A stretch of 38,243 bases of DNA from a virus: positions 1-38,243 of IMG/VR virus record IMGVR_UViG_3300007960_000007; one strand, written 5' to 3'. This document shows positions 1 through 38,243 of this stretch, piece after piece. Both the position numbers and the translations under genes were made by a program. The notes under the pieces were generated by a model, which saw nothing but the letters and a program-made list of their open reading frames with translations, searched no databases and was not told the DNA's origin. Positions within the stretch are counted from its first letter, which is position 1. Each line of letters opens with the position of its first letter.

Positions 1-123
1 GCGTGTTTTTGTTGATACCAGGTTTTCATATTCCATTTGCCTCGAATACTGCAGCGGCAAACCCTCTAGGCGTTGCGCTGCGGATGTTCTTTGTTTTAAG
101 AGACTTACCGCCACACTTGCGCC
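1..123. repeat. Left copy of 123-bp direct terminal repeat
   Basis: Bases 1-123 are identical to 38121-38243, starting gcgtgtttttgttgatacca in both copies. This shows that the sequence closes on itself as a 38,120-bp circle. An exact repeat of this modest size is most simply the overlap left when a circular or circularly permuted phage genome is assembled. A real short terminal redundancy cannot be excluded from sequence alone. Confidence 0.97.
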
Positions 124-706
124 AGCCAGGGTTGTCTTTATGTAGCGGCTCTATTCGCCTTTTCTCTGGCTCAACAAAGCAATTGCCTGACCAGATACAG
201 GTGTTTTTGTTGTATAGGTCTCGCCCGGGGTAAACGTCTGGATAAACTGGGTGCTCGTCATCTTCTGCAAGGTATCCGGCATAATCGCAAGGGTGAAAGC
301 TAAAATCAGGCTTGCGATACAGGGTTGACAGTGCGCCGACAGGATTTTCAAACGCCCATGGGCAATTATAGACCTCGCCAACCATCCTAACTAAATCACA
401 CAACGCCATTGCATTTGCCTGAAAATCGGGGTTTTCGTTGCGTTTGCGCTCCCAGTGCTTGGCTCCGGCAACAGTAAGGTCTGTGCATTCAGGAAAGCCG
501 AACACGAAAGAAACGCCAGGGCCGGCTATCAAGCTAATCGCCTCTGCGCTTGTTGGGTGCAGCCACATGCCAACCTTTATATGCAGCCCGTCACGATTTA
601 CGCCTGGATCATGCTGACCATCAAAGCACCAGCATTCATATCCGGCTTTAATCCATGGTTTAGCCATCAGGCCTGTGTAGTCATACAGGAATATTGCCTT
701 TTTCAA
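26..706 (-). CDS. C5-cytosine methyltransferase-like protein
   Basis: 226 residues, probably a DNA-modifying enzyme of the C5-cytosine methyltransferase fold. An N-terminal block (residues 6-33, FLYDYTG...CFDGQHD) sits where the SAM-binding motif I lies. FPEC at 71-74 is in the place of the catalytic PC dipeptide, and ENP at 120-122 matches the ENV/ENP motif VI. The C-terminal RSATPRGFAAAVFEAN (209-224) resembles the end of small phage cytosine methyltransferase-like proteins. It is shorter than a full Dcm-type enzyme and has Pro-Glu-Cys instead of Pro-Cys, so activity is uncertain. Its ATG overlaps the helicase stop by 4 bp, so it is translated as part of the leftward operon. The next gene downstream (38015-38149) overlaps its stop across the circular junction. 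Confidence 0.72.
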   Translation of the reverse strand: MKKAIFLYDYTGLMAKPWIKAGYECWCFDGQHDPGVNRDGLHIKVGMWLHPTSAEAISLIAGPGVSFVFGFPECTDLTVAGAKHWERKRNENPDFQANAMALCDLVRMVGEVYNCPWAFENPVGALSTLYRKPDFSFHPCDYAGYLAEDDEHPVYPDVYPGRDLYNKNTCIWSGNCFVEPEKRRIEPLHKDNPGWRKCGGKSLKTKNIRSATPRGFAAAVFEANGI

Positions 707-2658
707 AACACCACCTCCCTAACCTCAAACCGCGTGAACCCATCACGAATTGATTTCTTGACCTTTACCGCCGCCGGTATCGCGTCCCAGCCTTCGCAGT
801 CATTAATTGACCGGATAAGCGCTGGTTCAGCCCCGTTGGCGCGTGCCAGTCGGTTGAATATCCAATGTTGTTTCTGGCTATGCCATCCGGTGACTGCGCC
901 AATCTCTGTCTTATAGACAACCTTAAGCGTTTGATTGCCGTTGGCGCTAATGTGCATGCTGTATTCGGCGCCAAGGCACGTCAACTGCCTAGTCTCGCCC
1001 TCTGCCATCACCGTGGCAGTGCTGGCGGTTTCCGTGAGTTTCTGGTTAGGGTCGACCAGCCGCTCCTTGCATTTGGTACAGTGTCGCGCCGCAATGTCGT
1101 TATCCTCGAAGCAGTGCGGGCAGGTCTTAAAGCTGAACCTATGTCCGCATGGCACTGACCGGCCTTCGATAACGTATGCCTCTGGATTCGAGCAGCGGCG
1201 GCTGTAATGCGCCGGAACCGGAATCTCCTTAAAGCCCATGACGCCAAACTCATCCTTCACTGACGGGTCTAGGACGCGCATTGTTAGCACTGAACCATCG
1301 TATTCAATTTCACCAAAGTCGCTGCCAAAGTTAACAGCGCGCTCAGTACCTGCTATGAGGAAATTTCCGTAGCGGTCGTTTTTTAAACCCGTATACATCG
1401 GGTCGTTGCGGCGCTTCTTCATCATCCGCGCATTGCATGACGGGCACGTTACCTCGATTTCCTCGCCTTCACCAGCGGCTTTGCGGGTCTTGATTTCTGG
1501 CGTGAAGATGTCGGATTGCAGTCCGTGGCGCTCGATGTTTTCGGCGAAGTCATGAATAAGCGCATACTCCTTGTTTGGGTCTAGCCTCAGTGAGCGGCCA
1601 ACAATCTGTTGGAATAGACTGGCGCTTTCAGTTGCCCTAAGTATTGCAAGGTAATCGACATGGCTCGAATCAAAGCCAGTACAAAGCACAGCCACGTTAA
1701 CTAGGAACAGCACACGCTTAGCCTTGAAGTCGGCAATAAGCTGCTCGCGCTCCTTCTTTTTTGTCTTGCCAGTAATGAGCGCCCATTGACCATCTGGCAG
1801 ATACTTAGTTATTTCCTCTGCGTGGCTGATTGTGGCGGCGAAAATCATTACCCCTTTGCGGTTAGCTTCGGCGGTTGTATGCAACACTTTTTTGATGATG
1901 CGCTCTGTTTTAGTGTTACCCTCGAATGCCGCCGATACTGATTTGCTTGAGAAGTTGCCGAACTTGTCCACCTCAAGGTGACTGGTGTCATAGCTTATTG
2001 ATGTTTCGCCAACTTCTGGCCGGGTTAGAAACCCAAGCTCTAGCAGCTCTGATGCCGTGATGTTGTAGACCAACCGCTCAAAGTATGGGTTGATTGCCTT
2101 ATCTTCATCATGGTGAACCACCTCATCGCCGGTTGCATCCATCGCATAAATATAACCGGTGCCCATGCGGTATGGGGTGGCCGTCAATCCAACGACTCGG
2201 ACGTTTTTATTTGGGGTAATTCCGCGCTCGGAATAATCGCGCACACCAGAAACAATATCCATGATTGTCTGGCTAATGCCGTGAGCCTCATCCAGTATGA
2301 TGGCTGATATTCCGAGTCTAGCTATCTTGTCTATCTGCTTAATTGCGCTCAATGGCGAGGCAAAAATCACCTGATGGCGCAGGCACTTTGACCCAGCACT
2401 GGCGCAAAAAAGGGATGCAGGATAACCATATGAAAGGTATTTTTCCAGGTTCTGGTCGCACAACTCCTTTGATGGCTGAATACACAGCACCCGCTTTTTA
2501 GGTGCCACTGATGCGAAGAATCGCGCAAGCTCTGACACGATTACAGACTTCCCGCTGCCAGTGGCTGCCGCTATCAGGCATGGACCAGTCTTGCGCTTAA
2601 CGTGGCTGATTACTGCGTTAATCGCTGCTTGCTGGTATGGTCTTGGTTTATAAATCAT
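703..2658 (-). CDS. DEAH-box superfamily 2 helicase
   Basis: 651 residues. The N-terminal two-thirds is an SF2 ATP-dependent helicase: Walker A AATGSGKS (31-38), DEAH box (123-126), TAT motif (159-161) and the arginine-finger motif QQIVGRSLRL (350-359). The C-terminal third has cysteine pairs typical of zinc ribbons (CPSC at 405-408, then CGH, CPHC and CTKC near 500-535), which probably bind nucleic acid. It resembles the SSL2/type III restriction-like helicases found in phage replication modules, so a role in unwinding or remodelling phage DNA is inferred. It lies between the probable ssDNA-binding protein upstream and the methyltransferase-like gene downstream. A terminator-like hairpin (2670-2693) lies just before its start. 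Confidence 0.9.
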   Translation of the reverse strand: MIYKPRPYQQAAINAVISHVKRKTGPCLIAAATGSGKSVIVSELARFFASVAPKKRVLCIQPSKELCDQNLEKYLSYGYPASLFCASAGSKCLRHQVIFASPLSAIKQIDKIARLGISAIILDEAHGISQTIMDIVSGVRDYSERGITPNKNVRVVGLTATPYRMGTGYIYAMDATGDEVVHHDEDKAINPYFERLVYNITASELLELGFLTRPEVGETSISYDTSHLEVDKFGNFSSKSVSAAFEGNTKTERIIKKVLHTTAEANRKGVMIFAATISHAEEITKYLPDGQWALITGKTKKKEREQLIADFKAKRVLFLVNVAVLCTGFDSSHVDYLAILRATESASLFQQIVGRSLRLDPNKEYALIHDFAENIERHGLQSDIFTPEIKTRKAAGEGEEIEVTCPSCNARMMKKRRNDPMYTGLKNDRYGNFLIAGTERAVNFGSDFGEIEYDGSVLTMRVLDPSVKDEFGVMGFKEIPVPAHYSRRCSNPEAYVIEGRSVPCGHRFSFKTCPHCFEDNDIAARHCTKCKERLVDPNQKLTETASTATVMAEGETRQLTCLGAEYSMHISANGNQTLKVVYKTEIGAVTGWHSQKQHWIFNRLARANGAEPALIRSINDCEGWDAIPAAVKVKKSIRDGFTRFEVREVVF

Positions 2659-2669
2659 TGCTCTATCCC

Positions 2670-2693
2670 AAGAAAAGCCCCATTGCTGGGGCT
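2670..2693 (-). terminator. Leftward terminator-like hairpin inside the early operon
   Basis: Read leftward, a 6-bp stem AGCCCC/GGGGCT with a 6-nt loop is followed by TTTTCTT. It lies between the ssDNA-binding-protein gene and the helicase gene, so it would make helicase transcription lower than that of the upstream gene. The T-tract is interrupted, so termination may be partial. Confidence 0.6.
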
Positions 2694-2703
2694 GTCGTTA
2701 TTA

Positions 2704-3264
2704 TCAGAAGTCCACTTCGTCATCCGCCAGTTGCTGCACTGGCGCTGCCTGCGCTGCCTGCTGTGCTGGCTTGATCATCTTTTCGCGCAGATAGCCAAAG
2801 CCGCGAATGAAGTTCCTTTCTTCCTGCGGGCGGTTTGTATCGATAATTTCGCCGGTTTTCAAGTCTGTATTGGACATATATACGCCAAACTTGGCGCGCG
2901 CCTCGGCCTTGCCAGTCCAGAACTCCTCGATGGTCTGCTCGTTAAGGTCGCATTTGGCGTAAGTCATTGGCAAGCCGGCCTGCACATCAAGAACCTGCAG
3001 GTTGCGCTTAGCTTCATCAATCTTGGCTGCGTCTTTATCCCAAAGTTTCGCGTTCCACTTGTATTTTTGGCCTTTAAACTCAGGACTGGTTACAATCACG
3101 TTAATAAAGCATGTGTTGATTGCCATCCCTTCCTCTACGCCATTAAAGCCGCCATACACTAGCACGTTAAGCTCTGTGCCTTCTGGGATAATTCGCTGAC
3201 TGCCATCGTAAAACCCATCAAACGCCAATTCATCATCAGTTGGTACGCGTGTAAAAAATGCCAT
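2704..3264 (-). CDS. Probable single-stranded DNA-binding protein
   Basis: 186 residues, first gene of the leftward early operon. The protein ends in an acidic tail with a terminal aromatic residue (LADDEVDF), preceded by a low-complexity Ala/Gln linker (PAQQAAQAAPVQQ). This layout, a folded N-terminal domain plus linker plus acidic tip, is that of bacterial SSB and T7 gp2.5-like proteins, where the tip recruits partners. No OB-fold can be proved by eye and I do not recognise the family. Its place as promoter-proximal gene upstream of a helicase and opposite the primase gene supports an ssDNA-binding role. The ATG is preceded by CGGAGC at a normal distance. Confidence 0.6.
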   Translation of the reverse strand: MAFFTRVPTDDELAFDGFYDGSQRIIPEGTELNVLVYGGFNGVEEGMAINTCFINVIVTSPEFKGQKYKWNAKLWDKDAAKIDEAKRNLQVLDVQAGLPMTYAKCDLNEQTIEEFWTGKAEARAKFGVYMSNTDLKTGEIIDTNRPQEERNFIRGFGYLREKMIKPAQQAAQAAPVQQLADDEVDF

Positions 3265-3308
3265 TGTTATTGCTCCGTTGTTATTGCCGATATTGGCGAG
3301 TGAGATGA

Positions 3309-3337
3309 AGCATAAATAAAAATATTTTACTTTGCAA
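3309..3337 (-). promoter_or_regulatory. Leftward early promoter
   Basis: Read leftward: -35 TTGCAA (3337-3332), a 17-bp spacer, and -10 TATGCT (3314-3309). It would drive the ssDNA-binding protein, helicase and methyltransferase-like operon with a leader of about 35 nt. The -35 hexamer TTGCAA is self-complementary and overlaps the spacer of the opposing promoter. Confidence 0.62.
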
Positions 3338-3353
3338 CAGGTTTTGTTATGCT
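3326..3353 (+). promoter_or_regulatory. Rightward early promoter, divergent
   Basis: -35 TTTACT (3326-3331), 16-bp spacer, -10 TATGCT (3348-3353). It drives the small regulator at 3382 and the primase operon. It overlaps the leftward promoter by 12 bp, so one bound protein could repress both. An imperfect dyad AACA-5-TGTT (3336-3348) lies between the two -10 boxes and is a candidate operator. Confidence 0.58.
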
Positions 3354-3381
3354 TGTCGAAACTGAACCAAGGGGAACCGAA

Positions 3382-3597
3382 ATGAAGCCTACTTTAGAAC
3401 AAAGAACAATCGAGCGCCTCAAGGCCGCAAAGCTGGCTGGCGTGAACATCAAGCGACTGTCGCGAGATAGCCAGGTATCCACTATTAAATTGCAGGTGCT
3501 GTCGTCTGAGAAGGACTACGGCCAAAAGCACAGGCTCAGCGATGAGCAGTGCGAACGAATAAACAACGCGCTGGATGCGCTTAAGGGGGCATTGTGA
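3382..3597 (+). CDS. Small putative DNA-binding regulator
   Basis: 71 residues, basic and helical. The segment around LAGVNIKRLSRDSQVSTIKL (about 17-36) reads like a helix-turn-helix (alanine/glycine turn, then a Ser/Gln-rich helix), and the C-terminal half is a charged helix. It is the first gene after the divergent promoters, the usual place of a Cro-like or Arc-like autoregulator. Family assignment is inference. An in-frame ATG at 3349 overlaps the -10 box, so I chose ATG 3382, which has AGGGGA 7 nt upstream. Its stop overlaps the GTG of the next gene. Confidence 0.6.
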   Translation: MKPTLEQRTIERLKAAKLAGVNIKRLSRDSQVSTIKLQVLSSEKDYGQKHRLSDEQCERINNALDALKGAL

Positions 3598-3920
3598 GTG
3601 AGGCGAAGTTTACTAAGGGGCCGTGGGAGGTTTTTACTGAGGACAGTTGGCATGGGCGGATTAATTATGATGAGGTTGTGATAGGTATGGATAGCTACAT
3701 AGAAGACCCATCAAACTACTATTGCAGCCATAAGATTGTTATTGATGGTGTAGAGACTAGCGACAAGGAGGGAATGGCCAACGCCCACCTAATCGCCGCA
3801 GCGCCTGAGATGTATGAATTGCTGAACTCGATTCACGAGTGGAGCATAATTCATGGCGAGATTGGTGTGTTTGATAAAGAAATAGATAACCTACTCGCCA
3901 AAGCCAGAGGAGAAAAATAA
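3594..3920 (+). CDS. Phage protein with ANAHLIAAAPEMYE motif
   Basis: 108 residues from a GTG start, with AGGGGG 5 nt upstream and the start codon overlapping the previous stop. The protein opens with KFTKGPWEV and carries MANAHLIAAAPEMYELL (about 62-78). That pairing is a recurrent signature of small phage early proteins of unknown function, and I recognise it only as such. It is soluble with no membrane segment or signal. It is cotranscribed with the regulator and the primase. Confidence 0.72.
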   Translation: MSEAKFTKGPWEVFTEDSWHGRINYDEVVIGMDSYIEDPSNYYCSHKIVIDGVETSDKEGMANAHLIAAAPEMYELLNSIHEWSIIHGEIGVFDKEIDNLLAKARGEK

Positions 3921-4090
3921 TGCACCGAGACAGAGCAGCAAGAGAGCGCGACTACGCCAACCGCCGATTTATTCCGGTGGCTGAAATCAAGGTCAGCGAA
4001 GAAGCGAAGGCAAGGGCGGCTGCGCGCGATAAGATTGAGCTGATAAAGCTTGCGCGTGAGATTGGTGTGAGCATTGACGAGATTTCATAA
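3920..4090 (+). CDS. Small basic hypothetical protein
   Basis: 56 residues, translationally coupled on both sides: its ATG shares a base with the upstream TAA and its TAA shares a base with the primase ATG (TAATG). The upstream GAGGAGA is a good ribosome binding site. The N-terminal half is Arg-rich (MHRDRAARERDYANRRF) and the C-terminal half is a charged helix ending GVSIDEIS. No known family. It may bind nucleic acid or simply couple primase translation. Confidence 0.7.
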   Translation: MHRDRAARERDYANRRFIPVAEIKVSEEAKARAAARDKIELIKLAREIGVSIDEIS

Positions 4091-6600
4091 TGAAATTCCC
4101 ACTAACCCTAAGTTGCGGCCACAGTGCCGCTTCTTTTTGCGATTGTGAGCGGACGCCAGTTTATGCCAGCACAGAATCGCCAATAGACAGAGCGCTTACT
4201 GACTGCCAAGGCCGCTGGCGGGACATATTGCACGGCTACGGGTGTCAGTTGCCATCTGGTCGCAATCATGGACCATGCCCACTGTGTGGTGGCAAGGACA
4301 GATTCCGGTTTGACGACAAGGACGGGCGAGGCACTTGGTTCTGCAATCACTGCGGCTCAGCTGGTGGTCTCAAGCTGCTGTCGCTTTACATCGGTAAGTC
4401 AACGCTGGATACCGCCAAGGAGCTGGTTAACGATGCGCCAGTGATGCCAGTACGCCGGACATTTACACCGGACGTGCGCCAGAAAAACACCGAGCAAGCC
4501 AAGAAAGGTGCAGCGACAATGCTGGCAGCAGCAATCAAGCGGCCACATCCATACATGGATAAAAAGGGTCTCGGTGGTGACTGGCTGGTCAACGGCGAGC
4601 GCATGGCGGCGCGTGATGGCTTTATCGAGATTGGCGAACTACTATTGGTTCCCGCTTATAAAAATGGAGAGCTAATCAACATGCAAAAAATAAAGGTCGA
4701 TGGCGAGAAGCGGCCAATCACTGGTGGCGATATGCAGGGGGTTTATCACCCCATCGAAGGCAAGACCAATATGATTGCCATTGTCGAGGGCTATGCTACC
4801 GGTGTAACCGTCAACAAATTGACAGGCGCAATGACGTATTGTGCATTTCAGACTGGCAACCTAGCGGCAGTGGCAAAGTATGTGCGCGAGCGGCACCAAA
4901 ACAGCAAGATTGTGTTTTTTGCTGACCACGATGAGCACGGCGCAGGCCAGAAATACGCCGAGGAAGCATCCGTGCCAGTAAACGGTATTGTCGCTCTGCC
5001 ACCAGAGATGGGTGACTGGGACGACTACCGTCAGAAGCACGGCGAGGAGCCATGCAAGCAGGCAATGCGCGATGCTATTCGTAAGGATGCTAAGCAACCA
5101 GAGCCACCCAAGCCAGAGCCACCTAAACCACCAAAAAAAGGCCTGCCACTGAATCTTGACGATTACGATATTGACTCGCCGCCAGGGCTCGCCGGTGAAA
5201 TCGTGGACTACATTCGTGACGGCGCAGTTAGGGTTATTGGCGGCGGCGCTTACGCGCTATCAGCCCTTCAATGCATGGCGATGGCTGGCGCAGGCATCAG
5301 GGGATTTAAGGGCGCAAAACTTAATTTAATCACGTTGACGCTTGGCGTGTCTGCTGGCGGCAAGGAATGGCCGCAAGCGGTGATAAAAGACCTTCTTAGC
5401 GCAAACGGAAAAACATTCTATGGCGATATCCGCTCTGATAAGGATGTGATTAGAACAGCCTTTTATGAGGGCGGCAGGTGCTTTTATGTGATTGACGAGG
5501 CCCAAAAAATACTTGGCAGCCAAACTGGTGGCAACAAGCATATGGCTAACGTAATGACCACCATGATGGAGTTGGCTACAACAAACCTTTTCAAGCTGTC
5601 CCAGCTCCATAGGGATGAGTTCATAGACAAACTTGAGAACGATAAGGCCAGGACAGAGAAGAAATTACAGGCCAAAGAGGACGCGCTGAAGGAAACCAAC
5701 CCTGACTTGGATGAGGGCAAAATCAAAGCCATTGAGATGGATATAAACCACCTAAAAGGAAGGGTTAAGGCCAGCGATGACAGGATTTACATGGCCCACA
5801 ATGGGATAACGAGGCCAGCGTTCAATCTAATGGCTTTCTCTACGCCTAAAAAGCTTGCTGATATTGTTGACGAGGACAGCATCGAATCCGGCTTCCTTGG
5901 GCGAGCACTTATCGCTGACAGCGGATTTGAGCGGGACGAGAACACAATCAATTTCGACTCGCCAGATGTGGTCGATAAGAAAGACCCCAGATTTGAATAC
6001 CTCAAGGCCCAAGTCGGCTTGATATGCCAGCTAGCGGAGGATGTGACTCATCTGGAATTTGGCGGGGTTAGCTTTGGCTTTGAGCCAACCCCAGAAGCGC
6101 TGGACGACCTGCGCGCCATCGCCCGCCACTATGACCAATACGAATACCGGAACCATGCCAGGGTTGGGGCTATCTATGCGCGGTTGCTGGAGCGTGTACT
6201 ATCCCTGTCGTCAATTATGGCGCTGGGCAATATCGTCAATGGCAAGGCCGTCATTGAGCGCGATTACGTGCGCTATGCGCTGCTGTTGACGCTGCAAAGC
6301 ATTGGGCACCTGGTCAGCAACCTGAAAGTGAACGAGGGTAGCACAGGCAACACTATGGAGGAAAAACTGGAGGCTGTTAAGGAGTGGGTGCTGAAACGGC
6401 TCAAGGTTGACAGCAAGGACAGCATGGCTGGCTGGCGGTATAAAGCAGCCATTAAAGGCCAGATTAAGCGAACCAAGTTCTATCAGGAGATACAAAAAGA
6501 GTGCGCCAAGCACGAGCAAGACGCATTTGAAAACGCCTTGGCGATGATTGGCAGCGTGATTGAGACGTCTGGCGACGGGAAACATCTAAGATTGAGGTAG
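4090..6600 (+). CDS. Primase-helicase (P4 alpha-type zinc ribbon, Toprim, ATPase)
   Basis: 836 residues, a multidomain replication protein. Residues 60-93 hold the phage P4 alpha-type primase zinc ribbon (CPLCGGKDRFRF...CNHCG). A short Cys/His patch precedes it (CGHSAASFCDC, 9-19). The Toprim domain shows IVEGYATG (231-238) and FFADHDEHGAG (276-286). A proline-rich linker (about 336-352) leads to a DUF3987-like helicase domain with a Walker A-like GVSAGGKE (419-426) and Walker B FYVIDEAQ (465-472). The Walker A lysine is followed by Glu where Ser/Thr is normal. A charged helix about 515-570 is probably a coiled coil. It likely primes and unwinds at the origin region just downstream. A terminator follows the stop. 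Confidence 0.88.
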   Translation: MKFPLTLSCGHSAASFCDCERTPVYASTESPIDRALTDCQGRWRDILHGYGCQLPSGRNHGPCPLCGGKDRFRFDDKDGRGTWFCNHCGSAGGLKLLSLYIGKSTLDTAKELVNDAPVMPVRRTFTPDVRQKNTEQAKKGAATMLAAAIKRPHPYMDKKGLGGDWLVNGERMAARDGFIEIGELLLVPAYKNGELINMQKIKVDGEKRPITGGDMQGVYHPIEGKTNMIAIVEGYATGVTVNKLTGAMTYCAFQTGNLAAVAKYVRERHQNSKIVFFADHDEHGAGQKYAEEASVPVNGIVALPPEMGDWDDYRQKHGEEPCKQAMRDAIRKDAKQPEPPKPEPPKPPKKGLPLNLDDYDIDSPPGLAGEIVDYIRDGAVRVIGGGAYALSALQCMAMAGAGIRGFKGAKLNLITLTLGVSAGGKEWPQAVIKDLLSANGKTFYGDIRSDKDVIRTAFYEGGRCFYVIDEAQKILGSQTGGNKHMANVMTTMMELATTNLFKLSQLHRDEFIDKLENDKARTEKKLQAKEDALKETNPDLDEGKIKAIEMDINHLKGRVKASDDRIYMAHNGITRPAFNLMAFSTPKKLADIVDEDSIESGFLGRALIADSGFERDENTINFDSPDVVDKKDPRFEYLKAQVGLICQLAEDVTHLEFGGVSFGFEPTPEALDDLRAIARHYDQYEYRNHARVGAIYARLLERVLSLSSIMALGNIVNGKAVIERDYVRYALLLTLQSIGHLVSNLKVNEGSTGNTMEEKLEAVKEWVLKRLKVDSKDSMAGWRYKAAIKGQIKRTKFYQEIQKECAKHEQDAFENALAMIGSVIETSGDGKHLRLR

Positions 6601-6630
6601 TTTTTGCTTGGAATTGTAACAAACAACCTG

Positions 6631-6660
6631 AAACCCGCTCCTGCAGCGGGTTTTGTTTTA
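6631..6660 (+). terminator. Intrinsic terminator after the primase operon
   Basis: Stem CCCGCT (6634-6639) and AGCGGG (6645-6650) with a 5-nt loop, followed by TTTTGTTTT. It ends the rightward operon that starts at 3353. Confidence 0.85.
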
Positions 6661-6901
6661 TCTCGTTCGAAAGCTGGAGAAAATAGTGAACTTATTTATT
6701 TACGAGGGCTTTGCGTGTTTAGGTGCTTGGTCGCAATGTAGTTAATGTGTTGGTGCGTCTGGTCTGCGAGCTTGTATGGCGAGATTGCGAGTGATTTTCG
6801 CCTATATTGGGGTTTTTCCGGTTTTTTGTGATTCCCTTATGTTCCCTTTTAAAAAAGAAAAATTAGAAAAATTATCTTTACTTACTTACTCCGTAAAACT
6901 A

Positions 6902-6953
6902 AACAACAAGCAAACCCACGCCCAGCAAGGGTTGTAGAGTTTGCGAGTTAGTC
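6902..6953 (+). repeat. Composite direct repeat, copy 1
   Basis: Unit order: AACAAC, then AAACCCACGCCCAGCAA (6912-6928), a 12-nt variable spacer, then TTGCGAGT (6941-6948), followed closely by GTCGC. The 17-mer and the 8-mer recur perfectly in copy 2, 79 bp downstream and with the same internal spacing. Confidence 0.9.
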
Positions 6954-6980
6954 GCAAGAACAAAATGCGTTGCATGCGTG

Positions 6981-7030
6981 AACAACGCAGAAACCCACGC
7001 CCAGCAATGAATTAGGACGTTGCGAGTCGC
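6981..7030 (+). repeat. Composite direct repeat, copy 2
   Basis: AACAAC (6981-6986), AAACCCACGCCCAGCAA (6991-7007), 12-nt spacer, TTGCGAGTCGC (7020-7030). The conserved blocks keep exactly the spacing of copy 1 while the spacers differ, which suggests binding sites for one protein rather than a fresh duplication. Confidence 0.9.
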
Positions 7031-7069
7031 CATCCGTATAAGAATTTGGGGTATTTTTGCTGGATGGAG

Positions 7070-7098
7070 TTGACATTTCCTGGGTGGATGGCGATACT
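7070..7098 (+). promoter_or_regulatory. Promoter of the recombination operon
   Basis: -35 TTGACA (7070-7075, perfect), 17-bp spacer, -10 GATACT (7093-7098). The expected start near 7105 gives a leader of about 138 nt before the gene at 7243. That leader holds a strong hairpin. Confidence 0.65.
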
Positions 7099-7118
7099 GT
7101 CCTTGTTGCGTAGGAGTA

Positions 7119-7208
7119 GTGTCCGAACCGACTGCAAGCCAGAAGCCCAAGACAACGGATGAAGTATTTAACCCCCTGTCAGGTGCCGCGATCCGAGGCC
7201 AACACTAA
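7119..7208 (+). CDS. Candidate 29-residue leader peptide
   Basis: A GTG-started reading frame of 29 residues (begins MSEPTASQKPKTTDEVF, ends IRGQH) with AGGAG immediately upstream, although the 2-nt spacing is short. It spans the 5' arm of the hairpin, and its TAA ends one base before the 3' arm begins. An alternative frame, ATG 7159 to TGA 7212 (17 residues, MKYLTPCQ...), covers the same stem but lacks a good ribosome site. Either could act as a leader peptide that keeps the hairpin open. It may also be non-coding. Confidence 0.35.
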   Translation: MSEPTASQKPKTTDEVFNPLSGAAIRGQH

Positions 7209-7229
7209 CTGACAGGGGGTTTTACTTTT
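7170..7229 (+). terminator. Attenuator-like hairpin in the leader
   Basis: A perfect 13-bp inverted repeat, AACCCCCTGTCAG (7170-7182) with CTGACAGGGGGTT (7209-7221), has a 26-nt loop and is followed by TTTACTTTT. It lies between the promoter and the first gene of the operon. It can act as an intrinsic terminator or attenuator, or as the 3' end of a small RNA of about 120 nt. Confidence 0.6.
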
Positions 7230-7242
7230 GGAGATACAAGCC

Positions 7243-7590
7243 ATGGCAAAATTCAGTCGAGCGCAAGAGCAGATGATTGAGTTAATTCGCTCTGAGGCAA
7301 TCCCTACGCCAAAGACCAAGGAGTCGCTGGTTTCCATGCTTCTGGACTTCGCAGAATTGGGCGCTGGCAATCATGTCAAGCAGGCATCCGCCTTCGTAGT
7401 CAAGAGATCTCGTGGAGCGCCGCCAAAGCACCCATTCGCGGTCATGGAGGTCGGTGACGAAATTCACATCTACAAAAACAAAAAATACCTGCAGGCGTAC
7501 TGTCACGTTTATGGTCGTAGCTCTGGTAAAAAATTCAAAACCAGAACAAACGAGTGCAGCCGAACCCTGTACATCAAGAGGGTCGCATAA
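7243..7590 (+). CDS. DUF7303-like small phage protein
   Basis: 115 residues. The C-terminal part (about 60-113: HPFAVMEVGDEIHIY..., then a Lys-rich GRSSGKKFKTRTNE and a final beta strand TLYIKRV) resembles the small phage domain annotated as DUF7303, with the pattern F-x-x-M-x-x-G-D followed by G-K-K-F-x-T-R. The N-terminal half is helical. Function is unknown, though the basic C-terminus suggests nucleic-acid contact. It is the first full gene after the attenuator-like leader. I chose ATG 7243 (GGAG upstream) over a TTG at 7228. Confidence 0.65.
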   Translation: MAKFSRAQEQMIELIRSEAIPTPKTKESLVSMLLDFAELGAGNHVKQASAFVVKRSRGAPPKHPFAVMEVGDEIHIYKNKKYLQAYCHVYGRSSGKKFKTRTNECSRTLYIKRVA

Positions 7591-7591
7591 C

Positions 7592-8032
7592 ATGGAATCA
7601 AAACTACAAATCCTGCAAGAGAGCGAGCAGAAAGCGGCAGGCTTTATCGGCAGAGCAATAATCATCAGGCCAAATATGCCAACACCACAACAAGCCCAAT
7701 TCTCAAGGCTGGTAGCAACCAAGCTAATCAAGATGCCGAAAAACCCAGATCAAGTTGTTTCGCTCATGGAGCAGTATGGAGCGCTGGCCAACTCGACCGA
7801 CAACCTGACCGACAACCTGGCGCTTATCAAGGTCAGCATGATGACACGAATCGAGTCAGTCGAGGGGATTCTGTACGCAAGCACTCTGCGCGCAACTCTT
7901 GCCGCGCTTGTCAAGATTGACTGCATGGACAAACCACAAGACTGGTTCGAGCAATGCCTAGCAAGCCTAGTGGCTGACGGGCTGGTGGAAGTTTCGGAAG
8001 ATAACAAGCGAGTATGGAGAGTGAGCAAATGA
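7592..8032 (+). CDS. Hypothetical protein, C-terminal winged-helix-like
   Basis: 146 residues, start ATG 7592 one base after the previous stop. There is no recognised family. The middle contains two short tandem phrases (STDNLTDNL). The last 50 residues (LRATLAALVKIDCMDKPQDW, then LVADGLVEVSEDNKRVWRV) have the helix-helix-strand wing look of a small DNA-binding winged helix. Its stop overlaps the next ATG (ATGA), so the two are coupled. Likely part of the recombination or early-regulation set. Confidence 0.6.
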   Translation: MESKLQILQESEQKAAGFIGRAIIIRPNMPTPQQAQFSRLVATKLIKMPKNPDQVVSLMEQYGALANSTDNLTDNLALIKVSMMTRIESVEGILYASTLRATLAALVKIDCMDKPQDWFEQCLASLVADGLVEVSEDNKRVWRVSK

Positions 8033-9015
8033 GCAATTTACCAATCGAAATCAAAGAATCCGGCAACCTGCCTAACGTGTTTGAGGCTGCAAACCTTGAG
8101 GCGCTGTTCAAGCAGGTCGAAGAACAGGTCAAGGGTGAGATTTTTGACGTTGAGACACAGGAAGGCCGCGCCCACATCAAATCCGTGGCAGCCAAAATCT
8201 CAAGCAGCAAGACCGCCATTGACAAGCCAATCCGCGACTATCTGCGCGAGATTAAGGAGCTGCCAAAGATTATCGAGAAAAATGCCCGTGAGAGCATTGC
8301 CAGGTTCGATGCGCTGCGTGATGAAACGCTGGCACCGCTGGCGGCGGCGCAGGCCGAGCAAGACAAGTTACTTGAGTGGATGAATGGCATTCCGGTGTGG
8401 TGCATGAGCTGTCAGCAGTCTGAGCTGGCAAAGCAGGTTATCTCAGACCTCGAAGGCGTGCTGCTGGATTCGTTCTGGCCTGATCTGCGGAAAAAAGCCA
8501 AGACCGCGCATGAGGCCGCGCTGACCGTGGTAACAAACACGCTGAACAACCTGCTGGCAGCCGAGAAGCAGGCCGCAGAGCTGGAAGCGCTGCAAGCCGA
8601 GAAGGCGCGACTTGAGCAAGCTGCTCACGATGCGCGTGTTGCCAAGGAAGCCGAGGAGCGCGCCCGCGCAGAGCAGCAGCGCCAAATTGTGGAAGCGCAG
8701 CAGCGCGAGGAGCAAGCAAGGCGCGACAAGGAGGCGGCAGAAGCTCGCGCTATCGAAGCCGAGGCCAAGGCAAAGCGTGATGCTGAGCTGGCGGCAGAGC
8801 GCGCTGCACAGGCCGAGCGTGAGCGCATGGAAGCCGAAGAAGCCGAGGCAAAGCGACTGGCCGATGCCCGCGCCGCCGACAAGGAAAACCGCATCAAGAT
8901 TAACCGCGCCGCACTTGTTGCGCTTATCGCCGAAGGCTTGAGCGAGGACGATGCCAAGAAGGTCGTCACCGCGATTGCGAAAGGCCTAGTTCCAAACGTC
9001 AAGATATTTTACTGA
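8029..9015 (+). CDS. Coiled-coil recombination-associated protein (DUF1351-like)
   Basis: 328 residues. A helical N-terminal half (MSNLPIEIKESGNLPNVFEA...) carries a KSVAAKISSSKTAIDKPIRD block. It is followed by a very long Glu/Ala/Arg-rich coiled coil (about 185-290), then a short C-terminal domain (KINRAALVALIAEGLSEDDAK). The N-terminal pattern resembles DUF1351-type phage proteins, which sit upstream of RecT-like annealases, and that is also its position here. It probably acts as a structural or DNA-end-handling partner of the exonuclease and annealase genes downstream. ATG 8029 overlaps the previous stop, with GGAG upstream. Confidence 0.65.
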   Translation: MSNLPIEIKESGNLPNVFEAANLEALFKQVEEQVKGEIFDVETQEGRAHIKSVAAKISSSKTAIDKPIRDYLREIKELPKIIEKNARESIARFDALRDETLAPLAAAQAEQDKLLEWMNGIPVWCMSCQQSELAKQVISDLEGVLLDSFWPDLRKKAKTAHEAALTVVTNTLNNLLAAEKQAAELEALQAEKARLEQAAHDARVAKEAEERARAEQQRQIVEAQQREEQARRDKEAAEARAIEAEAKAKRDAELAAERAAQAERERMEAEEAEAKRLADARAADKENRIKINRAALVALIAEGLSEDDAKKVVTAIAKGLVPNVKIFY

Positions 9016-9023
9016 GGTGCGCC

Positions 9024-9263
9024 ATGGACAGAGTAGAATTTGTGGCGGCCTATGTCGCCAAACACTACCCAACCCACATCAACGACCCTGAACTGGTCAA
9101 GGAAGCTATCGAGAATGCCCCTGAATCGCTCTCAGATGCGTTATTTTACGAATTAGCTACCGAGGTAAGGCCGAAGCAGTTACAGGCGATTGTAGACGAT
9201 ATGGTTGATTCTAGGCTGGCATGGCTGGCTGGGCAGGAATGGGAGACTTTGAAATGCAAATAA
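9024..9263 (+). CDS. Small hypothetical protein
   Basis: 79 residues, acidic and helical (MDRVEFVAAYVAKHYPTHIN...). No signal peptide, membrane segment or known domain seen. It lies between the coiled-coil protein and a two-TM peptide, and its 3' end overlaps the next gene by 10 bp. GAGGTGCGCC precedes the ATG. Confidence 0.68.
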   Translation: MDRVEFVAAYVAKHYPTHINDPELVKEAIENAPESLSDALFYELATEVRPKQLQAIVDDMVDSRLAWLAGQEWETLKCK

Positions 9264-9433
9264 TCTACAACATAACACTGACCCTGTGGCTACTGGTTGC
9301 GGTTCTCAGGCTGGTTGATAACGTGGTATTTGATGATAACGCCTTCCCTTGGTTTTATCGCGTATCAGGCGCGGTAGTGCTGGCCGCATTGTGCTTTAGC
9401 GTGGCATCAGCGCTGGCATGGATATGGGGGTGA
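9254..9433 (+). CDS. Small two-TM membrane protein
   Basis: 59 residues with two hydrophobic segments (about 4-20 and 35-56) joined by a short acidic loop (NVVFDDNAFPWF). Start ATG 9254 has GGGAG 8 nt upstream; a longer version from 9221 would overlap the previous gene more. It has the shape of small phage inner-membrane proteins. Role unknown. Its position in the recombination operon is not informative. Confidence 0.6.
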   Translation: MQIIYNITLTLWLLVAVLRLVDNVVFDDNAFPWFYRVSGAVVLAALCFSVASALAWIWG

Positions 9434-9435
9434 TC

Positions 9436-10215
9436 ATGGCAACAATCACAACATCCCTAACAAACGCTGAATACCGCTCAGTTGCAGCGGTATCGAAATC
9501 AGACCTTGACCTGGTGGCGAAGTCGGCCGCGCTGCTGGAGTGGTCGAGGAATGCGCCGAGAGGCGAATGCAACGCAACCGAGATTATTGGAACCGCCACG
9601 CACTGCGCCACACTGGAGGCAGACAGGTTTGCCGTGGATTACGTCAAATCGCCTAAAATAGAGACGCGCAGTAACGCTGGCAAGGCCGCTGCCGCAGCTT
9701 TTGCCGAGTCTTGCAAAGACAAGATTGTGCTGAGCGCCGATGATTACGAAATGACTGAGGCCATGCGCGACAGCGTATTGGCACACCCAGTAGCGCGGGA
9801 GCTGCTGACCAGTGAAGGCCAGAGCGAAGCCTCGATATTTTTCGAGGTTAACGGCATCAAGTGCAAGTGCAGGCCAGACCGGATTGTGGCAAACCGTCAT
9901 ATTCTGGCTGACCTAAAAACCACGGACGACATCGACAAGTTTTATTGGTCGGTGCGTGACTATCGCTATCACGTTCAGGATGCGTCCTACTCGGAAGGGT
10001 ATTTCCAGCTGACCGGCGAGTGGCCAAGATTTATCTTTGTGGTTGTCGGCAAGAAGCGGGTATTTGGTCGGCATCCGGTTCGGGTGTTCGAGTTGTCGCA
10101 GGAATGGAAAGACCAAGGCCGCGCCGAGTTTATGCGAGATTTGGAGACGTACCGCGACTATCTGGAGTTTGGGTGCGGGTTGGAGGTTGAAACACTTGCA
10201 TTCCGCAATAAATAA
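9436..10215 (+). CDS. RecE-like PD-(D/E)XK exonuclease (DUF3799)
   Basis: 259 residues. The fold of the RecE/DUF3799 nucleases is visible: SKSDLD near the start (20-25), GTATHCATLE (52-61), an acidic residue at E131, then CKCRPDRIV (143-151) and LADLKTT (157-163), giving the D-xn-D-x-K catalytic set (D148, D159, K161). QDASYSEGYF (181-190) matches the later QxxxY motif. It would resect 5' strands at double-strand ends to load the annealase encoded next. ATG 9436 is preceded by GGGGGTGATC; two earlier ATGs lack a site. Confidence 0.85.
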   Translation: MATITTSLTNAEYRSVAAVSKSDLDLVAKSAALLEWSRNAPRGECNATEIIGTATHCATLEADRFAVDYVKSPKIETRSNAGKAAAAAFAESCKDKIVLSADDYEMTEAMRDSVLAHPVARELLTSEGQSEASIFFEVNGIKCKCRPDRIVANRHILADLKTTDDIDKFYWSVRDYRYHVQDASYSEGYFQLTGEWPRFIFVVVGKKRVFGRHPVRVFELSQEWKDQGRAEFMRDLETYRDYLEFGCGLEVETLAFRNK

Positions 10216-10254
10216 ATTTACTATTGAGTCAGGTTTTATAGGAGAGCAATCAAA

Positions 10255-11052
10255 ATGAGCAAGGCATTAACAATTATCGCCGAAAATACAGGCGCAAGCG
10301 TTGGCGAAATCACCGAGATTTTGCGTGGCATGATTGTGTCGGCAAAGAACCAGCACGGGGCAGCAGCTACAGATGCTGAGGTGTTCATTGCATCGTCAAT
10401 CTGCGCCAAGTACGACCTCAATCCGCTAATGAAAGAGGTGGCCATATTCACCACTGGCGGCAAGCTGCAGGTCACAATCCCAATTGATGGCTGGATTAAA
10501 ATACTCAACCGCAACCCAGATTTTGACGGCATCGAATACGAGTACGGCTACAAAGATGATGGCTCGATAAACTATGTCGAAGCCGTGATCCACATGAAAA
10601 ACCGCAAATACCCAACACGGGTGCGCGAGTTCATGGACGAGTGCGTTGCCATGGGTGGACCAACATGGAAGAAGTGTCCAGCCCGCATGCTCAGAAACAA
10701 GGCTACCGGACAGGGAACTCGCGTTGCGTGCGGCGTCACTGACGTTGTCGATGATGATGAGGCGTACCGCATCAAGAAGGCTGTTGGTGGCGAGCGTGAC
10801 ATTACCCCAACACCACAAGCCCCAGCCGTTGACCTTAAGGCGCTAAACGACCGCATGGCTCAGTTTGCGTCACTGGATGACCTTGACGCCGAGTGCAAGG
10901 CGATTGCAAACGAGCTGCGCGCATCTGGTCAGTTTGATTCCGTGAAAGGCGACCTGTCGCTGATGCGCCGTGAGCATACAGACCGGATTAATGCGCTTGA
11001 TGTGCTTGACGTTGATTTTGGCGAGGTGATTGATGGCGAGCAGGCCGAATAA
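10255..11052 (+). CDS. RecT/Bet-family single-strand annealing protein
   Basis: 265 residues. The core matches the RecT/Redbeta annealases: VFIASSICAKYDLNPLMKEV, then the substrate-loop segment VTIPIDGWIKILNRNPDFDG, and PARMLRNKATGQGTRVACG. It pairs complementary single strands produced by the exonuclease encoded upstream, a two-gene recombination system for genome repair, concatemer formation and gene exchange. The acidic C-terminus (LDVLDVDFGEVIDGEQAE) might contact SSB or the exonuclease. GGAGAGCAATC precedes the ATG. Confidence 0.9.
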   Translation: MSKALTIIAENTGASVGEITEILRGMIVSAKNQHGAAATDAEVFIASSICAKYDLNPLMKEVAIFTTGGKLQVTIPIDGWIKILNRNPDFDGIEYEYGYKDDGSINYVEAVIHMKNRKYPTRVREFMDECVAMGGPTWKKCPARMLRNKATGQGTRVACGVTDVVDDDEAYRIKKAVGGERDITPTPQAPAVDLKALNDRMAQFASLDDLDAECKAIANELRASGQFDSVKGDLSLMRREHTDRINALDVLDVDFGEVIDGEQAE

Positions 11053-11506
11053 AACTGCAGCGAAGCGCTACAATCGTGTAGCGCAGGCGCTGGCGAAGAA
11101 CCTAGCAGTGGTGTTTGTCGCAGGATGCAATAACGGCCTGCACAAAATCTGGGACTTGAAGCTCGGCAGGGAGGTTAAGGCGAGCAGAGCAATGGCAGAT
11201 GCGCTTTCAAATGGCTGCTACAAGTGGATGATTCATTGCGCGGTAACTGGCCGAAGGCAGGACGGGCAGCAGTACATGAAGCTTGAGTATCTGGCAGCGC
11301 CGCACCCGATAATGCAAAGGCAAATTGCAGCTAGCTGTAATGACTTGCACAAGGAGCTTCTTGGCGAGTTCAACAAGATGCACCAGCTGACAGCGGCATG
11401 GGTAGGTGTACCGTCTGGGGTCGAGCTTGAGCCATCGGTGATTGATGACATCATCACCAAGTGCGGCGCGTTTGACTTCAAGGCGCAGTGGGAGGTTGCG
11501 GAATGA
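11033..11506 (+). CDS. Hypothetical protein of the recombination operon
   Basis: 157 residues, start ATG 11033 with GAGG 6 nt upstream, overlapping the annealase gene by 20 bp. No family recognised. The N-terminus is basic (MASRPNKTAAKRYNRVAQAL) and the body alternates helices with a few strands. An enzyme or a DNA-binding accessory protein are both possible. Tight coupling to the RecE/RecT pair suggests a role in DNA processing. Confidence 0.68.
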   Translation: MASRPNKTAAKRYNRVAQALAKNLAVVFVAGCNNGLHKIWDLKLGREVKASRAMADALSNGCYKWMIHCAVTGRRQDGQQYMKLEYLAAPHPIMQRQIAASCNDLHKELLGEFNKMHQLTAAWVGVPSGVELEPSVIDDIITKCGAFDFKAQWEVAE

Positions 11507-11553
11507 ACAAAGACTTTGACGAGTGGTTTAATGATAATTGGAGGAAGGTATGA
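11503..11553 (+). CDS. 16-residue mini-ORF, coupling peptide
   Basis: A 16-codon frame (MNKDFDEWFNDNWRKV) whose ATG overlaps the upstream TGA (ATGA) and whose TGA overlaps the downstream ATG. It carries the strong GGAGGAAGG site of the next gene inside its own end. The perfect double overlap suggests it is translated, either as a coupling device or as a microprotein. Confidence 0.45.
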   Translation: MNKDFDEWFNDNWRKV

Positions 11554-11750
11554 AGGCGTTGTTTCTTGTTTCTTACGACCACTACAGATGGCAGGATTTC
11601 TTGTGCGCATCAGACGATGAAAGAAAGCTAGAGGATTACGCAAAATCCAAAGGAGGCTTTCTAAAGGTTATTCACGGCGAACGTGAAAGCTTTAAGCTGG
11701 ACTCAAAAGAAGAAAATCATTTTCTCATAGATGACATTGACGTCATATAA
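11550..11750 (+). CDS. Small hypothetical protein
   Basis: 66 residues, ATG 11550 preceded by GGAGGAAGGT, one of the strongest ribosome sites here. The protein (MKALFLVSYDHYRWQDFLCA...) is acidic with a two-strand-plus-helix look and no known domain. It is the last gene of the operon; a terminator starts 4 bp after the stop. Confidence 0.68.
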   Translation: MKALFLVSYDHYRWQDFLCASDDERKLEDYAKSKGGFLKVIHGERESFKLDSKEENHFLIDDIDVI

Positions 11751-11753
11751 ACC

Positions 11754-11776
11754 AAAGCCCCTCCATGGGGCTTTTT
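11754..11776 (+). terminator. Intrinsic terminator ending the early operon
   Basis: 8-bp stem AAAGCCCC (11754-11761) and GGGGCTTT (11767-11774) with loop TCCAT, followed by further T residues. It separates the recombination operon from the late region. Confidence 0.88.
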
Positions 11777-11802
11777 ACTTTCATATTGGGCGCTGTTACA
11801 CT
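11774..11802 (+). promoter_or_regulatory. Candidate late promoter
   Basis: -35 TTTACT (11774-11779), 17-bp spacer, -10 TACACT (11797-11802), about 40 bp before the small terminase gene. The -35 box overlaps the tail of the preceding terminator. Match is moderate; a phage-encoded activator could be needed. Confidence 0.45.
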
Positions 11803-11840
11803 ACCGCTAACACTGGGTGTTGATACGCTGGGGGCGTGAA

Positions 11841-12302
11841 ATGAAGGAAAAGAGCAAAGGAGGAAGGCCGACACGGTACAAATCCGAATACGCAGAGCAA
11901 GCAAGAAAGCTTGGCCTGCTTGGCGCAACTGATGAGGCTCTGGCCGATTTTTTTGAAATAGCCGTATCCACTCTGAATAAGTGGAAGAAAGACCATCCAG
12001 AGTTTATGGAGTCCATAAAGAGCGGCAAGCAAATTGCAGATGCAAACGTGGCATCGAGTCTTTACCATAGAGCGCTTGGTTATTCACATCAAGAAACCAA
12101 GGTTTTCAATAACATGGGTGAGATTGTCACCTATGAATGCGAGAAGCATTACCCGCCAGACCCCACATCCGCGATCTTCTGGCTCAAGAACCGACAGCCT
12201 CAAGCGTGGCGAGATAAGCCGGTGGAGGAAGTCGAGCAGGAGCAGGTCATATCCAAGGTGGTAGTCGAGGTGGTTGGTGCAAATCAAGTTAACAGCGACT
12301 GA
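11841..12302 (+). CDS. terS: Terminase small subunit
   Basis: 153 residues. The N-terminal half is a helix-turn-helix DNA-recognition domain of small terminases: GGRPTRY at 7-13, YAEQARKLGLLGATDEALADFF, then SVSTLNKWKKDHPEF-like spacing with IAVSTLNKWKKDHPEF (about 43-58). The middle region ADANVASSLYHRALGYSHQE is the usual small-terminase oligomerisation signature, followed by PPDPTSAIFWLKNRQP. It recognises packaging DNA and feeds it to the large subunit. ATG 11841 has GGGGG 6 nt upstream. It overlaps the large-subunit gene by 26 bp. Confidence 0.9.
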   Translation: MKEKSKGGRPTRYKSEYAEQARKLGLLGATDEALADFFEIAVSTLNKWKKDHPEFMESIKSGKQIADANVASSLYHRALGYSHQETKVFNNMGEIVTYECEKHYPPDPTSAIFWLKNRQPQAWRDKPVEEVEQEQVISKVVVEVVGANQVNSD

Positions 12303-13551
12303 GCCACAGGCGGCCTTCCTAAATCTTGACTGCAAATTCCCAGCATTTATCGCTGGCTTTGGTACTGGCAAGTCCGAGGTGATGTGCAATAGCGCGCTTC
12401 TGGACAGCCTGGAGGGCGGGGCTGACTCGCTGATTGCCCTGTATGAGCCGACCTACGACCTTGTGCGCCTAATCCTTGCTCCACGTATGGAGGAGAAGCT
12501 GCAAGAATGGGGCGTCAGGTATAAGTACAACAAATCAGAGAACATCATCTACACCAGCAACGGGCAGATGGGCGACTTTGTTTTGCGGACACTCGACAAT
12601 CCGGCGCGCATCGTTGGTTATCAGTCATTCAGGGCTAAGATTGACGAAATCGACACGCTAAAGGCTGAGCATGCGGCTGATGCGTGGGTAAAGATTATTG
12701 CCCGTAACCGCCAGCTACCAAAGACGTATCAGCCAACATCCGGCAAGCCCGTAAATACCGTGTCGATATTCTCCACGCCGGAGGGGTTCCGATTCGTGCA
12801 TGACAGGTGGGTGGTCAATCGCAAGCCTGGTTATGAGATGATTCAGGCCAGCACGCTGTCCAACCCGTTCCTGCCAGATGACTACGTGGAGTCATTGCGG
12901 GCGTCATACCCATCACAGCTCATTGATGCTTACATTGACGGCCAATTCGTCAACCTAACCTCCGGCACCGTTTATCATAACTACGACCGCAACCGATGCC
13001 GCAGCCGCGAAACCATCAGGGAAGGCGAGCCGCTTTTTATCGGGCAGGATTTCAACGTTGGCAAGATGGCGTCAACCGTTTACGTACAGCGGCCAAATGG
13101 CTGGCATGCAGTAGCCGAGCTGTGCGACCTGTTCGACACACCAGACGTTATCAGGGTGATTAAGGAGCGTTGGCAGGATGCTGGACATAGGATTATTCTG
13201 TATCCAGATGCCAGCGGTAAGAACCGCAAATCGAATGATGCCAGCACATCAGACTTGGCATTGCTGGAGCAGGCCGGATTTGACGTCCGAGTTAATGCCA
13301 GCAACCCAGCAGTCAAAGACCGCGTGCTGTCGATGAATAAGGCGCTCGAATCTGGTAAAGTCTGGATTAATGACGCATTATGTCCCAATACTGCGCGCGG
13401 GCTAGAGCAGCAGGCCTATGACAAAAACGGGGAGCCGGACAAGTCTGGCGGCGTTGACCACCAAAATGATGCGACAACGTACCCGATTGTTTACGAAATG
13501 CCAGTTGTTAAGCCAGTTGCAAACATGAATATCAAAATGTGGGGAAGGTAA
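12277..13551 (+). CDS. terL: Terminase large subunit
   Basis: 424 residues from a GTG start with GAGG 6 nt upstream (a TTG at 12274 is too close to that site). The N-terminal ATPase has Walker A GFGTGKS (27-33). The C-terminal RNase H-like nuclease has its acidic residues in IGQDFNVG (about 255), ILYPDASG (about 308) and GVDHQNDA (about 400). It translocates DNA into the procapsid and cuts concatemers at the portal. It is compact for a large terminase. The circular, permuted assembly would suit headful packaging but does not prove it. Confidence 0.93.
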   Translation: MQIKLTATEPQAAFLNLDCKFPAFIAGFGTGKSEVMCNSALLDSLEGGADSLIALYEPTYDLVRLILAPRMEEKLQEWGVRYKYNKSENIIYTSNGQMGDFVLRTLDNPARIVGYQSFRAKIDEIDTLKAEHAADAWVKIIARNRQLPKTYQPTSGKPVNTVSIFSTPEGFRFVHDRWVVNRKPGYEMIQASTLSNPFLPDDYVESLRASYPSQLIDAYIDGQFVNLTSGTVYHNYDRNRCRSRETIREGEPLFIGQDFNVGKMASTVYVQRPNGWHAVAELCDLFDTPDVIRVIKERWQDAGHRIILYPDASGKNRKSNDASTSDLALLEQAGFDVRVNASNPAVKDRVLSMNKALESGKVWINDALCPNTARGLEQQAYDKNGEPDKSGGVDHQNDATTYPIVYEMPVVKPVANMNIKMWGR

Positions 13552-13552
13552 A

Positions 13553-15007
13553 ATGGCCAATACAGGCGTACAAACTACGCACCGCGAATATGACCTGATG
13601 CTGCCAAAGTGGGAGAAAATCCGCGCTGTGCTGGCCGCAAACTGCAAGTCGTATTTGCGCAATGTCGGCATAAGCGAGGCCGACCCAGCTTATGCCAAGG
13701 AGCGTCAAACCGATTACGAGGACGGCGCGATATTCTACAACTTCACCAAGCGCACATTGGCCGGAATGATTGGCGCGGTAATGCGTAAGCCTGTGGAAGT
13801 TGAGTTGCCTGCAGGGCTCGAATACCTGCTGGAAAACGCGGACGGCGCAGGCATTGGTATTGAACAACAGGCGCAGGACACGCTTGGCGAGATTGATTCA
13901 CTAGGCCGTGGCGGCTTGCTGGTGGATGCCCCAGAGACGAGCGCGGCGACCAAGGCAGAGCAGAACGCGGGACGGCTTAACCCGCGTATTGTGTTTTATG
14001 CGGCAGAGAATATCGTCAACTGGCGCAAAGAAACCAAGGGCAGCACGCAGGTAGTTACCCGGGTGGTACTGATTGAGCCCTACGAATACCAGGTTGCTGA
14101 GGACGAGTTTGCAACGCTGCTTGGCAAGCAATATCGCGTGCTGGAAATCGTTGACGGGCTCTATCGCCAGCGGCTGTTTAAGTTTGACGCATCAGGTTCT
14201 GAGACTGGCGAGGTTGAGATTATCGAGCCGCGCATTGGCGGCATGAGAATGGATTACATCCCGTTCACCTTCATCGGTGCCGACAACAACGATTCAACCG
14301 TGGACACGCCGCCGCTTGATACGCTGGCAGACATAAACATCGGCCACTATCGCAATTCGGCGGATGTTGAGGAGAGCGCGTTCATTTGCTCGCAGCCCAC
14401 GCTGATGGTGTATCCAGGCCAGAATATGAATACCAGTCAGTTTGCAGAGTCAAACCCTAACGGCATTCGCATTGGCTCTCGCACAGGCCACAATCTTGGC
14501 GCAGGCGGCGGCGCAGAGCTGCTGCAAGCCGACCCCAGCAACCTGGCGCGTGAACTGATGAAGGACAAAGAGGAGCAGGCGGTAAAGGTCGGCGCGCAGC
14601 TTATTACGCCAACAGTGCAAGTCACTGCTGAGGCGGCACGCATTCAGCGCGGGGCCGACACTTCAATCATGGCAACAATCGCTGGCAACGTGTCCGAGGC
14701 TTACCGCAAGGCGATTATGTGGTGCGGGGATATGCTGGGCATTGATGCCGATGAAGCGGTGTTCGAGCTTAACCAAGAGTTCTTCTTGCTGCCAATGACC
14801 GCACAAGACCGCAGGTCATGGATTGAGGATATTAACGCCGGACTGTTCCCAGCTCGCGCATACTATGCTGCGGCACGTAGCGCAGGCGTGACCAACTGGA
14901 CTGATGAAGAAATCGAGGCAGAGCTGGAGCGAGTGCCGCCGCCACCTCCTCCAGTGCTGAATACGCAGGTAGTTGGCGACATACCGGAAGCGCCGCAGGA
15001 AGAATAG
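13553..15007 (+). CDS. Portal protein (DUF4055)
   Basis: 484 residues. The start HREYDLMLPKWEKIRAVLA, then YLRNVG...YEDGAIFYNFTKRTLAGMIGAVMRKP, are typical of DUF4055 portal-type proteins, as are PRIVFYAAENIVNWR and the C-terminal proline run before the end. Twelve copies would form the DNA entry and exit ring at a capsid vertex and the docking site for terminase. It sits directly after the large terminase gene with 1 bp between. The stop is followed by a terminator, so downstream head genes need readthrough or other promoters. Confidence 0.88.
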   Translation: MANTGVQTTHREYDLMLPKWEKIRAVLAANCKSYLRNVGISEADPAYAKERQTDYEDGAIFYNFTKRTLAGMIGAVMRKPVEVELPAGLEYLLENADGAGIGIEQQAQDTLGEIDSLGRGGLLVDAPETSAATKAEQNAGRLNPRIVFYAAENIVNWRKETKGSTQVVTRVVLIEPYEYQVAEDEFATLLGKQYRVLEIVDGLYRQRLFKFDASGSETGEVEIIEPRIGGMRMDYIPFTFIGADNNDSTVDTPPLDTLADINIGHYRNSADVEESAFICSQPTLMVYPGQNMNTSQFAESNPNGIRIGSRTGHNLGAGGGAELLQADPSNLARELMKDKEEQAVKVGAQLITPTVQVTAEAARIQRGADTSIMATIAGNVSEAYRKAIMWCGDMLGIDADEAVFELNQEFFLLPMTAQDRRSWIEDINAGLFPARAYYAAARSAGVTNWTDEEIEAELERVPPPPPPVLNTQVVGDIPEAPQEE

Positions 15008-15012
15008 ACGCT

Positions 15013-15036
15013 AACCCGCTTCGGCGGGTTTTGTTT
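15013..15036 (+). terminator. Intrinsic terminator after the portal gene
   Basis: CCCGC (15015-15019), loop TTCG, GCGGG (15024-15028), then TTTTGTTTT. The UUCG-type tetraloop makes it very stable. It opens accessory island 1. Confidence 0.87.
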
Positions 15037-15069
15037 TGGCGGGTATAAATAAAAAAGTTTAAAAAGTGC

Positions 15070-15097
15070 TTGCAATACCAAACCAGTTTGCTATTAT
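15070..15097 (+). promoter_or_regulatory. Promoter of accessory island 1
   Basis: -35 TTGCAA (15070-15075), 16-bp spacer, -10 TATTAT (15092-15097). Placed between the portal terminator and the first island gene, so the island can be expressed independently of the late operon. Confidence 0.62.
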
Positions 15098-15144
15098 ATC
15101 CACATCGACAGGCAATAATGCCAAGCCAAGATGGAGATAAGAAA

Positions 15145-15504
15145 ATGCTAGTTTCAAAAATAGAAAGCGAAATCAAAGCCCTCGAGCAAGAAATTGCCGA
15201 AAGAAACGCGATTATAGCCACGCTTCAGAATCGCCACGTGCATCAAGAGCAGTTGGTGATCATGATGTCGCTTGGTCGTGTATCAACAAAGATTGATGTT
15301 ACTTCGTGGGAGCGCTCATACCAGCACAGGCTGAAAGCGAATTTCAGAACAGCCGTGGTAGGCTTGGTATCTGGGCTTGAGCATGAAATAAAGACATTTG
15401 AAAAGAAAATTGCAGAGCTAAGCGCTAAACTTTCAGAAGAATACACAAAGCTTGCAAACAAAGCTGCAGAAGATGCGGCAAGATTATCCGGAACTTCCAA
15501 ATGA
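15145..15504 (+). CDS. Coiled-coil hypothetical protein
   Basis: 119 residues, almost entirely two long charged helices: about 1-35 (VSKIESEIKALEQEIAERNA) and 75-115 (SGLEHEIKTFEKKIAELSAK), which should form a coiled coil. ATG 15145 has GGAG 8 nt upstream; the in-frame ATG at 15118 lacks a site. First gene of accessory island 1. Function unknown. Its lysine, isoleucine and A-rich codon style differs from the GC-richer head genes around it, which fits acquisition as a moron. Confidence 0.7.
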   Translation: MLVSKIESEIKALEQEIAERNAIIATLQNRHVHQEQLVIMMSLGRVSTKIDVTSWERSYQHRLKANFRTAVVGLVSGLEHEIKTFEKKIAELSAKLSEEYTKLANKAAEDAARLSGTSK

Positions 15505-15668
15505 CCGCCTCCCAACGCGCTAAACAGCTGGGGGCTAAAAGCCTCCAGCAAGTTGCCGGCGAGTACGGCTACACAGTTCAGGGTATGCGCAAGATGCATG
15601 GCGACTACCCTGATCGGTTTGAGATCATTGTCCTTGGTGTTGTCGCCAAGATGGAGAAAAACAAATGA
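15501..15668 (+). CDS. 55-residue HTH-like protein, paralogue A
   Basis: 55 residues (MTASQRAKQLGAKSLQQVAG...). The segment AKSLQQVAGEYGYTVQGMRK reads like the helix-turn-helix of small phage regulators, where LQQVA is the first helix, a Gly turn follows, and TVQGM is the recognition helix. The following gene is a clear paralogue (about 24 identical positions by eye). ATG overlaps the previous stop and its own stop overlaps the next ATG. It may regulate the island or late genes; function is inferred only from shape. Confidence 0.65.
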   Translation: MTASQRAKQLGAKSLQQVAGEYGYTVQGMRKMHGDYPDRFEIIVLGVVAKMEKNK

Positions 15669-15832
15669 CCACCCCAGCGCGCCGAGCCAAAGAGCTCGGC
15701 ACTACACTGCAGCAGGCGGCGGATGCTTATGGATGCACCCGCCAGAACCTGGAAGCAAAATTTAAAAGCAATCAGCAGCAGTTTGACATTATTTGTCGAG
15801 GTGTTGCGGCAACAATGGAGCAGTCAAAATGA
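15665..15832 (+). CDS. 55-residue HTH-like protein, paralogue B
   Basis: 55 residues (MTTPARRAKELGTTLQQAAD...), tandem partner of the preceding gene. Shared positions include RAKxLG, LQQ, AxxYGxT, FxII, GVxAxME and the final K. The two begin and end with the same overlaps, so the pair arose by tandem duplication and then diverged. HTH-like as for paralogue A; a heterodimer or two operator specificities are possible. Overlaps the micro-lipoprotein ATG at its end. Confidence 0.65.
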   Translation: MTTPARRAKELGTTLQQAADAYGCTRQNLEAKFKSNQQQFDIICRGVAATMEQSK

Positions 15833-15906
15833 AAAAATTCGCATTAATAATCATTGCCCTCGCGGTTATCGCTTGCGGTGAGTCATTGGTGGAGATGGTG
15901 TTATGA
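15829..15906 (+). CDS. 25-residue micro-lipoprotein
   Basis: A 25-codon frame coupled by 4-bp overlaps on both sides. It starts MKKFALIIIALAVIAC, a textbook lipoprotein signal: two lysines, a hydrophobic core and a lipobox ending in Cys16. Only ten residues (from Cys) would remain after processing. It could be a membrane-anchored lipopeptide affecting the envelope, for example exclusion or a degenerate outer-membrane spanin. Its size makes any function speculative. Confidence 0.5.
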   Translation: MKKFALIIIALAVIACGESLVEMVL

Positions 15907-16091
15907 TTGAAAAACACATGGTAATAGGGGGTTTCTACAAATTCAGGTCTCAGCCAGAGATTTTAAAGTACATCGGGAAGAACTTTAGCGGTAACGGATT
16001 CTGGCACCAATTCGAGAGGGTCGGGAAGCATGGAGTATGGTGCGAGCTGCTAGATGATGACTTGAGCATGGTTGTAGAGGTGGCGCCATGA
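15903..16091 (+). CDS. Small hypothetical protein
   Basis: 62 residues (MIEKHMVIGGFYKFRSQPEI...), compact with several aromatic residues and a mostly beta prediction by eye. A second start, Met6, is possible. No known domain. It overlaps neighbours by 4 bp on both sides in accessory island 1. Confidence 0.62.
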   Translation: MIEKHMVIGGFYKFRSQPEILKYIGKNFSGNGFWHQFERVGKHGVWCELLDDDLSMVVEVAP

Positions 16092-16366
16092 AAACAATCC
16101 GCAAAATAGCCAAGCGCATCGGCGCTGAGGCGATACTGGTTACCGAAACCCCAAGCGGCGCGGTGATTGACTTCTACCGCTTCGATGAGGATGATGGAGC
16201 AGAGGTTTACGTAGCCGGTGAATGGCGCTTTAATGGCAATACGCTATCAGGGCTACAGGACTGCGAAAACTTCCACTACATCTACAGCCCTATTCCATGG
16301 TATTACGTGGCGGCTTTCTGGGCTATGATTGGTTGGGCGGTTTGCAGGATGGTGGTGGTGTTATGA
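16088..16366 (+). CDS. Hypothetical protein with C-terminal TM segment
   Basis: 92 residues. A soluble N-terminal part (KTIRKIAKRIGAEAILVTET...) is followed by one strongly hydrophobic C-terminal segment (about 70-92, YYVAAFWAMIGWAVCRMVVVL), which suggests a tail-anchored inner-membrane protein facing the cytoplasm. No family recognised. ATG overlaps the previous stop and the stop overlaps the next ATG. Confidence 0.65.
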   Translation: MKTIRKIAKRIGAEAILVTETPSGAVIDFYRFDEDDGAEVYVAGEWRFNGNTLSGLQDCENFHYIYSPIPWYYVAAFWAMIGWAVCRMVVVL

Positions 16367-16593
16367 CGGCCCGCAACATCGTAATGGTAATGCTGCTTGC
16401 TATAATCCTGCTGCTGCTGTGGATGCACAGCGATGTCAGGGCTATAAGCAAGCGGCTAGAGGCCATCGAGAACGATTTGCAGTGGTGCATATGGGAACAC
16501 GACAACCACAATACGAAACTAATCAAAGGCGGCAAGTCGGCCGAGAAATTCCGGCGCGACATTGGGCGGCCTAGTGATGATGGAAGGTGTTAA
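16363..16593 (+). CDS. Small N-terminally anchored protein, spanin-like shape
   Basis: 76 residues. One N-terminal TM (about 5-21, NIVMVMLLAIILLLLWM) is followed by a short coiled coil (DVRAISKRLEAIENDL) and a basic tail. That is the layout of an inner-membrane spanin (Rz-like), and a micro-lipoprotein lies three genes upstream. The location far from the endolysin and the very short partner argue against this, so I leave it as a membrane-anchored protein of unknown role. Confidence 0.6.
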   Translation: MTARNIVMVMLLAIILLLLWMHSDVRAISKRLEAIENDLQWCIWEHDNHNTKLIKGGKSAEKFRRDIGRPSDDGRC

Positions 16594-17637
16594 GTGCCAC
16601 TAAACGATGAATTGCTTTCTCATCATATAAGCACGCTCAAGCACGGAACGGCGGTTGGTAATGCCGCCAAGCCGTATGTTGAAGCAATGAAGGCCATTGT
16701 GCGCAAGCGCGTGGCCGGATTCGATAGCGAGAAGCGCACGGCAGCTAGGCTGGAAAAGCTAATCGAACGGCTTGCCAAGGAACTGGAGAAGCCCGCAGGC
16801 GAGTACCGCGAGGAGCTGCGAAAGGCTTTGCGTGAGTTTGCCAGGTATGAAGCGACATATCAGGCCACCACCATCGGCGGCTGGATTGGCGTGGACATGG
16901 TAGCGCCGACAGTGGCGCAAGTATGGGCGGCTGCGAAGTTTGAGCCGCTTAAGCTGGAGAATGGCCCAATAGACTTTGAGAGGCTGATTGATAAGTGGGG
17001 GCCGGATGAGGTCGCTAGGCTGTCAATGGGCGTCAAGGCTGGATTCACGCAGGGCTTGCCGACAAAGGCAATTATTAAGCAGGTGGTTGATGCTGGAGGC
17101 CTTGCCGACATATCCATGCGCAATGCCATGACAAACGCGCAGACACTGGTTGCGCATGTTGCCAACGAGGCGCGATTTGAGACGTACAAAGAAAATGATG
17201 ATGTGGTGATTGGCTATACTTGGGTTTCCACGCTTGACAGCCGCACCAGCGATATTTGCCGCAGCCGCGATGGTCAAGTTTACCTGTTCAAAAACAGCAA
17301 TAACCCAAAGCCGCCAGCGCACTATCGCTGCCGCTCAACCACGGAGCCCAAATTGGCACCAGAATTTGACATATTTGACGAAGGCGCGACTAGGGCTAGC
17401 GCAGGCGGCCAAGTCAGTGCTGAGATGACTTATTACGAATGGATGAAAACCAGGCCGGCCGAAGTGCAGGATGTAATTCTTGGCAAAACCAAAGGCCTGA
17501 TATTCCGCAACTCCGGCATCAGCGCCGAGGAGTTCAGGAAAATCAGCGTTGATGACCTTGGGCAGCCGCTGACTATTGAGGAAATGGCGGCTAAGGATAA
17601 AAGGATTGCGGAGTACTTGAGGGGGCAAAATGGGTGA
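16594..17637 (+). CDS. Minor head protein, SPP1 gp7/MuF-like
   Basis: 347 residues from GTG, with GGAAGG 6 nt upstream and directly after the previous stop. The region at about 205-250 (TWVSTLDSRTSDICRSRDGQ... and PPAHYRCRSTTEP) is the conserved MuF/SPP1 gp7 motif with its two Cys and the PPxHxxCR block. The N-terminus is helical. In SPP1 and Mu this protein binds portal inside the procapsid and affects DNA ejection. It should directly follow the portal gene but here is separated from it by the island of seven small genes. Confidence 0.88.
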   Translation: MPLNDELLSHHISTLKHGTAVGNAAKPYVEAMKAIVRKRVAGFDSEKRTAARLEKLIERLAKELEKPAGEYREELRKALREFARYEATYQATTIGGWIGVDMVAPTVAQVWAAAKFEPLKLENGPIDFERLIDKWGPDEVARLSMGVKAGFTQGLPTKAIIKQVVDAGGLADISMRNAMTNAQTLVAHVANEARFETYKENDDVVIGYTWVSTLDSRTSDICRSRDGQVYLFKNSNNPKPPAHYRCRSTTEPKLAPEFDIFDEGATRASAGGQVSAEMTYYEWMKTRPAEVQDVILGKTKGLIFRNSGISAEEFRKISVDDLGQPLTIEEMAAKDKRIAEYLRGQNG

Positions 17638-17899
17638 AGTGATACGTTTGTTTGGGAGTCAGGAAGAAAAAGACCAAATCCAGTACATCGTGGATGACTC
17701 CGGCGTAATAGGCGTGAAGCATGCTGGGTGCGGAATGTCTATATGTAGAGACGGGGAAGTCGCTGAGATTTCTTGCGAAGAGAAAGTGGTGACAACCATA
17801 AGCAGGGATGAGTTAAGCCCGTTACTACTATCATGGATTTTGACAGACAGCCCGCATCTTATTGGCAATCTAATAGAAAGCTTGCAATCAACAAAATAA
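17630..17899 (+). CDS. Small hypothetical protein
   Basis: 89 residues (MGEVIRLFGSQEEKDQIQYI...), acidic with several beta-strand-like stretches and a C-terminal helix. It overlaps the MuF-like gene by 8 bp, so it is translationally coupled. No known family. It precedes the long non-coding stretch 17900-18436. Confidence 0.65.
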   Translation: MGEVIRLFGSQEEKDQIQYIVDDSGVIGVKHAGCGMSICRDGEVAEISCEEKVVTTISRDELSPLLLSWILTDSPHLIGNLIESLQSTK

Positions 17900-18436
17900 T
17901 TTGTTTTAATGCAGCTAAGCAAAGACGGACGGTAAGCTGGTAGTGCCAATCCGTGCCAGAAATGGAAATTGGTATCAACTCGGCCATTAAGTTGGCACAG
18001 CTGACTGGTTTGTAAATCCCAGAATCAGCCAGTAAAACACCAGCAGAGCAAGCGATTATTTCCGGTCGTGATTGCTCCGCCTAGAGGCGTAAAATTTAGG
18101 GTTTTGTCGAGACCCGCGCAGCCCACAGTGCGCTATCTGTGGGGCATATTCGCATGGTGATTGCTTCGACAGACCACACGGCAATCTCTAACCGTGAGCG
18201 GGGTGAGAAGATAGAGACAATCACCAGTCGAATGTGCCAAGCAGCTTTCAGTGAATTGTTAGCAACCACTGGACTTGCGCAGATGGGCGAGCGCATCAAG
18301 ATGTAGCCTGCACATATCAGCGGCAACCAACGTAAGGAGGTGGTCGTATCTCCCAGCGGTAAGGGCAGACCCGCACAGCCGAGCCAGTCGAGAGACTCGC
18401 AAAGCTACTTAACCAACTAACAATCGAGGTAAGACT
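17900..18436 (+). ncRNA. Candidate structured non-coding RNA region
   Basis: 537 bp with no convincing gene on either strand but many stems on the plus-strand transcript. (a) GTGCCAA 17943-17949 pairs with TTGGCAC 17992-17998. (b) GCTGA+CTGG 18000-18008 pairs with CCAG 18019-18022 and TCAGC 18025-18029, with a 2-nt bulge. (c) CGCC-TAGA-GGCG 18078-18089. (d) CCCACAG/CTGTGGG 18122-18143. (e) TGGTGATTG 18155-18163 pairs with CAATCACCA 18218-18226, stacked without a gap on its 3' side on TCTCTA 18185-18190 with TAGAGA 18212-18217. A 14-mer AGACCCGCRCAGCC occurs at 18110 and 18367. The density of contiguous stems suggests a folded RNA in the head-gene transcript; an RNA is inferred, not shown. One frame (17953-18306) has only three internal stops, so a decayed gene is an alternative. 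Confidence 0.4.
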
Positions 18437-18697
18437 ATGTTTACAGTTAAGTTTATCAGCCAGTTTGATGACGGAACCAAGTGCGAGCATTCAATCTCCT
18501 GCCCGCATTACTCAGTTTATGACCACGGCAATGGATGTAGTACGGTAACAGTTTACCAGGGATTTACCGAGACTGGCGGTGTTGATTACGAAATCATGAG
18601 TGACGAGTCCGCAGTAGAGGTCAAGTATTCCGGCATTTACTACAACTCCTGCTACATCGAAAACGACACTGGCAAGACGATTAACCGCATTGTGTAG
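18437..18697 (+). CDS. Hypothetical protein of accessory island 2
   Basis: 86 residues (MFTVKFISQFDDGTKCEHSI...), rich in Tyr, Ser, Thr and Asp, with four cysteines, probably an all-beta small domain (for instance YQGFTETGGVDYEIM then VKYSGIYYNSCYIEND). GAGGTAAGACT precedes the ATG. There is no known family. It lies between the structured region and a terminator, isolated from the head genes, and so looks like a moron. Confidence 0.7.
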   Translation: MFTVKFISQFDDGTKCEHSISCPHYSVYDHGNGCSTVTVYQGFTETGGVDYEIMSDESAVEVKYSGIYYNSCYIENDTGKTINRIV

Positions 18698-18702
18698 CAC
18701 AC

Positions 18703-18727
18703 AAGCCGCCTAGCAAGCGGCTTTTTT
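18703..18727 (+). terminator. Intrinsic terminator
   Basis: Stem AAGCCGC (18703-18709) and GCGGCTT (18717-18723) followed by TTTT. It closes accessory island 2 just before the scaffold and capsid genes. Confidence 0.87.
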
Positions 18728-18729
18728 AT

Positions 18730-18757
18730 TTGCATTTGAAAAACAGCCGTATAGAAT
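18730..18757 (+). promoter_or_regulatory. Weak candidate promoter of the scaffold-capsid genes
   Basis: -35 TTGCAT (18730-18735), 16-bp spacer, -10 TAGAAT (18752-18757). The -10 is good and the -35 poor. It lies between the terminator and the scaffold gene, where extra transcription for the abundant capsid protein would be useful. Confidence 0.3.
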
Positions 18758-18798
18758 AGAGTTGACAAATTCCATTAACACATTGAGGCGGGGCCGAT

Positions 18799-19440
18799 AT
18801 GTCAGATGAAACACAAGTGCCAGAGTCAGAGGCTCCAGCACCTAAAAGCTACACCCAAGCAGAGGTCGATGCCTTAGTTGGCGGCCTGAAAACCAAAGTT
18901 GACGAACTGCTGAACGAGAAAAAGAGCGCGGCACAGAAGGCCAAAGATGCTGAGGCCGAGGCTTTGCGGGTGTCGCAGGAGGCGGCCAAGAAGGCTGGCG
19001 AGCTGGACAAGTTCGAGCAGTCTCTGCGCGGCGAGTTCGGCAAGGAGCGTGAGGCGCTGGAAGCCCAGCTCAACGCACTGCGCGGTAACGTGCTTGGCTC
19101 AAGCAAGAAAGCAGTGCTTGGCGGTTTCGCTGGCGACTTTATCGCGCCGGAATCGCTCGACCTCGTGTCGCAGTTGGTTAAAACCGACTTTGACGGCACC
19201 GAGGTTAAAACACAGTTTACCGATTTTGCTGGCAACGTGATTACCACCGACCCAGCGGAGTTCCGTAAGTGGATGGCAAAACATCCTGCTATCAGTCACC
19301 TTATGCGTGCTGATGGCGCATCCGGCGGCGGGGCTGCTGGTGGTAAGGGTAATCCTGTTGGCGGCGGGGCTGCGACAGATAAAAATTCTGTCATTGCAAA
19401 TTGGCGCAATGGCTTGGAATCGCGGCTTAAAAACAACTGA
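18799..19440 (+). CDS. Capsid scaffolding protein
   Basis: 213 residues, the classic scaffold profile: an acidic start (SDETQVPESEAPAPKSYTQAEVDAL), a long Lys/Glu/Ala coiled coil (about 30-100), then a C-terminal domain with a glycine-rich tail (GASGGGAAGGKGNPVGGGA) and a short final helix. It lies directly upstream of the major capsid gene, which is the standard place. It would direct procapsid assembly and leave before DNA packaging. GGGG is 6 nt before the ATG. Confidence 0.85.
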   Translation: MSDETQVPESEAPAPKSYTQAEVDALVGGLKTKVDELLNEKKSAAQKAKDAEAEALRVSQEAAKKAGELDKFEQSLRGEFGKEREALEAQLNALRGNVLGSSKKAVLGGFAGDFIAPESLDLVSQLVKTDFDGTEVKTQFTDFAGNVITTDPAEFRKWMAKHPAISHLMRADGASGGGAAGGKGNPVGGGAATDKNSVIANWRNGLESRLKNN

Positions 19441-19457
19441 CATAAGGAGCGCCTAAT

Positions 19458-20426
19458 ATGGCCCTGTCAAACATGAAAGTATACAACGATGAAATCGTTG
19501 GCCTGTCACTTGAGCTTCTGGCTCAGAATATCAACATCTTCAACGCTGCATCTGGTGGCGCGATTGTGCTTGATTCAAGCTCATGGCGCGGCGATTACAC
19601 CAAGGAGTCATTTTTCCAGACTCTGGCAGGTGCTCAGCGCCGAGTTGACCGTTATGCAGCCAACGGCGCTCAGTCATCAACCGCGCTCGCTCAGGGCGAA
19701 ATGGTTGGTGTCAAAGTGGCTGGCGGCTTTGGCCCTGTGCTGTTCGAGCCATCGCAGTTGAGTTGGCTGCAGCGCAACCCAGAGCAGGCAATCCCTGTAA
19801 TCGCTGAGGGCTTTGCCAACGCACTGTTGGCCGACCAAGTAAACACTGCGGTGGGCGCAGCTGTTGCCGCCATCGGCAATGTTGCCAATCTGGTTAACGA
19901 TGTGTCCGCATCTGCTGGCCTGACCATGAATGTAATCAACGGCTCTCACGCCAAGTTTGGCGACATGTCCGGCATGCTGATTACTGACGTGATGACCGGT
20001 GCCGCCTACCACAAGCTGATTGATAAGGCGCTGACCAACAGCACTCAGCTGTTCCAGGCTGGCAACGTCACCATCATGGAAATCTTGGGTAAGCGCATTG
20101 TGGTTTCAGACATTCCAGCGCTGTATGTGGCCGGAACCCCGAACAAGACAAAGGTTCTGTCCCTGACCGCAGGCGGCATCATTGTTGACAACGCATCTGA
20201 CGTGATTGCCAACCTGGATACCAGCAACGGCAAAAACCGCATTGAAACCACTTGGCAGGCTAATTACACCTTCGGCCTTAAGCTCAAGGGCTTCTCGTGG
20301 GATGTTGCCAACGGCGGCGCAAGCCCAACAGATTCCGAGCTGTTTACCGGCACCAACTGGGACAAGGCTGTTTCCAGTGACAAGCACTGCGCCGGTACGC
20401 TTGCAATCGCTGACGCAGACCAGTAA
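19458..20426 (+). CDS. Major capsid protein
   Basis: 322 residues, gene immediately after the scaffold with an excellent AAGGAG site. Features typical of this capsid group: an N-terminal MALSNMKVYNDEIVGLSLELLAQN-like arm (start MALSNMKVYNDEIVG), GAQRRVDRYAANGAQSS, and a central domain with ADQVNTAVGAAVAAIGN. The C-terminal half contains IMEILGKRIVVSDIPALY and a conserved ETTWQANYTFGLKLKGFSW block. The fold is most likely HK97-like by position and size, though I cannot prove this by eye. It forms the icosahedral shell. Confidence 0.88.
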   Translation: MALSNMKVYNDEIVGLSLELLAQNINIFNAASGGAIVLDSSSWRGDYTKESFFQTLAGAQRRVDRYAANGAQSSTALAQGEMVGVKVAGGFGPVLFEPSQLSWLQRNPEQAIPVIAEGFANALLADQVNTAVGAAVAAIGNVANLVNDVSASAGLTMNVINGSHAKFGDMSGMLITDVMTGAAYHKLIDKALTNSTQLFQAGNVTIMEILGKRIVVSDIPALYVAGTPNKTKVLSLTAGGIIVDNASDVIANLDTSNGKNRIETTWQANYTFGLKLKGFSWDVANGGASPTDSELFTGTNWDKAVSSDKHCAGTLAIADADQ

Positions 20427-20581
20427 TGGATATTTGGTACGAGCCACACCCAGTATCGCCAGAGCGCAAAAAGGAATTGCGCGCTCTTGGTTATAAAATA
20501 ATGGATGTGCAATTCAAGCCAAAAGACGCAGAGCAGGTCGAGGCAGAGGATAAGCCAAAGCGCAAGCCGCGCAGTAAGTAA
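20426..20581 (+). CDS. Small basic-tailed protein after the capsid gene
   Basis: 51 residues, start ATG sharing a base with the capsid stop (TAATG), so its output is tied to capsid translation. The N-terminal part (MDIWYEPHPVSPERKKELRA) is followed by a lysine-rich tail (KPKRKPRSK). Small Lys-rich proteins at this place occur in several siphophages with unknown, possibly head-associated, roles. A terminator follows. Confidence 0.65.
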   Translation: MDIWYEPHPVSPERKKELRALGYKIMDVQFKPKDAEQVEAEDKPKRKPRSK

Positions 20582-20586
20582 AAAAG

Positions 20587-20609
20587 AAGCCCCATCTCTG
20601 GGGCTTTTT
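20587..20609. terminator. Bidirectional terminator
   Basis: AAGCCCC (20587-20593), loop ATCTCT, GGGGCTT (20600-20606), TTT. A-rich sequence on the left makes it work leftward too. It separates the capsid transcript from the convergent accessory island 3. Confidence 0.85.
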
Positions 20610-20611
20610 GT

Positions 20612-20695
20612 TTATTCACACAGCCGATTGGCCTCATAAACACACAGCCAGATTGTCGCCACCATCATAATGGCGAGGATTGTTACTGGGAGCAT
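20612..20695 (-). CDS. 27-residue single-TM microprotein
   Basis: A 27-codon frame that is mostly one hydrophobic segment (MLPVTILAIMMVATIWLCVY) with a short polar end. GGAG lies 8 nt before the ATG, and the start overlaps the end of the upstream gene. It ends just before the bidirectional terminator. Its form is that of small phage membrane peptides, possibly involved in exclusion or regulation of a membrane target. Confidence 0.5.
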   Translation of the reverse strand: MLPVTILAIMMVATIWLCVYEANRLCE

Positions 20696-20880
20696 GGTTG
20701 TTTCTCCACGAAGATTAATTCACAACGATTTTTAACGTCATAGCAGCTTGTGGGTGACTTACCGCATAATTCGGATTTCTTATCCAAATCAAACGCGCAT
20801 CCTTCGCAAGGGTCTATGTTGCTTGGCGCTTTGATTGTGGTATAAACCTTCCCTTCATGCTCAAATTCGTTTTCGTTCAT
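20683..20880 (-). CDS. Small cysteine-rich hypothetical protein
   Basis: 65 residues. Six cysteines (CEGCAF, ELCGK, SCYD, NRCEL, PC) suggest a small metal-binding or disulfide-rich domain. ATG 20880 overlaps the stop of the DUF2591 gene (ATGA). Longer versions upstream would run through that gene in another frame and are unlikely. Function unknown; part of accessory island 3. Confidence 0.65.
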   Translation of the reverse strand: MNENEFEHEGKVYTTIKAPSNIDPCEGCAFDLDKKSELCGKSPTSCYDVKNRCELIFVEKQPCSQ

Positions 20881-21218
20881 GGCTTCACCCCATTCATCAT
20901 CAAAAACACTATTGCGGCGGCGCGGAGTGGGTTGGTTCCGTCTTTTGTGAATCTGTTTCCATAACCATCTCTGCCCAAGCACATCCACACACCGCGAGAA
21001 TCATCTCTTAGCGGGTGCGGCGCTATCGCTATTCTGTTCTCAACAATCAGCGGCCCCATGTCTGACCATGAGTTAATGTCAAACTTGATGATAAATCCAT
21101 TTTCATCCCAGCAGGCAACTCTCGGTTTGTAGTGCTGACCTTCGCACGTACGCAGCCCAAGCAATTCTACGACTTTAAAACAAACCTCAAAATCACTCCA
21201 ATCATCCCAAGTTTTCAT
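20877..21218 (-). CDS. DUF2591 (NinX-like) protein
   Basis: 113 residues. The C-terminal part matches the DUF2591 phage family: MGPLIVENRIAIAPHP, then GNRFTKDGTNPLRAAAIVFL ending LMMNGVKP. The family is common in the accessory regions of enterobacterial phages, and function is not established. ATG 21218 has GAGG 5 nt upstream, better than an ATG at 21236. It is the first gene of the minus-strand accessory island 3, under its own promoter at 21253-21280. Confidence 0.82.
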   Translation of the reverse strand: MKTWDDWSDFEVCFKVVELLGLRTCEGQHYKPRVACWDENGFIIKFDINSWSDMGPLIVENRIAIAPHPLRDDSRGVWMCLGRDGYGNRFTKDGTNPLRAAAIVFLMMNGVKP

Positions 21219-21252
21219 TTCTGCCTCACTAAACAATTAAATTTACACCACC

Positions 21253-21280
21253 AGCATACACCACGCCGCGCAACTGTCAA
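21253..21280 (-). promoter_or_regulatory. Promoter of accessory island 3
   Basis: Read leftward: TTGACA (21280-21275, perfect -35), 16-bp spacer, TATGCT (21258-21253). It fires against the late transcription direction and would express the island constitutively. The sequence resembles the promoter at 25955-25983. Confidence 0.75.
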
Positions 21281-21338
21281 CTGGATTTCCACAACGCATG
21301 GCTGTATTATTTAGCCATTAACAAACGAGGACTTAAGC

Positions 21339-21854
21339 ATGGCCTTAATTGTGGAAGATGGCACCGGGCTCCCCGACTCAGATTCGTATATTTCACTGAC
21401 AGATGCCCGCTCATACGCCGCCGCCTATGGCGTGACACTGCCGACAGACGATACCGCTGCAGAAGTGGCTCTGCGCCAAGGTGCTGCCTATGTGGATATG
21501 CAAGAGGGCTGCTTCACCGGAACCAGGCTAAACGAAACTCAGGCGCTGGCATGGCCTAGATATGGCGCAGTGAATGCCTACGGCTTCGCAATCCCAAGCG
21601 ATAGCGTGCCTGCGGCGATGAAGTATGCTCAAGTGTACGCTGCTGCGGAATATGGCGCTGGCACTGATGTACGCGCAACCGATGATGGCAAAGGTATTGC
21701 CAGCGAGGAAGTTGTTGGCGCGGTCAAGGTGTCGTATTTCGACAACGGCAAAACTGGCGGCTCGGTGGTTATCACCAAGGCAATGGACGCGCTTAAGCCG
21801 CTGCTGGTGGCTTGTGGCAATAACGGATTTAGCTTTAGAGTGGGGCGCGCATAA
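21339..21854 (+). CDS. Head-tail connector (DnaT-like family)
   Basis: 171 residues. MALIVEDGTGLPDSDSYISL, then EVALRQGAAYVDMQE and RLNETQALAWPR, are hallmarks of phage proteins annotated as putative DnaT-like ssDNA-binding proteins. Their genomic place, between capsid and tail-terminator genes, shows that they are head-completion or connector proteins. It likely binds below the portal. The database name DnaT should not be read as a replication role here. Confidence 0.8.
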   Translation: MALIVEDGTGLPDSDSYISLTDARSYAAAYGVTLPTDDTAAEVALRQGAAYVDMQEGCFTGTRLNETQALAWPRYGAVNAYGFAIPSDSVPAAMKYAQVYAAAEYGAGTDVRATDDGKGIASEEVVGAVKVSYFDNGKTGGSVVITKAMDALKPLLVACGNNGFSFRVGRA

Positions 21855-22540
21855 TGGCACAGGATAAAGCGGCGCTGGCCGCACTGATTAACAGCAATCT
21901 GCCGGATAATACCACTGGGCAAATCACGCCGCAGAAGCACCGTGAAGTGTCAACGCAGGTGATGGACTCGGCAGTTAACACTGTCGAGACTGGCGCACAG
22001 TCAGTGGCTGGGCTGGTTGATTTCACTGGCGGCCTACAGTCTGGCGGAGCTGATGTAATCACTGGCGCGCGCGAAGTCGAGGTTCTGCGGGCTGCGTCAA
22101 CGGCAGCAAGTCAAGCGCCGTCAGCAGTAGGTACGCCACTTCAAATCGAGTTTGGTGCGGCACAAGTCGGGATTGGCGTGTCACTAAGCGTTGCTGGGGC
22201 CATCACATGCACCGAAACTGGCAACTATGCTCTGCGATTCAAGCTGCAGAAGGGCCGCACAGGCGCGAGCGGCACAAGCATCCTAATGTCCCGCATCCTG
22301 GTAAACGGCTCGCAAGTAGGCATCAGCTCGGCTGCGCGCATGACTTCGGCGGAGGCCATCTACATCGTGGAATCTCGCGTTGCTGCATCGCTAACCGCTG
22401 GAGATGTGGTAACGCTGCAAATCATCCGTGACAGCGCTGGAGCAAACTTTGGCGGCCTGTATTCGGTGGCATCAAGCCATGGCTGGAATCTTGCGCCAAC
22501 CGCCTTGCTGGTGGTGTCGCGCATAGAGGGTGATGTATGA
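21854..22540 (+). CDS. Head fibre or decoration-like protein
   Basis: 228 residues. The N-terminus (AALAALINSNLPDNTTGQIT, then PQKHREVSTQVMDS) resembles the short attachment peptide found at the start of many phage fibre and head-fibre proteins. The C-terminal about 130 residues form a likely jelly-roll (IEFGAAQVGIGVSLSVAGAI... VSRIEGDV). The position among connector genes favours a head decoration or fibre, possibly for surface binding. The start shares a base with the previous stop (TAATG). Confidence 0.65.
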   Translation: MAQDKAALAALINSNLPDNTTGQITPQKHREVSTQVMDSAVNTVETGAQSVAGLVDFTGGLQSGGADVITGAREVEVLRAASTAASQAPSAVGTPLQIEFGAAQVGIGVSLSVAGAITCTETGNYALRFKLQKGRTGASGTSILMSRILVNGSQVGISSAARMTSAEAIYIVESRVAASLTAGDVVTLQIIRDSAGANFGGLYSVASSHGWNLAPTALLVVSRIEGDV

Positions 22541-22905
22541 GCTTCGCCAATCGCATGAAAGGCGTAGCGGACAAACTGCTGCGCAAGTATGACGAATCCG
22601 ATGGCCGCATTGTGCTGGTAAAGAAGGGCGGCGAGCCGGTTTGGGATGAGATACTTGGCGAAATGGTTATTCCGCCGACTGTTGACGTGCCGCTGGTCGG
22701 CGTTACCGTGGCGTTTTCTGCAAATCTGGTGAACGGCACCACAATTCAGGCTGGCGATGTGATGGTAATCGTGCAGGCCATCGGAGACGACATCAGCATG
22801 CAAGATAAGGTGCGATTCGATGGCACTGAATGGTCGATAGTGTCGCAGCCGCTGGTGGATTATACTGGCGTTACGATTTGCCATAAGTTGCATTGCAGGA
22901 AGTGA
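22537..22905 (+). CDS. Head-tail joining or stopper-like protein
   Basis: 122 residues, a mostly beta protein (DGRIVLVKKGGEPVWDEI..., VRFDGTEWSIVSQPLVDYTG). The final pattern, W-x-I-V-x-x-x-P-L plus a strand, is typical of small head-tail stopper and adaptor proteins of siphophages. Located between the connector and the HK97 gp10-like gene, as expected. ATG overlaps the preceding stop. Confidence 0.65.
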   Translation: MSFANRMKGVADKLLRKYDESDGRIVLVKKGGEPVWDEILGEMVIPPTVDVPLVGVTVAFSANLVNGTTIQAGDVMVIVQAIGDDISMQDKVRFDGTEWSIVSQPLVDYTGVTICHKLHCRK

Positions 22906-22906
22906 T

Positions 22907-23065
22907 ATGCAGAAGAAAATAAAGCTGCGCCATAGCGATACTGGCAGAGTGATAAGCGTTACAGTATGGGTTGACGGCAAGGAGCTGCCGAAAGACCATC
23001 CAGACCACATCGCCGCCGTGAAAAAGGTGAGGGATTATGGCTCTGTCATTTCAACGCCAGATTGA
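22907..23065 (+). CDS. Small hypothetical protein in the connector cluster
   Basis: 52 residues (MQKKIKLRHSDTGRVISVTV...), a basic beta hairpin followed by a short helix. The ATG lies 1 bp after the preceding stop, and the last 29 bp overlap the next gene in another frame, including that gene's ribosome site. The role is unknown; it may be a true connector-cluster protein given the tight packing. Confidence 0.6.
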   Translation: MQKKIKLRHSDTGRVISVTVWVDGKELPKDHPDHIAAVKKVRDYGSVISTPD

Positions 23066-23438
23066 AGCGTTTGCCAAGAAAGCCAACATGAGTGTCGAGA
23101 AAACCATTCGCGGCACATCGATTAAGCTGTTTTCGGCGGTGATATTGAGCAGCCCAGTTGACACTGGCCGATTCCGCGCAAACTGGCAAGTGTCCGGCGC
23201 GACTCCAGCTGGTGGGACGGTTGATGCCGAGGACGAAAGCGGCAGCGCAACAGTTAGCGCCATGACGGCTCGCATTAACGGTGAGCGCGTTAATATGGAG
23301 TTCACCTTGGCCAACAACCTGCCCTATGCGTACGCGCTTGAATATGGATATTCGCAGCAGGCACCGCAGGGCATGGTTCGCATCAACGTGGCGCGGTTCC
23401 AGCGAATTTTAGATGAGCAGGCGAGGATTAATAGATAA
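23037..23438 (+). CDS. HK97 gp10-like tail-completion protein
   Basis: 133 residues. SSPVDTGRFRANWQVSG and the C-terminal YAYALEYGYSQQAPQGMVRI are the diagnostic blocks of HK97 gp10/tail-completion proteins (P-x-D-T-G-x-L/F and L-E-x-G-x-S-x-Q-A-P). It joins the finished tail to the head. GGTGAGG precedes the ATG. Its stop shares a base with the next ATG. Confidence 0.87.
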   Translation: MALSFQRQIEAFAKKANMSVEKTIRGTSIKLFSAVILSSPVDTGRFRANWQVSGATPAGGTVDAEDESGSATVSAMTARINGERVNMEFTLANNLPYAYALEYGYSQQAPQGMVRINVARFQRILDEQARINR

Positions 23439-23854
23439 TGACAACCGCCACAGAGTCAATACAGAAGGCTTTCGACATAGCGCTAAAGCAGTTTGGTGCA
23501 AGCAATGGCATCGTGATAGCGCTGGAAAACATCAACGCGCCGACCAGTACGAGCACGCCATATCTGGCCGGATTTTTCCTGCCTGCGCCGATTGACCAAG
23601 CTGACCTGTATTTCACCGACAGGCGCAGCGGGATTTATCAGATTGATATTCGCTATGCCAGCCACTTGGGCAGTGCCCCGCTGAACAAAATGACCGACTT
23701 GCTCAACGTGGCGTTTAAGCCGTCAACAACATTGACGCGCAACGAGATTTGTGCAGAGATAACGAATTTTTCGTTTGGCCGTGTTACAGTAGAAAACGGA
23801 TGGGCAACAAGGCCCGTTAGTATCACATTTGATTCATATACAGCGAGGTTATAA
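23438..23854 (+). CDS. Tail terminator (DUF4128, gpU-like)
   Basis: 138 residues. IQKAFDIALKQFG at the start, then LYFTDRRSGIYQIDIRYASH and the final ENGWATRPVSITFDSYTAR, fit the DUF4128 family, the tail terminator that caps the tail tube and sets tube length (functional equivalent of lambda gpU). It sits directly upstream of the tail tube gene, as expected. Confidence 0.82.
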   Translation: MTTATESIQKAFDIALKQFGASNGIVIALENINAPTSTSTPYLAGFFLPAPIDQADLYFTDRRSGIYQIDIRYASHLGSAPLNKMTDLLNVAFKPSTTLTRNEICAEITNFSFGRVTVENGWATRPVSITFDSYTARL

Positions 23855-23856
23855 CC

Positions 23857-25020
23857 ATGTTGCAACCATTTCGCGGGGCAAATACCGCACAATTTTATGT
23901 CGCCGAAGTGACTCCAGGTGTAACGCCTGACAATCCATCATGGTCGCCACTGCGTAATACTGGCGGCATTCCTGCAATTACCCGTGATGCGCTGGTGTCG
24001 GCTGAGCTTAACGGCAGCCGCGAAAAGACCAGCGTGCGCACTGGTAACGAGCAAATCACCGGCGAGTATGCCATCGAACTGTCACAGTCAAGTCAAGACG
24101 ACTTGCTGGCCGCTGCTATGACCTCCGCATGGGTGGCTGGCTCGAGTGAAACCGGCCTGTCGGTTACTGTTGATTCAGTGGCAAAAACATTCACCCGCGC
24201 CGCTGGTGACTTCACCACTGTTGCAGAAGTTGGTGATTTGGTTTACTTCGCTGGCCTGACTGGCGACAACGCCCTGCCGTTTATCGTCACCACAGTCACG
24301 CCGCTGGTCATCACTGGCGCAGGTATTCAGCATGAGCTAACTAACGAATCCGGTGCTGCCACAGACTTTGCTGGCGCTGACAAGCTGCAAACTGGCAACC
24401 TGTGTAAATCGGTTTCGATTCTGACCTGGTTCAAAGGCAAGTGCGGCAACCCTGATGCGTACATCATCACGCGCGGCGTTGAGTTCACAGGCTTCACCAT
24501 TGAGCAGGCGGTTAACGCCATGGTTACTGGCTCGTTCCCGTTCATTGGCCTGAGCCAAGAAATCCTGACCGCGCCGCCTGCTGGCTCAACCTTTACCGTG
24601 AGTTACACCGCCGACCCGTTCGCGTCCGTGGATGTGACAGCGTTTGAAGGTTCCGCGCCGCTTGAGCTGGTGGATACCTTCACCATCACCAACGACAACG
24701 AAACCAGTGCGCAGTTTGAGCTTGGCAACAAGGCGGTGGCATTTGTTGAGCGCGGCAATGCAAACAACACGTTCTCGCTGGCTGGCAAGCTGTACGACCT
24801 GACCATGGTGGAGAAGTTCATCGCCGAAACCGAAACCGAGTTCACCAGCGTGCTCACCGGCAAGGCTGGCGCTATGTCGTTCACGCTGCACAGAGTGCGC
24901 ATGACCTCGGCAACGCCAGAGATTGGCGGGCCAGAAGCTGTGACACTGAGCATTGAAGGGCAGGCCACCGGTAACGCCATGCAATCATCAATCACGATTC
25001 AAAGGTTGGTGTACCCGTAA
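23857..25020 (+). CDS. Major tail (tube) protein
   Basis: 387 residues. The N-terminus (GANTAQFYVAEVTPGVTPDN, then PSWSPLRNTGGIPAITRDAL) and TGNEQITGEYAIELSQSSQDDLLAAAM are typical of phage tail tube proteins. It has a long beta-rich body, and the end MSFTLHRVRMTSATPEIGGP and VTLSIEGQATG is also usual. It is larger than a minimal tube protein, so a surface-exposed extra domain (about 110-230) is likely. It polymerises around the tape measure. A terminator follows directly. Confidence 0.85.
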   Translation: MLQPFRGANTAQFYVAEVTPGVTPDNPSWSPLRNTGGIPAITRDALVSAELNGSREKTSVRTGNEQITGEYAIELSQSSQDDLLAAAMTSAWVAGSSETGLSVTVDSVAKTFTRAAGDFTTVAEVGDLVYFAGLTGDNALPFIVTTVTPLVITGAGIQHELTNESGAATDFAGADKLQTGNLCKSVSILTWFKGKCGNPDAYIITRGVEFTGFTIEQAVNAMVTGSFPFIGLSQEILTAPPAGSTFTVSYTADPFASVDVTAFEGSAPLELVDTFTITNDNETSAQFELGNKAVAFVERGNANNTFSLAGKLYDLTMVEKFIAETETEFTSVLTGKAGAMSFTLHRVRMTSATPEIGGPEAVTLSIEGQATGNAMQSSITIQRLVYP

Positions 25021-25026
25021 AAAGAG

Positions 25027-25049
25027 AAGCCCCCGAAAGGGGGCTTTTT
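25027..25049. terminator. Bidirectional terminator after the tail tube gene
   Basis: AAGCCCCC (25027-25034), GAAA tetraloop, GGGGGCTT (25039-25046), TTT. The converging minus-strand island ends 2 bp away, so both transcripts can use it. Confidence 0.9.
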
Positions 25050-25050
25050 G

Positions 25051-25251
25051 TTATTTCTTTGGGTACATGCAGAAGATTCCGCCGCATACTGGGCATTTTT
25101 CGCGCGCAAGCTCGTAAAACTCATTTCTGTCAAATCCGCGCTCCACCTTGCCAAGTTCTGACTCTACTGCCTCCATAGTGGAACCGCATTCGCGGCAATC
25201 GCCGTGCCAAATTCTTTCGCTTGGCGGTACTCCTCTTGATACAACCTTCAT
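25051..25251 (-). CDS. Small zinc-ribbon-like protein
   Basis: 66 residues. Two Cys pairs (CREC about 17-20 and CPVC about 55-58) would form a zinc ribbon: GDCRECGSTMEAVES and EKCPVCGGIFCMY. Such proteins are common small phage morons, often restriction alleviation-like (Lar), but identity is not certain. The ATG shares one base with the preceding stop (TGATG). Last gene of accessory island 4. Confidence 0.7.
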   Translation of the reverse strand: MKVVSRGVPPSERIWHGDCRECGSTMEAVESELGKVERGFDRNEFYELAREKCPVCGGIFCMYPKK

Positions 25252-25493
25252 CACTCACCCCCTTCAATTTGCTCGCCGCCAGCCTCGACCACCACCCAAT
25301 CAAACCGCTCCAGATAAGCGGCAATCGCTTCCTCGTCTATGCGGTCGAGAATGTCATCTACCCCAACCTCCTCAACAATTTTCTCAATATTCGCATCGGT
25401 CACAGTAACCGACATTGCGCCGGATTTGCGCTCTGCGTATGACGGCTGTTCGTAAGATACCAGCGCGCCGCAGTAGATTGTTAGGTTGCTCAT
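25251..25493 (-). CDS. Acidic small hypothetical protein
   Basis: 80 residues, very acidic in the second half (VEEVGVDDILDRIDEEAIAA). Strongly acidic small early-expressed phage proteins often mimic DNA or inhibit host nucleic-acid enzymes, but there is no sequence evidence for a specific target. ATG overlaps the stop of the upstream gene (ATGA). Confidence 0.65.
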   Translation of the reverse strand: MSNLTIYCGALVSYEQPSYAERKSGAMSVTVTDANIEKIVEEVGVDDILDRIDEEAIAAYLERFDWVVVEAGGEQIEGGE

Positions 25494-25924
25494 TTGTCAC
25501 CCCATGGGTCAATGCCAAGCATGGCCTTGGCGTGGGCTATTGCGGCCTCTTTGGTGGTGTGGCAGATGTTGCGGTATAGCCATCTGTCATCGAAGTTATC
25601 GCCTTGCCATCTGTCCACTCCGGCGAAATCTGCGGCCGTGAGCACTGGAAAGAAATACTCACTCCCTTCGGCAGGCTCCTTGCTCATCGGCTTCGGCACC
25701 TTAAAGCCGTTCACGGTGATGGTGTCGGTGTCCTGCGACTTCTCGACCGCGCTGGCGGGGTCAAGCAGAAGCTCCTCAAGCAGCTTGCTAACTTCTTTGC
25801 TGTAGACCACGGCGCTAATGTCGCCATTATCTAGCAGTTGCTTGAGTAGCGATTGCTTAACCTTTACTTTCACCTTTGTCATAGTGTCTCGCATGTCATT
25901 TGCAAACTTTTCCGCGTTGAACAT
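25490..25924 (-). CDS. Hypothetical protein, first gene of accessory island 4
   Basis: 144 residues. The N-terminal third is Lys-rich and helical (DTMTKVKVKVKQSLLKQLLD). The C-terminal third (GDNFDDRWLYRNICHTTKEA, then AIAHAKAMLGIDPW) looks like a compact domain with conserved Trp. Not recognised. It follows a strong promoter and lies antisense to the tail operon between the tube and chaperone genes. Confidence 0.68.
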   Translation of the reverse strand: MFNAEKFANDMRDTMTKVKVKVKQSLLKQLLDNGDISAVVYSKEVSKLLEELLLDPASAVEKSQDTDTITVNGFKVPKPMSKEPAEGSEYFFPVLTAADFAGVDRWQGDNFDDRWLYRNICHTTKEAAIAHAKAMLGIDPWGDK

Positions 25925-25954
25925 TGCTAATCCCTCTTTGGTTGATATGTGCCA

Positions 25955-25983
25955 AGCATATAAACAACTTTATTTACTGTCAA
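25955..25983 (-). promoter_or_regulatory. Strong promoter of accessory island 4
   Basis: Read leftward: TTGACA (25983-25978), 17-bp spacer, TATGCT (25960-25955), about 30 bp before the first island gene. A possible opposing rightward -10 box TACAAT (26001-26006) lies just behind it. Confidence 0.78.
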
Positions 25984-26036
25984 CACATTTTATTGGCGGC
26001 TACAATGTCAGAAGTCGAAAAACAACGAGAATCGCA

Positions 26037-26465
26037 ATGAATATCCACGAATTATATGCCGCAAAAGTAGAAGCCAAAGACCGCCAGTTTGAGGTGCTGC
26101 GTAGCGATGGCACGCCGTCCGGCCACCATATTGTGCTGAAACCCGTTGATTCCGAGGATGTGGAGATTGCAGTAGTCAAGTATCGCCGTCTGCTGGCTCA
26201 GTTTGATGAGTCGTTCAAGGCTGCCAATGCAGAGCTTCTGGCTGAGTCCGAGGCTGCTGGTGACTTTGGCGAGTACAATATTCGCCATGGCCGCGAACTG
26301 GTGAAGCTGCAAAACGCTGTGGCCGCCGAGCTGGTGGAAGGCTGGGACTTCGATACCGAGTTTTCTCAACACGAGCTTTCCTCGGCGCTTGCTGCATTTA
26401 AGGGTCTTGGCGACCAAATCTGGGCAGCCTACATCACCCAGTTGGCTAACTACCAAAAAAAGTAA
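26037..26465 (+). CDS. Tail assembly chaperone (gpG-like)
   Basis: 142 residues. Start ATG 26037 (GAGA upstream); the long upstream extension in frame would run through the island promoter and is not used. The protein (IHELYAAKVEAKDRQFEVLR... LSSALAAFKGLGDQIWAAYI) has the helical character of lambda gpG-type chaperones and the right place, between tube and tape measure. It binds the tape measure before tube polymerisation. The last codons CAA AAA AAG carry the slippery site that yields the longer product. Confidence 0.85.
   Translation: MNIHELYAAKVEAKDRQFEVLRSDGTPSGHHIVLKPVDSEDVEIAVVKYRRLLAQFDESFKAANAELLAESEAAGDFGEYNIRHGRELVKLQNAVAAELVEGWDFDTEFSQHELSSALAAFKGLGDQIWAAYITQLANYQKK
26456..26462 (+). 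promoter_or_regulatory. Programmed -1 frameshift site A AAA AAG
   Basis: The heptamer AAAAAAG is in the correct phase (CAA AAA AAG) one codon before the gpG stop TAA (26463-26465). It is the same slippery sequence used by E. coli dnaX. A -1 shift enters the open frame 26462-26809. Confidence 0.88.
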
Positions 26466-26809
26466 AAGCCCTGCTCGACTATTGCGCGTGGGAGTGGGGC
26501 GACAAGCAAAAGCTGGCAAAAGTGGACGCAATAAGCAACCAGCATAATGAGGCGCTGGTGGCTATGGGCATCATCGAGAAAGCGCCAGAGCTTGAGCGCG
26601 ATGAGCCAGAACTGCCGGACAATGACCTTTACTGGCGCTATCGCAGACTGAAATTTGGCATCCACAACAACACGCTGTATGGCCGCGACAGACTGACGTT
26701 TGGCGATGTTGAGAGCTACGCAAGGCTGGTCGGCTGGCGACCAAATCCAAACGAGGTCGGCATCCTGATGGATATTGACGCAATTTTTGAGGCGCGGGAG
26801 ATTAAATAA
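26462..26809 (+). CDS. Tail chaperone frameshift extension (T part of gpGT-like fusion)
   Basis: This frame is read only after the -1 shift. From 26462 it gives V-K-A-L-L-D-Y-C-A-W-E-W and continues without a stop for 115 residues, producing a G-T fusion of about 257 residues. The best independent start is a GTG at 26522 with no good ribosome site, which supports expression by frameshifting. In lambda the T domain binds tube subunits and recruits them to the tape measure complex. The next gene, the tape measure, starts immediately at 26810. Confidence 0.85.
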   Translation, partial: VKALLDYCAWEWGDKQKLAKVDAISNQHNEALVAMGIIEKAPELERDEPELPDNDLYWRYRRLKFGIHNNTLYGRDRLTFGDVESYARLVGWRPNPNEVGILMDIDAIFEAREIK

Positions 26810-28798
26810 ATGGCTGATACCGCATCACTGGTTGTCAGGGTCATCTCGCAGGGCGTAAGCCAGGCGAGTAGAGAGCTTGACCGCTTAACGGATTCATCTG
26901 GCAAGGCTGAGTCATCGCTTGGCAAAATGACGGCCGTGGCCGCAACCGCTGCCGCCGCTTACACTGCTGTGTCAGGTGCTATTAGCGCCATGGTGCTGGC
27001 ATCTGCGAAGGCGGCTAAAGAAACCGAGAACCTGGCGCGACAGGCGCGACTGAGTACGAAAGAGTTCAAGGCGCTGGAATTTGCCGCAAATCAGTACGGC
27101 GTCACCGGTGAGCAGGTTGCCGACATCTCCAAGGACATTGCCGACAAGCTCGGCGAGTTCGCCACGGCTGGCACTGGCCCGTTCCAAGACTTCTTGGACG
27201 TAATGGGCATGACCAAGCAGCAGGGCGTTGCACTGGCGCGGGAAATGCAGCACTTGTCAGGCGACCAGGTTGTCGGTGAGCTTGTGCGGCGCATGGAGGA
27301 GGCTGGAGCCAGTGGAAACCAGATGACGTTTGTGCTGGAGTCCATGGGCAACGACCTGTCCAAACTCATCCCACTCTACGCCAACAACTCCAGCGAGTTG
27401 CGGAAACTCAAGGGCGCATTCAACGACATTAACGGCCAGATTGCCATCACGGCCGAGCAGTCTGCCGAGCTTAAAAAGGTGTCCGCCTCTTACGACCTGA
27501 TGACCAAAAGTGTCGGCAATGCCACGCAGGCCATCAGCGCCACGCTCGCGCCGTCAATGAATGAGTTTTTCAACAGCGTTATCGCCGTGGTTCCGACTGC
27601 CACCCAGAAAATCATCGACTTTATCAACACTTTTCAGGACGCAGAAAACATTAAGTCGATTGCCGACATGGACAAGCAGATTGAAGCGCTGCAGCAACGC
27701 GCCAAAGAGCTTGAGTCGTTTCGCGGCGTGTCGGATGTGTTTGGTAGTCCGGCTGACATATCCAAGCGCCAGCAGCTTGTGGCTGCAGAAGAAAGGCTTA
27801 ACGAGCTTTACCATGCGCGGCTTGAGCTGCAAAAGGACATTGACAAGAGCAAGCTGGCAGATGCGTCAACTGGCGGCGGAGGCTTAATCTCTGGTGGCGG
27901 CGCTGGCACCGCTGGCGTGGCAAGTGCGGCAAAAGATACCGCTATTGAGAATCAGGCCAAGCAAGCCGCCGCATTCCTTGAACAACTGCGGCAGGCCAAT
28001 CTCAATGAAATGCAGTTGATTGATGTTCAGCAGCAGGAGAAGGTTGCCAAGCTGGACGAGTACAAGGCGCTTGGCCTACTCAAAGAACAGGAATACCAGG
28101 ACGCGCTGACCAACATCCAGACGACTGCCGTGCTTGCTCGCGCCGAGCTTGAGACGCAGATGTTGGATGAGCAGTCCAAGATGAAAGACCAAATGCGCCG
28201 AGCTGACCTTGCTCGTGCAGCCGAGGAGGAGCGCCGCCGCCAAAAGACGCTCGATGATGGCATTGACGCTCAGCGAAACATGACCGCAAACCTCAAGTCG
28301 AGCCTTGGCGAGCAGTCCAGCATTTACAAGGCGTCTGCTATTGCAACGGCAACCATTGACACGTACAAGGCGGCGACAGGCGCATACTCGGCCATGGCGT
28401 CAATTCCGTATGTCGGCCCCATCCTTGGCGCGGCGGCTGCGGGCGCAGCAATTGTGGCGGGTCTTGCCAACGTGGCGGCTATTCGTGGCGCGCGCGAGCA
28501 GGGCGGCTCGATGATTGGCGGAGGCGCATATCAAATGGTTGAGCGCGGCAAGGCCGAGGTTGTTGTCCCCGCTGGCGCGTCACGAGCTCGCACTGCGGCC
28601 CAGATGCGTGACATAATGGGGCAGAATGGCAGCCAGCAAGCGCCGAACTTCACAATCGTGAATCAGACGCAGGGGCGGATTGATAACGTATCGACAGAGC
28701 GCCAGAGCGATGGCAGTTGGCTACTGCGGATTGAGGAGTTTATGAGCGAGCAAGCGCTTGACCCTGATTCTATGTTTTCCAAGGCCTTGAGGGTTTAA
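26810..28798 (+). CDS. Tape measure protein
   Basis: 662 residues. Recognised by ADTASLVVRVISQGVSQASR and ELDRLTDSSGKAE at the start, long helical and coiled-coil stretches, and a hydrophobic Ala/Gly segment (about 525-560, IPYVGPILGAAAAGAAIVAG). The C-terminal signature GGSMIGGGAYQMVERGKAEV, then VVPAG, is common to tape measures. It fixes tail length and may reach the host membrane during ejection. The length would give a tail of roughly 100 nm at the usual 0.15 nm per residue. It starts one base after the chaperone stop. Confidence 0.9.
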   Translation: MADTASLVVRVISQGVSQASRELDRLTDSSGKAESSLGKMTAVAATAAAAYTAVSGAISAMVLASAKAAKETENLARQARLSTKEFKALEFAANQYGVTGEQVADISKDIADKLGEFATAGTGPFQDFLDVMGMTKQQGVALAREMQHLSGDQVVGELVRRMEEAGASGNQMTFVLESMGNDLSKLIPLYANNSSELRKLKGAFNDINGQIAITAEQSAELKKVSASYDLMTKSVGNATQAISATLAPSMNEFFNSVIAVVPTATQKIIDFINTFQDAENIKSIADMDKQIEALQQRAKELESFRGVSDVFGSPADISKRQQLVAAEERLNELYHARLELQKDIDKSKLADASTGGGGLISGGGAGTAGVASAAKDTAIENQAKQAAAFLEQLRQANLNEMQLIDVQQQEKVAKLDEYKALGLLKEQEYQDALTNIQTTAVLARAELETQMLDEQSKMKDQMRRADLARAAEEERRRQKTLDDGIDAQRNMTANLKSSLGEQSSIYKASAIATATIDTYKAATGAYSAMASIPYVGPILGAAAAGAAIVAGLANVAAIRGAREQGGSMIGGGAYQMVERGKAEVVVPAGASRARTAAQMRDIMGQNGSQQAPNFTIVNQTQGRIDNVSTERQSDGSWLLRIEEFMSEQALDPDSMFSKALRV

Positions 28799-28799
28799 C

Positions 28800-29288
28800 A
28801 TGAGCGACTACAAATTCCCCGCGACACTAAGGCCAATTGTTAACCTTGGCTATGGATACGTGCGCGGCAGCAATATTTTCCGCGCCCAGGTTCAGGGCGG
28901 ATTGCCGAGGCAGGCGCGCGACACCTACTATGAGCCGGTGCCAATCAGTATTAACCTGAACATGACTGCGCTAGGCCTGCAGGCGTTTCAGAACTTCCTT
29001 AACCGCATCAGTGGTGGCGCTGACCGATTCCTGATGGACTTGGATAGCGGCAATGGCATTGAGGAGCATTTGGTTTTAATAACCAGCAAAATCAACATCA
29101 ACACCCAAAGCGGCGTATTCTGGAAAGCGTCATTCACTGCCACGGCTGAGCGCACAAGCATTCAAGATGCGACAGATGCCGGTGATGCGCTGGTTGACCT
29201 TTATGGCGAGTATGGTGAAGGCTTGCCAGCGTTTCTGGATTATTATGCCATTTACTGTACAACACCTGATTTTGTGAACGGGCTCTAA
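28800..29288 (+). CDS. Minor tail protein in the gpM position
   Basis: 162 residues, first gene after the tape measure. It begins SDYKFPATLRPIVNLGYGYV and has a beta-rich body with QAFQNFLNRISGGADRFLMD. Position and size correspond to the distal tail (gpM-like) protein in a lambda-type order. I do not recognise a named family. Confidence 0.7.
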   Translation: MSDYKFPATLRPIVNLGYGYVRGSNIFRAQVQGGLPRQARDTYYEPVPISINLNMTALGLQAFQNFLNRISGGADRFLMDLDSGNGIEEHLVLITSKININTQSGVFWKASFTATAERTSIQDATDAGDALVDLYGEYGEGLPAFLDYYAIYCTTPDFVNGL

Positions 29289-29289
29289 T

Positions 29290-29808
29290 ATGACTCAACA
29301 AGCGATTGCGGCAGCATACAGGAAAAAGCTGGCATCAAACCCAGAGGGTGTGGACGAGCCGCTTAAGACGTGGGAAATCTACCACCCGCTGCTGTCCAAG
29401 CGGTATCTGCTGGTGGATGATGTGGTTGACCTTGTGGCATACCTTGAGGATGGCGTGACGCAGGTCACTTTCAAGGCGGCCAACATCACCACAAAGTCCG
29501 CAGCCAACAACGCCGACATGAATCAGTCGGCCACGATGACGGCAGCCGATGTGGATAACACACTGGATGATGAGCTTGACCGTATTCCGCTGGATAACAC
29601 CACGCTGCCGACCCTTATTTATCGTGAATACCTGCCTACCGATTTGAGCTTTCCGGCATTTGGGCCAATCGAATATGAGGCGCAGGACATTAACCAAGGC
29701 AAAGGCACGTTTACGGCCGAGGTGTCGGCGCCCAAGCTCAACAGCCGAGGCACGGGCCTAGTGTTAACGCCGGACATTTGCCCACTGATTCGAGGGTTTA
29801 TGACATGA
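29290..29808 (+). CDS. Minor tail protein (DUF1833, gpL-like position)
   Basis: 172 residues. LKTWEIYHPLLSKRYLLVDD and the later ELDRIPLDNTTLPTLIYREY fit DUF1833 tail proteins, which sit at the tail-tip base. It is followed by a NlpC/P60-like gene exactly as lambda L is followed by K. The stop overlaps the next ATG (ATGA). Confidence 0.78.
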   Translation: MTQQAIAAAYRKKLASNPEGVDEPLKTWEIYHPLLSKRYLLVDDVVDLVAYLEDGVTQVTFKAANITTKSAANNADMNQSATMTAADVDNTLDDELDRIPLDNTTLPTLIYREYLPTDLSFPAFGPIEYEAQDINQGKGTFTAEVSAPKLNSRGTGLVLTPDICPLIRGFMT

Positions 29809-30161
29809 ATCCACTGGCCGCCTATACTGGCATCGCTTACGACTTCGGTGCTTACAATTGCTGGCACCATGTCATGCGGGTGCGCGCCGACAACGGTATG
29901 GATACGCCTCCTTTTGATTGCACCTCGCCAAAGCTAGCCTGTGCCACGTTTGAGGCCGCCCATGGTGACAGCAAGGGGCTGCAGAAAATAAGCGAGCCTG
30001 AGCCCTTCTGTGCAGTTCTGGTGCTGCGCGCTGGCCGCTGGCATTCTGGCGTTTATCTTGACGGCATGGTTAGCCATTGCGACCGCAACGCAAGACAAGT
30101 TCGCATGGATTCGCTAAACTCTCTCCAACAGGTTTGCGAGAGGGTGGAATTTTGGCGTTAA
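29805..30161 (+). CDS. NlpC/P60-like tail assembly peptidase (gpK-like)
   Basis: 118 residues from ATG 29805 (GAGGG upstream, overlapping the previous stop). YDFGAYNCWHHVMR contains the catalytic Cys19, and GRWHSGVYL contains His80, the layout of short NlpC/P60-type cysteine peptidases used for tail-tip assembly or for local peptidoglycan opening during entry. A third catalytic residue cannot be assigned by eye. The last 10 bp overlap the TTG start of the tip protein. Confidence 0.78.
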   Translation: MNPLAAYTGIAYDFGAYNCWHHVMRVRADNGMDTPPFDCTSPKLACATFEAAHGDSKGLQKISEPEPFCAVLVLRAGRWHSGVYLDGMVSHCDRNARQVRMDSLNSLQQVCERVEFWR

Positions 30162-32695
30162 TCAATCATTTCAGGCGGCTTGCCAATGGCGAGTACGACA
30201 ACAGAGTAAGTTACGCCGACAGTCCGGCTAAATTCGTTTTGGACAACATCCCAGACGGTGTGCCGTTTCGCTGCTACGTTAACGGAATAGACATCTCAAA
30301 AGACGTTGAGGCCATGCTTGGCGATGGCGAATTTAACATCATCGAGGGTGCTGGCGAGGCGGTACTAAACCCGTTTTCATCGTTCAACGACCCGCTGGGT
30401 ATCAACCGCAAAATCCGTGACGCCATTCTGCCGGAGCCTGAGGAGCAAAACCAGCAGTCTGCCAGCGCCAACAACTCACTGAGTGACCGCAAAAACAAGC
30501 CGCGCCCATATCAGCGAGTTTGGGAGGTGTGCGGCACAGTGCAGTCAATCCCCAGCGACCTGATGCAGTCATACAACATTTATGACGATGTGAGTCATAA
30601 GCAATTCCAGTACGGCTATTACTACGTGGCGCGCGGCGAGGTTGATACCCCAGCAAGTGGAGTTTTGGACGGGGATACGCTTTACAGCACAGTGTCCGGC
30701 TCAAGCGCTGCGTTCTATGGGCCATACAACAGCCCAAACACGCTGCCGCCATCCCCATACCTGCAAATAGGCGATCCAATCACTGAGCCGCTGTTTATCA
30801 CCATTCGCTCAAATTCAGTTGATGGCCTTGAACTCAAAGCGCCAAACGAGTACGAGCTTGCGCTGATTGACGTCACTATATCGTGTCAGCTTGTCGGCTC
30901 TGTTGGCGCGCTTGTAGAGGCAACCGGCTCCCTCAAGTTTGACGACCTATTCAGTGTTGGTCAGATAGTCAGGCTGGCAAGTGTTCGCTCTGGTATCGCC
31001 GTGCTTGATGGCGCTTATGAGGTGCTGGCAGTATCTACCACCGACATAAGCTTTGACGTATCGGCCAATCTTGTGCAGTGGCAGAAAATCGCTGGCGGCA
31101 ATGCGCCGATGAATCCAGACGGCTCCGCCAAGGTCTACCCAGATAACATTGCAGAGGCCGGATACACCGACTGGGTGACTATTAGCACCATTCGGCCAAA
31201 GCGCATTGTTGCCAACGTGATTGCGCGGCAGGGCATGTATCGAGTCGGTAGCGGCCAGTCTGCGCTCAGCTCATCGTCTGCAACGGCGCAGATGCAGTGG
31301 CAGCTGGTGGATGATACCGGCAGCCCATACGGCACCATTTACAATGTCACCAAAACCCTGACCGACAAAACCCGCGACCAGGTTGGCATGTCAATGATTG
31401 TGGAGTTGCCAACGCAGTCGGCGGTGCGGGTAAGGGTGCGGCGGTCTAGCAATCTGGACAAAGATTTTGACGGCAGCGTATCGGACAGCCTTACCTTTGC
31501 CGACCTGTACGGTCAAATTATTGACGAAACGCTGAACTATGGCGACATCACCACGGTTCACACAAAGCGCCGTGCCACGCCACAGGCAACCGCAATCCGC
31601 GAGCCGCAGCTTAAGGTGTTGTCAACAGAGATGCTTTACAAATACCTTGGCGGCGGAGTGTTCGATACCGTCAAAACACCAAACACTCAGGCGGTGCAAT
31701 CACTTATCCGCCTGATGCGTGACCCACTGGTAGGCAATCTCGACATGTCAGCCGACAGCATGGATAAGCTGCTTGAGGTGCAGGACGACATTGAGACCTA
31801 CTTCGGCAGCGAGCTTGCTGGGCAGTTCTGCTATACGTTTGACGACAAAAAAGAGACTGCCCAGACAATCGCGCAGACAATTGCCAGAGCGGTATTTTGC
31901 GAGGTTTACCGCGAGAATGGCACCGAGATAAGGTTTGAGTTTGAAAAGCCTGTCAGTGGGCCTGCTATGATGTTTACGCACCGCTCAAAGATTGGCGAGG
32001 ACAAATGGACGCGCAACTTTGGCAGCAAGCAGAAAGACTCTGTGGAGTTTTCGTACATCGACCCACAGACAAACATCCGTGAAACGCTACGCATTCCGGA
32101 GGCTGGCGGCATCGACCCTGAGCGCATCGAGTCGAAAGGTGTCCGCAACTATCAGCAGGCCTACTGGCTGGCGAATCGCATCCGGCAAAAGCAGAAATTA
32201 CAGCGAGTAAGTGCATCATTCTCCACCACGCAGGAAGGTATTTACGCTGTGGCAGGTAGAGCAATAAGCGTGGTCAAGGGCTCGCGCATTGCGTCTTATG
32301 ATGGGTTTGTAGTGGCAAAGTCTGGCCTGACGCTGCAACTATCTCAGCCGGTGTTTTTCACCGCTGGCGATGACCATTACATTCAGCTCAAGCGCCGCGA
32401 TGGCACGGTTGAGTCAATCCGCTGTCTGCCAGGGGCTGACGATAAAAAAGTGGTGCTGTTATCAGCTCCGACCGAGGAAGTATACACCGGAAACAATGAG
32501 CTCAAGACAGAATTTTCATTCGGTAACGAGGCGCGACACTTGGCGCAGATGATAATCCCGTCAACGGTTGACCCACAGAATGACAAAAGTGTTAAGATAA
32601 CAGGGAAAAACTACCATCCCGACATCTACTTATATGATGGCGGAACCACAGGCGGAGCTTATAGCTCAGGATACAGCGAAGGATATTCCACATGA
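30152..32695 (+). CDS. Tail tip attachment protein (gpJ/TipJ-like)
   Basis: 847 residues from TTG 30152, chosen because AGAGGGTGG lies just upstream and an earlier ATG (30077) is deep inside the peptidase gene. It starts with LINHFRRLANGEYDNRVSYA, has a Cys/Pro-poor beta-rich body and ends with a Gly/Tyr/Ser-rich tail (GGTTGGAYSSGYSEGYS). Its size and place after L- and K-like genes identify the central tail-tip protein that links tail to fibre and host receptor. It is shorter than lambda J. The C-terminal Tyr/Gly tail may attach the tailspike encoded next. Confidence 0.8.
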   Translation: MALINHFRRLANGEYDNRVSYADSPAKFVLDNIPDGVPFRCYVNGIDISKDVEAMLGDGEFNIIEGAGEAVLNPFSSFNDPLGINRKIRDAILPEPEEQNQQSASANNSLSDRKNKPRPYQRVWEVCGTVQSIPSDLMQSYNIYDDVSHKQFQYGYYYVARGEVDTPASGVLDGDTLYSTVSGSSAAFYGPYNSPNTLPPSPYLQIGDPITEPLFITIRSNSVDGLELKAPNEYELALIDVTISCQLVGSVGALVEATGSLKFDDLFSVGQIVRLASVRSGIAVLDGAYEVLAVSTTDISFDVSANLVQWQKIAGGNAPMNPDGSAKVYPDNIAEAGYTDWVTISTIRPKRIVANVIARQGMYRVGSGQSALSSSSATAQMQWQLVDDTGSPYGTIYNVTKTLTDKTRDQVGMSMIVELPTQSAVRVRVRRSSNLDKDFDGSVSDSLTFADLYGQIIDETLNYGDITTVHTKRRATPQATAIREPQLKVLSTEMLYKYLGGGVFDTVKTPNTQAVQSLIRLMRDPLVGNLDMSADSMDKLLEVQDDIETYFGSELAGQFCYTFDDKKETAQTIAQTIARAVFCEVYRENGTEIRFEFEKPVSGPAMMFTHRSKIGEDKWTRNFGSKQKDSVEFSYIDPQTNIRETLRIPEAGGIDPERIESKGVRNYQQAYWLANRIRQKQKLQRVSASFSTTQEGIYAVAGRAISVVKGSRIASYDGFVVAKSGLTLQLSQPVFFTAGDDHYIQLKRRDGTVESIRCLPGADDKKVVLLSAPTEEVYTGNNELKTEFSFGNEARHLAQMIIPSTVDPQNDKSVKITGKNYHPDIYLYDGGTTGGAYSSGYSEGYST

Positions 32696-34623
32696 GTGAT
32701 GTTATTACGGTCGCAGACCTCGAAGAAACCAAGAAGCACAACACGTTTCATGTTGATGTGATTACCGGTCGGACTGGTGACTACGCCACTAACGAAGTGA
32801 CCGGCCAAGTGCAAAAGACTTTGCCAGCCACAATTAACGACATTGATTGGTCTTATGTCGGCAAATTTGCTGATGGCGTGACCTTTACAAAATCAACTGA
32901 CTTTGCGCTTGATGCCAGCAATACCCAATGGATTTATGTTGGCGCCTCACCATTCCCAGTTGTTGTGCCTGCCGGAACAATCCCAAGCGCGCCGGATTAC
33001 CAGGTGGTGCATGTTAATAATCACAGCATTCTTACTGGTCGTAATGACGCAGGAGCGCACCCAGCGGCAGCAATTACTGACGACACAAAGGCTCAGACAG
33101 TTCAGGAAACGCTTGATGGTTTCCAGCAGGACTTGAACGCTCTAGAGTTAGATGTGTCCCCGCCAGTCAATTATCTGACAGGTGCTAGAACTTCAGAGCA
33201 AACAAGCCTGACAATTATTGGCGACTCAATCACACAAGGTATTTTTAGCGGATCGGGGCTGAGTAATAGCAACTTCTATCAAAGTTATCTGTACCGTGTA
33301 TGTCGGTCTGTTTTCAACCACAATAACAGGGGTTTCGGAAACGACACTGGAAGAATGTACGAAACCAATGCAAACATGTTTTACGGCGCTTGGTTTGAGG
33401 TAGGGATGCCAGGCAACGGAGGCGGTGTTTCGTCTGCGGCAGTCACATTCCCGAACACTGGTCTTGTTGAAAAACAACTATCAATCCCATCTGGGGAATG
33501 GATTGAAATAAAGCTCCGCGAGATTTCAAAAGTTGGTTTTTTCTACGATGGCTCGCAGGTTGCACACACTGCATCAAGTGCAGATGTTGCGCTAAACGGA
33601 GTCTCAGTGGGGGCGCTGACCACAACTGGAACAGCTGCCGCAAGTCACACAGGATACATCACGCTGGCAGAGGAATCTGTTGTAGGCGACACAATCAGAA
33701 TCACCGCTGTGGGTGGGACACTGATAATCTCAGGATTTACGCTTTACAAGACCAGCACTGTCGGTGTGCGGGTCAATGCAATTGGCTGGTCAGGTCGCAC
33801 GTTTGATGACTTCAACACTCCAGCAAAGATTGCTGAGATTTCAGCGCTTAGCAACTTTGAAGTTTCGTTCAGTCAGCGTAAGTTAGTTGCAATCGCTTTG
33901 GGTACAAACAGCATCTATCAAGCTGGCCGCTCACAGACGCCTGCCGAATATATTGCATCTCTGCAATCCTTAATGACAGAGATACAGGCGCTGTCCGTTA
34001 ACACCACGTTTTTGCTGACTGTGCCGCCAAGGGCAAATCCTGCGCTGCACCCAGTGCAAGAAGTTGGCTTTGCTTATGACGACTATGTTAAGGCAATTGT
34101 CGATTTTGCAGACGCAAATGGTTACTCGCTTATACGCTATGACCGCTCTGCACTCAGTCAACCTCCGTACGTGTATTACAGTGATGGGTTGCACCCAAGC
34201 GCCAACGGTCACGAAATCATGGCTAAGATTTTCTGTGATGCCATTGGTGTGCCTTATGACAACTATGTAAAAACAATTGACGCCAGGCCATCAATTCTGA
34301 CTAGAACTCTGGAGTATCCAATCGACAGCTTTCCAGGCTCAGGCGGCGCTCCGACAATCAAGTGGCAGGATGTGCCAATCGCCATGGATAGAATCAAATC
34401 AGTTAGGATTCGCTCATCAGGCGGGGTTGAATATCCGGCTGAGGTTTTTTGGGATTTGGCGAATAGTTGTGGCATGTTTTGGCAGCGAGTAACATCAACA
34501 TCAACTAGGGTATTTTACCCAAACACAAACGGCTTTATTCGCACAACTGGATACCATATCGCAGCTGGCCTGGTAACAGCTGGCAAACCGACAGGCTACA
34601 CGTTGATCATTGACTATCTGTGA
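32692..34623 (+). CDS. Tailspike/tail fibre with SGNH (GDSL) hydrolase domain
   Basis: 643 residues. An N-terminal about 160 residues act as the particle-binding part (TAGVITVADLEETKK-like start SDVITVADLEETKKHNTFHV and a trimeric-fibre-like ITDDTKAQTVQETLDGFQQD). A SGNH esterase domain follows: nucleophile Ser179 in IGDSITQG, Asn406 in ALGTNS, and Asp498/His501 in SDGLHPSANG. Between the first two blocks, about 230-350 is a beta-sandwich insert that may bind carbohydrate. The last about 130 residues form a separate C-terminal domain. It probably removes O-acetyl groups from capsule or O-antigen during adsorption. The ATG overlaps the tip-protein stop. Confidence 0.85.
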   Translation: MSDVITVADLEETKKHNTFHVDVITGRTGDYATNEVTGQVQKTLPATINDIDWSYVGKFADGVTFTKSTDFALDASNTQWIYVGASPFPVVVPAGTIPSAPDYQVVHVNNHSILTGRNDAGAHPAAAITDDTKAQTVQETLDGFQQDLNALELDVSPPVNYLTGARTSEQTSLTIIGDSITQGIFSGSGLSNSNFYQSYLYRVCRSVFNHNNRGFGNDTGRMYETNANMFYGAWFEVGMPGNGGGVSSAAVTFPNTGLVEKQLSIPSGEWIEIKLREISKVGFFYDGSQVAHTASSADVALNGVSVGALTTTGTAAASHTGYITLAEESVVGDTIRITAVGGTLIISGFTLYKTSTVGVRVNAIGWSGRTFDDFNTPAKIAEISALSNFEVSFSQRKLVAIALGTNSIYQAGRSQTPAEYIASLQSLMTEIQALSVNTTFLLTVPPRANPALHPVQEVGFAYDDYVKAIVDFADANGYSLIRYDRSALSQPPYVYYSDGLHPSANGHEIMAKIFCDAIGVPYDNYVKTIDARPSILTRTLEYPIDSFPGSGGAPTIKWQDVPIAMDRIKSVRIRSSGGVEYPAEVFWDLANSCGMFWQRVTSTSTRVFYPNTNGFIRTTGYHIAAGLVTAGKPTGYTLIIDYL

Positions 34624-34644
34624 TAAGCGCCAATTAACAGGAAA

Positions 34645-34676
34645 GGCGGGTAGATAACGCCCGCCAGACTGTCTGG
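34645..34676 (+). other. Paired RNA stems before the endolysin gene
   Basis: GGCGGG (34645-34650) pairs with CCCGCC (34660-34665), and CCAGAC (34664-34669) pairs with GTCTGG (34671-34676), the two stems sharing two bases and so excluding one another. No T-run follows, so this is not an intrinsic terminator. The second stem touches GGAG, the endolysin ribosome site, and could affect lysis gene translation. Confidence 0.45.
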
Positions 34677-34686
34677 AGTAACAAAA

Positions 34687-35019
34687 ATGAAGCTAGGTGA
34701 GAAGCAAGAGCTATTTATGAGACTGCTTCCTCGCCTCATTGACAAGGCGCACAGCCTTGGATTTGAGGTAAGGGGAGGCGATTTGTTCCGCGACCCACGG
34801 GTGCATGGCGAGCTTGGCCAGAAAGTCGGCTATGGCTCGGCCAATTCCAACCACAAACTTAAATGTGCCATTGACCTAAACCTGTTCAAGGGCGGGCAAT
34901 TTCTTGCCAGCACAGAGGCGCACAGGGAGCTTGGTGAATGGTGGGAGCATCAGCACGAGCTGTGCAGGTGGGGTGGCAGGTTCAAGAATGCTGACGGCAA
35001 CCATTACGAGTTGAGGTGA
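34687..35019 (+). CDS. Endolysin, M15-type peptidase
   Basis: 110 residues, a compact L-alanyl-D-glutamate/D-Ala-D-Ala type metallopeptidase. Zinc ligands are visible as H56 and D63 in NSNHKLKCAIDLN and H106 in DGNHYELR. RGGDLFRDPRVHG and the conserved WEHQHELCRWGGRF complete the family pattern. There is no signal peptide, so export through the holin is needed. GGAG lies before the ATG. It cleaves peptide cross-links in murein at lysis. Confidence 0.9.
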   Translation: MKLGEKQELFMRLLPRLIDKAHSLGFEVRGGDLFRDPRVHGELGQKVGYGSANSNHKLKCAIDLNLFKGGQFLASTEAHRELGEWWEHQHELCRWGGRFKNADGNHYELR

Positions 35020-35021
35020 TT

Positions 35022-35462
35022 ATGAGCTTAGACCCATTCACAGCGGCGCTCGACTTGGGGCGCGATGTAATCAACAAGATATGGCCAGACCCAGCCCAGC
35101 GCGCCGAGCAGCTTTTTAAGCTCAAAGAGTTGGAGCAGAAAGGCGACCTTGCAGAGCTGCAGGCGCATGTTGGCCTGATGATGGCGCAGCTCGACATTAA
35201 CAAGACTGAGGCGAGCCATCCAAGCATGTTTGTGGCAGGGTGGCGACCAGGGCTCGGCTGGCTGTGCGTTATCGCCATTGGTTACAACTATGTGATTTAC
35301 AGCATGTTGCAATGGGCTTTGGCGCTTAGCGGGTCTGATGTTGTAGCGCCAGCTCAAATCGACATGACGGAGCTTTGGCCGCTAATCCTTGGCATGCTTG
35401 GCATCAGCGTCTCAAGAAGCTGGGAAAAGCGCGCTGGCGTGCAGACTAACGTTGTGAAATAA
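35022..35462 (+). CDS. Holin of the 3-TM family
   Basis: 146 residues from ATG 35022 (GAGG upstream; a GTG at 35016 is also in frame). The start LDPFTAALDLGRDVINKIWP, then QLFKLKELEQKGDLAELQAH, ASHPSMFVAGWRPGLGWLCV and a C-terminal LWPLILGMLGISVSRSWEK, are diagnostic of the 3-TM holin family (also known from gene-transfer-agent release). It forms inner-membrane holes that release the endolysin. It is the last late gene, and its 3' end overlaps the convergent minus-strand gene by 17 bp. Confidence 0.9.
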   Translation: MSLDPFTAALDLGRDVINKIWPDPAQRAEQLFKLKELEQKGDLAELQAHVGLMMAQLDINKTEASHPSMFVAGWRPGLGWLCVIAIGYNYVIYSMLQWALALSGSDVVAPAQIDMTELWPLILGMLGISVSRSWEKRAGVQTNVVK

Positions 35463-35829
35463 ACGCGGCGGCAAGGATGCCTGCCACAATAAAACCAATC
35501 ACAGCCTTCATGGCTACGCTGCGCATTTCCTTGTACGGCTTGTCTGCGGCGATGTAAACGCGGGTTTCATGGTCTGATCTCTCCAGCACCTCAAGTCGCA
35601 TGTTAATTCTTTCCATGCCCTTCTCGATGTGGCGGTCGTTTTCTTCACGCTTGGCGTTTTGTGTAACCAGCCGGTCTATCTTCTCAGCCAGCTCTTTGAT
35701 GGCCTTAAACCCTTCGGCTTGGCTATCAATCTTGCCGTTGAGCACGCCAATGTCACTCTTAGTTGACATGTTGATTTCTATGCTGGCAACGCGCTGTTCA
35801 AGGAGCCTGATTTCAGTATCACTTGCCAT
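35446..35829 (-). CDS. Coiled-coil protein with C-terminal TM (XhlA-like shape)
   Basis: 127 residues. About 1-95 is a long charged coiled coil (DTEIRLLEQRVASIEINMST ... ENDRHIEKGMERINMRLEVL), followed by a single C-terminal TM (about 105-123, VAMKAVIGFIVAGILAAAF) and a basic end. This is the outline of XhlA-type hemolysin-associated and accessory holin proteins, so a lysis-related role is plausible though transcribed leftward. GGAG is 8 nt before the ATG. The start overlaps the upstream gene by 11 bp. Last gene of the leftward operon. Confidence 0.7.
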   Translation of the reverse strand: MASDTEIRLLEQRVASIEINMSTKSDIGVLNGKIDSQAEGFKAIKELAEKIDRLVTQNAKREENDRHIEKGMERINMRLEVLERSDHETRVYIAADKPYKEMRSVAMKAVIGFIVAGILAAAFISQR

Positions 35830-36040
35830 CTCTCATACTCCTCACAATTTCCTTCCGCCTCATTATAACCCTTCTCGCCTCAAAAATATAAAGGAAGGCA
35901 GTTGCCGCTGAGACTCCGCACCACACCGTCACGAAAAAACCCAAGAAAACGTCTAACGAGTCTCCACTGAACCAACGTATACACAATGTAAGCATGCAGA
36001 AGTGAGACAATGACCTCGTAATTCTGATACAGCCAATCAT
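35819..36040 (-). CDS. Small single-TM protein overlapping a membrane gene
   Basis: 73 residues from ATG 36040, which has AGGG 5 nt upstream (ATG 35995 would give a 58-residue form). One TM (about 30-52, VFLGFFVTVWCGVSAATAFL) and a basic cytoplasmic tail (EARRVIMRRKEIVRSMRDGK). Its first two-thirds overlaps the 160-residue membrane gene by 161 bp in another frame. The C-terminal part is outside and looks genuine. Holin-like or regulatory role is possible. Confidence 0.55.
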   Translation of the reverse strand: MIGCIRITRSLSHFCMLTLCIRWFSGDSLDVFLGFFVTVWCGVSAATAFLYIFEARRVIMRRKEIVRSMRDGK

Positions 36041-36362
36041 TAAGTCCCTGTGGGCTGAACCAGTCATTATAAGCCCCCGCCATTAAAATCTCGAATATGC
36101 CCATTGTAAAGCAGGCGACCATAACTTTGTAGGTATTCAGTGATTTGATTACCGTGAAGTAAATCGAGGCGTAGACGATAAAGGCGAATGCTGGGGCGTG
36201 GTCTACTGTGTAGGTGTAGAGCGGGCTAAGGTAATAGAGTTGACAGGCAAGGCTGGCTAGAAGGCACTTCCATACATCTTGAACACAAAAATAAGCCGCA
36301 ATCAAGTAGACTGCGGCTAACAGTGTGGCTAGGTCTGCATTATAAACGTATGCAAACCACAT
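35880..36362 (-). CDS. Polytopic membrane protein
   Basis: 160 residues, about five hydrophobic segments (about 9-27, 31-48, 57-74, 78-96, 113-134) ending in a basic patch (WRLVRRFLGFF). No good ribosome site is seen, but the ATG lies 3 bp after the stop of a 27-residue gene, so translational coupling is likely. No family recognised. A role in superinfection exclusion or control of the envelope is speculation. The last 161 bp overlap the next gene in another frame. Confidence 0.62.
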   Translation of the reverse strand: MWFAYVYNADLATLLAAVYLIAAYFCVQDVWKCLLASLACQLYYLSPLYTYTVDHAPAFAFIVYASIYFTVIKSLNTYKVMVACFTMGIFEILMAGAYNDWFSPQGLNDWLYQNYEVIVSLLHAYIVYTLVQWRLVRRFLGFFRDGVVRSLSGNCLPLYF

Positions 36363-36365
36363 GGT

Positions 36366-36449
36366 TTACACTGGGTCTTTTGGAGGCTTGCCAGCGCCGC
36401 CGGTTGGCTCTGGGTTAGGCTCTTTTTCCTTGTCTTTTTCTTCACACAT
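36366..36449 (-). CDS. 27-residue charged microprotein
   Basis: 27 codons with a strong GAGGTG site 5 nt upstream. Highly charged and proline-rich (MCEEKDKEKEPNPEPTGGAG...). It lies directly behind a terminator and directly before the membrane protein gene, so it may mainly set up translation of that gene. A disordered accessory peptide is also possible. Confidence 0.5.
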   Translation of the reverse strand: MCEEKDKEKEPNPEPTGGAGKPPKDPV

Positions 36450-36463
36450 AAAACACCTCGTAA

Positions 36464-36490
36464 TTAAAAAAATGCCCGCTTGTGGCGGGC
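36464..36490 (-). terminator. Leftward intrinsic terminator
   Basis: Read leftward: GCCCGC, 5-nt loop, GCGGGC (36490-36474), then A and seven T. It follows the methyltransferase gene and should stop most leftward transcription, so the membrane genes beyond depend on readthrough. Confidence 0.85.
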
Positions 36491-36518
36491 GAAATGGTAT
36501 TGGTGAGCAATCAGCCGT

Positions 36519-37199
36519 TTAATTATTGCGCGAGCTGGTGGTGGTGTCAATAGGTTCCGCAGCCTCTATGCGCTCTAAGGCAATATTAAAGTAGTTCAAA
36601 TCAAGCTCTATGCCAATGAACTTTCTGCCAAGATTACGAGCAGCAACGCCAGTTGAGCCGCTGCCCATGGTGAAGTCCAAAACGGTGTCACCTTCATTAC
36701 TGCTTGCCAGAATAAGCCTCTCCATTAACTTTACTGGTTTTTCTGTGGGGTGGATTTTTGACCTGCCTACTGGGTTTTGCCATAAACCCTTTTTGCATCT
36801 CTCATTGAATGTGCTTTTTGGCTTCCTTGCAAAAACACAAAATTCCATACCAGAGAGCCAGAGCTTGTCGCCGTTCATTGGGGATGGGTTGCTTTTCTCC
36901 CAAGCGCACAGCCTAGTAGTAAGCTTGTGCTCCTTAAAGTGCGTTATAATCGTGCTAATCTGCTGTGTTCCGCAGAAGATGTAAAAACTTCCAGAACATA
37001 CTCTTATGCACTCTTTAATCATACCCTCAAGGTTTATTTCGCATGCATCTGCACTGCCCCTATCCAATAACCTAAGTCCTGAGCTTTTTTGATTTACCTC
37101 CCCATATGGAATATCTGCCAAAATCATATCAACCGAACCGTCTGGGATTTCCTTCATACGCTCAAGACAATCGCCCTGCATTAGCCATACATTTTTCAT
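36519..37199 (-). CDS. N6-adenine/N4-cytosine DNA methyltransferase
   Basis: 226 residues, beta-class amino-methyltransferase order: catalytic DIPY (29-32, a variant of DPPY) first, SAM-binding FTMGSGSTG (176-184) last. Other usual features are HPTEKPVKLMERLI (150-163) and the motif following WEKSNPSP. It transfers methyl groups to amino groups of DNA bases, for protection from host restriction. Recognition sequence cannot be told. TAATG overlap with the upstream gene. A terminator follows 28 bp after the stop. Confidence 0.9.
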   Translation of the reverse strand: MKNVWLMQGDCLERMKEIPDGSVDMILADIPYGEVNQKSSGLRLLDRGSADACEINLEGMIKECIRVCSGSFYIFCGTQQISTIITHFKEHKLTTRLCAWEKSNPSPMNGDKLWLSGMEFCVFARKPKSTFNERCKKGLWQNPVGRSKIHPTEKPVKLMERLILASSNEGDTVLDFTMGSGSTGVAARNLGRKFIGIELDLNYFNIALERIEAAEPIDTTTSSRNN

Positions 37200-37426
37200 T
37201 AGTTAAATACCCTAGATTTTTTACTACAATAAACCCGCAACCTAGTATTGGCCGCAAACCTGGCTTTACCTTCTTTGCGATACTCCACCGGCTCGGCGTC
37301 AAAAGCCTCCCGGTACACCTTGCTGTAAGCCTCGCAAACCTTTTCGCGCTCAAGATGTGACAAGCACATGCTGAGCTTTTCTGTTAGCCACTTCTTATCG
37401 TGGTCGTGGTGATACTGTGGCAACAT
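37199..37426 (-). CDS. Small hypothetical early protein
   Basis: 75 residues from ATG 37426. HLEREKVCEAYSKVYREAFD then AEPVEYRKEGKARFAANTRLRVY is a pattern I recall from small proteins next to phage replication genes, but no function is known. GGAGG lies 12 nt before the ATG, slightly far. A longer form from 37504 would lie entirely in the VRR-NUC gene in another frame. The stop shares a base with the methyltransferase ATG. Confidence 0.65.
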   Translation of the reverse strand: MLPQYHHDHDKKWLTEKLSMCLSHLEREKVCEAYSKVYREAFDAEPVEYRKEGKARFAANTRLRVYCSKKSRVFN

Positions 37427-37817
37427 AGTGACGCACTGCCTCCATTGCTCCTGCCGCGCCAAGCGCAACGCATCCGAACGCACCAAGACGCATTGAGCGA
37501 GCAAGGTAAGCTATCTGCTCAGGCTTAACGCTGCTTTGGGTGTGGTCGGCCTTCTTGAGCTCAATCAGGATTGGCGGCGAGCATGGGATGACAATGTCGC
37601 TGGCGCCCTTCTGCATGCCCTGCTGCTGCTTGCGCAGGCCATTACTGCGCTTGCCTTCGTTTTCGATGTGCACCGCAATCTCTGCCAGCTCTGGAAACTC
37701 AATCCGCAGCAATGCCAGAAAGCTGACCTGCTCGGCCATCTCGCTTGGGCATTTGCCGCGGTATTTGGTGTCGCCAAAGACTGGGATATTGTGCTTTTGT
37801 GTGGTGGTTAGGTTCAT
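37395..37817 (-). CDS. VRR-NUC domain nuclease
   Basis: 140 residues from ATG 37817, which has AAGGG 8 nt upstream and follows the previous TGA by 1 bp; ATG 37835 has no site. The core NEGKRSNGLRKQQQGMQKGA, SDIVIPCSPPILIELKK and SVKPEQIAYLARS is the PD-(D/E)XK VRR-NUC fold, with Asp74, Glu86, Lys88 and Gln101 as the active-site set. In phages these proteins cut branched or structured DNA during replication and recombination. It overlaps the next gene by 32 bp. Confidence 0.87.
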   Translation of the reverse strand: MNLTTTQKHNIPVFGDTKYRGKCPSEMAEQVSFLALLRIEFPELAEIAVHIENEGKRSNGLRKQQQGMQKGASDIVIPCSPPILIELKKADHTQSSVKPEQIAYLARSMRLGAFGCVALGAAGAMEAVRHYVATVSPRPR

Positions 37818-37818
37818 C

Positions 37819-38010
37819 TCAGTCGCCCTTACCATTCATGCGCCGGTAGTTGTCAAATTCTTTCTCGCTTATAACTTCTGAATCACACACAACGGACAGC
37901 CTAAGAAGAACCCTGGCGGCTTCGTCTGGCTTGTAGTTGTCGATATCTGCTATTAACTGAAGAAGCTTTCCTTCTAAATAGCTGACATCAAGCCCGTATC
38001 TGTTTTTCAT
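37819..38010 (-). CDS. Small hypothetical early protein
   Basis: 63 residues from ATG 38010, with GGGGAG 8 nt upstream; a GTG at 38025 would include that site in the coding part and is less likely. Helical, acidic (YLEGKLLQLIADIDNYKPDE...). No known family. Part of the tightly packed leftward early operon. Confidence 0.65.
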   Translation of the reverse strand: MKNRYGLDVSYLEGKLLQLIADIDNYKPDEAARVLLRLSVVCDSEVISEKEFDNYRRMNGKGD

Positions 38011-38014
38011 TTTA

Positions 38015-38149
38015 TCACTCCCCACTCATCCGCTTATAATTCTCAGCCTCTTTGCTCCAGTGCTCATACTGCTCATAGTCGCCAAGCTCTGCGGCTGCCT
38101 TTGCTTTGGCTAATGCCTCAGCGTGTTTTTGTTGATACCAGGTTTTCAT
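38015..38149 (-). CDS. 44-residue hypothetical protein across the repeat
   Basis: 44 codons from the ATG at 38149-38147, equivalent to 29-27 in the left copy of the terminal repeat. It overlaps the stop of the cytosine-methyltransferase-like gene (ATGA). A Lys/Ala/Glu-rich helix (QQKHAEALAKAKAAAELGDY) is followed by EQYEHWSKEAENYKRMSGE. The gene is complete only because the contig overlaps itself, which shows that the operon continues through the junction. Confidence 0.62.
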   Translation of the reverse strand: MKTWYQQKHAEALAKAKAAAELGDYEQYEHWSKEAENYKRMSGE

Positions 38150-38243
38150 ATTCCATTTGCCTCGAATACTGCAGCGGCAAACCCTCTAGGCGTTGCGCTG
38201 CGGATGTTCTTTGTTTTAAGAGACTTACCGCCACACTTGCGCC
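38121..38243. repeat. Right copy of 123-bp direct terminal repeat
   Basis: Identical to 1-123. Removing one copy gives the circular unit of 38,120 bp. Confidence 0.97.
38146..38243 (-). CDS. 3' end of the cytosine methyltransferase-like gene (repeat copy)
   Basis: The same bases as 26-123, repeated at the right end. It encodes only the last about 32 residues of the methyltransferase-like protein and is cut by the window edge. It is not a second gene. Confidence 0.9.
   Translation of the reverse strand, partial: RKCGGKSLKTKNIRSATPRGFAAAVFEANGI

Follow-up and report, generated by a model that had tools for sequence, protein, structure and literature searches.

RNA-based phage immunity is known from a few cases, such as c4 of phage P1 and the CI RNA of satellite phage P4. 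The P1 c4 RNA carries a' and b' loops and is processed by RNase P, and changes of about four bases alter specificity between P1 and P7 (PMC5320573). The specificity loops of c4 are variable, and C4 RNAs are defined by three stem-loops, including a tetraloop hairpin (PMC5320573). The P4 CI RNA pairs with an upstream site, seqA, and a downstream site, seqC, which results in termination (PMC4825925). In the IsrK-anrP system, a short leader RNA acts on the antirepressor mRNA produced by readthrough of that leader (PMC4825925).

The stretch of DNA analysed here (the window; 38,243 bases) is a tailed-phage record featuring terminase, portal, capsid, tail, primase, helicase, exonuclease VIII-like and Bet-like genes. 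Of the window ORFs examined, none could be recognised as an integrase or repressor. The initial annotation had described a promoter, a 138-nt leader and a perfect 13-bp hairpin upstream of the recombination operon, and all three were found in place (Table 1). Since 1.1 promoter-like sites are expected by chance in the region and one was found, the promoter consensus alone is little proof. The promoter is, however, preserved almost base for base in the sister phage L033. The leader and its flanks fold more stably than dinucleotide shuffles (z -2.5; 2/200 shuffles).

The first gene of the operon encodes a modular protein, the N-terminal ~50 residues of which are common to the window and L033 (8167-8565), while the C-terminus is swapped. 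Its C-terminal half weakly matches PHROG 28399. In L033, the C-terminal domain of the first-gene product duplicates that of the primase encoded by the same phage and is 59% identical to the window primase. Two 47-nt direct repeats (6902-6948 and 6981-7027; 74% alike), sharing the core AAACCCACGCCCAGCAA, lie between the primase gene and the leader. The core is also present in L033, and the repeats are possibly origin or binding sites. A bidirectional terminator-like hairpin (6629-6655) is located directly past the primase gene.

Table 1 Features of the leader region and the downstream operon in the window.
Feature	Position	Strand	Remarks
Sigma-70-type promoter, TTGACA-17-GATACT	7070-7098	+	-35 TTGACA 7070-7075, GATACT 7093-7098; near-identical in L033
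Untranslated leader	7105-7242	+	putative start ~7 nt past the -10 box
Site a, TAGTGT	7117-7122	+	complementary to a'
Mini-ORF 1	7119-7208		GTG 7119 to TAA 7206-7208, 29 codons
Site b, CGGAT	7156-7160	+	complementary to b'
Mini-ORF 2	7159-7212		ATG 7159 to TGA 7210-7212
Long hairpin stem P4, 5' arm	7170-7182	+	AACCCCCTGTCAG; covaries in 8 elements
Inner hairpin P5	7185-7199	+	GCC 7185-7187 / GGC 7197-7199; from fold
Site b', ATCCG	7191-7195	+	in the P5 loop
Site a', ACACTA	7202-7207	+	bulge on the 3' side, flanked by P5 and the 3' arm of P4
Stem P4, 3' arm	7209-7221	+	CTGACAGGGGGTT; covaries in 8 elements
U-rich tail, candidate intrinsic terminator tract	7222-7229	+	sequence past stem P4; TTTTACTTTT read from 7220
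First operon gene (modular, 115 aa)	7243-7590	+	ATG 7243; GGAG at 7230-7233
Remainder of the operon	7592-11052	+	small protein, phrog_1376 protein, exonuclease VIII-like, Bet-like annealing protein
Exonuclease VIII-like gene	9418-10215	+	
Bet-like annealing protein gene	10255-11052	+	

Relatives of the leader were identified by several routes. A blastn search of phage records with the leader alone matched the hairpin (window 7149-7233) to the Edwardsiella phages MSW-3, PEi21 and PVN06 (E = 5e-7), and a pattern derived from these matches added the IMG/VR contig L007. L033 was reached via the adjacent primase gene (86% identity). Relatives of the downstream Rha gene led to three further IMG/VR contigs (L040, L054 and L157), to Pantoea phage PdC23, to ENT47670/ES2 and to L106, a partial variant featuring only the b:b' contact, loop to loop. 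The geometric descriptor is unspecific when used alone, as shuffles and the rest of the window score 29-31; we therefore kept only matches far above that score or in a homologous context. The Cronobacter phages ENT47670/ES2 probably carry a relative of the element; ENT47670 (score 31), retained because of its context, is the most doubtful of the full members. The hairpin recurs in other phages with a different stem sequence, which indicates more than chance.

Outside the window and L033, the element mostly sits before Rha/KilAC antirepressor genes. The next gene encodes a Rha-type antirepressor in PEi21, L007, L040, L054, PdC23, ENT47670, L106 and L157, while the leader is followed by an unclassified protein of 115 residues in the window and by a related modular protein in L033. 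The MSW-3 leader (L002:2917-3090) is intact and 95% identical to that of PEi21, but an unrelated gene on the opposite strand replaces the PEi21 antirepressor gene, and no Rha relative was detectable in the MSW-3 stretch compared. PVN06 (L009:3080-4935) carries tandem full and fragmentary Rha/KilAC copies behind one leader. In the Vibrio phages L095, L099 and L103, a short ORF, annotated in L103 as a ribbon-helix-helix protein, is found upstream of the same antirepressor gene instead of the leader RNA.

The exact hairpin pattern had no match in viral contigs, and nothing useful was matched in E. coli genomes or plasmids. Scanning 84,980 bacterial genomes with a pattern returned 21 matches, all of which were chance-like, lay inside unrelated sequence and were discarded. 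The element is absent next to the Ant-gene relatives inspected in Vibrio, Aeromonas, Yersinia, Proteus, Pseudomonas, Pasteurella and a number of further phages, and only one weak Rha-gene relative was found in the 274 gammaproteobacterial genomes drawn. No Rfam family was matched at gathering or relaxed thresholds, and a literature search retrieved no published description of this leader element.

Two complementarities, a:a' and b:b', had escaped the initial annotation. All full members have the same order of parts: site a, site b (often with a small local hairpin between the two) and the 5' arm of stem P4 are followed by P5 with b' in its loop, a' and the 3' arm of P4. A stretch of varying T-richness comes next and leads to a Shine-Dalgarno site and the start codon. 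The paired segments vary extensively among members (Table 2). The U-tract after stem P4 is good in L054 and PdC23 (T7) and in L106 (T5), fair in the window and L033, and weak in the Edwardsiella phages, L007, L040 and L157.

Table 2 Paired segments of the leader element.
Element	a:a'	b:b'
Window	TAGTGT:ACACTA	CGGAT:ATCCG
L033	TGGAATC:GATTCCA	TCAGCTA:TAGCTGA
PEi21	TGGAAC:GTTCCA	CGGATA:TATCCG
L040	TGGAAC:GTTCCA	CTACCA:TGGTAG
L054	CTGGAAA:TTTCCAG	GCAGATTTT:AAAATCTGC
PdC23	GTGGAAC:GTTCCAC	GATCAGCGGCG:CGCCGCTGATC
ENT47670	TCGCAC:GTGCGA	CCCTAAG:CTTAGGG
L157	TCGACCC:GGGTCGA	CACAACA:TGTTGTG

In the window alone, the cis pairings are short (6+5 bp) and not unusual (122/2000 shuffles), and the case therefore rests on comparison. 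In 8/8 elements, the six a:a' and the five b:b' pairs are without exception Watson-Crick, each with one to four pair types, although pairing was itself used to find the sites of the more distant members and some ascertainment remains. Pairs are likewise standard throughout the eight elements at 9/10 inner positions of stem P4 and at all positions of P5, the stem of which reads GCC:GGC, GCT:AGC or GGC:GCC. Two tests are free of, or fair to, the choice of sites by pairing. When upstream parts were reassigned to loops among the eight elements, every cross-combination also being given its best match, only 4 of the 40320 permutations reached the observed sum. When the window and L033 were aligned base for base, 10/22 positions of a, a', b and b' had changed, compared with 17/138 elsewhere (3.7 times the change rate; Fisher p = 6e-4, or p = 0.011 for the transcribed leader only). 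Of the 11 pairs, 5 are doubly changed, all in a compensatory manner, and none is broken; the cross-pairing score between the two phages is 0 in both directions. These comparisons show that compensatory change has preserved the predicted a:a' and b:b' helices as well as both the long and the inner stem. On this comparative evidence, the leader preceding the recombination operon is a real, conserved regulatory RNA.

The a:a' and b:b' helices nest together but cross stem P4. When transcripts were cut before the 3' arm of P4, the fold containing both helices was the minimum-energy fold in L054 and PdC23 and lay within 2 kcal/mol of the minimum in the window, L033, PEi21 and L040; enforcing it in L007 and ENT47670 placed it 7-10 kcal/mol above the minimum. 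With the 3' arm present, the P4 fold was the stabler one in all except PdC23, and the cis pairings are absent from the full-length minimum-energy fold of the window. As modelled, the layout is that of an early-forming antiterminator and a later-forming terminator.

The reading that we favour, with modest confidence, is that of a C4-like leader in which the cis a:a' and b:b' pairings compete with the terminator-like hairpin, and in which the released hairpin RNA acts on other copies. As polymerase leaves the leader, a:a' and b:b' would pair in cis while the 3' arm of the long stem has yet to be transcribed; by enclosing the 5' arm, they would hold off the hairpin and leave the operon on. If the cell already contained hairpin RNA, the b' loop and a' bulge of that RNA would cover a and b in the newly made transcript; the long hairpin would then form and transcription would stop, leaving the operon off. 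Release of short RNA at the hairpin would thereby supply a diffusible repressor, specific for phages with the same a and b. Recognition between molecules is suggested because a, a', b and b' change rapidly and coordinately between sisters and because the MSW-3 leader outlives the antirepressor gene, an arrangement that fits a role in trans. No other ordered a and b occur in the window, which leaves the leader itself, in the same or another phage genome, as the sole predicted target. Given the weak U-tracts of the Edwardsiella phages and of L007, L040 and L157, termination at stem P4 may not be general and may fail in some members. PVN06 has been described as lytic (PMC8465730); together with the window, where neither integrase nor repressor was recognised, this means that classical lysogenic immunity may not apply.

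The terminator-like shape is what an ordinary terminator or a stray, unregulated hairpin would show, but the two extra helices covary and the position before antirepressor genes is conserved, which makes this account most improbable. The initial annotation had proposed that ribosomes on two mini-ORFs control entry into the operon. Both frames exist as described and overlap the 5' arm in the window. Among relatives that keep the structure, however, frames start and stop at different places (before site b in L007 and L040, inside the 5' arm in L033 and PEi21), and L054 has no mini-ORF at the corresponding place. No mini-ORF, those of the window included, has a Shine-Dalgarno site at working distance. 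In L007, the stem is shorter by one base pair, an indel that disrupts the reading frame and leaves the pairing intact; for this reason, a protein-level coincidence (KTTD..F.P) seen in the GTG frame was dropped. Control by leader-peptide translation is therefore hardly credible. Of the conservation anticipated for stem and ORFs, that of the stem was borne out, as it recurs and covaries in relatives, and that of the ORFs, in position, length or frame, was not. The description "attenuator-like leader" agrees with the comparative evidence, as does the suggestion of a free small RNA, which comes close to the explanation favoured here.

Two other alternatives received more weight. A switch acting only in cis, i.e., a pseudoknot or alternative fold that answers a protein, a ligand or transcription speed and releases no diffusible RNA, is unlikely, if the less so of the two. 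One transcript can form all pairings, and in L054 and PdC23 the minimum-energy fold before the terminator arm is the cis one; however, the paired sites outpace the rest of the leader between close sisters, which suits a specificity code better, no long invariant core extends outside the helices across all eight elements, and the MSW-3 leader persists without an antirepressor gene. It is quite improbable that the element is a true C4 antisense RNA repressing translation of the downstream gene in trans, despite a site order matching a1-b1-c4 of P1 and the antirepressor gene downstream of most members. The covariance model of C4 (RF01695) gave no match at gathering score, while the P1 positive control reached 68.8 bits, and c4-a1b1 (RF03163) was not matched either. 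A second pair of sites, a2/b2, at the downstream ribosome-binding site was not seen beyond chance: two-block scores were within shuffles in 7/8 elements, L007 being marginal (16/500), and the same test on the P1 control returned a1 (TTGACAG) and b1 (GTTAGTG) upstream and a2/b2 downstream of c4.

The likeness to the P1/P7 C4 RNAs nevertheless extends to the a-b sites upstream of a long stem, to the location of b' within a hairpin loop and of a' within the 3' bulge of that stem, both complementary to a and b of the same transcript, to the antirepressor downstream in most members and to specificity segments that vary between relatives. In contrast, the fold consists of a long stem and one inner hairpin, and the tetraloop hairpin is missing. 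The element is also more compact (the hairpin lies 9 nt past b in the window, compared with ~60-70 nt in P1), often has a terminator-like tail, and has no icd gene in between. Because Rfam C4 and c4-a1b1 are unmatched, one stem-loop fewer is present and a2/b2 are not found, the element is not to be filed as C4. It probably works on the same principle.

The P4 CI RNA (as described in PMC4825925) resembles the element in being a leader-derived RNA complementary to an upstream leader site, with premature termination of a replication or recombination operon, as is proposed here. It differs in having one pairing segment instead of two separate ones and in the downstream seqC, which was not seen in the element, the hairpin of which is itself intrinsic-terminator-like in several members. 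Gifsy-1 IsrK-orf45-anrP likewise combines a short terminated leader RNA and a readthrough antirepressor mRNA from one promoter, and the short RNA acts in trans on its own long form, as the element may do by analogy. IsrK, however, activates translation via an upstream ORF; the element has no such ORF, and repression is proposed for it. The IsrK Rfam model did not match the element.

The fact that loops and upstream sites change together is suggestive of an RNA switch, possibly doubling as a diffusible immunity RNA, and not of a leader peptide. More tentatively, the aborted leader RNA could repress its own operon, with the two recognition segments as an evolving immunity code. The window and L033 could then be "heteroimmune" by RNA alone, and the code could serve recombination operons and antirepressor genes alike. 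If true, this would be a compact form of RNA immunity, absent from Rfam 15 and spread across several phage groups, in which target, antisense and probable terminator are contained within ~120 nt and specificity segments visibly swap between sister phages. The element would predict cross-regulation between the leaders named here.
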